Source: Acidobacteriota bacterium
GTDB lineage: Bacteria; Acidobacteriota; Vicinamibacteria; Vicinamibacterales; UBA2999
Assembly: GCA_016190945.1 (NCBI GenBank)
Contig: JACPPO010000129.1
Span: forward strand, 1 to 43,866
Length of the DNA stretch: 43,866 nucleotides
Reading direction: 5' to 3'
Part shown: positions 1 to 43,866 of the stretch, one piece after another
Layout of the letters: each line of letters starts with the position of its first letter
Numbering within the stretch: the first letter of the stretch is position 1
Program-made: the position numbers and the translations under genes
The notes under the pieces: model-generated
What the model saw: only the letters and a program-made list of their open reading frames with translations
Told to the model about the DNA's origin: nothing
Databases searched by the model: none

Positions 1-2
1 GG

Positions 3-68
3 GCCGATCCGCGCGCCGAAGGGGGCATCTTCGCCCGGCTGGAGGAGCTGTTACACGCCCTGGGTTAA
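3..68 (+). CDS. C-terminal end of an unidentified upstream gene (partial)
   Basis: An open frame enters from the left edge and stops with TAA at 66-68, giving only about 21 residues (ADPRAEGGIFARLEELLHAL and one more). The stretch is helical and leucine-rich. It ends 25 bases before the surA-like start, so it is probably co-transcribed. A large helicase such as Mfd is one possible upstream partner, but nothing in these residues proves it. Too little remains to name the protein. Confidence 0.5.
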   Translation, partial: ADPRAEGGIFARLEELLHALG

Positions 69-93
69 GATATTGATTTTCAAGGGATTGTCC

Positions 94-1146
94 ATGATGA
101 ACCGACGCGCCGCCCTCTCCGTTGTCCTGCTGGCCGCCCTGGCGTCGGTCCCGACCGGGGCGGAAATCATCGAGCAGGTCCTGGTGAACGTGAACGGCGA
201 CATTCTGACCAAGACCGAGTTCGAGCAGCGGCAAGTCGCCGTGCTGCGTACCCGGCCGGAGCTCGGCAATGTGACCCCCGACAGCCCTGAGCTGAAACGG
301 GCGATCGGCGAGGTGACGCCACAGCTGATCCTGGACGCCGTCGACGAGTTGCTCCTGATTCAGCGTGGGCGCGAACTGGGCTTGGCGCTCGGCGACGAGC
401 AGTTCAACAGCATCGTTGAAAACATCAAGAAGTCCAACAACCTGGAGGATGAGGCGCAATTCCAGGCGGCCCTCAAACAGGAAGGCATGACCATGGCGGA
501 CCTGCGGCGGTCGCTCGAACGCCAGATGCTTGCGTCGGAAGCGCAGCGGCGGGACGTAGTCGACAAGATCAGCGTGACGGAGGCCGAAGCTCAGGCCTAT
601 TACAAGGCGCACAAACAGGAATTCACGACGCCCTCCGAGATCACGCTGCGCGAGATCCTCGTCGAGGTGCCCGTCAGCGACCGCGGCGTCAACGTTGCCG
701 AGGATGATGCGGCACGGGCAGAGACCGAGGAGATCCGCAAGCGGCTGCTGGCGGCTGAGCCGTTCGCGCGCCTGGCTGCGGAGGTGTCCGACGCGCCGTC
801 GAAAGCCAATGGCGGCCTGATTGGACCCATCAACCGCGAGGAGCTGGCGGAGGGGCTGAAGGCCCAGCTCGATCGGATGAAGGTGGGCGATCTCACCGAG
901 GTCATGCGGACGCCGCGCGGGTACCAGATCCTGAAACTGGAATCGCGGAGCGAGACAAAGATTCGCACCTTCGATGAGGCGCGCGGCGACATCAGCAACA
1001 AGGTCGGCGAGTCGAAGATGACCGGCGAGCGCCTGAAGTACCTCGAGCGGCTTCGCGCCCAGGCGACGATTACCTGGCGGAACGACGAGCTGAAGAGGGC
1101 GTACGAACAGGCGCTGGCCGCGAGACAGAAGGCGCTGGCGGGATGA
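94..1146 (+). CDS. SurA-like periplasmic peptidyl-prolyl isomerase/chaperone
   Basis: This is a periplasmic foldase of the SurA/parvulin group, which helps outer-membrane and exported proteins fold. The track starts at a TTG at 73, but ATG at 94 (or 97) is better: AAGGGA lies at 82-87 and the protein then begins with a clean signal peptide (NRRAALSVVLLAALASVPTGA). A SurA-N-type segment follows (VNVNGDILTKTEFEQR). One parvulin domain occupies roughly residues 175-285, with the family-type end GDLTEVMRTPRGYQILKLE. Only one rotamase domain is visible, whereas E. coli SurA has two. The stop overlaps the next start as ATGA, so translation is probably coupled. The family is certain; the symbol surA is withheld because several parvulins share this layout. 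Confidence 0.88.
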   Translation: MMNRRAALSVVLLAALASVPTGAEIIEQVLVNVNGDILTKTEFEQRQVAVLRTRPELGNVTPDSPELKRAIGEVTPQLILDAVDELLLIQRGRELGLALGDEQFNSIVENIKKSNNLEDEAQFQAALKQEGMTMADLRRSLERQMLASEAQRRDVVDKISVTEAEAQAYYKAHKQEFTTPSEITLREILVEVPVSDRGVNVAEDDAARAETEEIRKRLLAAEPFARLAAEVSDAPSKANGGLIGPINREELAEGLKAQLDRMKVGDLTEVMRTPRGYQILKLESRSETKIRTFDEARGDISNKVGESKMTGERLKYLERLRAQATITWRNDELKRAYEQALAARQKALAG

Positions 1147-1637
1147 TCGACGCGCCGTGGTTCGCACTCTGGACGCGCTCGCGGCACGAGCAGGTTGTTC
1201 GCCAGCAGCTCGAACAGAAGCGGATTGAAGCGTTTCTGCCCACGGTCATGAAGTGGAGCCGCTGGAAGGATCGCAAGAAACAAATCGACTGGCCGCTCTT
1301 CCCCGGGTACTGCTTCGCGCGCTTCGATCCCCGCGATCGCCTGCCGGTCCTGAAGTGCACCGGCGTCGTGAACATCGTCTCGTTTGAAAGTGAGCCCGCC
1401 GCGATTCCTGAGCACGAGATCGAAAGCATCCGGCAGCTGGTCGAAAGCGATCTCGCTTACGATCCGTGCCCGATGATTCGCGAGGGGATGATGGTGGAGG
1501 TCATGCATGGTCCGCTCAAAGGCGTCGTCGGCCGCCTCGTTCGCAAGGGTGCACACGCGCGGCTCGTCCTGACGGTCGACCTGATCGGCCAGGCGGTCAG
1601 CGTGGAGGTGGACGCCGCCGACGTCCGCGCGTACTGA
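1143..1637 (+). CDS. NusG-like transcription antiterminator (UpxY/RfaH type)
   Basis: The 164-aa protein has the NusG N-terminal domain (WFALWTRSRHEQVVRQQLEQ at the start, then LFPGYCFARFD near residue 55) and a C-terminal KOW segment (VMHGPLKGVVGRLVRKGAHA around residue 125). NusG-family proteins bind RNA polymerase and change pausing or termination. Housekeeping NusG normally sits beside secE and ribosomal protein genes. This copy lies between a foldase gene and dusB, so it is more likely a specialised paralogue of the UpxY/RfaH/LoaP type. It overlaps surA by ATGA and dusB by TGATG, forming a tight three-gene operon. No ops-like target element or polysaccharide locus is seen nearby, so its target operon is unknown. 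Confidence 0.82.
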   Translation: MIDAPWFALWTRSRHEQVVRQQLEQKRIEAFLPTVMKWSRWKDRKKQIDWPLFPGYCFARFDPRDRLPVLKCTGVVNIVSFESEPAAIPEHEIESIRQLVESDLAYDPCPMIREGMMVEVMHGPLKGVVGRLVRKGAHARLVLTVDLIGQAVSVEVDAADVRAY

Positions 1638-2671
1638 TGAAAATCGGCAACGTCACGCTCGCGTCTCCGTTCGTTGTCGCGCCCATGGCTGGCATGACCG
1701 ACAGCGCGTTCCGCCGCCTCGTCAAGCGCCACGGCGGATGCGGTCTCGTTGTCACGGAGATGGTGTCGTCCGAGGGCCTGGTCCGCGGCATCGATCGAAC
1801 CCTCGAGTACGCCGAGTACACCGAGGAGGAACGTCCCGTTTCCATTCAGATTTTCGGCGGCGATCCGGCCAAGATGGCTGCCGCCGCCCAGATCGTCGAG
1901 GGCATGGGCGCCGACATCGTTGACGTCAATATGGGGTGCCCCGTGCCCAAGATCGCCAAGCACAGCGCCGGGTGCAGCCTGATGCGCGAACCGGGGCACG
2001 CGGCGAGCGTCATCGACGCGATGGTGAAAGCGGTCAACATTCCTGTCACCGTCAAGATGCGCGCCGGCTGGAACGACAGCGCACGCAATGCGCCGGAACT
2101 CGCCAAGAGGGTGCAGGATTCCGGCGCCGCCGCCGTGTCGATCCACGGCCGGACCGCCGAGCAGTCCTACAGCGGTGTCGCGGACTGGGAGCTGGTCTCG
2201 CGCGTGGCGAATGCACTGACGATTCCCGTGCTCGGCAGCGGCGACTGCATCGAGCCGGAGCAGGTGGTCGACCGTATGGCGGCCGGCGTCAGCGGGGTGC
2301 TCGTGGGCCGGGGCGTGCTGCGCAATCCCTGGGTCCTCGCGCAAGCCGCGGATATCTCGGCCGACCGGCCGCCTCGCCGGGTCACGCTGCGCGAACGCGG
2401 CCGGTTCCTCTGTGATTACATCGAGCTGCTTCTGAACGAGCGGGTCGACGAGGGAAAAGGGTTCCGGCACTTCGCCCCAGGCACCGCCGCCGGCGTCGCG
2501 CGCGGGCGCGACCGATGGGTGATCAACAAGGTGCGCGCGCTGTGTGCGTGGTATTCGAAGGGCTTCGCCGGCGGGTCGTATCTTCGCACGCGCGTCAACA
2601 CCGCGGCGAGCCTCGGAGAACTGCTGGAGATCGTCGACGAGTTCTTCTTCGCGGTCCCCGTCGCGTCTTGA
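1637..2671 (+). CDS. dusB: tRNA-dihydrouridine synthase (DusB-like)
   Basis: This FMN-dependent enzyme reduces uridines in the D-loop of tRNA. The track begins at 1466 inside the upstream gene, but ATG 1637 overlaps the upstream stop (TGATG) and gives the family start MKIGNVTLASPFVVAPMAGM. Visible family motifs are APMAGMTDSAFR, VDVNMGCPVPKI (the Cys is the conserved catalytic acid), KMRAGWND, SIHGRTAEQSYSG and GSGDCIEPEQ. The length of 344 aa is normal for DusB. In many bacteria dusB is linked to fis; here the partner is a NusG-like gene. Two inverted repeats follow the stop. Confidence 0.93.
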   Translation: MKIGNVTLASPFVVAPMAGMTDSAFRRLVKRHGGCGLVVTEMVSSEGLVRGIDRTLEYAEYTEEERPVSIQIFGGDPAKMAAAAQIVEGMGADIVDVNMGCPVPKIAKHSAGCSLMREPGHAASVIDAMVKAVNIPVTVKMRAGWNDSARNAPELAKRVQDSGAAAVSIHGRTAEQSYSGVADWELVSRVANALTIPVLGSGDCIEPEQVVDRMAAGVSGVLVGRGVLRNPWVLAQAADISADRPPRRVTLRERGRFLCDYIELLLNERVDEGKGFRHFAPGTAAGVARGRDRWVINKVRALCAWYSKGFAGGSYLRTRVNTAASLGELLEIVDEFFFAVPVAS

Positions 2672-2722
2672 TCAGGCGGCGTTCGCGGCTTCTGTCCCCC
2701 CGCTCGGCCCAACATTGGCGAT

Positions 2723-2769
2723 GACCCGCGCCGCGCGGGGCCCAGGAGAAGCCCGCGCGGCGTCGGGTC
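2723..2769 (+). terminator. Long GC-rich hairpin after dusB (terminator-like)
   Basis: GACCCGCGCCGCGCGGG at 2723-2739 pairs with 2752-2769 across a 12-nt loop, giving a 17-bp stem with a single bulged T at 2763. It lies 51 nt after the dusB stop. No T-run follows, so it is not a textbook intrinsic terminator. It may stabilise the mRNA 3' end or act with Rho. Confidence 0.5.
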
Positions 2770-2790
2770 CATCGCCTTGTTGTCAGAACC

Positions 2791-2828
2791 GGTTTCATAA
2801 CTCACTCGGGCCCCGCGGTTATGAAACC
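2791..2828. repeat. 11-bp perfect inverted repeat in the dusB-hicB gap
   Basis: GGTTTCATAAC at 2791-2801 is exactly complementary to GTTATGAAACC at 2818-2828, with a 16-nt GC-rich spacer. It is AT-richer than its surroundings and is followed by a CTAGCTAG palindrome at about 2834-2844. It lies about 46 nt upstream of the orphan hicB start, so it could be an operator for that gene or an mRNA hairpin. Confidence 0.5.
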
Positions 2829-2874
2829 ACTTCTAGCTAGCTAGACAGCCGGCCCGAATGGTACAGTACGCCGC

Positions 2875-3081
2875 GTGACGTTCATGATCGAACTCGAACG
2901 TGAGGATGATGGTCGCTGGCTGGCAGAAGTGCCTACGCTCGCTGGCGTCATGTGCCACGGCCAGGACCGCGATGAAGCCGTCGCGCGCGTTCAGGCTCTC
3001 GCCCTCCGTGTGATTGCCGAGCGCCTAGAACACCGCGAGGCGCCCGCCGAGCTCCTGAATGTGTCGTTCCGCGCAGCTTGA
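2875..3081 (+). CDS. Orphan HicB-family antitoxin-like protein
   Basis: The 68-residue protein has the HicB fold signature: a degenerate RNase H-like beta sheet (MIELEREDDGRWLAEVPTLAGVMCHG), then DEAVARVQALALRVIAERLE. HicB proteins neutralise the mRNA interferase HicA. The GTG at 2875 is preferred because it gives the usual N-terminus (TFMIELERE); an internal ATG at 2884 is possible. No C-terminal DNA-binding domain is visible. No complete hicA adjoins it. However, a TTG overlapping its stop (TTGA, 3078-3081) opens the codons SRLPFRQLSR, which resemble the start of HicA and run in frame into the MATE gene. It is therefore probably a decayed toxin-antitoxin pair, or a HicB-like regulator. Confidence 0.72.
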   Translation: MTFMIELEREDDGRWLAEVPTLAGVMCHGQDRDEAVARVQALALRVIAERLEHREAPAELLNVSFRAA

Positions 3082-3110
3082 GTAGACTCCCATTCAGACA
3101 ACTATCTCGG

Positions 3111-4589
3111 ATGGCCGCTCCCTCGCTGCCGCAAAAGACGTTCGATCGCTCCATCGTCGACGGTCCCCTCCGTCCAGCCGTCTGGCGCCTTGCGTGGCCG
3201 ACGATGCTGCAGAACCTGATTGCCGGGCTCCAGGGCATCATCGACCACGCGATGGTCGGCCACTTCGTCGGCTACACCGCCAATGCCGCCATCGGCGTGA
3301 GCTGGCAGATCGTTATCGTCGTTATCGTTTTTGCCGTTTCGGTGTTCACCGGCATGGCCGTCCTTGTGGCGCGGTTTGCGGGCGCGAACGAGCCCGACAA
3401 GGTCAACCGCGTCGTCTATCAGGCGTTCCTCACAGCGGCGGGTCTCTCCGTTCTGCTCGGCGCCGCGGGATGGATCGCCGCGCCCGCCCTTCTCAACCTG
3501 GTGAATGCCGCACCCGATGTGCACGCGGAGGCGCTGCCGTTCCTACGCGCGATGTTCCTCGGGTTCATCGGCATGATGATGTTCTTCATGCTGAGCGGTG
3601 CCTTCCGCGCTGCCGGCGATCCCCACACGCCACTGCGTCTGGGCGTGGCGATGACGGTGCTCACCATCGCCTTCAACGTGCTGCTCATCCCGGCATTGGG
3701 CACGGTTGGTGCGGCGTACGGAACCATCGGGAGCAGCTGTCTCGTGTCTGCGTACGGCATCTGGCGGCTGATGCGCCCGGAATCGGTGATTCATTTCGCG
3801 CGCGGCATGAATCTTGGGCCCGACTTCAGCATCATCCGCGCGCTGTTCAAGTTCGGCCTGCCGACCGGCGTGCAGGGGATCGCCATGAACGTGGGAGGCG
3901 TCCTGCTGCTGCGGTTCATCGGATCCCTCGAAGAGAGCGCGGCGGCCCAGGCAGCTTACGCGGTCGGCTACACGGAGCTGTTCTCGCTGATCACCTGGAC
4001 CTCTGTCGGCCTGATGGGCGCGGCCGCCACCGTCGCGGGCCAGAATCTTGGCGCCCGCAACCCGGAGCGCGCGATCGAAGGCGTGCGCGTCGCCTCACAC
4101 ATCGGACTTGTAGTGGCCGCGGTGGTGGGCGCCATGTTCCTGCTCATCCCACGGTACTTGCTCGCCGTGTTCGGCATGACCGACATGCTGGTGATCGATA
4201 TCGGGGAGGCCCTTCTTCGGTACCTGAGCGTCTCCGGCTTATTCATCACCGTCGCCCTCAGCTATACGGGCGGGCTTCAGGGGACCGGCGACACGCGGAG
4301 TCCCCTGTATATCTCGATCCTCTCGCAGGTGGTCGTGCCTCTCGGTCTGTGTACGATTTTTCAGGCGACCACGGGACTCGAGGCGGGATATATCTGGATG
4401 GCGATTCTCGGCGGCCACGTCACCAGGTGCATGCTGAGCGTCGCGCGGTTCAGACAGCAGAAGTGGCGCGGCATCGCGGTGGACATTGGACCAACAAAGC
4501 CACGCCTTGTGACAGTCGAAGCCGAGCTGCCTGGAGCCGAACCTCACATCCCGATGCGCGAAGCGCCCGGTCCGGCGGCCCGATCCTGA
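3111..4589 (+). CDS. MATE family efflux transporter
   Basis: This inner-membrane multidrug/toxin antiporter of the MATE family has about 12 hydrophobic segments over 492 aa. The two MATE repeats are evident: PAVWRLAWPTMLQNLIAGLQ with the following MVGHFVG motif opens the first half, and FGLPTGVQGIAMNVGGVLLL opens the second. SGAFRAAGDPHTP and GGLQGTGDTRSP are the paired family motifs. ATG 3111 is chosen as start; the track's TTG at 3078 adds 11 residues that look like a hicA remnant. A polar tail of about 40 residues follows the last membrane segment. The substrate cannot be predicted. Two strong hairpins follow the stop. Confidence 0.92.
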   Translation: MAAPSLPQKTFDRSIVDGPLRPAVWRLAWPTMLQNLIAGLQGIIDHAMVGHFVGYTANAAIGVSWQIVIVVIVFAVSVFTGMAVLVARFAGANEPDKVNRVVYQAFLTAAGLSVLLGAAGWIAAPALLNLVNAAPDVHAEALPFLRAMFLGFIGMMMFFMLSGAFRAAGDPHTPLRLGVAMTVLTIAFNVLLIPALGTVGAAYGTIGSSCLVSAYGIWRLMRPESVIHFARGMNLGPDFSIIRALFKFGLPTGVQGIAMNVGGVLLLRFIGSLEESAAAQAAYAVGYTELFSLITWTSVGLMGAAATVAGQNLGARNPERAIEGVRVASHIGLVVAAVVGAMFLLIPRYLLAVFGMTDMLVIDIGEALLRYLSVSGLFITVALSYTGGLQGTGDTRSPLYISILSQVVVPLGLCTIFQATTGLEAGYIWMAILGGHVTRCMLSVARFRQQKWRGIAVDIGPTKPRLVTVEAELPGAEPHIPMREAPGPAARS

Positions 4590-4604
4590 CCCGCCTCCGC
4601 GAAG

Positions 4605-4627
4605 GTCGGGTCGCTGCGCGACCCGAC
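4605..4627 (+). terminator. Hairpin after the MATE gene (first of two)
   Basis: GTCGGGTCG at 4605-4613 pairs perfectly with CGACCCGAC at 4619-4627 around a 5-nt loop. It begins 16 nt after the MATE stop. There is no T-run; the second hairpin follows within 16 nt. Confidence 0.5.
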
Positions 4628-4642
4628 AAGGCAGCGCTGGCT

Positions 4643-4668
4643 GGGCGGTCCGCGTCAGCGGACCGCCC
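4643..4668 (+). terminator. 11-bp GC hairpin with tetraloop between MATE and pruA
   Basis: GGGCGGTCCGC (4643-4653) and GCGGACCGCCC (4658-4668) pair perfectly across a GTCA loop. Together with the hairpin at 4605-4627 it probably ends or trims the MATE transcript before pruA. It is not followed by a T-tract. Confidence 0.5.
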
Positions 4669-4706
4669 CGGCGAGGCAGGCTCGATAGCGGCGATACAAT
4701 CCAGTT

Positions 4707-6332
4707 GTGTCCGCAGGAATCGTCCGCGTCCCGTTGCCGGTTAACGATGCGAACCTGACGTATCTGCCCGGATCGCCGGAGCGCGCCGCGTTGAAGGCGC
4801 GTCTTGCGGCGATGGCGTCTGAAAGAATCGATATTCCGCTCATCATCGGCGGCCGTGAAATCCGCACGGGCCGTCTGGAGCGGGCGGTGATGCCGCACGA
4901 TCACCGCCACGTGCTCGCGGACTGGCACAAGGCGGACGTACGGCACGTCGAGCAGGCGAAGGCCGCGGCTGCAGCCGCCCGGAGGGAGTGGACGAGCCGG
5001 CCGCTCGAGGATCGAGCCGCCGTCTTCCTTCGCGCCGCGGAGCTCCTGGCCACCACGTGGCGGGCCACGCTGAATGCGGCCACCATGCTGGGCCAGTCGA
5101 AGACGGTCGTTCAGGCCGAGATCGACGCCGCCTCGGAGCTCATCGACTTCTGGCGCTTCAACCCCTCCTTCGCACGGGAGCTGTACTCGGAGCAGCCGAT
5201 CAGCACCCACACCGCGTCGAATCAGATGGAATATCGCCCGCTCGAGGGCTTGGTCTACGCGGTCACGCCGTTCAACTTCACGTCGATTGGCGGAAATCTC
5301 CCGACCGCCCCGGCGCTCATGGGCAACACGGTGATCTGGAAGCCGGCTTCGAGCGCGGTCCTGAGTGGCTACTACATCATGCGTCTCCTCGAGGCGGCGG
5401 GCCTTCCGCCGGGCGTCATCAACTTCGTGCCGGGCGACTCGGTTCAGATCTCCGACATCCTGCTCGACTCGCCGGAGCTTGGAGGTATTCACTTCACCGG
5501 CAGCACGCCCGTCTTTCAGGGGATGTGGAAGAAGGTCGGCGACAACATCGGGCGCTACAGGAGCTATCCGCGGCTCGTCGGCGAAACCGGCGGCAAGGAC
5601 TTCATCATTGCGCATCCGTCGGCGGCGGTCGAGGAGCTTGCCGTTGCGATTGCGCGCGGCAGCTTCGAGTACCAGGGACAGAAGTGCTCTGCCGCAAGCC
5701 GGCTGTACGTCCCGCAGTCGCTGTGGGCCGAGGTCCGCGACCGCGTCGTGGCGATGATGCGCGAGATGAAGATGGGCGACGTTCGCGATTTCAGGAATTT
5801 CGTCGGCGCAGTGATCGACAAGAAGGCCTTCACGAAGATTAGCGGATGCCTTGAAGACGCCCGCCGCAACGCGAGGATCGTTCAAGGTGGGGCCGCGCGC
5901 GACGATCGCGGGTACTTCATCGAGCCCACGCTCGTCGAAACCGCGGATCCCGGCTACCGCCTGATGCGCGAAGAGATTTTCGGACCAGTGGTCGTGGCCT
6001 ACGTCTATGCGGACGCCGCGTGGGAGGAGACTCTGCGGATCGTCGATGAAACGTCTCCCTACGCGCTCACCGGCGCTGTGTTCAGCCGCGATCGCGCAGC
6101 CATCGGTCAGGCGACTTCCATCCTGCGCTACGCCGCCGGCAACTTCTACATCAACGATAAGCCGACCGGCGCCGTCGTCGGCCAGCAGCCGTTTGGCGGT
6201 GCGCGAGGATCGGGCACCAATGACAAGGCAGGGTCGAAAATGAACCTGCTGCGCTGGGTCAGCGCCCGCGCGATCAAGGAGACGTTTTCGCCGCCCCGCG
6301 ATTACAGGTACGGCTGCATGGCCGAGCAGTAG
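4707..6332 (+). CDS. pruA: L-glutamate gamma-semialdehyde dehydrogenase (1-pyrroline-5-carboxylate dehydrogenase)
   Basis: This enzyme oxidises glutamate semialdehyde, in equilibrium with P5C, to glutamate with NAD+: the second step of proline catabolism. At 541 aa it matches the stand-alone, ALDH4-like type rather than the PutA fusion. The family start NDANLTYLPGSPERAALKA is clear. Catalytic residues are visible: the general-base Glu in LVGETGGKDF, the nucleophilic Cys in YQGQKCSAASR, and EEIFGPVV. The C-terminal segment QQPFGGARGSGTNDKAG is characteristic of P5C dehydrogenase. The GTG start at 4707 gives the expected N-terminus. No proline dehydrogenase gene is adjacent. It converges with the FKBP gene at the 3' side. 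Confidence 0.95.
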   Translation: MSAGIVRVPLPVNDANLTYLPGSPERAALKARLAAMASERIDIPLIIGGREIRTGRLERAVMPHDHRHVLADWHKADVRHVEQAKAAAAAARREWTSRPLEDRAAVFLRAAELLATTWRATLNAATMLGQSKTVVQAEIDAASELIDFWRFNPSFARELYSEQPISTHTASNQMEYRPLEGLVYAVTPFNFTSIGGNLPTAPALMGNTVIWKPASSAVLSGYYIMRLLEAAGLPPGVINFVPGDSVQISDILLDSPELGGIHFTGSTPVFQGMWKKVGDNIGRYRSYPRLVGETGGKDFIIAHPSAAVEELAVAIARGSFEYQGQKCSAASRLYVPQSLWAEVRDRVVAMMREMKMGDVRDFRNFVGAVIDKKAFTKISGCLEDARRNARIVQGGAARDDRGYFIEPTLVETADPGYRLMREEIFGPVVVAYVYADAAWEETLRIVDETSPYALTGAVFSRDRAAIGQATSILRYAAGNFYINDKPTGAVVGQQPFGGARGSGTNDKAGSKMNLLRWVSARAIKETFSPPRDYRYGCMAEQ

Positions 6333-6354
6333 CACCGCGGACACGGCGGGGGTG

Positions 6355-7173
6355 CTATTCGATCTTGACGAGGTCGACGTCGAACACCAGCATGCCGCGC
6401 GGCGAGCCAGGTTCGCCCTTGTAGGCCAGGTCCTGCGGAATCCAGAAGCGCGTCCTCTCACCCTCCACCATGAGCCGCATGCCTTCGGTCCACCCCCGGA
6501 TCACGTCGCCGAGTGCAAGCGTCGCCGGCTTGCCCCGCGCGACGGAGCTGTCGAACATCTTTCCATCCGTCGTCCAACCGGTGTAATGGACGGTGACCCG
6601 GTCCGAGGAAGTCGGCTTGCGCGTTCCTGTCCCGGGTTTGAGGACCCTGTAGGCGAGCCCGGAGGCCATGCGCGTCGCGTCCGCCGGCGGCGCCGCGACA
6701 TCAGGAGGCGCCACCGTGGGAGCACGGCGGGTGTCGAGCAGCTCAATGTCGAAGACGACGGTGCCGGCGGGTCGGCCGGCCTGCCCGTTGTAGGCAAGCT
6801 TCTGAGGCAGCCAGCACCGCCGGGTTTCGCCGACCGTCATCAGCTGCACGCACTCGCGCCATCCCACGAGCGACCGGTTCAATGGAAACATCGACGGCGT
6901 GCCGCGACTCCGCGAGCTGTCGACCATCTGCCCATCAGTCGTCCATGCCGTGTAGTGAACCGTGACGACGTCGGTCGGCGCAGGTTTGTCCGGGCTTGTC
7001 CCCGGGGCGATCGTTCGCGAGGCGAGCCCAGACGCCGTCGTGACCGCATCTGGCGGCGGCGCCGAAACGTCAGCCGGCGCAGCCTGGGTCCCCGGTGTAA
7101 CTGGCGCCTGGGCCGCCAGGGCCGCAGCGGCAACGGCCACGGCAACAGCCATCGCAAGCGTTTTCTGCTTCAT
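6355..7173 (-). CDS. Exported protein with two FKBP-type peptidyl-prolyl isomerase domains
   Basis: The chosen ATG at 7173 has a good Shine-Dalgarno (AGGAATGAG) and a signal peptide (MKQKTLAMAVAVAVAAAALA); the longer track start has neither. The mature part holds two FKBP domains in tandem, at about residues 60-150 and 170-272. The second is canonical (VTVHYTGWTTDGKMFDSS, then FWIPQDLAYKG). The first is more diverged (VTVHYTAWTTDGQMVDSS, RCWLPQKLAYNG) and may have reduced activity. Such proteins assist folding in the periplasm. The 272-aa tandem arrangement is less common than single-domain FkpA or FklB. It is downstream of the GxxExxY gene, separated by one arm of an inverted repeat. Confidence 0.9.
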   Translation of the reverse strand: MKQKTLAMAVAVAVAAAALAAQAPVTPGTQAAPADVSAPPPDAVTTASGLASRTIAPGTSPDKPAPTDVVTVHYTAWTTDGQMVDSSRSRGTPSMFPLNRSLVGWRECVQLMTVGETRRCWLPQKLAYNGQAGRPAGTVVFDIELLDTRRAPTVAPPDVAAPPADATRMASGLAYRVLKPGTGTRKPTSSDRVTVHYTGWTTDGKMFDSSVARGKPATLALGDVIRGWTEGMRLMVEGERTRFWIPQDLAYKGEPGSPRGMLVFDVDLVKIE

Positions 7174-7230
7174 CTCATTCCTATCGTACCCCAGCGTCCG
7201 CGGGGGCGGGGACGTCATCCACCCCTCGAC

Positions 7231-7257
7231 GGAACACCGAGGCACCGAGACACCGAG
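7231..7257 (+). repeat. Left arm of a 27-bp inverted repeat around the GxxExxY gene
   Basis: GGAACACCGAGGCACCGAGA and the next seven bases form three CACCGAG words. The whole arm is the reverse complement of 7633-7659 with one mismatch. It lies 3 nt beyond the 3' end of the GxxExxY gene. Confidence 0.85.
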
Positions 7258-7260
7258 GCT

Positions 7261-7632
7261 CTAAATGGCGAGTCTTCGAATACTGGTGCGGAGCAGGGCG
7301 CTATTGAAGTTCATCAGCAACCCAACCGGCAGCTGTAACACCCGCATGTAGGCCAGCGTTTGCGCTTGATGAACTGCGTGCAGGGCTTCCACACTCTTAA
7401 CCTCGATGAGAACGCGATCGGAGACTACAAGGTCGGGACGATACTCGCTGATCAGATGCCCTTTATACAGAACGGGTACTCTGACCTGGCGTTTGTACGC
7501 GAGTTTCGCTTCATTGAGTCCGACGCACAGCGCCTCCTCGTAAGTGGCTTCCAGTAAGCCAGGGCCGAGATGGCGATGCACCTCAATTGCGCATCCGATG
7601 ATCAATCGAGTAAGAGGATCGTGTTCGTACAT
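7261..7632 (-). CDS. GxxExxY protein, small PD-(D/E)XK nuclease-fold protein
   Basis: The 123-aa protein carries the signature that names the family (GPGLLEATYEEAL near residue 25). It also has a PD-(D/E)XK-like core: EYRPDLVV followed by VLIEVKS, that is D-(x)n-ExK, with a conserved preceding Glu. It ends with QAQTLAYMRVLQLPVGLLMN, typical of the family. Family function is not established; a nuclease role is inferred from the fold. The ATG at 7632 is used because further upstream the frame runs into the repeat (RHRGTE). The gene sits precisely between two arms of a 27-bp inverted repeat and 31 nt downstream of the methylase stop, on the same strand. It may be a small mobile passenger, or a nuclease partner of the methylase module. 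Confidence 0.85.
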   Translation of the reverse strand: MYEHDPLTRLIIGCAIEVHRHLGPGLLEATYEEALCVGLNEAKLAYKRQVRVPVLYKGHLISEYRPDLVVSDRVLIEVKSVEALHAVHQAQTLAYMRVLQLPVGLLMNFNSALLRTSIRRLAI

Positions 7633-7659
7633 CTCGGTGCCTCGGTGCCTCGGTGTTCC
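7633..7659 (-). repeat. Right arm of the inverted repeat around the GxxExxY gene
   Basis: CTCGGTGCCTCGGTGCCTCG and the following bases are the near-perfect inverse of 7231-7257. The arm abuts the GxxExxY start codon. It also fills the gap between that gene and the methylase stop. Confidence 0.85.
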
Positions 7660-7663
7660 GGGA

Positions 7664-10600
7664 TCAGTGAAGGTTGCGGAATTCAAGCAATGCCCTCGCC
7701 CTCACCTCCGCCGCGATAAGCGGGAACGTCGCAAGGACATGCTCGAGGTCTCGGTCGGTCAATCCGTAGAGCTGCGCAACGAGCGCCTGAAGTACCGCGT
7801 ACTGCGGCATCTCCTCCACGGGTCCGCGGCCGCCGGCGAGCACGCGCGACAATGCCGCAAGCCTTCTGAACGCGGGGTCGTTTCCGCGGACGACGGGCAC
7901 GAGCAGTCGCGACACGAGGGTAACCGTGACGTGCGTATTCACGCGCAGGCGTATGAGGTAGTTCGCGACCAAGCTGTTGAGCAGCGCACACAGGACATGC
8001 TGCGCATCGCCAGGCAGGGGCGTCTTGAGGCAGAACAGGGTATGGGTCGTGACGGCGCGCGGAGGGATTATCGCCGCAATCAAAGTGAGACGGTTCGTCG
8101 CGCTGGCGATGTCTCGGTACGCGAGCCTGGCGCGACGCGCGATGTGCCTCGTTGTGCCACCAGGATGTAACTCGTACCTGCATCCCTCTATCGACACTCG
8201 AAATGGGTCGATCTGCTTCCCTTCGAGCACCGGCCGCGCACCCGCAGCGCCGGTGAAGGGTGCGAAGGCGCCGCTGTCGTCGGTGGCGTTCAGCTCGCGC
8301 CCAAACTGGACGTTCCATCCGTCCTCGGCCCCGAGCCAACGCAGTCGGGCGGCGATCTTCTCCAGAATCCGGAGGTCTCGTTCGGTGACCATCTCCGGAA
8401 TCCCGAGATCGTCGCCGCCGGAGAGCCGGGCAAGCAGCGGCCGCGTGACGACCAGTGGAGGATGATCGCCGTCCGGAGTGTCGAGGTCCTCGGTCCGGGT
8501 CACCCCGAAGCGGCAGGCGATGTCGCGCGTCGGCCGGCCGGCCGTGGCGGTCAACAGGACGAACCGCAGGCTCCGGTGAATCGGAAAGATTCCGCCGCGA
8601 TTATCCAGGCCGGTGACGGAGTCGACATCCGCCCTGTCGAAGAGATGCCGCCGCAGAGGCGCGGGCCCGGCGTCGGTCATGACCCCCGACGGCAGCACCA
8701 GCCCGATGCGCCCACCGGATCGCGCCAGTTGGAGCGCGCGTTCGACGAAGAGCTGGTACCGGTTGACGTGCGATCGGCTTTCGATGCGGTAGACGCCGGC
8801 CTCGCGAGCGAAGCCGGTGACGCGGCGTGCCTCGACCTTGCGGTCCGCCCGAACGTTTGCCTCGCCGCTGTCGCCACGAACCATGTCCCACGGCGGGTTG
8901 CCGAGGATCGCGTCGAACCCGGCATCCGCGAGCCGTTCGCCGCGCTCGTCGGAGAAGATCTCCGGGAACGCCAGCGGCCAGTGCATGAAACGGTAGCGCG
9001 CCGCCAGTGCAGCCGAATGTTCGAGAAAACGATCGGTCGATCGTTCGGGCAGCGTCGTGCGGCTGCTTAGGAGACGGTCGGAGAGTTCCCTGAACAGCGC
9101 GCTCCCGGGCGGCGCACCGTCCTCCCAGAACCAGCCGGCGCACCACAGATCCAGCACCGCCGACCAGCGGCCGAGTGGCGACTGCGGCGCATGGAGCGCT
9201 GCGAGCGCCTTCTCCTTTGCGCTGACTATTGCCGCGGAATCGTCCGGATCGCGGGCAAGCCGCAGACGCGTCCGCACGGCGTTCTCAAGGACCGGCGTCA
9301 CGTCAACGCCCGCGAAGAGCGGCGACGCCTCCGGTCGTCGTCGGCGAAGACCTCCGCCGGTCGGTTGCCGCAGCGCGTCGTCCAGGGTAGCGCCGATGAG
9401 ACTGTCGCCGGCCACGAGGTGATGATCGAGAAAAGTGAGCGGCTTGTCCGACGCGAGGCTGGCGAGCCAGAGCGACAGTCGCGCGAGCTGGACGGCCATC
9501 GGATTCAGGTCCACCCCGAAGAGGCACCCCTGCGCGATCTCCCGCCGTAGCGCCGCACGGTCCGCCGCCGTGACGTCGCCGTGGTGCCAGCGGCCCTCGC
9601 GGATGAGGCTTTCTTCCGTGGCTGACGCGAGATAGCGACAGGCACCGACGAGGAACGCCCCGCTACCCATCGCCGGATCCAGAATTCGCAGGCGCAGGAT
9701 CTCCTCCGCGCGGCGGCCGCGGACGAGCGGTTCGAGCGTCCGCCGCACCAGGAATGCGGTGACTGCGCGCGGTGTGTAGAAGGTGCCGCTCGACCGCCTG
9801 ACGTCGCGCGTCCGGCTCAAGCCCGACACGCTCCCGGCGGCGGCAGGCTCGTACTCCAGGACTCGCTCGTACACCGCGCCGAGCTGTTCTACGTCCAGGT
9901 CGCGGTAAGAAATTCGAACGCGTCCGGCTGCCGGCCCGCGGGTCGTGCCGACCGCCATCATCACCGCGCCCATGACCGCGTCCTCGATCCGCGTTCGATC
10001 GAAGGCGGCCGAATGCGCCGGAGCGAACAAGCGGCCATTGAACGCCGTCACTTCGAGCTCTCCCGCTGAACAGCCTGCATGGGCGAGCCGCGAGATCGCC
10101 AGAACCGCGTGCCACACGCCCCGATACCGACGCCCGGTGATTAGCGTGGCGACGATGGCCTCGATGCTGTAGCGCTCGCGGTAGACCGGATGCCACATCG
10201 GGACCAGTCCTCGTGCTTCCGCAAACAGCAGAAAGAGCACGCGATACAGCACCGTCAGCGACTGCTCGAACAAGACGAAGGGCGCTTGTTCGGGACGTGC
10301 TGATGAGAGCGCGGTGAGCAGGAATCCAAGAGCGTCGAGCACGCCGTCTCCAAGCGCTTTGCATACGGAGACGCCATGCCGGACCGACAGGACCGTCGCG
10401 CGATCCAGGAGCGGTGGGCGCGCGGCCATCGCCTCGGCCCGAATCACGCTCCAGAAGACCGTCCGGGCCGGCGCTTCCAGGGAAAGCAGCGTCAGGTCGA
10501 ACTCGAGATAGTGCCGCGACCACGTATGGTGCGCGTCGACAACGCGGAGAGCCGCGCCGTTGCAGCAGAAACACCACCGCGCATCGGCTCGGACGCCGTC

Positions 10601-10942
10601 GAGCACCAAGGCGCGCCAGCCTCGGTCGAGGGGATCGTTCCAGGGCACAATCACGACCGGCACCGAGGCGCCGGACGAAGCCACGGCCTCCAGGACGACC
10701 CGCGTACCCTCATCGGTCCGCCGACCGATTCCGAATCCAAGAATCTTCAGAAGCGGGATAACCCCGGCGTCGGCGATGGCGCGGATGCTGGAGGCGGGAC
10801 CGAGGGTCGACTCCCGTCGATCCGACCAGGCGTCGAGCGCGCGAACAACGGCCGCCGGCGGCTCCGCCGCGCCGGGCAGGGTATGGAGCGCGGTCTCCGC
10901 GAAGGTCGCGCTGATGAGACGCCCGCGAACGCCGGCGATCAT
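7664..10942 (-). CDS. Eco57I-type N6-adenine DNA methyltransferase, probably without nuclease activity
   Basis: This is a 1092-aa type IIG/PglX-like protein. Methyltransferase motif I (ILDPAMGSGAFLVGA, about residues 420-433) and motif IV (ILGNPPWDMV, about 680-688) mark an N6-adenine methylase. A TaqI-like target-recognition region follows to the C-terminus. The N-terminal 150 residues resemble the Eco57I nuclease half (WCFCCNGAALRVVD, YLEFDL). However, where an ExK would be expected the sequence reads VVIVPWNDPLD, so cleavage is doubtful. The start at 10942 is chosen because it lies one base after the helicase stop (TGA-c-ATG), indicating translational coupling; the track's longer start overlaps the helicase by more than 100 nt. 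The pairing with a SNF2-like helicase recalls drmMI-drmD of DISARM class 1, but drmABC are absent. Confidence 0.85.
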   Translation of the reverse strand: MIAGVRGRLISATFAETALHTLPGAAEPPAAVVRALDAWSDRRESTLGPASSIRAIADAGVIPLLKILGFGIGRRTDEGTRVVLEAVASSGASVPVVIVPWNDPLDRGWRALVLDGVRADARWCFCCNGAALRVVDAHHTWSRHYLEFDLTLLSLEAPARTVFWSVIRAEAMAARPPLLDRATVLSVRHGVSVCKALGDGVLDALGFLLTALSSARPEQAPFVLFEQSLTVLYRVLFLLFAEARGLVPMWHPVYRERYSIEAIVATLITGRRYRGVWHAVLAISRLAHAGCSAGELEVTAFNGRLFAPAHSAAFDRTRIEDAVMGAVMMAVGTTRGPAAGRVRISYRDLDVEQLGAVYERVLEYEPAAAGSVSGLSRTRDVRRSSGTFYTPRAVTAFLVRRTLEPLVRGRRAEEILRLRILDPAMGSGAFLVGACRYLASATEESLIREGRWHHGDVTAADRAALRREIAQGCLFGVDLNPMAVQLARLSLWLASLASDKPLTFLDHHLVAGDSLIGATLDDALRQPTGGGLRRRRPEASPLFAGVDVTPVLENAVRTRLRLARDPDDSAAIVSAKEKALAALHAPQSPLGRWSAVLDLWCAGWFWEDGAPPGSALFRELSDRLLSSRTTLPERSTDRFLEHSAALAARYRFMHWPLAFPEIFSDERGERLADAGFDAILGNPPWDMVRGDSGEANVRADRKVEARRVTGFAREAGVYRIESRSHVNRYQLFVERALQLARSGGRIGLVLPSGVMTDAGPAPLRRHLFDRADVDSVTGLDNRGGIFPIHRSLRFVLLTATAGRPTRDIACRFGVTRTEDLDTPDGDHPPLVVTRPLLARLSGGDDLGIPEMVTERDLRILEKIAARLRWLGAEDGWNVQFGRELNATDDSGAFAPFTGAAGARPVLEGKQIDPFRVSIEGCRYELHPGGTTRHIARRARLAYRDIASATNRLTLIAAIIPPRAVTTHTLFCLKTPLPGDAQHVLCALLNSLVANYLIRLRVNTHVTVTLVSRLLVPVVRGNDPAFRRLAALSRVLAGGRGPVEEMPQYAVLQALVAQLYGLTDRDLEHVLATFPLIAAEVRARALLEFRNLH

Positions 10943-10943
10943 G

Positions 10944-13391
10944 TCACTCGACGACCGCGGCAAATGCCAAGTCGCACGCGTCGCAACGCACGTCCCGGTC
11001 GGCGGCAAGCTCGCGGAGGCGGAAGGCGGAGCGGGATAGCGCCTCGTCAAGCAGCGCAGCCTGTGAAGCCGCCAGCCGCTCGTTGCGTCGGTCGAACAGC
11101 GCGCCCTGCAAGAGACCGACGGACAAGCGCGCGTGACGGTCGCGCATGGCCGCCATCAGATCGCGTTCGCGGCGCATCCACAGATTCAGTGGCTGGCGAA
11201 GCGTATCGCGGAGTTCGCCTAGTGTCTCGCCCTGCGCGACGCCGATCGCATCCTCAACGGCCGGATGGTGAGGGTTCAGAACCAGGCGAATGCGGCTGCG
11301 GCATCGTCCTGGTGCCTCTGCGAGGCTCGCCACAAGAGGCACCAGCGATTCCCAGACGACGCGGCCCGATGCGTTCGTGACGGTCATCCTGAATGCCCAG
11401 AAACACTGCCGCCCGGCAACGGTGCCGCGACGAGATCGAAGCCTTGCGATGACGGGCCGGGTTTCCACGTTCCAGTTGCCGCTGGCGTCGGTACTGGCAC
11501 TGCGCCACCCTCGGCTCCTGGCGAGGCGCTTCGCCTCTTCGCAGGCTTCGCGGCGAAGGTCGGCCGGCACGGTGCCGCCGGGAGCAGCGGGCCGCGCATC
11601 ATCGATATCGGGAAGCGGGTGGTTGCCCAGCGCCGATTCGGCGACGCGCCGCTCGTCGGGAAGTGGTCCGCAGAGGCCAATCGCGTCTCGTATCCGGCTG
11701 ATGCGGCAGGCCAGCCGCGCGAGGGTCGACTCCTCGCAGGTGCCCGCCGCCACGAGATGGATCGCATGGACTTTCCGAGCCTGCCCTATACGGTCTACTC
11801 GTCCGGCCCTCTGGTCCAGGCGCAGCGGCGTCCACGGTAACTCGAGATTGATGACGAACCGGCAGCGGTGGTGGAGGTTTAATCCTTCGCTGGCGGCATC
11901 GGTGGCCAGGAGCAGGCGGGCGCCGCCCTCCGTGAAGCGACGCAGCGCGTCGGCTCGCTCGCGTGATGCCAACCCGCCGTGCAGCTGCACGGCATCGACA
12001 TCTTCGAGCGCGAGGGCGAGACGCTGAAGCGTGTCCCGATACTCCGTGAAGATGATTGCTGGTTCCGTCGTTCTCGAGATCAGGCGGCGCAGGATCGCCA
12101 GCTTGCTTTCGGCGCCGGCGGCAACGCGTGCCAGATCGAGAAGGTGGTGCAGGCGGACCCGCTCCTCGCCGGCGTCACTCAATCCCGGCGATCGAAGCGA
12201 CGCTTCCGGCTCCTCATCGTCAACAGCCGTCTCGGCAAACGGCAGGTCGATTTGCGGAGCAAGGGCCGGTCCCGCATCCGCCAATAGGCCGATTCGCCGC
12301 TCTACGGAGCGTGCCAGCGATTCGGCGCTGCTGCAGGCGCGGCGGGCCAGCACCGACATCGCGAGCCGGGCGCCCGAGGCACCCGCACCGCTCGGTTGGT
12401 TCCACGCGAGCCGCGCGTAGGCCGTCAGCGCGGCGTGCATGGCGGCTTCGGCGGGCGTCGGCCGCACGCGCAGGAGCGTCGTGCGACGGGAGGTCGCCAT
12501 GCCGACATCGGTCCGTGTGCGCCGGAATACCAGCAACGGATGGGCGCCGTTCAGGTTTCCGACATTGCACAGCCTGCCAAACGCCTCGTCATCGCCCGAA
12601 TGCGGCGTTGCCGTCAGCAGCACGAGCGCACGCGCACGGTTTCCGACGGCGGTGGCGGCGGAGGCGCGATCGGACCTCCCCGCCAGGTTATGCGCCTCAT
12701 CGAAGACAACCAGGTCCCACGTGAGGGCTTCGAGAGACCGCATGACTTCAGGCCGCTTGATGTAGTCGATCGAGGTGATGACGACCCGCTGCACGGACCA
12801 CGGGTTCACTCCCGCGGGTAAGTGCGCTGTGAGACGGGCAACGCCTGCAGCGTCGAGCACTTCCGCGTCGAGGCGAAAACGGCTTCGCAGCTCATCGCGC
12901 CATTGGTCGCGGAGGGCCGCCGGCGAGATCACCAATGCCCGCGCATCCGGCTGGCGCAGGAGGACCTCGGCGATCATGAGGCCGGCCTGTACCGTCTTGC
13001 CCAGGCCCACTGCGTCGGCGATAAGGAACCGGCAGCCGTCGCCGCGCGCCAATGAGAGCGCAGGCTCGAGCTGAAACGGGATGAGCGTCAGATCCGCGCG
13101 GGCGGCGGCGCGCAGCGACGTCCAGGACGGGGTGGCTTCCGCCAGCACGCGTCTGGCGACATGACGCCAGCGGCGCGGGCTGACGACACGCGGTGCCGAG
13201 GACGCGTTGAGACGATCGATCGCCTCGAATGGGAGGAGAAACCCGGCCTGGCTGTTTCGGTTCGTGACGTCGCAGCCAGCCGCCTCAACAAGCGCCGCAC
13301 TGCCGTAGCTGACGTGGCGGACGATTCGCCATTTCTCATCGCGGATGCGGACGATGTCTCCGGAGCGGAACGGAGTGGTATTCGCGGCCAC
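10944..13391 (-). CDS. SNF2/RapA-like helicase of a helicase-methylase pair
   Basis: The 815-aa superfamily 2 ATPase has all core motifs: Walker A ADAVGLGKTVQAG (about 126-138), DEAHNLAG (231-238), the TATPHSGDD motif (about 260), ATDAASEGLNL and QRAGRVDRIGQ in the second RecA lobe. An N-terminal domain of about 100 residues (GDIVRIRDEKWRIVRHVSYG) and a C-terminal domain of about 200 residues flank it. Related proteins are SNF2-type translocases of the RapA/HepA and DrmD kind. The GTG at 13391 gives the longest reasonable N-terminus, but no clear Shine-Dalgarno precedes it. It is directly followed by the methylase, so the pair is one unit. A role in phage restriction by translocation is inferred, not shown. 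Confidence 0.85.
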   Translation of the reverse strand: MAANTTPFRSGDIVRIRDEKWRIVRHVSYGSAALVEAAGCDVTNRNSQAGFLLPFEAIDRLNASSAPRVVSPRRWRHVARRVLAEATPSWTSLRAAARADLTLIPFQLEPALSLARGDGCRFLIADAVGLGKTVQAGLMIAEVLLRQPDARALVISPAALRDQWRDELRSRFRLDAEVLDAAGVARLTAHLPAGVNPWSVQRVVITSIDYIKRPEVMRSLEALTWDLVVFDEAHNLAGRSDRASAATAVGNRARALVLLTATPHSGDDEAFGRLCNVGNLNGAHPLLVFRRTRTDVGMATSRRTTLLRVRPTPAEAAMHAALTAYARLAWNQPSGAGASGARLAMSVLARRACSSAESLARSVERRIGLLADAGPALAPQIDLPFAETAVDDEEPEASLRSPGLSDAGEERVRLHHLLDLARVAAGAESKLAILRRLISRTTEPAIIFTEYRDTLQRLALALEDVDAVQLHGGLASRERADALRRFTEGGARLLLATDAASEGLNLHHRCRFVINLELPWTPLRLDQRAGRVDRIGQARKVHAIHLVAAGTCEESTLARLACRISRIRDAIGLCGPLPDERRVAESALGNHPLPDIDDARPAAPGGTVPADLRREACEEAKRLARSRGWRSASTDASGNWNVETRPVIARLRSRRGTVAGRQCFWAFRMTVTNASGRVVWESLVPLVASLAEAPGRCRSRIRLVLNPHHPAVEDAIGVAQGETLGELRDTLRQPLNLWMRRERDLMAAMRDRHARLSVGLLQGALFDRRNERLAASQAALLDEALSRSAFRLRELAADRDVRCDACDLAFAAVVE

Positions 13392-13496
13392 TCCGGCGGC
13401 GGGTGCACGGCACGTTCCTGAGCGGTCGAGGCTGGATTTCGGGGCGTACGTTGCGAATGTGTGCGGAATTTGCCAGCCCTGGACCGGCGAGATGCG

Positions 13497-13757
13497 TCAA
13501 TTTGGACGAAGGCGCGCGACCGTGGCCCCCAGGTGGGACTCGTCGGCGTCCCAGAACTGCTCGACCAGGGGGTGGCGCTCGAGCGCCTGCTGGACGATGC
13601 CGCGCTGGATACCCTTGCCGCGGCCGTGAATGAGACGTATCTGGCGGAGGCCGGCCTCGTGTGCGGCGCTGACGTACTCGTCGACGACCGATTTGATGTC
13701 GCGGGGCGCGAATGCGTGGAGATCCAGGGAGTCTTCGATGGGAATCCGGTGGGTCAT
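13497..13757 (-). CDS. Smr domain protein
   Basis: This stand-alone Smr domain of 86 aa has the hallmark DLHAFAP (a DLHG-type motif), then IRLIHGRGKGIQRGIV (the HGxGxG loop) and ALERHPLVEQFWDA. Smr domains occur at the C-terminus of MutS2 and alone, and several have nicking or RNA-cleaving activity. ATG 13757 is chosen; the extra residues in the track (GFEGWDLGFG) are a translation of a short-word repeat directly upstream. It lies between queF and the helicase gene on the same strand. It could belong to either neighbour's transcript. Confidence 0.85.
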   Translation of the reverse strand: MTHRIPIEDSLDLHAFAPRDIKSVVDEYVSAAHEAGLRQIRLIHGRGKGIQRGIVQQALERHPLVEQFWDADESHLGATVARLRPN

Positions 13758-13760
13758 GCC

Positions 13761-13795
13761 AAATCCCAGGTCCCAACCCTCAAATCCCAAACCTC
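13761..13795 (-). repeat. TTGGGA-type short-word repeat before the smr start
   Basis: On the plus strand it reads AAATCCCAGGTCCCAACCCT and onwards as variations on a word like CCCAAAT. On the gene strand this is a run of GGGA/TTGGG words ending 3 nt before the smr ATG, so one of the GGGA words may serve as ribosome binding site. A related cluster precedes the REC gene at 32534-32564. Confidence 0.6.
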
Positions 13796-13800
13796 GCGCG

Positions 13801-14154
13801 TTACCGACCGGCCTCGTAAGAGGCGGTCACAACCGTCTTGATCCCCCCGCGCACCGAGAAGTCGCCCACCACCGTCATGCGGCGGGGCTGGCACGCGGCC
13901 ACGAGGTCGTCGAGGATCTGGTTGGTCACGGCTTCGTAAAAAATGCCGCGGTTCCGGAACTCGATCATGTAGTACTTCAAGGACTTCAGCTCGATGCAGC
14001 AATCGCCGGGGACGTAGGTAATGCGAATCTCGCCGAAGTCCGGGAGACCCGTTTTGGGGCATACGGAGGTGAACTCGGGGCAGTCGATGGCAATTTCGAA
14101 GTCACGCTCGGGGCGGGGATTGGGAAACGTCTCGATCGCCGTCGCGCTTGACAT
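13801..14154 (-). CDS. queF: NADPH-dependent 7-cyano-7-deazaguanine reductase
   Basis: QueF reduces the nitrile preQ0 to the amine preQ1 in queuosine biosynthesis. At 117 aa this is the short unimodular type. The thioimide-forming Cys is in [12 protein letters not shown], and the QueF motif is seen as [14 protein letters not shown]. The catalytic Asp follows in PDFGEI. The tail [17 protein letters not shown] also matches the family. The gene starts at ATG 14154, about 56 nt from the -35 of the divergent HU promoter. No other queuosine genes are in view. Confidence 0.95.
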
Positions 14155-14210
14155 GGGGCGAAAATTCTAGCACTTTGGCCGGAAATCAAGGTGTTGCGCC
14201 GCGTGTTTCG

Positions 14211-14239
14211 TTGACACTCACCACCACGCGAGATAGCAT
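14211..14239 (+). promoter_or_regulatory. Near-consensus sigma-70 promoter of the HU-like gene
   Basis: TTGACA at 14211-14216 is a perfect -35. TAGCAT at 14234-14239 is a good -10, and the spacer is exactly 17 nt. It lies about 95 nt before the HU-like ATG, and its strength fits an abundant nucleoid protein. Confidence 0.8.
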
Positions 14240-14332
14240 TACGCGATTTTGCCGTGAGTTTCCGCCGCAGTGTGAGCGCGCGCGCAACTGCGACGCGACC
14301 GAAAGTTGGCGCGCATCAGTAAGGGGGACGTG

Positions 14333-14632
14333 ATGGCTGAGGCCCGAAGAATGGGCAAGTCCGAACTCTTTTCACACTTCGCCGCGCGCTTCGAGATGAA
14401 GCGGACGCAGGCGCGCGAGTTTTTCGACGCGCTGACCGAGTTGTCGGAGAAGGAGCTCAAGCGCGCCGGAGAATTTGTGCTTCCAGGCATGGTCAAGCTG
14501 GTCGTGCAGAAGCGCAAGGCACGGATGGGTCGTAACCCGGCAACGGGCGAGGCCATCAAGATTCCGGCCAAGACGGTCGTGAAGGCGCGTATCGCCAAGC
14601 TGCTGAAAGACGCGGTCCTGCCCAAGAAATAA
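14333..14632 (+). CDS. HU/IHF-family DNA-binding protein
   Basis: This 99-aa nucleoid protein of the HU/IHF fold has an N-terminal helical part (GKSELFSHFAARFEMKRTQAREFFDAL, as in HU) and a beta-arm region (GEFVLPGMVKLVVQKRKARM, then GRNPATGEAIKIPAKTV). ATG 14333 is preferred to the track's TTG at 14306 because AAGGGGGA sits 5 nt before it. The arm contains the Arg-Asn-Pro (RNP) tip that intercalates into DNA in HU. The C-terminus is lysine-rich. It is transcribed alone from the promoter at 14211 to the terminator at 14671. Which of HU or IHF it functions as cannot be told from sequence alone. Confidence 0.92.
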   Translation: MAEARRMGKSELFSHFAARFEMKRTQAREFFDALTELSEKELKRAGEFVLPGMVKLVVQKRKARMGRNPATGEAIKIPAKTVVKARIAKLLKDAVLPKK

Positions 14633-14636
14633 TAGT

Positions 14637-14660
14637 CGGCGCGGCCGACCGGCCGCGCCG
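14637..14660 (+). terminator. First hairpin after the HU-like gene
   Basis: CGGCGCGGCC (14637-14646) pairs perfectly with GGCCGCGCCG (14651-14660) across GACC. It starts 4 nt after the stop codon and precedes the true terminator; it probably protects the mRNA 3' end. Confidence 0.5.
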
Positions 14661-14670
14661 CATCCCCCGA

Positions 14671-14697
14671 CCCGGCGCCCCGAGGCGCCGGGTTTGT
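14671..14697 (+). terminator. Rho-independent terminator of the HU-like gene
   Basis: CCCGGCGCC (14671-14679) pairs with GGCGCCGGG (14684-14692) across CCGA, and TTTGTTTC follows directly. It is the clearest intrinsic terminator in the window. It ends just before the convergent histidine kinase stop. Confidence 0.85.
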
Positions 14698-14700
14698 TTC

Positions 14701-16446
14701 TTAGACGGCGGCGAGCTTCGACGGGCGGGCCTTGGTGAGGGGAAAGCGGAGCGTAAAGGTGCTGCCGAGGCCGACCTGGCTCTCGACGGCGATCGTCCCA
14801 TCGAGCTGTTCCACCACGTTCTTTGAGATGGCCAGCCCGAGGCCGAGGCCGCGCCGCTTGGTCGTCACGAAGTCATCGAAGATCGTTGGGAGCCGTTCCT
14901 TCGGAATGCCGTAGCCGGTATCGGTCACCTCGACAACGGCGCGGTCGTCCTCGCGGGAGGTTCGGACGACAACATGCCCGCTCGGCGGGGTCGCCTGCAG
15001 CGAATTCGTGATCAGGTTTCGGCACACGCGATTGAGCGCGAACAGGTCGCCTTCGACGTACAACGGACCAAAGACGAACTCTGTTTCGATCGTCAGGCCC
15101 GCGGTTTCCGCGGTGGTCTGCATCGACTCGACCAGCTCCGCAAGGGCCTTGTTGAGATCGATCGGGAAGCGCTGCAGCGGGGCCGGGCGCGCCACGTTGC
15201 GCAGGTCGTCGAGCACCCGTTTCACCTGCGCCAGCTCACGTTCAATCGTGCGCTTGAACGTCTCGCGGTACTCAATGTCGTCGAACATCTTGACGATGAG
15301 CTTGCAGCTGTTGCCGATGTTCTGAATCGGGTGGGAGAGATCGTGTACCAGACTGACCGCAATGCGGCCAAAGACCGCCTGCCGCTCTTTCTTGCGAACG
15401 TTCTCCTGCAGCTCGACCAGCTTGTCCGCCATGTTGTTGAAGGCCAGGCCAAGCTGGCCGATCTCGTCGGCTGAGCCGACCTTCACGCGCTCGTTGAGCT
15501 TGCCTTCAGCCAGCGCCCGCGTGCCGCGAGTCAGCGCGAGAATGGGTTCAATGAACCGGTAGCCCCAGACGTAGCCGACGGCGAGCATGATCGTCAATGC
15601 GACGGCGATGGCGATTCCAAGCTGCCACTGAAGGCGGATCGGAATCGCAAACGCCTCGGCTTGAGGTTGCTCGACGATAACCGTCCACCTGAGCGTGGGC
15701 AGGTGCGCCGCAACCCCAAGCATGGGACCCCGCTCATTGTCGTACTGTTCAAATGCCGTCTGGCCGGCCGGCAGAGCGGTTGCCATGCGCGACACGAGGG
15801 GATGGGTTTGGAGGTTATCGCCGCGTGCGACACGCGACTTCTCATCCGGGTTGCCGTGGGCGAGCAGCTGGCCCTCGCTTGTCACAACCATGGCGTATCC
15901 CTGATCCCCAACCCGGATCCGGTCGACCATGCGCCAGAGCTCCTCGAGGTTCAGGCGACCCACGAGCCAGCCCCCCTGCTCGTCCTGCAACCGGACCGCG
16001 ACGATTGCCGTTGGCAGCAGGTCGTCGTCAACAGAGAAGCGCGACATGAGGACGCCTTCGAAATCGACGCCTTCCGAGCCCGGCACAGTGACTGTCGGCG
16101 CGCCAAGCCGACTGGAGACCGTCGGGACACCGCTGTCGTCAAGCAGCGTCAGCTCCTTGAACTCTGGAAACTGGAGCACGAAGTTCTTGAGGATGCGATC
16201 CTTCTGCCAGTGCTCAAGACCCGTTTGCTGGAGGTCGGCCGCGACCGCTTTGAGGATGTTCACGCTGCCGGTGACGTACAGCTCGATCTGTTCGGCAACC
16301 TGACGGGCCACGTTGAGGTTGCCGAGGATGACGACCTGCTGGGCGCCCGTCCGGAGGGAAAAGACCGACACGGCGCCGTAACCGAGCAGCGGAACTACCG
16401 CCGCCGCCGCGAGCAGGAGAGCGAATCGTGTGGAGATCTTGATCAC
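14701..16446 (-). CDS. Membrane sensor histidine kinase with dCache-like periplasmic domain
   Basis: This 581-aa kinase has a first membrane segment (FALLLAAAAVVPLLGYGAVSVF) and a large periplasmic region of about 230 residues with dCache features (GWLVGRLNLEELWRMVDRI, GDQGYAMVVTSEGQLLAHG). A second membrane segment (about residue 280) and a HAMP domain (PILALTRGTRALAEGKL) follow. The phosphoacceptor His is in SLVHDLSHPIQNIG, and the HATPase part has VCRNLITNSLQAT, TDTGYGIP and GLGLAISKN. It starts in an ATGA overlap with the peptide-binding lipoprotein gene, so sensing may involve that protein. It is the last gene of the radical SAM/peptide operon. It is the natural partner of the NtrC-type regulator at 19908-21296, which heads the same cluster. 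Confidence 0.9.
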   Translation of the reverse strand: MIKISTRFALLLAAAAVVPLLGYGAVSVFSLRTGAQQVVILGNLNVARQVAEQIELYVTGSVNILKAVAADLQQTGLEHWQKDRILKNFVLQFPEFKELTLLDDSGVPTVSSRLGAPTVTVPGSEGVDFEGVLMSRFSVDDDLLPTAIVAVRLQDEQGGWLVGRLNLEELWRMVDRIRVGDQGYAMVVTSEGQLLAHGNPDEKSRVARGDNLQTHPLVSRMATALPAGQTAFEQYDNERGPMLGVAAHLPTLRWTVIVEQPQAEAFAIPIRLQWQLGIAIAVALTIMLAVGYVWGYRFIEPILALTRGTRALAEGKLNERVKVGSADEIGQLGLAFNNMADKLVELQENVRKKERQAVFGRIAVSLVHDLSHPIQNIGNSCKLIVKMFDDIEYRETFKRTIERELAQVKRVLDDLRNVARPAPLQRFPIDLNKALAELVESMQTTAETAGLTIETEFVFGPLYVEGDLFALNRVCRNLITNSLQATPPSGHVVVRTSREDDRAVVEVTDTGYGIPKERLPTIFDDFVTTKRRGLGLGLAISKNVVEQLDGTIAVESQVGLGSTFTLRFPLTKARPSKLAAV

Positions 16447-18056
16447 CGAGTCAAGACAGCCTGTCTATCGGGGTTTTCGGTCCATTGCCAGATTGTGAAC
16501 AGGGGGTCTCCGCCGGATTCGGCCACGCGGAAATTCCTCCTGACGGCGCGCGCCCGCTGATTCCACGCCAGAAATAGTGCTGGCGGATCCTCGAGGAGGA
16601 CACGCTGAAGCCGGCTGACTGCAGAGCGAATCGCTGCTTCATTGGTCGACGTCCGGAGGAGATCGAACAGACGCACCGCTTCAGCATTCTCATATCCAAA
16701 CGCGTGCAACCCCTCACGACGAGGGGAACCCCAGAAGACGTGCGGCCGCGCAAGTGTGGGGCCGCTCGTTATGTCGACCAATACCGCTTCGAAACGTCCC
16801 TCGCGAATCCGCAGGTCATACTCTTCTGGTGCCAGTACCTGAAACTGCATGTCGACTCCGACGTCGTAAAGCTGTTTCTGCACCTCAAGGCCGATGCGCT
16901 CGAGCAGGCTGAAGTCCGCCGGGACAAGGCAGGTGAAGTGCAGCCGCGCGGGAGGGAGCTCGGACGCACGGACCTGAGCAGGAAGCCGGAAGCCGGCAGC
17001 TTCGAGCAGCGATACAGCTCCACGCGGATCGAACCCGAATGGTTGAATCGAACCATCGTAGGCCCAATGTTTCGGCCAGATAGGACCGGTTGCAGGCTCT
17101 CCGTGGCCTTGGAGCACGTTCGCGATCAGGGCGTCTCGATTGATGGCTGCATTCAGGGCGCGTCGAACAACTGCAGACTTGAATGGTGGCGCCGCCGAGT
17201 TGAAGGCGACCAGGAACTGGTAGCTGCGTGCGAACGAGATAACTTGAATATCGTCGTTTCGAATGAACTCAACCGCTTCGGGTGGGACGTCGGTGACCAT
17301 GTCCACTTCACCACGAAGCAGACGCGTCCAGGACGTTCTGAGATTGTCGGAAGGACGAATGACGATTCGTTCGATTTCGGGAACTCCCAAGTAGTAGCGA
17401 TCGAAGCGTTCCAGATGCACTCCATCCGAATCTCTTCCGACGAGACGGAACGGTCCGGTACCCACGTTCCGGGATCCAATACTGAGTAGTAGGCTCAAGT
17501 CTTCCGGCAGAAATGCCGACGGCCGCGAGAGGTCGAGGAGTAGCTGCAGATCGCCGTCCGGTCGCACCGACGTGATATCTGTGACCGACGGATACAGTGC
17601 CCGATTGACGGGACGCTCAATGGCACGCTTCAGAGCTTCAGCGGCAACGGTAGAGGTAAGTTGGGTGCCGTCGTGAAAAGTCACGCCCGCGCGAATGCGC
17701 AGGCGCAAGCGCCGGCCGCCGGTTTCCCACACCCAGCTTTCCGCTAGGCGGGGAAGAGCGCGTCCGTCGACGCTCATGTTTACCTGAGTAAGGCCTTCTA
17801 GAGTCAGCGCAGTTGTGAGCTCTCCCAGGCCCAATCCTGAGCCGGCAACACCGCCTTCGGGAAAGCCGATCGTCAGTCCACTGTGAGATTGGTTATCAGG
17901 CGTGCTGGATCTGGCGCATGCAGAAAACGCCGACAAAAAAATAACGCCGCACCAAACCCGCAGGGTGGCGCGGCGTTTCCGAGCAGACGAAAGGCGGGCT
18001 GAAGCCCGGTATGGGCTTCTTAGCTCTTCGGCGCCCCTCCGTCCTCGACAATCCAT
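16443..18056 (-). CDS. Family 5 extracellular solute (oligopeptide)-binding lipoprotein
   Basis: This binding protein of the DppA/OppA family (SBP_bac_5) shows LTLEGLTQVN, LPRLAESWVWETGG, LRLRIRAGVTFHDGTQLT and VVRRALNAAINRDALI. A lipobox (FLSAFSAC) marks it as a lipoprotein. The start is uncertain. ATG 18056 lies inside the small peptide gene and leaves about 46 residues before the Cys, which is long. A CTG at 17963 would give a normal 15-residue signal peptide. No ABC permease or ATPase gene is in the window, so it may act as a periplasmic sensor component rather than for uptake. It overlaps the histidine kinase by 4 nt and follows the putative RiPP precursor. Confidence 0.82.
   Translation of the reverse strand: MDCRGRRGAEELRSPYRASARLSSARKRRATLRVWCGVIFLSAFSACARSSTPDNQSHSGLTIGFPEGGVAGSGLGLGELTTALTLEGLTQVNMSVDGRALPRLAESWVWETGGRRLRLRIRAGVTFHDGTQLTSTVAAEALKRAIERPVNRALYPSVTDITSVRPDGDLQLLLDLSRPSAFLPEDLSLLLSIGSRNVGTGPFRLVGRDSDGVHLERFDRYYLGVPEIERIVIRPSDNLRTSWTRLLRGEVDMVTDVPPEAVEFIRNDDIQVISFARSYQFLVAFNSAAPPFKSAVVRRALNAAINRDALIANVLQGHGEPATGPIWPKHWAYDGSIQPFGFDPRGAVSLLEAAGFRLPAQVRASELPPARLHFTCLVPADFSLLERIGLEVQKQLYDVGVDMQFQVLAPEEYDLRIREGRFEAVLVDITSGPTLARPHVFWGSPRREGLHAFGYENAEAVRLFDLLRTSTNEAAIRSAVSRLQRVLLEDPPALFLAWNQRARAVRRNFRVAESGGDPLFTIWQWTENPDRQAVLTR
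18001..18019 (-). promoter_or_regulatory. Hairpin just after the precursor stop, possible attenuator
   Basis: GAAGCCC (18001-18007) and GGGCTTC (18013-18019) form a 7-bp stem with a 5-nt loop directly after the small gene's stop. A competing pairing, CGGGCT (17995-18000) with AGCCCG (18003-18008), overlaps it. A weak terminator here would give more precursor mRNA than downstream mRNA, as is common in RiPP operons. This is inference from structure only. Confidence 0.4.
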
Positions 18057-18115
18057 GGGCAATAGTTCTGCGGCTTCCTACTGGTCGCTGCCTTCTTGAT
18101 GACGGTGATCTTCAT
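18020..18115 (-). CDS. Putative 31-aa RiPP precursor peptide of the radical SAM enzyme
   Basis: This gene is too short for the ORF track. ATG at 18115 is preceded by GGAG with a 7-nt spacing, and TAA is at 18020-18022. The product begins MKITVIKKAATSRKP and continues QNYCPWIVEDGGAPKS. It is a basic, leader-like N-terminal half followed by a short segment with one Cys, one Tyr and one Trp and an acidic Gly-rich tail. It starts 37 nt after the stop of the SPASM radical SAM gene, on the same strand, which is the classic position of a maturase substrate. Modifiable residues are Tyr18, Cys19 and Trp21; a cyclophane (C-C) or thioether cross-link would be compatible. The exact RiPP class, cleavage site and exporter are not evident. 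Confidence 0.72.
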   Translation of the reverse strand: MKITVIKKAATSRKPQNYCPWIVEDGGAPKS

Positions 18116-18152
18116 GAGTTTACTCCGTTTCTGGTGAATGGCCGATTAGCGG

Positions 18153-19568
18153 TCACGCGATAGCTGCAGCGGTGCGCTCCGCCAGGCCGGCGACGGCTGA
18201 CTCGAACGCACCCTTGTGACATGACGGCTCGTACATGTCTCCAAGCTCGTTGTGCGCGGCCACGGAACAGCCGCCGCCGCACACGGGAATAAATGAGCAA
18301 TCTCCGCATTCCTCCTTCAACGGGCTGAGCCGCTCGAAGCGCTCGGCGGCCGCGCGCTGCCAGGTTTCCTGGCGGCCGTCGATGTGGCCGGTTGATTCGG
18401 TGGCGGCGCCGGTGAATCCCGGGCAGGCGTAAAGCGCGCCGTCGGGGCCAATCGTGTAGGCGTGCCGCCGGTGAATCTCGCACGGTCCCATGTGCACGCC
18501 GTCCGGCGTCGGAAACCCGCGCTTCCGCGTCTCGCTGCGGAGGAACGCCATCTTCTCGTCGACGAAGTGACACGAGTCGCACACGCTCGAGCCTTTCGAT
18601 GCGCCGGCCCCCGCGCTCGTCATGCACGTGCCGTTGAGCGGCTTGCCGGCGTCGCCCACGACGGTCAACGGGATGACACCCTTCGGCGTTGCTTCGGCAA
18701 ACGACTTGATGACCGGCTTGAAGTTGACCTTCGCGATCTTGTCCGCGAATTCCTGCTCGCGGAGGAAATCGAGCAGCGCCGGACAGCTCTCGACCGAGGA
18801 CTCGTCGAAGTTGCCGCCAATCGTGATCGGCACCTTGTGCGCAACGCGCCGCACGTTCTCGACGATCCTGTCGAAAGTGCCCTGGCGGCCGCGGAGCGGC
18901 CGCATCCGGTTGTGCGTCTCGCGATCGCCGTCCAGCGTGACCTTCACGCCGTACAGCCCGTACGGCGTCAGCCGGTCGACGACGTCCGGCGTAAGCAGGA
19001 GTCCATTGGTAATGACGCTGATTCCTTGCTTGACACCCCGCGCGGCACACAGGCCGTAGCATTGCTCGGCGAGGTAATAGGCGACCGGGAGGTTCAACAG
19101 CGGCTCGCCGCCAAACAGCGTGAGGACGAACTTCTCCGGCCGCACCTCGTCGAGCCGCTTCTCAATCCACGCGACGACTTCGCGGGCCGACTCGAGCGAC
19201 ATCTTTTCGGCAAACTTGTTGTAATCGCCGTGGTCACCCTGGAAGCAGTAGTCGCAGGCGAAGTTGCACTGCAACGTCGTCAGCACCGTCACGCGCAGCT
19301 GCTCGGTGTCCTCGCGCAGCTCCCGGAAGTACTTGTCCAGCGCCGTTGTCTCTTCGTCGCGGCTGCCGACAATGAAGCCGTTGTCCCGAAGCGCGTCGAT
19401 GGTCTCGCGCTCCTCGTCGTTGAACGTGGCATCGCCGCGCGAAATCCGATCGATAAGGCCCGTGACATCCGGGGAGACCAGGATCTGCGCGTCGGAGAAG
19501 GTGTTCATCAGGAACACTTCGTTCCCATCCGCCACCGGCACTTGCACGTTGAACATCGAGGGTTGCAC
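18153..19568 (-). CDS. Radical SAM/SPASM peptide maturase
   Basis: This 471-aa radical SAM enzyme carries the cluster motif CNFACDYC (CX3CX2C) about 100 residues in, preceded by an N-terminal domain typical of peptide maturases (VFLMNTFSDAQILV, IDALRDNGFIVG). LFGGEPLLN and VTLDGDRETHNRMRP are core motifs. The C-terminus is a SPASM domain with many Cys: CEIHRRHAYTIGPDGALYAC, CGDCSFIPVCGGGC and a final SCHK, for auxiliary Fe-S clusters. The track start at 19787 is rejected. GTG 19568 has GAGG 6 nt before it and a family-like start (QPSMFNVQVPVADGNE). A sigma-54 promoter lies about 100 nt upstream. The adjacent 31-aa gene is its likely substrate. An anSME-like role is less likely since no sulfatase is nearby. 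Confidence 0.9.
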   Translation of the reverse strand: MQPSMFNVQVPVADGNEVFLMNTFSDAQILVSPDVTGLIDRISRGDATFNDEERETIDALRDNGFIVGSRDEETTALDKYFRELREDTEQLRVTVLTTLQCNFACDYCFQGDHGDYNKFAEKMSLESAREVVAWIEKRLDEVRPEKFVLTLFGGEPLLNLPVAYYLAEQCYGLCAARGVKQGISVITNGLLLTPDVVDRLTPYGLYGVKVTLDGDRETHNRMRPLRGRQGTFDRIVENVRRVAHKVPITIGGNFDESSVESCPALLDFLREQEFADKIAKVNFKPVIKSFAEATPKGVIPLTVVGDAGKPLNGTCMTSAGAGASKGSSVCDSCHFVDEKMAFLRSETRKRGFPTPDGVHMGPCEIHRRHAYTIGPDGALYACPGFTGAATESTGHIDGRQETWQRAAAERFERLSPLKEECGDCSFIPVCGGGCSVAAHNELGDMYEPSCHKGAFESAVAGLAERTAAAIA

Positions 19569-19668
19569 AGACGTCCTCACCAAAGACACCGCACCCTGAA
19601 ATCGGATTGCTTGGGTTGCGTGCGGGATGAACCACACGGCTAACGTTCCCGCGGTTCGCTTCGTGAAG

Positions 19669-19684
19669 AGCAACGCGGGTGCCG
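19669..19684 (-). promoter_or_regulatory. Sigma-54 (-24/-12) promoter of the radical SAM/peptide operon
   Basis: On the minus strand the site reads CGGCACCCGCGTTGCT. GG (-24) and GC (-12) are separated by exactly 10 nt, and it matches TGGCACG-N4-TTGCW except at the first T and the final G of the -24 element. It is about 100 nt before the GTG of the radical SAM gene. The gene upstream encodes a sigma-54 activator, which strengthens the call. Confidence 0.72.
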
Positions 19685-19721
19685 TTCGCGCGTGCACGAC
19701 TTCAACGGGGGCGTTTGCAGA

Positions 19722-19736
19722 ATTTGCGCAGCAAAT
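19722..19736. promoter_or_regulatory. Inverted repeat ATTTGC-GCA-GCAAAT, possible activator site
   Basis: This perfect 6-bp inverted repeat with a 3-nt spacer lies about 40 nt upstream of the -24 element. A further TTTGC word is at 19714-19718. It could be a binding site for the NtrC-type activator's Fis-like domain. It is closer to the promoter than typical enhancers. Confidence 0.4.
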
Positions 19737-19879
19737 CGCGCGGGCGGCAAGGAACTCGCATTCAGCGCGCAGATCGCGCACGGCCAACCGGTTAGCGGGT
19801 CCGCCGGGCGCGGGCGTCCACGAGCAGCGCTCGCGCTGTTCGAAACGGTATTCCTGGCCTGGAACAGCGAGGCCGGCTG

Positions 19880-19899
19880 GCGGTCAAGTTCTTGACCGC
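19880..19899. promoter_or_regulatory. 9-bp perfect inverted repeat after the response regulator gene
   Basis: GCGGTCAAG and CTTGACCGC are separated by TT. It begins 9 nt after the regulator's stop, so it may be a hairpin ending that transcript, although no T-run follows. It is also about 200 nt upstream of the sigma-54 promoter, the usual distance for an enhancer site. Confidence 0.45.
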
Positions 19900-19907
19900 T
19901 CGGACGG

Positions 19908-21296
19908 TTAGTTGCCGCGGATCTTGCGGGCCAGCTCCCGAATCTCCAGCCGGTCCATCTTGAATTTCAGGGTGCTGAGTGGGATGCCAAGCGTCTTTGC
20001 GGTCGCCGTGACGTTCCAGCCGCCCTTCTCGAGCGCGCGAATGACGAAGTTCCGCTCGAAGGTCGAGACCGCACGGTCGAGCAGGTTCTCCGTCGCCGGC
20101 CCGGCCGCGTCGAGCTGGGCGACGTGGAGTTCGTAAGGGAGATCTTCGTCGGTAATCCAGTCCTTGTCCGATACCGCCACGAGGCGCTCGATCAGGTTTT
20201 CCAGCTCCCGGATATTTCCCGGCCACCAATAGGCGCTCAGAATTCGAAGCGTTGAGTCGGCGATCCCCTGGATGTTCTTCCTGAACTTGATGTTGTAGCG
20301 GCGCAGGAAGAAGCGGGCCAGCTCCGGCAGGTCGTCGATCCGGTCGCGCAGCGCCGGCACCTTCAGCGGGATCACGTTCAAGCGGTAGAACAGGTCCTCC
20401 CGGAAGGTGCCGTCCTTGACTGCCTTGTCCAGGTCGGTATTGGTCGCGGCAATGAGACGGAAGTCGGTCTTGATCGGATGCGTGCCACCGACGCGCTCGA
20501 TCTCGCCTTCCTGGAGGGCGCGCAGGAGCTTGGCCTGCAGCTCGAGGCGCAAGTCGCCGACCTCGTCGAGAAACAACGTCCCCCCGGTCGCGAGCTCGAA
20601 CTTGCCAAGCTGCTGGCGGATGGCGCCCGTGAACGCCCCTTTCTCATGGCCGAAGAGCGTGCTTTCGACCAGCTCGCGCGGTATCGCGGCGAGGTTGACG
20701 GCCACAAAGGGTGCGTCCGCGGCGCCCGATTCACGGTGGATCAGCCGCGCCAGTAATTCCTTACCCGTACCGCTCTCGCCGAGGATCAGCACCGTCGCCG
20801 AGAGTTTCGCGACCTTCTGCACCAGGTCGATAATCTCGCGCGTGCCCCGGCTGGGTCCGACGATGAACTCGCGGTCGACCCGCTCGGCGACCTCGGCGCG
20901 CAGCCGCATCACGTGCCGGCTGAGATCCTGGCGCTCGCTCGCGTTACCGACCATCGTACGGACGCCTTCGAGGTCGAAGTCTTTCGAGATGTAGTGATAG
21001 GCGCCGGATCGCATCGCCTCGATAGCCGCTTCGAGCTCCTTGACCACCGAAATGACGATCACCTCGACGTAGGGGTAGTTCTCCTTGGTGATCTTGAGGA
21101 CTTCAAACCCGCTGATGCCGGGCAAACGAACGTCGAGCAGCATCAGCGCGACGTCCTCCTTCTCCATTATCTGCAGCGCCGCTTCTCCGGTGGCGGCGCA
21201 CAGCACGCGGTAATCGCCCTTGAGAACGGCCGTCAGCGTCTCGCGCATTCCCTCGTCGTCGTCCACGACAAGGACGGTTTTTCTGCGTTCGGACAT
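19908..21296 (-). CDS. NtrC-family sigma-54-dependent response regulator
   Basis: This 462-aa regulator has a receiver domain (VLVVDDDEGMRETL, phospho-Asp in LMLLDVRLPG, Lys in YISKDFDL), then a sigma-54 activating AAA+ domain. Walker A GESGTGKE, the GAFTGA loop (EKGAFTGAIRQ), GGTLFLDEVGDL and the WPGNIRELEN motif are all intact. A Fis-type helix-turn-helix closes it (GWNVTATAKTLGIPLSTLKFKM). ATG 21296 is chosen because the receiver domain begins there; the track's start at 21527 would be out of family. A -10 (TATACT) ends only 11 nt before the ATG, so the mRNA is probably leaderless or nearly so. Its likely sensor is the kinase at 14701. Its likely target is the sigma-54 promoter immediately downstream. 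Confidence 0.93.
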   Translation of the reverse strand: MSERRKTVLVVDDDEGMRETLTAVLKGDYRVLCAATGEAALQIMEKEDVALMLLDVRLPGISGFEVLKITKENYPYVEVIVISVVKELEAAIEAMRSGAYHYISKDFDLEGVRTMVGNASERQDLSRHVMRLRAEVAERVDREFIVGPSRGTREIIDLVQKVAKLSATVLILGESGTGKELLARLIHRESGAADAPFVAVNLAAIPRELVESTLFGHEKGAFTGAIRQQLGKFELATGGTLFLDEVGDLRLELQAKLLRALQEGEIERVGGTHPIKTDFRLIAATNTDLDKAVKDGTFREDLFYRLNVIPLKVPALRDRIDDLPELARFFLRRYNIKFRKNIQGIADSTLRILSAYWWPGNIRELENLIERLVAVSDKDWITDEDLPYELHVAQLDAAGPATENLLDRAVSTFERNFVIRALEKGGWNVTATAKTLGIPLSTLKFKMDRLEIRELARKIRGN

Positions 21297-21306
21297 GTGG
21301 GCCGCG

Positions 21307-21335
21307 AGTATAGCGCGCTCCTTGACACTTCTGAA
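21307..21335 (-). promoter_or_regulatory. Sigma-70-like promoter of the response regulator
   Basis: On the minus strand TTCAGA (21335-21330), a 17-nt spacer and TATACT (21312-21307) form a good promoter. The predicted start would be about 4 nt before the ATG at 21296. This explains the absence of a Shine-Dalgarno sequence. Confidence 0.6.
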
Positions 21336-21349
21336 TTCCCTTGGATAAG
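21322..21349 (+). promoter_or_regulatory. Divergent sigma-70-like promoter toward the lpd operon
   Basis: TTGACA (21322-21327), a 16-nt spacer and GATAAG (21344-21349) overlap the promoter of the response regulator on the other strand. The first gene downstream starts at 21379. Confidence 0.5.
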
Positions 21350-21378
21350 GTACGCCAAGGAAGACAGATTCGCGCGTC

Positions 21379-21708
21379 ATGACCCTCCTCTGGTTCATCG
21401 TGGGCGCGTCGCTGGTCGTCGCGCTCGCGGCCTGGAGCCGGGCGCGCCGGACCGCGAAGCGGCTGGAACGACTCTCGGAAATGTACTGGGAGCTGAAGTA
21501 CCAGCACGGCGAGCTTCGCGTGCGCATGCAGCGTATGACCGGCGAGGCGCCGCCTCCGCCTCCTCAAGCTCCCGCGCCGGGACCGCCGGGCGAGGCCTTC
21601 GTGCCTCTCAACTCGCTTGCACCCCACCGCGCAGGCCCGGGGTCCCCATCGCGCACGCCTGCGCGATGGGGTGGAGACGTGCGCGGCGGGGACCCCGCGA
21701 AGCACTGA
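21379..21708 (+). CDS. Small membrane-anchored protein of unknown function
   Basis: I do not recognise this 109-residue protein. It has one N-terminal membrane segment (LLWFIVGASLVVALAAW), a short basic helix with coiled-coil character (RTAKRLERLSEMYWELKYQHGELRVRMQRM, in part), then a proline-rich stretch (PPPPPQAPAPGPP). The last 30 residues are encoded by a GC-rich hairpin element (21644-21671 and surroundings), so the original C-terminus may have been shorter. It is 21 nt before the lpd start and shares its promoter, but a link to the dehydrogenase complex is not evident. Confidence 0.6.
   Translation: MTLLWFIVGASLVVALAAWSRARRTAKRLERLSEMYWELKYQHGELRVRMQRMTGEAPPPPPQAPAPGPPGEAFVPLNSLAPHRAGPGSPSRTPARWGGDVRGGDPAKH
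21644..21671. repeat. 12-bp perfect hairpin element inside the 3' end of a small gene
   Basis: CCCCATCGCGCA pairs exactly with TGCGCGATGGGG across a CGCC loop. Outer words GGGGTCCCC (about 21639-21647) and GGGGACCCC (about 21688) extend the inverted structure. It has the look of a REP/MITE-like intergenic element and is translated in the current frame. Confidence 0.6.
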
Positions 21709-21729
21709 AAGCGATCTCCAGGAGCCCTT

Positions 21730-23145
21730 TTGCCAAACTCATATGATGTCGTTGTCATCGGTGCGGGTACCGGCGGTTATATCGCGGCGATCCGCGCGTC
21801 CCAGCTCGGCAAGAAGGTTGCCGTGGTCGAGAAGCAACAGTCGCTCGGCGGAACCTGCCTGATCTGGGGATGCATTCCAACGAAGGCGCTCCTCGAGCAC
21901 GCGCACGCTTTCAAGATCATTCAAAGCGCGAGCGAATGGGGTGTCACCTTGCCGTACGGCGCTCCGGCCATCGACATGCGCCAGGTGCATGCGCGCAAGG
22001 ACAAGGTCGTCAGCGGCCTGACGAAGGGCCTCGAGTTCCTCTTCAAGAAGAACAAGATTGACTGGATCAAGGGCACCGCGCGGCTCGCCGGCGAGGGCCG
22101 GGTCCATGTGTTCGAAGGCGAGAAGCAGACGCTCGATGCCGGAGACATCATCGTCGCCACCGGATCCTCGCCACGCGGCATTCCGGGCATCGAAATCGAT
22201 CGCAAGCGGATCATCACGAGTGACGCCGCGATCCACCTCGGTGAAGTGCCCAGGTCGCTCGTCATCCTCGGAAGCGGAGCCGTTGGCGTCGAATTCGCGT
22301 CGATCTACCGTCGATTCGGGAGCGAGGTCACGATCGTCGAGCTGCTGCCGCGCCTGGTGCCGGTCGAAGACGAGGCGATCTCGGTGGAGCTTGAGAAGTC
22401 GTTCAAGAAGCAGGGCATCCGATCGCTGACGGGCACGAAGGTGACCAAAGCCACCGCGACAGGAACGGGCGTGGACATCGAAGCGCAGGGGCCCGATGGC
22501 AGGAGTCAGCAGCTCGCCGCGGATATTCTGCTCGTGGCGACAGGCCGGGGCCCCGTGACGACCGGACTTGGGGCCGAGGCGCTTGGCGTCCGGATGGAAA
22601 AGGGCTACATCCAGGTTGATTCGATGTACCGCACGTCGGTGCCGAACATCGCCGCAATCGGCGATGTGATCGCGCTCGAGGGCCGCGTGCACCCGCAACT
22701 TGCCCACGTATCGTCGGCCGAAGGGATACTGGTGGCGGAGCGTCTCGCCGGACGGGACGTGCGGCCGCTGAACTACGACCACGTACCCAGCTGCACCTAC
22801 TGCGATCCGGAAATAGGGAGCGTGGGCCTCACGGAAGCCGCGGCGAGGAGCCGAGGCTTCGACGTGCGGGTCGGGTCGTTCCCGTTCGGCGTCCTCGGGC
22901 GTGCGAAGATGGCGGGCGAAACTGAAGGCTTCGTCAAGGTGGTGGCGGACAAGCGGTACGATGAGCTGCTGGGCGTTCACATGATCGGTCCACGATCCAC
23001 GGAGCTGGTGGCGGAAGCGGTGCTGGCGCTGCGCCTTGAGTGCACGGTGGAGGAGCTGATCAGGACGATCCACGCGCACCCGACGTTCTCGGAGGCTGTC
23101 GGCGAAGCCGCCCGCGCCACTTACGGCGCGGCGTTCCACATGTAA
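21730..23145 (+). CDS. lpdA: Dihydrolipoyl dehydrogenase (E3)
   Basis: This flavoenzyme reoxidises dihydrolipoamide in 2-oxo acid dehydrogenase complexes. The 471-aa protein has the FAD-binding start YDVVVIGAGTGGYIAAIRAS and the redox disulfide in GGTCLIWGCIPTKALL (CX4C). The NAD-binding segment LVILGSGAVGVEFASIYRRFG and the C-terminal HAHPTFSEAVGEAA with the active-site His are also present. The start is TTG at 21730 with AGGAG 5 nt before it. It is followed 2 nt later by the E2 gene and then lipB. The WGCIPTK variant of the usual NVGCIPSK is found in some E3 paralogues. Confidence 0.94.
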   Translation: MPNSYDVVVIGAGTGGYIAAIRASQLGKKVAVVEKQQSLGGTCLIWGCIPTKALLEHAHAFKIIQSASEWGVTLPYGAPAIDMRQVHARKDKVVSGLTKGLEFLFKKNKIDWIKGTARLAGEGRVHVFEGEKQTLDAGDIIVATGSSPRGIPGIEIDRKRIITSDAAIHLGEVPRSLVILGSGAVGVEFASIYRRFGSEVTIVELLPRLVPVEDEAISVELEKSFKKQGIRSLTGTKVTKATATGTGVDIEAQGPDGRSQQLAADILLVATGRGPVTTGLGAEALGVRMEKGYIQVDSMYRTSVPNIAAIGDVIALEGRVHPQLAHVSSAEGILVAERLAGRDVRPLNYDHVPSCTYCDPEIGSVGLTEAAARSRGFDVRVGSFPFGVLGRAKMAGETEGFVKVVADKRYDELLGVHMIGPRSTELVAEAVLALRLECTVEELIRTIHAHPTFSEAVGEAARATYGAAFHM

Positions 23146-23147
23146 CG

Positions 23148-24380
23148 ATGCCTACTCCCATCGTCATGCCCCAGATGGGCGAATCGATCGCGGAAGGAAC
23201 GATCGTCCGCTGGATCAAGAAAGTCGGCGACCAGGTCGAGCGCGACGAGCCGCTGTTCGAAATCACGACCGACAAGGTGGACGCCGAGATTCCATCTCCG
23301 GCGACGGGAATCCTTACCGAGATCATGGCCAAGGAAGGCGACACGGTCTCGGTGAACACCGTCGTCTGCACGATTCAGCAGGCGGGTGAGGAGCCGAGAC
23401 AGGAAGCGGCCCCGGCCCGGGTGCCGGCCCCTGTGACGACCGCGACCCCGCGTGTTGCCCGTCCGTTGTCAAGCCAGGCGACGCGCGACGATCTTCGCCG
23501 CCAGAAATCGTCGCCGCTCGTCCGCCGGATCGCGCGCGAGCACAACGTTGACGTGGCCCGGATTGCCGGCTCGGGCCTCGGGGGTCGCGTCACGAAGCAG
23601 GATATTCTCGACTATCTCGGCCGGGGTCAGGAATCGGGGATCAAGGATCAGGAATCCCCGACCCCCGGCCCCCGACTCCAGACAGAGGGCGACCGCGTCG
23701 AGATCCAGCCGCTCTCGCCGATGCGCAGGAGGATCGCCGAGCACATGGTCCTCAGCCGGCGCACGTCGGCCCACGTGCATTCGGTGTTCCACGTCAACTT
23801 TTCCGATGTGGAGAGGATCCGGCAGCAGAAGAAAGCGGAATACGAACGACTCGGCGCGAAGCTGACCTACATGGCGTTCATCGCCAAGGCGGTCATCGAC
23901 GCTCTTCGGCGGCACCGGGTCGTCAATGCGTCGCTGGACGGCGACAACGTCCTCTACAAGAAAAGCGTCAACCTCGGGATCGCCGTGGCGCTTGAAAGCG
24001 GCCTCATCGTGCCGGTCATCAAGAACGCAGACGAGAAGAACCTTCTCGGCCTGAGCCGCGCCATCGCCGACGTCGCCGAGCGCGCGCGCGCGAAGCGGCT
24101 GAAGCCGGAAGAAGTGCACGGCGGGACGTTCACCATCACGAATCCGGGGCAGTTTGGCGCGCAGTTCGGCATGCCGATCATCAACCAGCCGCAGGTTGCC
24201 ATCCTTGGCGTCGGCACCATCGAGAAGCGGCCAGTAGTCGTCGACGACGGTATTGCCATCCGCACGATGGCGTACCTGACGCTTGGCTACGATCACCGAC
24301 TTGTTGACGGGGCCGTCGCCGATCAGTTCATGTCAGACGTGAAGAAACACCTCGAGCATTTCGACCCGAACCAGGTGTAG
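23148..24380 (+). CDS. Dihydrolipoamide acyltransferase (E2) of a 2-oxo acid dehydrogenase complex
   Basis: The 410-aa protein has one lipoyl domain (MPQMGESIAEGTIVRWIKKV, with the lipoylated Lys in EITTDKVDAEI), a peripheral-subunit-binding domain (SPLVRRIAREHNVDVARIAG, then GRVTKQDILDYL) and the catalytic core ending in YDHRLVDGAVADQF (HxxxDG). ATG 23148 starts the lipoyl domain; the track's start at 23040 lies inside lpd. The linker after the binding domain (about residues 160-182, QESGIKDQESPTPGPRL) is encoded by a short-word GGAATC/GGGGATC repeat with inverted arms. Such a cluster is normally intergenic. No E1 gene is in the window, so pyruvate, 2-oxoglutarate and branched-chain substrates remain possible. 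Confidence 0.92.
   Translation: MPTPIVMPQMGESIAEGTIVRWIKKVGDQVERDEPLFEITTDKVDAEIPSPATGILTEIMAKEGDTVSVNTVVCTIQQAGEEPRQEAAPARVPAPVTTATPRVARPLSSQATRDDLRRQKSSPLVRRIAREHNVDVARIAGSGLGGRVTKQDILDYLGRGQESGIKDQESPTPGPRLQTEGDRVEIQPLSPMRRRIAEHMVLSRRTSAHVHSVFHVNFSDVERIRQQKKAEYERLGAKLTYMAFIAKAVIDALRRHRVVNASLDGDNVLYKKSVNLGIAVALESGLIVPVIKNADEKNLLGLSRAIADVAERARAKRLKPEEVHGGTFTITNPGQFGAQFGMPIINQPQVAILGVGTIEKRPVVVDDGIAIRTMAYLTLGYDHRLVDGAVADQFMSDVKKHLEHFDPNQV
23629..23682. repeat. Short-word repeat inserted in frame in the E2 linker
   Basis: The words GGAATC, GGGGATC, AGGATC and GGAATC follow each other, then a run of CCCCCG words. TCGGGGAT (23634-23641) and ATCCCCGA (23654-23661) form an 8-bp inverted repeat. 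The length keeps the reading frame and lies in a flexible linker, where an insertion would be tolerated. Confidence 0.65.
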
Positions 24381-25051
24381 TGCGCACGCTTGAGATCCGC
24401 CGGCTAGGTGTCGTTCGGTATCAGGAGGCGCTCGCACTGCAGCGGGCGCTTGTCGAAGAGCGCCGCGCGGACCACGTGCCCGACCTGCTCCTTCTGCTTC
24501 AGCATCCCGCCGTGATCACGCTTGGCGTCAAAGGCGACGGCGGCCGCTCGAATATCGTCGCCGGGGCGTCGCGGCTGGCCCAGCTCGGCATCGACATCTC
24601 AGAGACCGGGCGCGGCGGCGACGTGACCTATCACGGGCAGGGGCAGATCGTGGGTTATCCGATCCTCGATCTGCGTCCCGATCGGTGCGACGTGCGTCGC
24701 TATGTTCGTGACATCGAGGAAGTCATGATTCGCGTGTGCGCCGACTACGGTGTACCGGCAACGCGGCTCGAAGGCCTGACCGGAACCTGGATCGGGAACG
24801 ACAAGATCGGGGCGATAGGCGTTCGGATCTCGCGGTGGATCACGAGCCACGGATTCGCATTCAACGTGAACACGAACCTGGACCATTTCGATCTCATCGT
24901 GCCGTGCGGGATATCGGGCCGAGGGGTGACGTCGCTTCAACGCGCGACGGGCCGGGAGATTTCAGTCAGCGAGGTGGACGACGCGGTGATCCGGCACTTC
25001 TGCGACGTGTTCGAACGCGAGACTACGAACGCGATGCAGAAGTCAGCGTAA
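24380..25051 (+). CDS. lipB: Octanoyltransferase (lipoate biosynthesis)
   Basis: LipB transfers octanoyl from acyl carrier protein to the lipoyl domains of E2 and GcvH. The 223-aa protein has GRGGDVTYHGQGQIVGYP, the catalytic Lys in NDKIGAIGVRI, the SHGFAFNVNT motif and the acyl-accepting Cys in VPCGISGRGVTSL. GTG 24380 overlaps the E2 stop by one base, so lpd, E2 and lipB are one operon, and LipB would modify the E2 encoded beside it. No lipA is in the window. Its last 29 nt overlap the convergent CorC-like gene. Confidence 0.95.
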   Translation: MRTLEIRRLGVVRYQEALALQRALVEERRADHVPDLLLLLQHPAVITLGVKGDGGRSNIVAGASRLAQLGIDISETGRGGDVTYHGQGQIVGYPILDLRPDRCDVRRYVRDIEEVMIRVCADYGVPATRLEGLTGTWIGNDKIGAIGVRISRWITSHGFAFNVNTNLDHFDLIVPCGISGRGVTSLQRATGREISVSEVDDAVIRHFCDVFERETTNAMQKSA

Positions 25052-26333
25052 CAACGGCCTCGGCGACGCCACGGCCGGCCGTGGCCGTGACTTCAATCCG
25101 CGCATTGCGCCAGGTGACAGCGTCGCCGGAGGCGGCCGGCCGACCCAGCAGCAACAGCACGAGGCCGCTGATTGTCGTCACTTCGGGGTGATCCAGGGTG
25201 CAGCCAAGCGCCGTTCCCGCTTCCTCCAGACGCACGGTTCCACGCACCCGTAGTCGACCCGCTGCTTCCCGCACGATCGACGTCCGGCCGTGACCTTCTT
25301 CGATGTCTCCAACGACCTCTTCGAAGAGGTCCTCCATCGTGACGAGCCCCGCGGTACCGCCATGCTGATCCATCACCACCGCCATCTGCGCGCGGTAGCG
25401 ACGCATGACGGCGAGCACCTCGTCGAGCGGGGCCGGTCCGGGCACGTAGGGCAGCGGCCTGGCGTCGCGGGCGGTGACGGGCCTGTTCGCCACCAGATGC
25501 CGCAGCGCCTCCTTGATGTGAAGGCTGCCGATGATGTTGTCCAGATCGCCGACGAAGATGGGATATCGCGTGTGAGGATTGGCCTGAACGATCGCGCTCA
25601 ACTCGTCCGGCCCCGTACCTACCGCGATCCCGGTCAGCATGACGCGCGGCACCATGGCCTCGCCGGCCGTGAGGTCGCCGAACTCAAACAGCTCCCGGAG
25701 AATCTGCCCTGACTCCCCTCGCAGCATTCCGCCTTCCTGGCTTTCCTCGATGATGTACTGGAGCTCCTCAGTCGTGTGGTACCGCTCGGCGTCGACTTCG
25801 TGCCGCCGCACGCCAACCAGCCGCAGCAGGCCGTTGCCGATCGCGTTCAAGCTGACGATCAGGGGCCGCAGCGCCGCCTCGAGCGCCAGAATCAACGGGG
25901 AGACATAGAGCACGGTGCGCGCGGCCCGCTGGAGGGCAAGCGCCTTGGGAACCATTTCTCCCATCACAATGTGCAGGTAGGTCAGCACAGACACCGCCAC
26001 AACGCTCGCCACCGCATGTGCCGCGATCCATCGGTTTTCCTCGAACGGTTCCAGTCGCACCGCGATCCACTGCGCGATTACGTGCTCCCCGTACATGCCA
26101 AGCCCGAGGCTTGCCACGGAAATTCCGACCTGGGTGGTCGCGATGTATCGGTCCTGCCGCCTGGGATCCTCGAGAATGCGCGCTACACGCTGCGCCAGTC
26201 GGTTCCCCTGGCCGGCCTGGTGCTCGATGCTCGCTCGTGGCGCGCCGACGATGGCAAACTCCGCTGCGACAAACAATCCGTTGGCAACCACCAGCAGGAG
26301 GATGATGCCAGCCGCGATCACCAGGTCGGTCAC
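25023..26333 (-). CDS. CNNM/CorC-family membrane protein (DUF21-CBS-CorC)
   Basis: This 436-aa inner-membrane protein of the HlyC/CorC type is implicated in Mg2+ (and Co2+) transport. It has a DUF21/CNNM membrane region (NGLFVAAEFAIVGAPRASIE, GLGMYGEHVIAQW, MGEMVPKALALQ), a CBS pair (MVPRVMLTGIAV, TRYPIFVGDLDNIIGSLHIK) and a C-terminal CorC_HlyC domain (DQHGGTAGLVTMEDLFEEVV). It overlaps the homologous upstream gene by 4 nt (ATGA). The pair probably arose by duplication and is co-translated. Its 3' end overlaps lipB on the opposite strand. Confidence 0.9.
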   Translation of the reverse strand: MTDLVIAAGIILLLVVANGLFVAAEFAIVGAPRASIEHQAGQGNRLAQRVARILEDPRRQDRYIATTQVGISVASLGLGMYGEHVIAQWIAVRLEPFEENRWIAAHAVASVVAVSVLTYLHIVMGEMVPKALALQRAARTVLYVSPLILALEAALRPLIVSLNAIGNGLLRLVGVRRHEVDAERYHTTEELQYIIEESQEGGMLRGESGQILRELFEFGDLTAGEAMVPRVMLTGIAVGTGPDELSAIVQANPHTRYPIFVGDLDNIIGSLHIKEALRHLVANRPVTARDARPLPYVPGPAPLDEVLAVMRRYRAQMAVVMDQHGGTAGLVTMEDLFEEVVGDIEEGHGRTSIVREAAGRLRVRGTVRLEEAGTALGCTLDHPEVTTISGLVLLLLGRPAASGDAVTWRNARIEVTATAGRGVAEAVVTLTSASRS

Positions 26334-27649
26334 TCTTCCGTCCTCGTGTCTTCCGGCACGACTCGGCGCGCCAGCACGGAATCAAGGGCTCGATCCGCGA
26401 CCCGTTCCACCTCGAACTCGTAATCGCCCACGGTGGCACGGTCGCCTGGAACCGGCAGGTGGCCAAGGGCGGCCGTCACGAGTCCGCCGATGGTGGTCGC
26501 ATCTGTTTCCCATTGGGTGTTCAGCTGCGCCGCTGCATCGTCCACCGCCATCGCCCCAGGAACCCGAAGTCCGCCGTCGGGCAGCGCCTCCACCACCGGG
26601 CCTTCGGACTTGAACTCGTCACCAACTTCGCCGAGCAGCTCCGACAGCACGTCTTCCAGGGTCAGTAGCCCCGCCGTTCCACCGAACTCGTCGACCACGA
26701 GCGCCTGGTGCGAGTGCCGCTCCCGCAGCTCGCGCAGCACGCGGTCGGCCGTCACGCTCTCGTGCACGCTGGCAATCGGCCGCAGCAGGCTCGCGAGCGT
26801 GGCGTCCGGTCCGCCGCCGACCTGCCATCGAACCAGGTCCTTCGTATGCAGCATGCCGACGACGTTGTCGACTGAGCCTCGGTACACGGGCAGTCGCGAG
26901 AAAGGGCTTTGCGCGACGATGCCGATGACATCGCCGAGCGGCGTGCCGATGTCGAGCGCCGAAATCCTTCGGCGGGGCACCATCAACTGCTTCGCCTGAC
27001 GCAGGTTCAGCCGCAGGGCGCGCTGCAGCCGGCGGTGCTCATCCGGCTCGAGGAGGCCGCCATCGCGGCTTTCGGCGATCAGCAGCTCGATTTCATCTGG
27101 TGAATGAATATGGCGGTGGGTCTGCGACGGCGATCCAAGAAGCCGGAGCAGGAGCAAGCCGGTACCGTTCAGCCATTTGATGAAAGGGCGGTACACCCAT
27201 AGCGACGGCACCATCGGCACCACCGTATAGAGCGCCGCGTGCGTCGGGTATTGCAGCGCCAGCGACTTCGGCACCAGTTCGGCAAAGATGACCTGGGCGA
27301 CGGTCAGTGCGAGGAGCACCGCCACGGCGGACGTCGACTGTGCCGCCACCTCCTGCAGGCCTCCCAGCCGGCCGAAGAGCGGCGCCAGCGACACGGCAAT
27401 GGTCCGCTGGGCGTACGCGCCCAGTACGAGGCTGGAGAGCGTGATGCCGATTTGGCATGCGGCAATGTAACGGTCGAGCGCGGCGGGCGATTCGATCAGC
27501 GGCAACAGCCAGCCGGCCAGCGGGTTCCCGTCGGAGGCCAGCTGCTGGACGCGGCTGCGCCGCACGCTCACGGCCGCGAATTCGGCGCCGACGTACACGG
27601 CGTTGACCAGGATCAACGCCACGACGATCAGGAGGGTCGGCAGGATCAC
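26330..27649 (-). CDS. CNNM/CorC-family membrane protein, second copy
   Basis: This 439-aa paralogue has the same layout: DUF21 membrane region (NAVYVGAEFAAVSVRRSRVQ, FAELVPKSLALQ), CBS pair (MVPRRRISALDIG, SRLPVYRGSVDNVVGMLHTK) and CorC domain (DEFGGTAGLLTLEDVLSELL). The track's start at 27976 would run into the peptidase gene. GTG 27649 begins the first membrane helix (VILPTLLIVVALILV), 19 nt after the peptidase stop. No clear Shine-Dalgarno is seen, so coupling to the peptidase stop is plausible. Tandem CNNM pairs are frequent and may form heterodimers. Confidence 0.88.
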   Translation of the reverse strand: MILPTLLIVVALILVNAVYVGAEFAAVSVRRSRVQQLASDGNPLAGWLLPLIESPAALDRYIAACQIGITLSSLVLGAYAQRTIAVSLAPLFGRLGGLQEVAAQSTSAVAVLLALTVAQVIFAELVPKSLALQYPTHAALYTVVPMVPSLWVYRPFIKWLNGTGLLLLRLLGSPSQTHRHIHSPDEIELLIAESRDGGLLEPDEHRRLQRALRLNLRQAKQLMVPRRRISALDIGTPLGDVIGIVAQSPFSRLPVYRGSVDNVVGMLHTKDLVRWQVGGGPDATLASLLRPIASVHESVTADRVLRELRERHSHQALVVDEFGGTAGLLTLEDVLSELLGEVGDEFKSEGPVVEALPDGGLRVPGAMAVDDAAAQLNTQWETDATTIGGLVTAALGHLPVPGDRATVGDYEFEVERVADRALDSVLARRVVPEDTRTEE

Positions 27650-27668
27650 GGAATAGATTCGCCAGAAC

Positions 27669-29198
27669 TCAGCGCGTGCTGAATTGAGGCCGATCCTGCC
27701 GCGTGGCGAGACGCGCCGCCAGCTCCAGCACGAGCGTCGCGACCCGCGCGGCGCCCGCCGCGTCGATAAGGTTCCAATCGTCGCTCGGGCGATGGTAGTC
27801 GTCGTGGAAGCCCGTGAAGAAATGCAGCGCCGGCACGCGACGGTCGAGGAACGAAGAGTCGTCGCTGCGTGCGGCACCCGGGCCGCCGCGGCGCACATCG
27901 AGACCGGCGATTCGGCCCGTCGCGTCAACGTCCGCCTTGAGAGAGGGCATTCTATCGAGGCCACCAACCTCGACACGGCCGTTGGAACGACCGATCATGT
28001 CGAGGTTCAGCATCGCGACCGTGCCTGCCAGGGGGACCACGGGAGAGCTCGCATAATGCGCCGAGCCGAGCAGGCCCCGCTCTTCGCCTGCGAACGCCAC
28101 GAAGACGAGGGACCGCGGGAAGCGCGCCCGATCGGCCGCTGCAGCACCGGCAATCTCGATCAGCGCCGCGATGCCTGAGGCGTTGTCGTCGGCGCCGTTG
28201 TGGATCTCACCGGTGCGCTCCGGAGTACTGGAAAAACGGCCGCCCAGGCCGACATGGTCGTAATGAGCACCGAGCACAACCGCCTCCTCGTTCCTCGCAC
28301 CATCCGAGCCGTCGAGAACGCCGACAACATTGCGCACGATCCGGCGTTTCACAAAGAGGCGCTGTGCGTAGTCGATTCTTCCGCCGGTGAGCGCGCGCGA
28401 CCGCGGTATCAGATCGCGATCGATCTGGACAGCGAGACCGTCAAGATCCCAGGCCCGCAGCAGCACGGCCAATGCCTCGCGACGGACGCGCAGGACGGGA
28501 ATCTCGTGATCTTCCGCATCAGATTCGATCGAGAAGAGCCGGTAGTCGGCTTGATCGACGCGATGAGTGGGGTCTGACACGACGAGCAGGGCCCGCGCGC
28601 CACGGCTGCGCGCCGCGAGCGCCTTGCTGGGCAGGGTGGTCTCGCCAAGCGGCTGGGCGCCATTCAAACGACTGCCGCGCCGGTTCTCCTGCGGCTCGTG
28701 CGAGAAAATGAGCACGGCTTTGCCGGCGACATCGAGACCGGTGTAGTCGTCGTAGTTGAGTGCCGGCGCGGAAATACCATAGCCGGCAAACACGAGAGGA
28801 AGATTCTTCAGATCGATCGCAGCCGAGGACGTTACGCCTGTCGGCGTTGCGGCGAGCGGGTAATACGACTCGCCGAGCGACAATCGGACCGACTGCGCGG
28901 CCCCACGCACCACGAGGCTGTTGCCCTCGCCAACGCTGAGGCCCGCGTCCAGCTCGAACGGCTGAAACCAGTCACCGTTCCGTCCGCCCGGCCGCAGGCC
29001 GGCCGCCTTGAATTGCGCGGCGATGTACTCGGCCGCCTGTTCGAGCCCGGCGCTTCCGTTGCCCCGTCCCTGCAGGTCATCGGAGGCCAGGAACTTGATG
29101 TGGCCGAGCAGCGCCCCCGGCTCGATCGGCGGTGTTGCCGCCCCGACACCGCCAGCCAAGAGCGCGAGGAGGGCGGCCGAGCGAAGAAGCCCGTGCAT
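27669..29198 (-). CDS. Exported M28 family metallopeptidase with PA domain
   Basis: This 509-aa aminopeptidase has a signal peptide (MHGLLRSAALLALLAGGVGA), a protease-associated insert (FAGYGISAPALNYDDYTGLD) and an M28 zinc peptidase domain. Metal and catalytic residues are seen in order: LGAHYDHVG, NGADDNASG, AFAGEERGLLGS, LNLDMIGR and HDDYHRPSDD. It is expected to release N-terminal amino acids from peptides in the periplasm or outside. It lies 14 nt after the dehydrogenase-like gene and 19 nt before the CorC gene, in one minus-strand operon. The operon's functional logic is not clear. Confidence 0.93.
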   Translation of the reverse strand: MHGLLRSAALLALLAGGVGAATPPIEPGALLGHIKFLASDDLQGRGNGSAGLEQAAEYIAAQFKAAGLRPGGRNGDWFQPFELDAGLSVGEGNSLVVRGAAQSVRLSLGESYYPLAATPTGVTSSAAIDLKNLPLVFAGYGISAPALNYDDYTGLDVAGKAVLIFSHEPQENRRGSRLNGAQPLGETTLPSKALAARSRGARALLVVSDPTHRVDQADYRLFSIESDAEDHEIPVLRVRREALAVLLRAWDLDGLAVQIDRDLIPRSRALTGGRIDYAQRLFVKRRIVRNVVGVLDGSDGARNEEAVVLGAHYDHVGLGGRFSSTPERTGEIHNGADDNASGIAALIEIAGAAAADRARFPRSLVFVAFAGEERGLLGSAHYASSPVVPLAGTVAMLNLDMIGRSNGRVEVGGLDRMPSLKADVDATGRIAGLDVRRGGPGAARSDDSSFLDRRVPALHFFTGFHDDYHRPSDDWNLIDAAGAARVATLVLELAARLATRQDRPQFSTR

Positions 29199-29212
29199 CT
29201 AACGATCGTAAC

Positions 29213-30061
29213 CTACCCGCCCAGAGCGGTTTGAAGGCGCACGTGCTCGCGAGTGTTGAGCTCGGGAACGCGCGTCTGCGCGATGCCGCGCGCGGCAAGC
29301 CGGGCAGGGAGGGCGCCGGCGCGGTTTCTCACGCCGAATTCGCCCACTAGTTGCGTCAGGACGCTGAACGACCGTCTCGAGTCGCACAGGATGCCTTCAG
29401 CGACGCGTGCGGCGGCGGCCCCGAGCGTGTAAGGGCCGGGAGGCCAGAGGCGGACCGCCCGCGCCTCGATTCGCGCAAGCTGGACCTGCGACAGCATGCG
29501 CTGCAGGGCGTAACCTCCGATCGACGCTTCGCTCCACGGCACGACGAATCCGGCCGGCGGCGTGCCAAGCACCGTCAGCATGACCTCGCGCGGGGAGCAG
29601 CCGGCTTCCATCGCCACGATAGCCGTGATTGCCGATGCGAGTGCTTCGGGAGATGAACCAATAAGACGTTCGCGAGGGATTCGCGTTTCGTCAGCTGCCC
29701 TGCTGAGCAGCTCGACCTGCGAGGCGCCGGCAAACACAATCGGGGCATCGACGAGGTAGGGAAGGATCCGCGTCAGCATCGCCAGTCCTTCTTCACCCTG
29801 CCACTCGCTGAGGTGTGCGCGGAACCGATCGGCAATCACGCAGACGCTGCAGCCGGCGAGCCGGCTCTCATCGCCGGTGCCATCCAGGCGTGCGTGAAAA
29901 TCGTCGACGGCGCCCGACTGCTGAATGTCGAGCGCTTTCCCTGCGGCCGCATCGGCGACCTCATCCACGAGCAGCACACGGCTGACCCGGTCGCAAGACG
30001 CGAGCGCCTGCGCGGTCGCACCGCCAATGTCGCCCGCGCCGACGATTGCCACCGTTGTCAT
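29213..30061 (-). CDS. Malate/lactate dehydrogenase-like protein lacking catalytic residues
   Basis: The 282-aa protein has the LDH/MDH Rossmann start (TTVAIVGAGDIGGATAQALA), the acidic residue at the end of the second strand (LLVDEVADAAAGKALDIQQS) and the downstream helices of the family. The usual active-site His motif (G-G/E-H-G-D) is replaced by VLGTPPAGFVVPW. The segment that normally carries the substrate-binding Arg reads IGSSPEALASAITA. NAD(H) binding may remain, but malate or lactate turnover looks unlikely. ATG 30061 is chosen; in-frame ATGs at about 30091 and 30082 are alternatives. Annotation pipelines would probably call it malate dehydrogenase. It heads a four-gene minus-strand operon. 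Confidence 0.75.
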   Translation of the reverse strand: MTTVAIVGAGDIGGATAQALASCDRVSRVLLVDEVADAAAGKALDIQQSGAVDDFHARLDGTGDESRLAGCSVCVIADRFRAHLSEWQGEEGLAMLTRILPYLVDAPIVFAGASQVELLSRAADETRIPRERLIGSSPEALASAITAIVAMEAGCSPREVMLTVLGTPPAGFVVPWSEASIGGYALQRMLSQVQLARIEARAVRLWPPGPYTLGAAAARVAEGILCDSRRSFSVLTQLVGEFGVRNRAGALPARLAARGIAQTRVPELNTREHVRLQTALGG

Positions 30062-30129
30062 ATCGCGAAACCAATCCCTCATTTCACGCATGTCGCCACG
30101 ACCGACGCCGGCCAGCGCCGCCATGTGGC

Positions 30130-30177
30130 TGCGGAAAAAGCCATAACGTAACCTTGAAGAACGGCTTTTTCTCCGCA
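30130..30177. repeat. Imperfect inverted repeat between divergent genes
   Basis: TGCGG-AAAAAGCC (30130-30142) pairs with GGCTTTTT-CT-CCGCA (30163-30177), 8 plus 5 bp with a 2-nt bulge. It lies in the 196-bp divergent gap between the dehydrogenase-like gene and the SDR gene. It may be an operator or a hairpin. Confidence 0.45.
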
Positions 30178-30257
30178 CATGACGTCACTGGCCGTCGCCA
30201 CCGATGGCAACAGAAGCGACCTCAAGGGTTAACTCGGCGCGTGTATTGTAATAGGCG

Positions 30258-30983
30258 GTGAAGGCGTTCACAGACAAAGTCGCGATCGTGACGGGCGGTT
30301 CCCGCGGAATCGGCCTGGCGATTGCGCGCGCCCTGCTCGAGCGTGGCGCACGTGTGGCGATTACGGCCACCTCCGACGCAACGCTCGAAACCGGTGCGGC
30401 GGCACTGGAAAAAGTGTCAGGCGCCGGAGCGGTGCTGCCGATTCGCGCCGATGTGCGGCGTCACGAGGAGATGGAACAGGCGATCGATGCCGTCGCCCGG
30501 CATTTCGGCGGCCTTGATGTGCTCGTGAACAACGCCGGTGTCGGCGTGTTCCGCCCCGTCGCTGAAATGACGGTCGAGGAATGGCACCGCATCATCGACA
30601 CGAATGTGAGCGGGGTGTTCTACTGCTGCCGGGCCGCGCTGCCGCACCTACGGAAGCGTGACGGCGGTTGGATCATCAACATCAGCAGCCTTTCCGGCAT
30701 GAATCCGTTTCCTGAGGCCGCCGCGTATTGCGCCTCGAAGGCGGCCCTCAACGCATTCAGCGAGGCCCTCATGCAGGAAGTGAGACACGACGGCATCCGA
30801 GTCGCCTATGTCATGCCCGGGTCCGTGCGCACCGATTTCAGCGGTCGGTCGCCCGGATCCGACGACTGGAAGCTCGCGCCGGAAGACGTCGCGCGGGTCG
30901 TCATGGACCTGATTGCCCATCCGTCACGGAGCCTGCCGAGCCGCGTCGAGATACGCCCCGCCCGGCCGCCGAAGAAGGGCTGA
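30258..30983 (+). CDS. Short-chain dehydrogenase/reductase (SDR)
   Basis: This 241-aa classical SDR has the NAD(P) motif VTGGSRGIGLAIARAL, NNAGVGVF, the catalytic Ser in NISSLSG and the YxxxK motif in YCASKAALNAFSEAL. A Pro-Gly segment (YVMPGSVRTDF) follows. The start is GTG 30258 (MKAFTDKVAIVTGG). The substrate cannot be inferred; FabG-like ketoacyl reductases and sepiapterin-type enzymes share these motifs. Its stop overlaps the next small gene by one base, and a pseudokinase gene follows, so it belongs to a three-gene operon. Confidence 0.92.
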   Translation: MKAFTDKVAIVTGGSRGIGLAIARALLERGARVAITATSDATLETGAAALEKVSGAGAVLPIRADVRRHEEMEQAIDAVARHFGGLDVLVNNAGVGVFRPVAEMTVEEWHRIIDTNVSGVFYCCRAALPHLRKRDGGWIINISSLSGMNPFPEAAAYCASKAALNAFSEALMQEVRHDGIRVAYVMPGSVRTDFSGRSPGSDDWKLAPEDVARVVMDLIAHPSRSLPSRVEIRPARPPKKG

Positions 30984-31243
30984 TGGACACAATGTCGGCC
31001 TTCGACAAGCACCGCGACGCGCTCGAGGTTCACGAGACGATGATGGGCTCCGTCAACGGGCGCGTCGCCGTAGCCCTGGATCTGTTGACTGACGCCCTCG
31101 CCATGGTGGGGCAGCATGGCGTCTATTGCCAGAGCACGCGGGTACCCGGGACACCCACGCTCGACATTGCTCTTGTCCTGGAGCAGATCGGCGACGCCAA
31201 GGAGCTGCTTCAGAGCGTCATCGAACTGGAGCGGTCGGGATAG
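30983..31243 (+). CDS. Small conserved-looking protein of unknown function (86 aa)
   Basis: I do not recognise a family. ATG 30983 overlaps the SDR stop (TGATG), which supports a real gene. The protein (DTMSAFDKHRDALEVHETMM onwards) is soluble and mostly helical, with a repeated amphipathic pattern in ALDLLTDALAMVG and ALVLEQIGDAKELLQSVIEL. A short Thr/Pro-containing loop lies in the middle. There is no signal peptide and only one Cys. The track lists it as the end of a longer frame starting inside the SDR gene. Confidence 0.65.
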   Translation: MDTMSAFDKHRDALEVHETMMGSVNGRVAVALDLLTDALAMVGQHGVYCQSTRVPGTPTLDIALVLEQIGDAKELLQSVIELERSG

Positions 31244-31272
31244 ATAGGGGATGGACAGGGGATGAACAGAGG

Positions 31273-32190
31273 ATGACCGCGTCCGCTCCGGCGCCGATCG
31301 GCGTCGTTGCCCATTACAACCTGCTCGAGCGCCTCGAACCCGCCGGCCCCGGCGAGCTCTTTCGCGCGCGCGACACCCGCCTGGGGCGTACGGTCGCGGT
31401 GCGGATCCTGCCTCATGAATTCGCGCGGGACGCTGACGCCCGGGTGTCCTTGATAGAGCAGGCTCGAGCGCTCGTCGCACTGTCACACCCGAACGTCACG
31501 ACGCTGTTCGACGTCGGCGAGCATGACGGCCGCGTCTACCTTATCTTCGAGTTCCTGAAGGGACAGTCGCTGCGCGCCGAAATGGCGTGCCGGCAAATGA
31601 AGGTGCGCCGCGCGATCGAGCTTGCGATCCAGATCGCCGACGCCGTCGCCGATGCCCACGCCGCAGGATTCGTGCACGGCGGCCTCAGTCCCGATTCAAT
31701 CGCGATCACGTCAAAGGGCCATGCCAAGATTCCGGCGTTCGAGCTGGCGGCGCGCTCCGGGTTCGACCGGAGCGCCGCCGACGTACGCCTTCGTGACTAC
31801 GAGTCGCCCGAGGAAGCGCGAGGCCAGCCGGCCGACGAACGATCCGACATCTACTCCGTGGGCGCCGTTCTGTTCGAGATGCTGACGACCCGTCGGCCGC
31901 CGCATCGGGGCACCGCGGCCCCAAGCGCGTCGAACCGGAACGTTCCGTCCGAGGTCGACGCGATTGTCCTGAAGGCGGTGGCGCCGAATGCCGCCTTGCG
32001 TTTTCAGAGCGTGGCGACGCTGGCGGCGGAGCTCAGGAGCGCGGCCGCGATTCTCGACGTTCGCGGCGGCGCCGGAGACGAACATGGCCGGCCGGAAGAA
32101 CAGGCGACGAGCGTCGGCCGGGTCCTGATCCTGACGGCTGTTATTCTGCTGGCTCTGGGGGGGTTGGCTTGGTGGATGGCGGCCCAGTGA
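31273..32190 (+). CDS. Membrane-anchored serine/threonine pseudokinase
   Basis: This 305-aa protein has the PknB-type kinase fold: LFRARDTRLGRTVAVRILP, a likely alphaC Glu (LIEQARAL), LSHPNVTTLFDVGEHDGRVYL, and YESPEEARGQPADERSDIYS with the F-helix Asp. The catalytic residues are missing. The VAVK lysine is Arg44 (VAVR), HRD is HGG (FVHGGLSPDS) and DFG is AFE (KIPAFELAA). A membrane helix (VLILTAVILLALGGLAWWM) ends the protein, with no extracellular sensor behind it. It is therefore probably a non-catalytic scaffold or regulator. Short GGGGATGAACAG-like words precede the start. The 3' end overlaps the convergent REC gene by 50 nt. Confidence 0.87.
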   Translation: MTASAPAPIGVVAHYNLLERLEPAGPGELFRARDTRLGRTVAVRILPHEFARDADARVSLIEQARALVALSHPNVTTLFDVGEHDGRVYLIFEFLKGQSLRAEMACRQMKVRRAIELAIQIADAVADAHAAGFVHGGLSPDSIAITSKGHAKIPAFELAARSGFDRSAADVRLRDYESPEEARGQPADERSDIYSVGAVLFEMLTTRRPPHRGTAAPSASNRNVPSEVDAIVLKAVAPNAALRFQSVATLAAELRSAAAILDVRGGAGDEHGRPEEQATSVGRVLILTAVILLALGGLAWWMAAQ

Positions 32191-32527
32191 GGATCTGGCC
32201 GAGCCGCTCCGAGAACGCGGAGCGGGCAAGGACCTCATCGATCCCCGCATTTCGGGCGGCGCCGATCACGTCCGTCTGGACGTGGGACACGTAGCCGAGC
32301 GTCCGGATGTCTCTGAGGCCGGGGTCGGCTTTCATCTGCGCGATGACCTCGAGGGGCCGCAGCTTCGCGCTGTTCAAATCGAGAATAACGAGCGAGGGCT
32401 GTGTCTCGCGGATGCGCGGCAGGATCATGTCTGGCGCGCGCTCGAAGAGCACCGGCGCCGCGAGCGCCTTGGCGGCGGTTGAGATCTTGATCGAGAAGAT
32501 CAGGTCGTCCACGACGCATAACACCAT
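32141..32527 (-). CDS. Stand-alone receiver-domain protein
   Basis: This 128-aa protein is a single receiver (CheY-like) domain: VDDLIFSIKI has the acidic pair, the phospho-Asp is in LVILDLNSAKL and the Ser/Thr position is GYVSHVQTD. The conserved Lys near the end is not seen (EVLARSAFSERL), so phosphorylation-driven switching may be altered. A proline-rich tail (GPPSTKPTPPEPAE) follows. ATG 32527 is chosen; upstream lies a TTGGGAG short-word repeat, translated in the longer track version (GVGRWEL). No output domain is attached, and no kinase gene adjoins it except the pseudokinase on the other strand. Confidence 0.75.
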   Translation of the reverse strand: MVLCVVDDLIFSIKISTAAKALAAPVLFERAPDMILPRIRETQPSLVILDLNSAKLRPLEVIAQMKADPGLRDIRTLGYVSHVQTDVIGAARNAGIDEVLARSAFSERLGQILTGPPSTKPTPPEPAE

Positions 32528-32533
32528 TCTTGT

Positions 32534-32564
32534 CAACTCCCAACGCCCAACTCCCAACCTCCAA
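32534..32564 (-). repeat. TTGGGAG short-word repeat before the REC gene
   Basis: On the plus strand CAACTCCCAACGCCCAACTC and onwards repeats CCCAACT-like words four times. On the gene strand this is TTGGGAG/TTGGGCG directly before the ATG at 32527, where GGGAG could act as ribosome binding site. It is the same kind of cluster as at 13761-13795. Confidence 0.6.
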
Positions 32565-32599
32565 GGTTAGGAATTCTGAGTTGATACGATTGTAGTGGA

Positions 32600-33250
32600 A
32601 TGATTCTCGAAGTTCGCGCCGTTCCGCCGTTCTACAAGAACGGGTTTGTCGTCGGCTGCGAACGCACGCGTGAAGCCGTGGTGATCGACCCTGGAGATGA
32701 GGCCGATGAACTGCTCGGTGCGGTTCGCGATCACGGCCTCCATGTCGCGCACATCCTGCTGACGCATGCTCACATCGATCACATCACGGGAGTCGGCCTC
32801 GTCAAGGAGGCGGTGGATGCGCCCGTCTATCTCCACATGGAGGATCTGCCGCTATACGAACATGCGGTCCAGCAGGGGCGGATGTTCGGTTTCTCGGTCC
32901 GGCAGCCGCCACCGGTCGACCTCTTTTACGACCTGACCCCGATCTATTTCGGCGACTACGAGGTCCGGGTGCACCAGACGCCCGGCCACTGCCCTGGCGG
33001 CGTCTGTCTCCAGGTGGGGAAGAAGGGCGAAACCGGCACGCATCTCTTTGTCGGCGACACGCTCTTCGCCGGATCGATCGGGCGCACCGATCTGCCGGGT
33101 GCCGATCACGACGTCCTGATGCGATCGATTACCGGCGTCCTGTTCGCGCTTGGCGACGCGGCCACGGTGCACCCCGGCCATGGCCCGGACACGACCATTG
33201 CCCGCGAGCGCCGGACGAATCCTTTTGTGCTGGAATACCTCCGCGGCTAG
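32600..33250 (+). CDS. Metallo-beta-lactamase-fold hydrolase (glyoxalase II-like)
   Basis: This 216-aa zinc/iron hydrolase has the family motifs THAHIDHITG (HxHxDH), QTPGHCPGGVCL, LFVGDTLFAGSIGRTDLPG and a final VHPGHGPDT. The short length and the GRTDLPG motif match the YcbL/glyoxalase II-like branch rather than true lactamases. Hydrolysis of S-lactoylglutathione or another thioester is the usual guess. The stop codon shares its bases with the convergent FHA gene stop (CTAG at 33247-33250). It starts at ATG 32600. Confidence 0.9.
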   Translation: MILEVRAVPPFYKNGFVVGCERTREAVVIDPGDEADELLGAVRDHGLHVAHILLTHAHIDHITGVGLVKEAVDAPVYLHMEDLPLYEHAVQQGRMFGFSVRQPPPVDLFYDLTPIYFGDYEVRVHQTPGHCPGGVCLQVGKKGETGTHLFVGDTLFAGSIGRTDLPGADHDVLMRSITGVLFALGDAATVHPGHGPDTTIARERRTNPFVLEYLRG

Positions 33251-33546
33251 TCGGCGTCGCGCAGCGCCACCAGCTCCACGCGTCCAACCCCCAACCGGTC
33301 TCCCGGTGCCAGTCGGCCCGTCTGGATCCGCTGGCCGTTGATGAAGGTGCCGTTGGTGCTGTCGAGATCCCGCACTTCGAGCCCGCCGTCAGGCAGCGCC
33401 GTGAGCCGGCAGTGGACGCGGGAGATCAGGGGAGCGTCGACGATAAAGTCGGCCCCGGTGGCGCGTCCGACCGTCCGCACGCCGCCCGGCAGGATGCGAA
33501 AGGTTTTTTCAGGCTCGCCCTCGGCAACGGTTCGCAGAATCCACAT
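33247..33546 (-). CDS. FHA domain protein
   Basis: This 99-aa protein consists of a single forkhead-associated domain, a phosphothreonine-binding module. The conserved residues are present: TVGRATGADFIV (Gly-Arg), ISRVHCRL (Ser-x-x-His) and LDSTNGTFINGQRI (Asn-Gly). The strand order LAPGDRLGVGRVELVAL closes the fold. Proteins of this size are partners of Ser/Thr kinases; the only kinase-like gene nearby (31273) is a pseudokinase. It has no membrane segment. Confidence 0.92.
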   Translation of the reverse strand: MWILRTVAEGEPEKTFRILPGGVRTVGRATGADFIVDAPLISRVHCRLTALPDGGLEVRDLDSTNGTFINGQRIQTGRLAPGDRLGVGRVELVALRDAD

Positions 33547-33561
33547 ACAGCACCTCTAATC

Positions 33562-33630
33562 GGGTTCTCAGGTTGCTCTGGTGCTCAGGTGCTTAGGTTC
33601 CGGTTCATGGGTTCAAGGTTCAAGGTGCTC
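33562..33630. repeat. GGTTC/CAGGTGCT short-word repeat cluster
   Basis: Variants of GGTTCTCAGGTTGCTCTGG and CAGGTGCTTAGGTTC are followed by three GGTTCA words. It fills the gap between the FHA start and the tartrate dehydrogenase 3' end. No gene is seen. It resembles the other short-word clusters in size and position, but has a different word. Confidence 0.55.
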
Positions 33631-33640
33631 GGGCCGGAGG

Positions 33641-34714
33641 TCACGCAGGTAACGCTGTCAGCGCCGCCGTGACCGCGTTCTTCATGTCGGCCGTCGTGGC
33701 CCGGCCGCCGAGGTCAGGCGTCTTCACGCGCTCGTCGCCGATGACGCGCTCGATCGCCCGCAGGACGGCGTCGTGCGCCGCGTGCTCTCCGAGATGCTCG
33801 AGCATCATCGCGCCCGCCCAGATCGCCGCAATCGGATTCGCGACGCCCTTTCCCGCGATGTCGGGCGCCGAGCCGTGGATCGGCTCGAAGGTCGAGGGCG
33901 TGGTCCGGTCCGGATTGATGTTGCCCCCGGGCGCCACGCCAAGGCTGCCGGAAATGGCGGACCCGATGTCCGTGAGAATATCGCCGAACATGTTCGACGC
34001 GACGATGACGTCGAGCGACTGGGGATGCGTGATCATGCGGGCCGCGAGCGCGTCGACGTGATACTTCCGGAGAGTCACGTCCGGAAAATCCCGCGCGACG
34101 TCGGCGACAACCTCGTCCCACAACACCATCGAGTGCTGAAGCGCGTTCGATTTCGTGGCGCTCGCCAGGAGCTTTCGAGGACGCGATCTCGCGAGGGTGA
34201 AGGCGTACCGGGCGATCCGTTCGATGCCTCGTCGTGTGAAGATCCCGGTCTGTTCGGCAAGCTCGTCCGCGGTCCCCGCGTGCTTGCGGGCCCCGACACC
34301 ACAGTACTCGCCCTCGGAGTTCTCACGGACGCAGATCATGTCGATGTCCGCCGTCGTCCGGCCGCTGAGCGGCGAGGCAATGCCCGGCAGCAGCCGCATC
34401 GGCCTCAGGTTGACGTATTGCCGGAGCCTCTTGCGGAAGGGAAGGATCAGCTCGCCCGCGGAAATGTGATCGGCGACGCGTGGATCCCCGATCGCGCCGA
34501 AATAGATGGCGTCGAACGCGCGCAGCCGATCGAGAGCGTCCCCGTCCGCCATGCGCCCGTTGCGGAGGTAGAAATCACATCCCCATGGAAACTCAGTGAA
34601 CTCGCAGGCGAAGCCTCCCCGCGCCGCCACGATCTTCATGACGTCGATGCCGGCGGGAATGACTTCCTGCCCGATGCCGTCTCCGGCAATCACTGCTATG
34701 CGATAAGTTTTCAT
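33641..34714 (-). CDS. Tartrate/D-malate dehydrogenase of the isopropylmalate dehydrogenase family
   Basis: This 357-aa NAD-dependent beta-decarboxylating dehydrogenase starts IAVIAGDGIGQEVIPAGIDV. The substrate Arg residues are in RKRLRQYVNLRPMRLLPG. VRENSEGEYCGVG, the Lys in SATKSNALQHSM and the metal-binding Asp residues in NMFGDILTDIGSAISGSLG are intact. YVNLRPMRLLPG and the GVGAR segment fit the tartrate/D-malate dehydrogenase branch better than LeuB or Icd. ATG 34714 is chosen; the track's longer start (34885) includes a short-word repeat. A sodium symporter gene lies upstream on the same strand and could import the substrate. Confidence 0.85.
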   Translation of the reverse strand: MKTYRIAVIAGDGIGQEVIPAGIDVMKIVAARGGFACEFTEFPWGCDFYLRNGRMADGDALDRLRAFDAIYFGAIGDPRVADHISAGELILPFRKRLRQYVNLRPMRLLPGIASPLSGRTTADIDMICVRENSEGEYCGVGARKHAGTADELAEQTGIFTRRGIERIARYAFTLARSRPRKLLASATKSNALQHSMVLWDEVVADVARDFPDVTLRKYHVDALAARMITHPQSLDVIVASNMFGDILTDIGSAISGSLGVAPGGNINPDRTTPSTFEPIHGSAPDIAGKGVANPIAAIWAGAMMLEHLGEHAAHDAVLRAIERVIGDERVKTPDLGGRATTADMKNAVTAALTALPA

Positions 34715-34754
34715 CTCAGTACGTAATGCTAGACCGCTTTCATCTCCACAGGCC

Positions 34755-34785
34755 ACTCCGTGCCTCTGTGCCTCCGTGGCTCGTG
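34755..34785. repeat. CCGTGCCTCTGTGCCTCCGTGG short-word repeat
   Basis: Three CC(G/T)TGCCTC-like words follow each other in the 92-nt gap between the tartrate dehydrogenase and symporter genes. The word is related to the CACCGAGGCACCGAG arms around the GxxExxY gene at 7231 and 7633. Confidence 0.6.
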
Positions 34786-34806
34786 ACGGCGAAGAGGGTC
34801 GCGCTT

Positions 34807-36192
34807 TCAGGTTCCGCGAAGGGCCGCAACCGTCGCGAATGCGGTTGAGGCGGCGACGAGGCCGGCAAGGGTCGGATCGAGCCACCGGTAATTGACCACG
34901 AAGCCGAGGCGGACAAAGAACATGACGATGACGCCGGCGGCGATGGCCGCGATCGCCTCACCCGACCGCGCGCGCGTGGTGTACAGACCGCCAAGGATCG
35001 GCACAAACAGCGTGACGACGAGCAACGAGTAGAAGATCGTCAGCGCACCGATGACCGTCTCCAGCACAATCGCCAGCGCGATGCCGATCGCGCCCCCGGC
35101 CACGGCCGTCAGGCGCGCCATCCGCAGCAGTTGCGCGTCGCTGGCATCGGGAACCATGAAGCGCTTGTAGAAATCGTTCGACGCGGATGTCGAAATCATG
35201 AACAGGATTGCGTCGCAGGTATCCACTTCGGTGGAAAACACGGCGGCAAGCGCGAGCGCCCCAAGCCAGGCGGGAAGCTGTTGGATCAGCACCGTGGGGA
35301 GCACTGCATCCCGGCTCTCGATGCCGGGAATGGCGACCCGAGCCACCATCCCCAGCATCACCGGCGCAAACGCAAACATCATGAGCACGCCGGCATTGAG
35401 CGCGACGCCGGTACGCAGCGCGCGCTCGCTGCGGGCGCCCCAGGACTTCTGAATAAGTCCAGGAGAGATGATGAATGCGGGCGCGAGCAGCACAAACAAC
35501 GTCCAGCCGGAACCCGGTCCGGCCGAGTACGTGAGATCGACGAATGACGAGGGCATCGCCGGCCCGCCCAGCGCGTCGATCCCGCCGATCCCTTCGAGCG
35601 CTATGGGCAGCGCGAGGGCGAATCCGGCCATCATCACGACGAGCTGAAGCATGTTCACCCTGGCGGAGCCGACCAGGCCTCCCGCTGTGAAATAAATCGT
35701 CATGATGCCGCCGCCGATTAACGCGCCCGCCCATCGTGGAATACCGGTCAGCACGTTGAGGATCGCCGCCCCGGCAATGAGCTGTCCCGCGAGCAGCGCG
35801 AGCGTGCCGAGTCCTACCAGCAGCGCGGCGACGCACCGGACGCTCGTGCCGTACCGGAATTCCAGGTAATCGCCGGTCGTATAGAAGTTGTGCTCGGTGG
35901 CGACGCGCCAGAGCCGCGGCGCGACCCAGAAGGCGAAGACGAGCGAGCCCAGGCCGGCCGACCCCACCCACCACCACGCGCTCAGGCCGTCACGATAGGC
36001 AAGGCCGGCGGCGCCGACGGTGGAGCCCGCCCCGATGTTGGCGGCAATCATGGAGGTGAAAATCAGGCCGGGCCCGAGACGGCGGCTGGCGACGAAGAAA
36101 TCGCCGCTTCCGCGAACCAGCCGCGCCGTCCACAGTCCCAGCCCCACGAGGGCGGCGGAGTAGACGATGAGCAGCCCGAGATGGATGCTCAT
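34807..36192 (-). CDS. Sodium:solute symporter family protein
   Basis: This 461-aa inner-membrane transporter of the SSS family has about 13 hydrophobic segments. Family features are GSGDFFVASRRLGPGLIFTSM and MIAANIGAGSTVGAAGLAY near the N-terminus, the GDYLEFRYGTSVRCVAALL segment, and ALAAVFSTEVDTCDAILFMISTSASNDF (the sodium-site helix) in the middle. The substrate is unknown. It is 45 nt downstream of a P1 peptidase gene. Uptake of a product of the neighbouring exported hydrolases, or of an acid used by the tartrate dehydrogenase, is possible but unproven. Confidence 0.92.
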   Translation of the reverse strand: MSIHLGLLIVYSAALVGLGLWTARLVRGSGDFFVASRRLGPGLIFTSMIAANIGAGSTVGAAGLAYRDGLSAWWWVGSAGLGSLVFAFWVAPRLWRVATEHNFYTTGDYLEFRYGTSVRCVAALLVGLGTLALLAGQLIAGAAILNVLTGIPRWAGALIGGGIMTIYFTAGGLVGSARVNMLQLVVMMAGFALALPIALEGIGGIDALGGPAMPSSFVDLTYSAGPGSGWTLFVLLAPAFIISPGLIQKSWGARSERALRTGVALNAGVLMMFAFAPVMLGMVARVAIPGIESRDAVLPTVLIQQLPAWLGALALAAVFSTEVDTCDAILFMISTSASNDFYKRFMVPDASDAQLLRMARLTAVAGGAIGIALAIVLETVIGALTIFYSLLVVTLFVPILGGLYTTRARSGEAIAAIAAGVIVMFFVRLGFVVNYRWLDPTLAGLVAASTAFATVAALRGT

Positions 36193-36237
36193 CTCAGTGT
36201 CTTGCGGGCCGTAAAGGTCCGCGCTGCATCTGCTCGA

Positions 36238-37344
36238 TCACTTGAACCGCGCCGGTACGGTGCCCAGCTCGCGCGCGGAGGGGAGGCCGCCGAGACTCTG
36301 CGCCTCGGTCGCCGCCCGCACGATCGCGTCGGCCAGCACTTCGGCGGCCAGCGCGCCAACGATGCTGGCGTCGGCCTGGCCGGACCACCGGCCGGTTGCG
36401 AGCGCAAAGACGGTGTCGCCGTCGCCGATGGTGTGAGCCGGGCCGAGCGCCCGGGCGAGCCCGTCGTCGGCCATCAGCGCAACGCGGTTGACTTCGGTCT
36501 TGGTGAGCCGCGCATTGGTCGCCACGACGGCAAGGGTGGTGTTTTCAGCCCCGCGCGGGGCGATGGCGCGGAGCAGGCTTCCGTCACGAAGGAGCTTTCG
36601 CGCATCGGCCAATGACTTGCCGTCCGCGGTACGCACGCCGGCAACGACTTGTCCGGTTGCGGGATCGATCACGTCTCCAACCGCGTTGACGGCCGCGAGT
36701 GCCGCGACCACGAGTCCGTTTGGCAGCCTGATCGCCGCCGACCCGATGCCGGCCTTCATCGATCGGTCGCGGCCGGCAACCTTGCCTACCGTGGCCCCCG
36801 CGCCGGCGCCGGCGTTCCCTTCCACAACGGCGGCCTCAGATGCGACCTGCGCGGCCCTGTACCCGCAGTCCGCTGTTGGACGAATCTTCGGATCGCCCCC
36901 GAACCCAAGGTCGAACAGAACCGCAGATGGCACAATCGGCACGACACCCGCGGCGCCGACATTCCATCCAATCTTTCGCTCCTCCAGGTACCGAACCACC
37001 CCTTGGGCCGCGTCAAGTCCGTACGCGCTCCCGCCGGAGAGCACGATCGCGTTCACTTTGTCGACCAGGTTGAGCGGATCGAGCAGATCGGTCTCGCGCG
37101 TTCCCGGGGCGGCACCACGCTGGGACACGCCGCCTGGTGCGCCTTCGCCATCGACCAGGACAACGGTGCAGCCAGTCGGCCGCTCGGTGAGCGTGTAGTG
37201 GCCGACCTTCAGCCCCTCGACTTCCGTCAGGCCCTTACTTTGCACGGGAACCGGTGATTGAGTGCGCACGGGAAGCCGTGATTGGGCGGACGCGGAGGCG
37301 GCAATCGCCAGCAAGGCCGCGACGGCACGCGAGGTCGGCTCCAT
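36238..37344 (-). CDS. Exported P1 family peptidase (DmpA/NylC-like)
   Basis: This 368-aa enzyme has a signal peptide (VAALLAIAASASAQ) and the P1/S58 fold of self-cleaving N-terminal nucleophile hydrolases. Family motifs are VEGLKVGHYTL, GCTVVLVDGEGAPGGVSQRG, NAIVLSGGSAYGLDAAQGV and GNAGAGAGATVGK. The predicted self-cleavage site is Asn-Thr in GAENTTLAVVATNA, giving a Thr nucleophile as in NylC. Members act as L-aminopeptidases, D-esterases or amidases. It lies between the symporter and alpha/beta hydrolase genes, all on one strand with small gaps. Confidence 0.92.
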   Translation of the reverse strand: MEPTSRAVAALLAIAASASAQSRLPVRTQSPVPVQSKGLTEVEGLKVGHYTLTERPTGCTVVLVDGEGAPGGVSQRGAAPGTRETDLLDPLNLVDKVNAIVLSGGSAYGLDAAQGVVRYLEERKIGWNVGAAGVVPIVPSAVLFDLGFGGDPKIRPTADCGYRAAQVASEAAVVEGNAGAGAGATVGKVAGRDRSMKAGIGSAAIRLPNGLVVAALAAVNAVGDVIDPATGQVVAGVRTADGKSLADARKLLRDGSLLRAIAPRGAENTTLAVVATNARLTKTEVNRVALMADDGLARALGPAHTIGDGDTVFALATGRWSGQADASIVGALAAEVLADAIVRAATEAQSLGGLPSARELGTVPARFK

Positions 37345-37347
37345 ACG

Positions 37348-39006
37348 CTACCGGGCACTCTGGAATGTCTTGGTCAGCCATTCGTTGATCGCGTCGGTCA
37401 CGTCCTTGCTGGACGTACGGTCCTGTAGCGACGCGTATTCGTCCACCTCGCCCGTGACGGCGGACAGGAGCAGGTGATTGACGCCGCGGACCGTGACGAC
37501 CGCCACCGATCTCGAGCGGCTGCCTTTGGCGAGCTTGGCAAGGCGATCCAGGTGCGAGACAGGGACCTCCGCGTCGAGCTCACCGTGGACGAGCAGCAGC
37601 GGCTGCCGGATGTCCTTGATGACTTTCTCTGGATCGAACGTCAGAAGACTCTGAAACCAAGGAGTGTCGGCCTGCTTGCGCACGTCCGCCGGAATATCGT
37701 CCCATCCACGTCCGGTCATGACAGCCGCATTGATTCGTGCCTGCAGCTCTATCTTGGCAACCCAGTCCGTCGGCGGCGCGCTCATCTGTTCCAGGACGTG
37801 GCGCTGTTGCTCGAGCACGCGCTCAGTCCCAGTCGTCGCGGGCGAAGCAACGGTGACGATAGCGGCGATACGCCGCTCGCGCCTGGCGGCAAGCAATGCC
37901 GCCCATGCGCCTTCGTCATGTCCAAGGACGGCGATTCGATCGCCATCGATGTCGCGCCGGTTGGCGAGCCAGCGGACGACCGAGACCGCATCGTCGGCGT
38001 GATCGCCGAGCGTGGCGGATTCGGCGCGGCCGCCGCTCTGGCCATGGCCTCGCTTGTCGTAGCGAACCGCGAGGAAGCCCGCCTCGGCGAGCGCCCCTGC
38101 AAGCTGCCCGAGAATCGGGACCCCTGAGACGACGCCGTCGCGATCGTCGGCGGCGGCCGCCGCGAGCAGGATCACCGCCGGCACTCGGTCCACCGCGGTT
38201 GCCGGCCGCGTGAGCGTGGCGCCCAGGTTGAATCCCGCGGCCGGAATGTTCGCCGCCTCGTCGCCTGCGTTCGAGTAGACGAGCGTTCGCGCGGTGGCCG
38301 AGGCCAGGTCGTCGCGCCTGACGTCGAGACCCTGGGCCGGGATGTTGACGCGCAGGAGCGAGCCGTGCTCGTCGGCGTAAAGGTTCAGGACGCTTGTGCC
38401 GCGCGGATTCGTAAAGGACAGCGCATAGCGCCGCACGTTGAAGGTGGACGTTCCGATCTGCATGCGCTCGGTGCCCGCGCTCGTCAGGCGGAGCACGCCC
38501 TGAGCACCGGCACCGAGGAAGGCAGGAAATTCCCGGTCGGGCACGGCGCTTGCCAGCCGGCGCGTCAGTGCCTCGTAGGACCCGAAGAAGACGTTGGGAA
38601 GGATGAGTACCTGGGCCGGAATGACGTTGGTCTGTGCGATTCGCACTCCGCCATCCACGCCCTGGGTCACCGCCGTTTGGCCGCTGAAGGTCGTCTGCAG
38701 CACCGTATCGCCGCCGTTGACGGTAGCCTCAAGCTCGAACACCTCCGGGGTCCAGTCCGCCCGATAGCGCACTTCTACGCGTCTCATCACGATGTCAAGC
38801 GAGCCGGACAGCCGGCCTTTGCCCGTGATGGTGAACCCGTCGGCGGTCGCTTGAACGGTGACGTCCTCGCGGCCCACCACCGTGCCGCCCACAAACACCG
38901 TGTAGCCGTGGGCAGTGGACGCAGGTTGCCGTGAGGGTTGCTGTCTCGCCGCGGTGGGAACAGCGAGGAGCAGCATCACCGCCCAGGTACAATAGCGAAC
39001 GGGCAC
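37348..39006 (-). CDS. Exported alpha/beta hydrolase with unusual GHDEG nucleophile elbow
   Basis: The 552-aa protein has a signal peptide (MPVRYCTWAVMLLLAVPTAA), a beta-rich N-terminal domain of about 230 residues and an alpha/beta hydrolase domain. The elbow reads LGHDEGAW (about residues 361-368), so Asp364 occupies the place of the usual Ser. The later acid (VHGELDAEVP) and His (VRGVNHLLL) are in place. Asp nucleophiles are known from epoxide hydrolases and haloalkane dehalogenases. The VRYDKRGHGQSGG segment and the overall form are closer to COG1073-type peptidase/esterases. The start is GTG 39006; it is divergent from ygfZ with 29 nt between starts, so their promoters must overlap or lie within the genes. 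Confidence 0.85.
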   Translation of the reverse strand: MPVRYCTWAVMLLLAVPTAARQQPSRQPASTAHGYTVFVGGTVVGREDVTVQATADGFTITGKGRLSGSLDIVMRRVEVRYRADWTPEVFELEATVNGGDTVLQTTFSGQTAVTQGVDGGVRIAQTNVIPAQVLILPNVFFGSYEALTRRLASAVPDREFPAFLGAGAQGVLRLTSAGTERMQIGTSTFNVRRYALSFTNPRGTSVLNLYADEHGSLLRVNIPAQGLDVRRDDLASATARTLVYSNAGDEAANIPAAGFNLGATLTRPATAVDRVPAVILLAAAAADDRDGVVSGVPILGQLAGALAEAGFLAVRYDKRGHGQSGGRAESATLGDHADDAVSVVRWLANRRDIDGDRIAVLGHDEGAWAALLAARRERRIAAIVTVASPATTGTERVLEQQRHVLEQMSAPPTDWVAKIELQARINAAVMTGRGWDDIPADVRKQADTPWFQSLLTFDPEKVIKDIRQPLLLVHGELDAEVPVSHLDRLAKLAKGSRSRSVAVVTVRGVNHLLLSAVTGEVDEYASLQDRTSSKDVTDAINEWLTKTFQSAR

Positions 39007-39035
39007 TCCCCGAATCGTATCAGGTGTCCCTTCTT

Positions 39036-40055
39036 ATGACCTCCCCGGAGCAGTACCGCGCTCTCAAGGACCGCGCCGCCATCGGCGCGATTGCGCCGCG
39101 AAAGACCATTGGCGTGGCCGGCAAGGACCGGGCCGGGTACCTGCAAGGCTTGCTGACCAACGACATCCAGGCGCTGACGCCGGGGACCGGCTGCTACGCT
39201 GCATGGCTGACGCCGCAGGGCCGGATGCTCACGGACATGCACGTCTTTGAGTCCGGCGACATGATTCTGCTGGATGTCCCTGCCGATGCCCTGCCTGCCA
39301 CGCTGCAACGCCTGGATCAATTCCTTTTCAGTGAAGACGTTCAGTTTGCGGATCTGTCGGAGACATTGGACGCGGTGTGGGTCCACGGGCCGGCTGCCTC
39401 GTCGATGCTCGAACAGGTGGTGACAGGCGCGTCGGGACTAGCGCTGGGATTCGCGGCGTGGTCCGAGTATCACAACACCCGGGCTGAATTCGGCGGGTTA
39501 CCGGTCGTGGTTGCACGCGTCAGCCAATTGGGCGTTCCCGGCTTCGTTATCTACATCGAGCCGGCGCGCCGGTCCGACCTCCGGCGTGCGCTCGTCGAAA
39601 GAGGCGCGATTGCCGCGGAGCACGCTGCCATCGAGGCGGCACGGGTTGAAGCCGGCTATCCGCTGTTCGGTCTTGATATGACCGAGGAGACGATCCCGCT
39701 CGAAGCAGGGATTGAGGACCGCGCCATCTCGCTGAGCAAGGGATGCTACGTGGGGCAGGAGGTCATTATCCGAGTCCTTCACCGCGGACATGGACGGGTT
39801 GCGAAGCGGCTGGTGGCGCTGCGCATGCAAGAGGGGCAGCCGCAGAACGTGCCCGCCAGAGGCGCGAGAATCTTCTCCGAAGCCCGTGAGGTCGGTGGGG
39901 TGACAAGCGCGGCGAGCTCGCCGCGGCTTGGACCGATTGCGCTCGGGTACGTCCACCGCGACTTTGTTACCCCGGGCACGCGTGTCGAGGTGGAAACACG
40001 TTCGGGCCGCGCGGCGGCGATCGTCAGCGAGCTCGGGAAGGTTGAATCGTGCTAG
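39036..40055 (+). CDS. ygfZ: Folate-binding protein YgfZ (Fe-S cluster maintenance)
   Basis: This 339-aa member of the GcvT-like family uses tetrahydrofolate and helps assemble or repair Fe-S proteins such as MiaB. The diagnostic motif KGCYVGQEVIIR is intact (about residues 235-245). YLQGLLTNDIQALTPGTG and the GYPLFGLDMTEETIPLEAGI segment also match. ATG 39036 is chosen over the upstream frame. The last 120 codons are duplicated downstream of hicAB (40612-40972). Its stop TAG shares the CTAG palindrome at 40052-40055 with the convergent hicB stop. Radical SAM and other Fe-S enzymes in this genome may depend on it. Confidence 0.93.
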   Translation: MTSPEQYRALKDRAAIGAIAPRKTIGVAGKDRAGYLQGLLTNDIQALTPGTGCYAAWLTPQGRMLTDMHVFESGDMILLDVPADALPATLQRLDQFLFSEDVQFADLSETLDAVWVHGPAASSMLEQVVTGASGLALGFAAWSEYHNTRAEFGGLPVVVARVSQLGVPGFVIYIEPARRSDLRRALVERGAIAAEHAAIEAARVEAGYPLFGLDMTEETIPLEAGIEDRAISLSKGCYVGQEVIIRVLHRGHGRVAKRLVALRMQEGQPQNVPARGARIFSEAREVGGVTSAASSPRLGPIALGYVHRDFVTPGTRVEVETRSGRAAAIVSELGKVESC

Positions 40056-40079
40056 GCGGTCTTCCGGGGCCGGCCTCCC
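39695..40079 (+). repeat. Direct repeat copy A: ygfZ 3' end plus hicB 3' end
   Basis: This region aligns without gaps to 40612-40996 at a constant offset of 917 nt. By hand count about 42 of the first 361 positions differ. Roughly 31 of those fall within 39781-39900, while 39952-40036 is identical. Homology continues past the ygfZ stop into the last codons of hicB. Confidence 0.85.
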
Positions 40080-40378
40080 AGTCGGCCATTCACTTGAGAC
40101 GCGCGCGCCTTGCGCCGGCTCCGACCCGCGCCAAGCAGGGCGCCTACACCAACGATGCGCACCTTCGACCGCTGACGGTCGGACACACGGGCGACCCGAA
40201 CCTGGCTCGTCGGCACGCTGTCGGGATGCGCCTCGAGATACGCGGCCAGCGTCCCACGAATCGCCCGCTCAGCCTTCGTCCGCGTGTCAGCGGCCGCGAA
40301 CACCGGCAACCCCGGCACGTAGGCGCTCACGGCGCCACTCGCCTCGGTTTCCATCACAATGGGGTAGTAGGTTGTCAT
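40052..40378 (-). CDS. hicB: HicB antitoxin
   Basis: This 108-aa antitoxin has a HicB fold N-terminus (YYPIVMETEASGAVSAYVPG, then LPVFAAADTRTKAERAIRGT) and the typical conserved helix LAAYLEAHPDSVP. A basic C-terminal tail (VNGRLGGRPRKTA) resembles the Arg-rich ends of DNA-binding HicB proteins. It follows hicA with an ATGA overlap, the order hicA-hicB being the common one. It is expected to bind HicA and repress the operon at the palindrome 40572-40587. Its stop overlaps the ygfZ stop. Confidence 0.9.
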   Translation of the reverse strand: MTTYYPIVMETEASGAVSAYVPGLPVFAAADTRTKAERAIRGTLAAYLEAHPDSVPTSQVRVARVSDRQRSKVRIVGVGALLGAGRSRRKARASQVNGRLGGRPRKTA

Positions 40379-40560
40379 TGAATCCCTGCCTCCCGAAGAA
40401 TCCGGTTACCCAACTGGCCGGCATCCTTCTTCGTGTGGACGGCAATCCAGATCTCCTTACCTGTCGTGGCGTGCTTGAAGAGCCGGTGACTGCCCTTCCC
40501 GCTCCGTGTTTCAGCATAGCCGGCTGCCTCGAGCTTCCGGATCACCTCGCCCCACGTCAC
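40375..40560 (-). CDS. hicA: HicA toxin (mRNA interferase)
   Basis: This 61-aa toxin has a dsRBD-like fold. It shows TWGEVIRKLEAAGYAETRSG, the catalytic His in GKGSHRLFKHA, and the end KKDAGQLGNRILREAGI, all as in HicA. GTG 40560 is chosen; the track's longer frame passes through the operator palindrome and the ygfZ fragment in antisense. The normal HicA signature GSHxxF is intact, so the toxin should be active. A perfect palindrome lies 11 nt upstream of the start. Confidence 0.9.
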   Translation of the reverse strand: MTWGEVIRKLEAAGYAETRSGKGSHRLFKHATTGKEIWIAVHTKKDAGQLGNRILREAGIQ

Positions 40561-40571
40561 GAAGGGAGAAT

Positions 40572-40587
40572 AACCTATCGATAGGTT
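40572..40587. promoter_or_regulatory. 16-bp perfect palindrome, likely hicAB operator
   Basis: AACCTATCGATAGGTT is fully self-complementary and AT-richer than its surroundings. It sits 11 nt upstream of the hicA start. It overlaps a possible -10 (TATCGA or TATTCT on the minus strand). Autoregulation of hicAB by the HicB dimer at such sites is established for the family. Confidence 0.65.
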
Positions 40588-40611
40588 CTCGGCAAAACGA
40601 GCCGGCGCGGA

Positions 40612-40972
40612 CCCGCTCGAAGCCGGGATTGAGGACCGCGCCATCTCGTTGAGCAAGGGATGCTACGTGGGGCAGGAGGTCATCATCCGAGTTCTTCACC
40701 GCGGGCATGGACGCGTTGTCAAGAAGCTGGTGGGGCTACGTCTGCGAGGCGAGCAGGCCCAGGAGCTACCCGAAAAAGGCGCGAAGATTTATTCGGAACA
40801 CCGTGATGTCGGTGGGGTGACGAGCGCGGCCAGCTCGCCGCGGCTTGGACCGATCGCGCTCGGGTACATCCACCGCGACTTTGTTACCCCGGGCACGCGT
40901 GTCGAGGTGGAAACACGTTCGGGCCGCGCGGCGGCGATCGTCAGCGAGCTCGGAAAGATTGAATCGTGCTAA
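40612..40972 (+). pseudogene. Truncated second copy of the 3' end of ygfZ
   Basis: The frame encodes the last 120 residues of YgfZ (LEAGIEDRAISLSKGCYVGQ and onwards to ELGKIESC) with no N-terminal part. It retains a complete open frame and its own stop (TAA). The protein differs from YgfZ mainly in one segment (VVKKLVGLRLRGEQAQELPE against VAKRLVALRMQEGQPQNVPA), while the last 50 residues differ by only two. No start codon with a ribosome site is evident, so it is treated as a fragment. The homology extends to 40996 over a HicB tail remnant. Confidence 0.85.
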
Positions 40973-40996
40973 TCGGTCTTCCAGGGCCGGCCTTCC
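40969..40996 (-). pseudogene. Remnant of a second hicB 3' end
   Basis: Read on the minus strand, these bases encode GRPWKTD and a stop at the same 917-nt offset as the GRPRKTA end of hicB. Homology ends here, next to the stop of the flavodoxin gene (41001). The short match is convincing only because it continues the ygfZ repeat without a gap. Confidence 0.55.
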
Positions 40997-41000
40997 TCGG

Positions 41001-41612
41001 TTACCTCGTGGCTCCGCTTTTGACAAGAGCAGCGACTTCCGCGACACGCTTGCCCAAGGCGCGCGCTTCTGCCGCTTCCTTCTCATCGACACCCGGCGAG
41101 TCAGGTCCCGTTGTCGCGCTCGCGCCGAATCCTCCGCCGCCGCTGACGACGATCATCTCGTTGATGAGCATGGCGCCGAGGATCGTGACGATTGTGAATT
41201 CCTTTCCATTGGAGAACGCTGCGCCAGTCGCAAACGCCGCCCCGACCTTGTTCCGCATTCGGCGGTCCGGGAACACACCGAACTTCGTCGTCCAGTCCTC
41301 AAAAAACGTCTTCACCTCTCCCGCCATGGAGCCAAAATAGACCGGTGATCCGACGATCACGGCGTCGGATATCAGGAGATCATTGGTGGTTACGTCACCG
41401 ACTCGCTTCAGAACGACCTTCGTTCCTGACACGGCCTGAGCGCCCGCTGTCACTTCCTGGGCCATCTTCTCGGTGTTGCCCGTTCCGGAGTGGTAAGTGA
41501 CCAGCACCGTAATTGGCTGGGCTTCTGCCGCGGCGACGGCGGTCCCAACGAGCATCAGCACCACAAGCACTGACAGGACTCCAGCTTCTTTCGGACACGC
41601 TCGCCTGCTCAT
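41001..41612 (-). CDS. Exported flavodoxin-like protein
   Basis: This 203-aa protein has a signal peptide (VLSVLVVLMLVGTAVAAAEA) followed by a flavodoxin/WrbA-like FMN domain. The phosphate loop is VTYHSGTGNTEKMAQ, and SDAVIVGSPVYFGSMAGEVK and GGGGFGASATTG follow as in NAD(P)H:quinone oxidoreductases of the WrbA group. An ATG with AAGGAG 6 nt upstream fixes the start. Flavodoxins are normally cytoplasmic, so a signal peptide is unusual. Export of a folded flavoprotein would need Tat or periplasmic flavin insertion; the visible N-region (MSRRACPKE) has an Arg pair but not the full Tat motif. Confidence 0.85.
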   Translation of the reverse strand: MSRRACPKEAGVLSVLVVLMLVGTAVAAAEAQPITVLVTYHSGTGNTEKMAQEVTAGAQAVSGTKVVLKRVGDVTTNDLLISDAVIVGSPVYFGSMAGEVKTFFEDWTTKFGVFPDRRMRNKVGAAFATGAAFSNGKEFTIVTILGAMLINEMIVVSGGGGFGASATTGPDSPGVDEKEAAEARALGKRVAEVAALVKSGATR

Positions 41613-41918
41613 GATTTCTCCTTCTTCCTCGATGATGAGGACTCGCGAGTTTTGACGACCTCAGGACCACGCGGCGAGAAACTTTGCCGTCGCTCGTCCG
41701 TCAACGAAATGGCAAGTTCGCATCCGTCGCGCCAGACGCGCACGTGAGCCCACGGGCACCCCGCCGGTGGCTAGCTGACGCGATTGTGCGGTTGCCGATC
41801 CTTTCGCCGGCCAAGCCAATCAAGCAGAGTCACAATGCCCACAAAGAGGTGATACCGCCGAGGATGATGACGACAATCGCCGCGTCGATCGGTGGCTCCT
41901 ATTTTGTGAGGGCAGATC
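41613..41918. other. 306-bp gap without a convincing gene
   Basis: The frame 41684-42022 (+) has no ribosome site, unusual composition and an overlap with the next gene, and is not supported. A short minus-strand frame (DAAIVVIILGGITSLWAL then stop, near 41838-41894) is hydrophobic but has no standard start codon. It could be the remnant of a small membrane protein. Confidence 0.4.
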
Positions 41919-42506
41919 TCAGGTTGCTGCCAATGGAAAATGAGAGTCCAAATCTTGGCTTGCTACCCTCGCCAACACTGACGGCCATGCCAAGCCCGAC
42001 AGCTGAATGCGCAGCATCTTGAAACTGCCTTCGACTGCTGCCCCGATGTCGCTTTCCAGCCCCGGAAGCCCGATCTGCGCTGGAATCTCCTGCCCTCCGT
42101 CAAACCCGCGCGAGTCGAACGTGACGTCATTCCTCTGGGGGATGCCGCCCTCGTGGAGGGTGACTAACGTGCAAGTCTCTTCAATGCGGGTACCGTCTCG
42201 ATATTGCGCCAGAAGCACAACGATCTCATCAGAATCACGCACATCCAACACTCGATTCTGGTAGTACGTGCCGGACAAAGCGAAGGCGGCGCAGACCTGT
42301 TTCCCGCGATCCCCGTCGAGGGTGAGCTTCTCCCAGGTGACGTCCGTAATCTTGGCGATTTCGTCCTTCAGGCCACTTTTCAGGCCGGCAAGCACGAGGT
42401 AGCGGTACTGGCCGCCGCCTGTCTGAGATTGCGCTTCAGCGTGAGACGTGAGAGCAAGGAATCCGGCGAGCAAGACGACGAACTTGAACAAGATCGGCCG
42501 CAGCAT
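41919..42506 (-). CDS. Exported protein of unknown function (195 aa)
   Basis: I do not recognise a family. A signal peptide is clear (LFKFVVLLAGFLALTSHAEAQ), and AGGTG lies 5 nt before the ATG at 42506. The mature part is rich in beta-type segments (YRYLVLAGLKSG, EIVVLLAQYRDGTRIEETCT) with two Cys (QVCAAFALSG and ETCTLVTL) that might form a disulfide. No lipobox or membrane segment follows. GC content is lower than in the core region, so it may belong to an acquired segment with the next two genes. Confidence 0.65.
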   Translation of the reverse strand: MLRPILFKFVVLLAGFLALTSHAEAQSQTGGGQYRYLVLAGLKSGLKDEIAKITDVTWEKLTLDGDRGKQVCAAFALSGTYYQNRVLDVRDSDEIVVLLAQYRDGTRIEETCTLVTLHEGGIPQRNDVTFDSRGFDGGQEIPAQIGLPGLESDIGAAVEGSFKMLRIQLSGLAWPSVLARVASQDLDSHFPLAAT

Positions 42507-42818
42507 TGGTCACCTCGCGTGTGGAGCGACGGACGGCAGACATATCATGCTTGACGCGATCTCACTGTCGTAAGTGTTTCTGTCTGTCTCTGGGCGTCAG
42601 TCCGCGCTGTCTGGCGGGCGCCTAATGGCTTCCGTTAACTCGGGAGGCCTCTAATATTTCCTATCGTCTTTGTAGGCATGCTCATCGTGTCCACGATGGC
42701 TGTAGTGAACCTGCTTGGTGCGCTTTGAGTTTGAGACCTCTTGGCGGTGTCGTTAAGCGAATGGTGTGGCAGCCAAGAAGTGAAGTCGCACCCATAGACG
42801 AGGCGTAGAATCGTTGGC
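42507..42818. other. 312-bp gap between divergent genes of unknown function
   Basis: No gene is supported here. GC content is lower than in the rest of the window. It must hold the promoters of the divergent genes at 42506 (-) and 42819 (+), but no near-consensus -35/-10 pair stands out. No att-like direct repeat or tRNA end is seen. Confidence 0.4.
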
Positions 42819-43280
42819 ATGGACGCTTCGACTCAGATTGGAATTGTCGGAATTCTGGTTGCTGTGTTGCTGTGGCTGATCGACAGGCGGGGTAAGGCCG
42901 TGCCACGAGGGCGATTCGCACATCTGCGGGATCTGCCGCGACAGGAGTTGAAGTTGTTTGGCCTGGCCTTCAAGCGAAGCGCGCGATATGGCGAGCTTGA
43001 CCGGAAGTGGTGGGACGGGAATCCGTACAACAAGGCCGCCGGGAGTGCTGAGAAGGCAGAGGCGTTCGAGGCACTCGGACAACGCAGTCTGATGGTCGCG
43101 ATGGGTTTGACGTCCGCCCGTAAGTTCGCAGAGGTTGCTGAGAACCTAAAGCGCCTGGGCCTCATTCAGTACGGACCAGTTGACCTCGATATTTACCCGG
43201 ATATCTGTATGGTGTTCATCACTGACCTGGGACTGGCAGCAGCTCGAGGAGTTCCCAAACTAAACCGAGCAAGTGTTTAG
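42819..43280 (+). CDS. Membrane-anchored protein of unknown function (153 aa)
   Basis: I do not recognise a family. ATG 42819 starts a protein with one N-terminal membrane helix (IGIVGILVAVLLWLI), then RRGKAVPRG, so the C-terminal part is predicted cytoplasmic. That part is mainly helical and contains ALGQRSLMVAMGLTSARKFAEVAENLKRLG (in part), which looks like a small winged-helix or helical bundle, and ends with DIYPDICMVFITDLGLAAARG. Codon use and GC content are unlike the core genes upstream. It is followed 44 nt later by another membrane protein gene on the same strand. Confidence 0.65.
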   Translation: MDASTQIGIVGILVAVLLWLIDRRGKAVPRGRFAHLRDLPRQELKLFGLAFKRSARYGELDRKWWDGNPYNKAAGSAEKAEAFEALGQRSLMVAMGLTSARKFAEVAENLKRLGLIQYGPVDLDIYPDICMVFITDLGLAAARGVPKLNRASV

Positions 43281-43324
43281 GTACTCGCCTACAAGTTCGA
43301 CAAGCTTTCGATGACAACGTCTCA

Positions 43325-43807
43325 ATGACTGCCAGGGATAAAGCCGGAGCTGGCATTCGCATTGGTGCGGTGTGGACGATTGTCGCCTTGATCTGGACGA
43401 TAGTCGGGAATCTTCAGCAGTTGGAGCAGCTGAAGAACGACATGCCGAAAATTGTGGAGGCTCTGCTGTCTCTGATTGGCGGCGTATTTCTGTCAATCAT
43501 CTGTTTGGTTGTATATGCGGTGCTGTGGTTGATTGAGCGACGCACCCCTCCTGTACAGATGACGCTTGTCGGCAAGTTCTTCCACACGTTCCGTTCAGGC
43601 GACACAACTTGGCAGTATCAGGGTCGGGTCCTGCGAGAGGAAAACGGGCGTCTGTTCGTTCAGCTCTACGAGGTAGTAGCAGGCATGGCTTCGACACAGC
43701 AGTTTCTGACCGACGAACAAGCCGCTAGTGCTCGTTTTTACGACTCAGAGGAAGAGTGGAGGGAGGCCGGTGAGCGGATGAATCGTCAGAGTATGCCGCG
43801 TCGTTAG
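43325..43807 (+). CDS. Membrane protein of unknown function with two helices (160 aa)
   Basis: Two hydrophobic segments (GAVWTIVALIWTIVGN and LIGGVFLSIICLVVYAVLWLI) are separated by a helical linker (LQQLEQLKNDMPKIVEAL). A cytoplasmic-type tail of about 80 residues (MTLVGKFFHTFRSGDTTWQY, then GRVLREENGRLFVQLYEVV) ends with an acidic segment. No known family is apparent. It forms a pair with the gene at 42819. The two may be parts of a small membrane system of acquired DNA, but no partner function is visible. The remaining 59 nt of the window hold nothing recognisable. Confidence 0.65.
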   Translation: MTARDKAGAGIRIGAVWTIVALIWTIVGNLQQLEQLKNDMPKIVEALLSLIGGVFLSIICLVVYAVLWLIERRTPPVQMTLVGKFFHTFRSGDTTWQYQGRVLREENGRLFVQLYEVVAGMASTQQFLTDEQAASARFYDSEEEWREAGERMNRQSMPRR

Positions 43808-43866
43808 CCTTCAGCACTCGGTTCGCACATCATCAAGCGATCAGTCCGAACGCCGCGGCGGCAAAC

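Follow-up and report, generated by a model that had tools for sequence, protein, structure and literature searches.

An MDH-like protein of Vicinamibacterales without the catalytic residues of malate dehydrogenase

The MDH-like gene and its neighbourhood

The window, by which the whole stretch of 43,866 nucleotides is meant, belongs to a 1.96-Mb MAG that is 78% complete. At 29213-30061 on the minus strand it contains a gene for a protein of 282 amino acids with whole-length homology to malate dehydrogenase (MDH) and with the MDH catalytic residues absent. An earlier note made from the sequence alone had reported an MDH-like open reading frame at exactly these coordinates. The frame runs from 30061 to 29213, and a plus-strand reading of the interval is ruled out by stop codons. 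The start methionine shares one column across 31 aligned orthologues. Scanning the window for Rfam families and tRNAs gave no matches.

Downstream on the same strand lie genes for an M28 peptidase with a PA domain (27669-29198; Pfam PF04389) and for two CorC/CNNM proteins (26330-27649 and 25023-26333), both of which match the Pfam families CNNM, CBS and CorC_HlyC. The operon order given previously, namely MDH-like protein, peptidase, CorC, CorC, is thus correct in the window. As a clue to function, however, it is not supported, since the peptidase is present in 19 and CorC in 16 of the 49 loci long enough to tell. With such minority occurrence the case for these proteins as functional partners is weak.

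The most conserved neighbour is instead a short-chain dehydrogenase/reductase (SDR) gene at 30258-30983 on the plus strand, whose product scores over the cut-off of NCBIfam NF005594. It is divergent from and adjacent to the MDH-like gene in 56 of 62 loci of the order, the 62 being 68 loci minus six from f16, a family of a sister order in the same class, and from G261, a genome of another class. Genes for LipB and for a 2-oxoacid dehydrogenase E2 subunit are found a few genes downstream on the opposite strand, in 42 and 39, respectively, of the 49 sufficiently long loci. In place of the SDR gene, the f16 loci have two genes for squalene/phytoene synthases and one for an amine-oxidase-like protein, probably hpnC, hpnD and hpnE, which come after the MDH-like gene. 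The synteny around the MDH-like gene may be ancestral rather than functional.

Several other features of these regions were noted. Genes for dihydrolipoyl dehydrogenase, the E2 subunit and LipB occupy 22003-25048 on the plus strand of the window, a block conserved in most of the order. An 86 amino acid frame just past the SDR gene (30983-31243, plus strand) recurs with 67-88% identity in many relatives. At 33644-34693 on the minus strand, an isopropylmalate-dehydrogenase-like protein is encoded that passes the NCBIfam tartrate dehydrogenase model TIGR02089 (488 vs 470 bits). The f16 loci L125 and L126 come from genomes G059 and G060, and the frames abut in L125.

Start signals

In 34 of 49 family members TANAAT is found at a distance of 3-16 nt ahead of the start codon, as against 0.3 expected from shuffled sequences and none of 19 LDH/MDH controls. 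A Shine-Dalgarno-like sequence was found for 1 of the 49 compared with 10 of the 19 controls. A -10 box so near the start together with scarce Shine-Dalgarno sequences would fit leaderless mRNAs. In the window, a -10-like box, TACAAT (30245-30250, minus strand), lies between the divergent genes. It adjoins the start of the SDR gene, and the MDH-like ATG follows about 180 nt downstream. The near-palindromic context of the box, TATTACAATA, is readable toward the SDR gene as well. The two divergent start codons are as little as 23 nt apart in some relatives, so both genes may be served by one near-symmetrical -10 box; promoters of this bidirectional type are known (PMC10268837). The putative leaderless-type promoter was noted at 30245-30258 of the window and upstream of the MDH-like gene in loci L035-L075.

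Homology to MDH and the NAD site

The window protein passes the cut-off of Pfam Ldh_1_N (30.4 vs 27 bits), but this is the only one of the curated cut-offs of the Ldh_1 superfamily that is passed. Ldh_1_C falls short (18.5 vs 22.6), and the NCBIfam MDH and LDH models are all far under their cut-offs, for instance PRK06223 (89.7 vs 283) and TIGR01763 (80.7 vs 351.85). The earlier warning that automatic annotation would mislead thus describes a real risk, given the Ldh_1_N match, albeit a mild one given the failure of the other models.

By sequence, LDH-like MDHs are the nearest proteins of solved structure, among them 1uxi, a Chloroflexus-type MDH (E 1.8e-19). Identity to MDH is 25-30%, the motif GKALD is common to the protein and the LDH-like MDHs, and a profile of the family matched the MDH profile over the whole length (99.8%). 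AlphaFold2 was run with alignments of four and three rows, giving mean pLDDT values of 63.6 and 52. The four-sequence model has a pTM of 0.67 and a usable Rossmann half, while pLDDT is below 50 at residues 165-186, the active-site loop, and at the C-terminus, so that the model does not decide the geometry of the pocket. When the model was used with Foldseek the best matches were all MDH or LDH, MDHs coming first, and the closest PDB structures were MDHs. The two-domain LDH/MDH fold and whole-length homology are therefore both present, the model behind the Foldseek part being of modest confidence, and as judged from its sequence the protein is a homologue inside the LDH/MDH superfamily.

The dinucleotide-binding glycines are contained in GAGDIG (residues 8-13; 30023-30040, minus strand), where G8, A9, G10 and G13 are invariant in 50 of 50 paralogues. 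The Asp at the end of beta-2, D33 (29963-29965, minus strand), is found in all 50 paralogues and in 15 of 15 MDHs. With GxGxxG and this Asp both invariant, the Rossmann part is as well kept as had been claimed. As in the rest of the family, D33 presumably gives a preference for NAD(H) over NADP(H), and the protein seems capable of NAD binding.

Loss of the MDH catalytic residues

Residue counts refer to an alignment of 50 MDH-like orthologues and 15 ordinary MDHs from the same order, and R102, R109, N140, D168, R171 and H195 are given in LDH numbering. In MDH the first shell of the active site contains R102, R109, L112, N140, L167, D168, R171 and H195 and, further, M199, G236, G237, I239, V240, S245, A246 and P250 (PMC4109310). 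At the first eight columns the window protein has A, Q, a gap, A, A, L, A and P, respectively, and at the second eight F, a gap, a gap, A, V, P, G and L. A144 and A113 stand at the positions of Arg171 and Asn140.

The same losses run through the family, well outside what chance would give. The D168 column is hydrophobic and holds L in 33, F in 9, V in 4 and A in 2 of the 50 aligned members, and the R171 column A in 46, S in 2, M in 1 and G in 1. The N140 column is A in 34 of 50 and otherwise P, T, S, G or I. At H195 there is P in 36 of 50 and His in one. The R102 column is mostly a gap or Ala, Arg is found at R109 in 11 of 50 members, and L112 is deleted in all 50. Among the ordinary MDHs of the order the whole catalytic set is kept in 15 of 15. 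The single His at the H195 column belongs to L071 (3139-3984), where it appears as GRHGR; it is probably a coincidence, as the remainder of the catalytic set is not restored.

In the window protein SSPEALASAIT (residues 136-146; 29624-29656, minus strand) occupies the place of MAGVLDSARMS in MDH, and therefore D168 and R171 are both gone. The segment GTPPAGFVVPW (residues 166-176; 29534-29566, minus strand) stands at the position of the catalytic His loop GxHGD, in place of GGHGDTMVPLPR. Thus the His195-Asp168 relay is replaced by P and L, and Arg171, Asn140 and the Arg residues of the mobile loop at 109 and 102 are missing too. A conserved His elsewhere that could take the role of H195, which would have contradicted the earlier note, was sought in the 50-row alignment and none was found, the best His column being 23/50 at residue 56 in the NAD-binding half. 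Nor is any Tyr or Cys well conserved in the 50 members, so no relocated acid/base of the usual kind is apparent, and a relocated catalytic His was rejected. The sole conserved Lys, K42 (45/50), sits in the NAD-binding half.

The earlier note had called the catalytic His and the substrate Arg absent, and had pointed to a possible clade with the same replacements. Both residues are indeed missing and the clade exists, but the note was too modest about the extent of the loss, given the further replacement of R102 and N140, the Q at R109 and the shorter substrate loop. Since the defining catalytic features fail, the protein ought not to carry a malate or lactate dehydrogenase annotation. That it is a functional malate or lactate dehydrogenase in which some residues are unusual might be argued from its best scores being to MDH. 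There is, however, no Arg for the substrate carboxylate, no His/Asp relay and no mobile loop of full length, and the genomes usually encode an ordinary MDH too. We regard this reading as highly improbable, and catalysis of the MDH or LDH reaction through the known mechanism is very unlikely.

Family-specific invariants

The family has conserved residues of its own. The stand-in for the mobile substrate loop that carries R102 and R109 is the shortened DR...EWQGEEG (residues 78-92; 29786-29830, minus strand), in which D78 follows beta-4 (48/50), W87 (43/50) lies within the stub of the former loop and E86 is conserved in 40 of 50 members. The former His loop contributes P169 (46/50). After a deletion, LWPPGPY (residues 205-211; 29429-29449, minus strand) stands for the MDH pocket segment LVGTSAWYAPG, and its W206 (49/50), P207 (50/50), P208 (47/50) and G209 (44/50), which differ from the MDH residues at the same columns, cover the segment around S245-A246. 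W176 (50/50) was rejected as a novelty of the pocket, since LDHs have a Trp at the aligned position. According to the alignment, most of the family invariants (D78, W87, P169, W176 and W206-P-P-G) fall in substrate-pocket segments of MDH.

Such a pattern might be expected of a new NAD(H)-dependent enzyme whose remodelled pocket takes a different, more hydrophobic substrate and in which some other residue does the chemistry. A precedent for W87 exists in the Trp that became the specificity residue as apicomplexan LDH arose from MDH (PMC4109310), and the gene is adjacent to the SDR gene and close to dehydrogenase genes. D78 and E86 are, however, the only conserved acidic candidates near the pocket, no His, Tyr or Cys is conserved and K42 is in the NAD-binding half. 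Moreover, LDH/MDH members with altered specificity keep R109, D168, R171 and H195 (PMC4109310), all of which are lost or unreliable here. A new enzyme therefore seems somewhat unlikely, though it is a serious alternative.

Distribution, origin and selection

The paralogue is present in about 133 of 162 genomes of the order (tabulated count); families f4 and f11 and genus g75 of family f14 are without it. More distant members were found in 5 of 14 genomes of f16 and in the single genome G261 (E 4e-61). They too are without the catalytic set, and those of f16 lack the Trp motifs. Nothing else scored above the level of ordinary MDH among 396 genomes across the phylum, with six candidates scored per genome. 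A contig scan of genomes with the single sequence from the window gave three loci, and no relatives on plasmids and no published description of the family were found. In a tree with an LDH outgroup all the MDH-like members form one clade (100/100) on a long stem, MDH being the other branch.

In four close pairs dN/dS is 0.19-0.26, which indicates purifying selection, and therefore the protein is in use. Loss of all the catalytic residues, in a MAG that is 78% complete, could have meant a decaying pseudogene or a sequencing or assembly artefact. An open frame with the same replacements and its own invariants across most of the order, the purifying selection and the conserved -10 element refute this, and the chance that it is correct is negligible. 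What is found is the combination expected in the sequence of a pseudoenzyme, which the protein may be: residues of the parent lost, fold conserved and selection purifying.

An ordinary MDH with all of its residues normally co-occurs in the genomes that hold the paralogue, and the idea that the MDH-like protein replaces the MDH of the cell is unsupported. This co-occurrence, and the naming of LDH-like MDHs as tetramers in PDB titles, would suit a role as regulatory or structural subunit in a complex with the ordinary MDH, comparable to other catalytically dead paralogues of oligomeric enzymes. Against such an assembly, identity to MDH is low and an Ldh_1_C protein is missing from at least seven paralogue-bearing genomes that are 90-99% complete, though gaps in the MAGs could explain the latter; we estimate that the missing MDHs are at about the level expected from incompleteness. 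An MDH subunit appears quite improbable. Genomes G007, G057 and G101 (97-99% complete) are examples with the MDH-like gene and without an Ldh_1_C protein, hence with no ordinary MDH found, which may again reflect MAG gaps.

Discussion

The loss of the catalytic residues, the gain of invariants particular to the family and the retention of the gene under selection indicate a job other than that of MDH. The explanation towards which we lean, if only just, is a neofunctionalised, non-catalytic NAD(H)-binding paralogue of MDH that would act as a sensor or partner. A redox sensor or a new activity, the two options of the earlier note, are both possible. The preferred explanation is favoured by the low dN/dS, the single fully supported clade, the ordinary MDH alongside it in most genomes, the divergent SDR gene in 56 of 62 loci, the 99.8% profile match and a model nearest to MDH structures. 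It is favoured also by replacement of all the catalytic positions in 50 orthologues when they are kept in 15 of 15 MDHs, by the invariant NAD site and by the want of a conserved His, Tyr or Cys as acid/base, with K42 in the NAD-binding half. Against it, D78 and E86 are conserved and could serve new catalysis, the conserved residues of the pocket segments would suit a new substrate no less than a sensed ligand, and the AlphaFold2 model is weak exactly at the active-site loop. A non-catalytic sensor or partner is more likely than a new dehydrogenase.

In such a sensor or partner, NAD(H) would be bound and no hydride transferred, and the rebuilt pocket would probably hold a second ligand that is not a 2-oxoacid, or a protein surface. 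The bound state would then be passed on, the protein being a sensor or a regulatory or structural partner. The most constant candidate for a partner would be the divergently transcribed SDR, although the sister order has squalene-synthesis genes in that place and no SDR.

The nearest known proteins are the LDH-like tetrameric NAD-MDHs, such as those of Chloroflexus aurantiacus (1guy/1uxi) and 3nep, which share the fold, whole-length homology, GxGxxG, the Asp after beta-2 and GKALD. The MDH-like protein differs from them in having no reliable R102, R109, N140, D168, R171 or H195, a shortened substrate loop and a deletion before LWPPG. Apicomplexan LDH likewise arose from an MDH duplicate, and its former specificity loop carries a conserved Trp; there, however, an insertion occurred and the other catalytic residues stayed (PMC4109310), whereas the present family has a deletion and keeps none. 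A functional likeness may exist to NmrA-type proteins such as HSCARG, which has been named an NADPH sensor (PMC4690889), in that a Rossmann dehydrogenase fold would sense a nicotinamide nucleotide. Those proteins belong to the SDR superfamily and not to LDH/MDH, and sensing by the MDH-like protein is only putative. Within the LDH/MDH family, roles beyond or apart from malate or lactate turnover are given for plastidial NAD-MDH, which moonlights in the FtsH12 complex (Schreier 2018, as cited in PMC9574505), and for UEVLD, which carries a C-terminal LDH domain (PMC12513931). Both are eukaryotic and of other lineages, and are likened by role and not by catalytic residues.

Members of the LDH/MDH family with altered specificity normally keep the His, Asp and Arg, while here the whole set has been lost and the family has invariants of its own instead. 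A match to Ldh_1_N in Acidobacteriota genomes of this group thus need not mean a malate or lactate dehydrogenase. The boldest extension would be an order-wide group of NAD(H)-responsive regulators derived from MDH, with a new pocket and a divergent promoter shared with the SDR, which would make up a novel class of bacterial sensors for redox state or metabolites; we consider this unlikely but worth stating. Most genomes of an abundant soil order keep the family, and it would offer a clear example from nature of a duplicated MDH that has acquired another function.

Follow-up and report, generated by a model that had tools for sequence, protein, structure and literature searches.

A repeated gene end around hicAB

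How a bacterial gene came to have its 3' end twice, once within the complete gene and once as a free-standing piece, with a toxin-antitoxin pair in between, is the question that this locus raises. The window, i.e., the whole stretch of DNA that was analysed (43,866 nt), is a single contig of a 158-contig draft assembly that is 78% complete, and the relatives of the genome belong to the Acidobacteriota, Vicinamibacterales. An intact gene for a GcvT-like, folate-binding YgfZ protein of 339 amino acids occupies positions 39036-40055 of the forward strand (Pfam GCV_T, 7e-32, and GCV_T_C, 2e-15; TIGR03317 CAF17_like_YgfZ above its cut-off) and is the sole full copy of ygfZ found in the genome. Its 3' end, together with the tail of hicB (39695-40079, forward strand; copy 1), aligns without gaps to 40612-40996 (copy 2), and hicAB is flanked on both sides by target-type direct repeats of 385 nt each at an offset of 917 nt; our realignment reproduced the coordinates that the first-pass annotation had given for this repeat. 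Copy 2 starts at a position that lies in the middle of ygfZ, and its orphan ygfZ 3' end (40612-40972, forward strand) is open in frame, contains no indel and ends with a TAA stop.

The repeat unit reaches into hicB, as had been noticed at the outset: both the ygfZ 3' end and the hicB tail are duplicated, the hicB portion being as short as about 26 nt, the last 8 or so codons. The hicB tail is intact after copy 1, whereas copy 2 ends with CTAA and then some 26 nt of a hicB tail that has suffered damaging changes. This remnant of about 8 decayed codons (40969-40996, reverse strand; GRPWKTD and a stop) carries changes of R to W and of A to D that are unexpected in a working gene. The YgfZ C-terminus, SELGK[VI]ESC followed by a stop, is joined to the hicB tail in both copies and is different in the aligned relatives. 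Since the ygfZ/hicB junction is present in both copies, it must predate the duplication.

The hicAB cassette and its surroundings

The module itself is intact. The hicA toxin gene (40375-40560, reverse strand, 61 amino acids) matches Pfam HicA_toxin above its cut-off (1.8e-9), encodes a GSH motif and starts with a GTG that lines up with the ATG or GTG starts of its homologues. It overlaps by ATGA with a gene for a HicB-like antitoxin of 108 amino acids (40052-40378, reverse strand), which scores 16.2 bits against Pfam HicB_lk_antitox (E 0.012), under the 27-bit cut-off, and homologues of which, 86-89% identical, adjoin hicA in two related genomes (G012 and G050). The genes ygfZ and hicB are placed tail to tail, and their TAG stops overlap at 40052-40055, where the sequence is the palindrome CTAG. 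Related hicAB pairs whose DNA is 81-85% identical lie in four unrelated surroundings, in G104, G012, G110 and G050; the points where similarity to them stops define a cassette at 40052-40596, bounded by the hicB stop on one side and by GGCAA at 40596 on the other. A perfect 16-nt palindrome, AACCTATCGATAGGTT, is located 5' of hicA at 40572-40587; homologous loci keep it as CCTAnCGnTAGG, and it is probably an operator for HicB or a promoter element.

Other hicAB insertions, which were to be checked for 3' ends of target genes, do not in general carry them: at about 17 other hicAB loci with readable flanks (up to 1.5 kb per side, some cut by contig ends) there are no gene-end repeats, save for G110. 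In that genome (locus L087) a related hicAB lies between 27-nt direct repeats, TGTNACCCATGTCCCCGGAATGGACCA, at 1466-1492 and 2082-2108, which are possibly the ends of an insertion sequence and have just these two exact copies in the genome. Searches of plasmids returned neither a DNA match nor a HicB match, and those of viral contigs a single HicB relative (58%).

The cassette is separated from copy 2 by a filler of 15 nt (40597-40611, forward strand), in which a 12-mer, 40598-40609, occurs elsewhere in the window only at 39557-39568 of ygfZ. Of the 14365 15-mers in the window that are GC-rich, 4 have a same-strand match as good, i.e., the chance is about 3e-4, which suggests either that the incoming piece of ygfZ began further upstream and was then trimmed or that ygfZ was copied into the joint.

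On its other side copy 2 adjoins low-GC DNA. At about position 41000 the GC content breaks from 0.65-0.70 on the left to 0.53-0.62 on the right, and remains there to the end of the contig (41001-43866). This stretch, a possible genomic island, contains a flavodoxin/FMN-reductase gene (41001-41612, reverse strand) and open reading frames at 41919-42506 on the reverse strand and at 42819-43280 and 43325-43807 on the forward strand, and it sits where relatives have mutT and mutY. In the 78% complete genome, with the contig stopping at 43866, a search for mutT found nothing and one for mutY only a distant homologue. A scan of the proteins encoded beside the repeat, within the contig that ends at 43866, turned up no integrase, and tRNA and Rfam scans found nothing.

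In another part of the window, at 7664-13391, a large methyltransferase-like protein is encoded beside an SNF2-type helicase; their best PADLOC matches are DrmMI (4e-102) and DrmD (5e-75), and the region is possibly a DISARM-like or a type IIG restriction locus.

The two copies are mosaic

The first-pass annotation had counted 42 mismatches between the copies, 31 of them clustered. The clustering was upheld while the count was not: the copies differ at 46 positions, 43 of which are coding, and 33 of these 43 are packed into one window of 120 nt. With mismatches placed uniformly, none of 20000 trials gave clustering this tight and 7 of them gave a mismatch-free gap as long as the one observed, which contradicts the even spread that had been named beforehand as the finding to speak against a mosaic. 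The 85-nt block of identity that had been described was found at 39952-40036 (forward strand, 0 differences) and is a probable crossover or conversion tract. As to the mosaic breakpoints, the segmentation preferred by BIC has breaks at 39797 and 39884 and divides the alignment into 39695-39796 (5 differences in 102 positions), 39797-39883 (30 in 87) and 39884-40079 (11 in 196), so that a forward-strand block of 87 nt with 34% divergence is set between flanks with about 5%. A five-segment version isolates 39952-40036 (0 in 85), but BIC prefers the three-segment model to the one that isolates this tract. Third codon positions behave in the same way: 13 of their 23 differences fall inside a window of 29 codons (p=0.004), their longest identical stretch is 32 (p=0.008), and their differences in the block compared with the flanks give a Fisher p of about 5e-5. 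Because third positions cluster too, protein constraint alone is rejected as the cause of the clustering.

Copy 2 retains the properties of a working gene. Against a ygfZ family profile built from 42 relatives, copy 1 scores 168.0 bits and copy 2 scores 166.6 bits, and in Pfam GCV_T_C copy 2 reaches 60.4 bits versus 56.6 bits for the full gene. When copy 1 was mutated neutrally at 15, 21, 30 or 42 sites (1000 simulations each), the score was never retained, and at 10 sites it was retained in 0.5% of simulations; block-only and flank-only differences, when tested separately on the profile, gave a like result. The count of amino-acid changes, taken by itself, is still compatible with half-neutral evolution of copy 2. 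Since neutral mutations never kept the profile score, copy 2 acquired its differences as part of a functional ygfZ in another lineage and not as a drifted pseudogene, and the two copies act as diverged functional alleles, not as repeats made from one target sequence. The uneven mismatches, the clustered third positions and the undrifted state of copy 2 together sustain the earlier claim that the locus is a mosaic and not the product of simple duplication and drift.

The ygfZ/mutT site in relatives

In the Vicinamibacterales near this genome, the usual layout is an abhydrolase gene pointing to the left, ygfZ pointing to the right and then mutT and mutY pointing to the left, and in most of the closest genera the ends of ygfZ and the convergent mutT abut or overlap. 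The relatives examined come from related genera, none being of the same genus, and all of them lack a second ygfZ end or hicAB at the site; relatives from the closest genera have an empty site with one copy of ygfZ. Relatives without hicAB that already had both ends, which had been put forward as grounds against the proposal, were thus not encountered. The divergent block offers 24 informative sites within some 90 nt for a call on direction: G017, the nearest relative at 76% identity, matches copy 1 at 19 of these discordant sites and copy 2 at the other 5 (p=0.007). Comparison with relatives from other genera, which had been proposed as a way to tell the native copy, accordingly places the block of copy 1 closer to G017; judged from these sites, the native allele is probably the one with the block of copy 1. 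An insertion within the divergent block is common to both copies and G017 and is absent from other close relatives, which indicates that the donor was a near relative and that both alleles come from one clade.

G017 has an insertion of its own at the same place between ygfZ and mutT. It is 4.3 kb long (locus L079), its cargo includes DUF4230 and DUF6351 (tannase-like) genes, and it is flanked by diverged repeats of about 94 nt of the mutT/ygfZ ends (3153-3236 and 7503-7596; 74% identity). It is a separate event of the same type that brought in other cargo, and the two insertions together suggest that convergent gene ends tolerate such events. A more general idea, that the tail-to-tail ygfZ/mutT ends of this clade are a preferred landing place where toxin-antitoxin modules and other genes insert without an integrase, every insertion duplicating a long piece of the gene ends, and where recombination between the diverged copies swaps the YgfZ C-terminus and gains or loses hicAB, is very doubtful in our estimate. 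In a further genome (G013, locus L116, about 1030-1410), a tandem array of units of about 104 nt lies between ygfZ and mutT.

Origin of the repeat

The repeat, its junctions, the allelic nature of copy 2 and the GC break are established by the comparisons above. With somewhat better than even confidence, we favour an origin in which a donor fragment containing a ygfZ 3' end and hicAB had its ends joined and was integrated via one crossover in ygfZ. In an ancestor, a hicAB cassette of about 545 bp would have landed tail to tail on the ygfZ stop, in the place that mutT has in relatives, as the junction common to both copies argues. The lineages would then have split, and one of them would have lost hicAB save for its last codons, beside low-GC DNA. 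A fragment of the other lineage, extending from inside ygfZ through hicAB, may then have entered, its ends joined at 40597-40611, and have been integrated through one crossover in ygfZ, for which the identical tract of 85 nt is the probable place; an equivalent route would be homologous recombination at one end and illegitimate recombination at the other. The body of ygfZ including the divergent block would thus be native, its last part and hicAB would come from the donor, and to the right of hicAB there would be the donor-type block of copy 2 and then the native hicB remnant with the DNA that follows. A native gene body fits the agreement of G017 with the divergent block of copy 1, and the intact hicB tail on the side of copy 1 and the decayed one on the side of copy 2 fit as well. 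The identical tract amid differing neighbours supports a crossover; the non-homologous joint is seen at 40597-40611, while the homologous crossover, the circular or illegitimate nature of the joint and the donor are what we infer, the crossover from this tract only. The contrast between 34% and 5% divergence is against the model: one crossover is not enough to produce it, and an older mosaic parental allele or conversion of the flanks is required.

That contrast would also be accounted for by an imported block if a 917-bp unit of ygfZ 3' end and hicAB had been duplicated in tandem in place, the second hicAB deleted down to its tail and the middle block converted from a foreign ygfZ. We consider this unlikely, though a serious candidate. 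The content of the repeat unit, a ygfZ 3' end and a hicB tail, agrees with the tandem duplication and later conversion that the first-pass annotation had allowed for, and the 12-mer of ygfZ in the joint is a hint that this unit formerly started further upstream, but the flanks do not agree: their 12 differences fit a working gene, neutral mutation with 12 changes never kept the score and with 6 changes kept the observed score in 1.3% of cases, and decay would be expected in a 3' end standing on its own, unless it was repeatedly converted. The other option that the annotation had offered, in which ygfZ received a 3' end that is foreign throughout, is not favoured: it is the block of copy 1, the copy attached to the gene, that matches G017 (19 versus 5 sites), and the orphan copy 2, next to low-GC DNA, that is odd.

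Two co-occurring strains, one with ygfZ-hicAB and the other with ygfZ, a hicB remnant and low-GC DNA, could have been misjoined at 40597-40611 during assembly, and the fragmented and incomplete draft, the resemblance of the copies to alleles of two lineages and the GC shifts across the region are in line with this. Such a chimera is nevertheless quite improbable, given that the joint lies in unique, non-shared sequence, where k-mer collapse does not produce it, that the filler holds a ygfZ 12-mer as repair joints can, and that there is no run of N. The sequence of an intact gene, cargo and an orphan 3' end, with low-GC DNA next to it, is the layout expected of a site-specific integrative element that brought a replacement 3' end and used ygfZ as its attachment gene, and yet such an element is highly improbable here: neither an integrase nor a tRNA was found in the scans next to the repeat, the repeat, with its 385 nt and its diverged copies, is unlike an att core, which would be short and identical, the low-GC genes are outside the repeats, and the other hicAB loci, about 17, are without such ends. 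Finally, the divergent block is a variable part of the protein in relatives, so ordinary duplication and drift might have left the differences clustered in a loosely constrained part; the clustering of third positions (p=0.004; block versus flanks, about 5e-5) and the undrifted profile score of copy 2 make this barely credible.

As the two copies are in register, a RecA-dependent exchange between them would be expected to remove the 917-bp unit, hicAB included, or to multiply it; with the frame kept and no gaps between the copies, ygfZ would be left open after any such exchange. A cell that lost hicAB would face the HicA toxin, provided that this pair works like known HicAB pairs. The locus can be viewed as a readable fossil of the transfer of a toxin-antitoxin pair between related bacteria without integrase or transposase, in which one can still see the two parental alleles and what is probably the crossover tract. 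The process is known in outline and our understanding of HicAB or YgfZ is unchanged by the locus, but in this example both parental versions have been kept next to each other.

Comparison with known systems

Integrative elements can restore the 3' end of their target gene, and the gene layout described here is like theirs. It is unlike them in that no integrase is seen, there is no short identical att core and the arrangement is not general among these hicAB loci. The pair itself resembles the HicAB toxin-antitoxin systems that have been reviewed (PMC11594946) in the hicA-hicB order, the overlapping ATGA, the Pfam match of HicA and the upstream palindrome, and differs from them in a hicB that is under the Pfam cut-off and has a basic tail at its end.

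Two relevant routes have been described in bacteria, namely the ligation of linear DNA into a circle that then undergoes a single crossover, and homology-facilitated illegitimate recombination (PMC3240628). Our locus is like the former in that a single crossover of a ligated fragment yields an insertion with a partial repeat, and like the latter in having homology at one end and a non-homologous joint at the other; unlike those routes, it is inferred afterwards from one genome and was not observed. Insertion with long target duplication is known for restriction-modification genes of Helicobacter pylori (Nobusato et al. 2000, as cited in PMC3031569, PMC1643837 and PMC3874152): some restriction-modification systems insert with long, variable target duplications of about 100 bp (PMC3874152), and similar remarks have been made on how the resulting repeats permit the loss or multiplication of these genes (PMC3031569). 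There, as here, an addiction-type pair lies between long direct repeats with no integrase or transposase seen, and amplification or loss is possible. In contrast to duplications of the order of 100 nt, however, the repeat around this hicAB pair is about 385 nt long, its copies are diverged mosaic alleles and it includes the inserted pair's own end.
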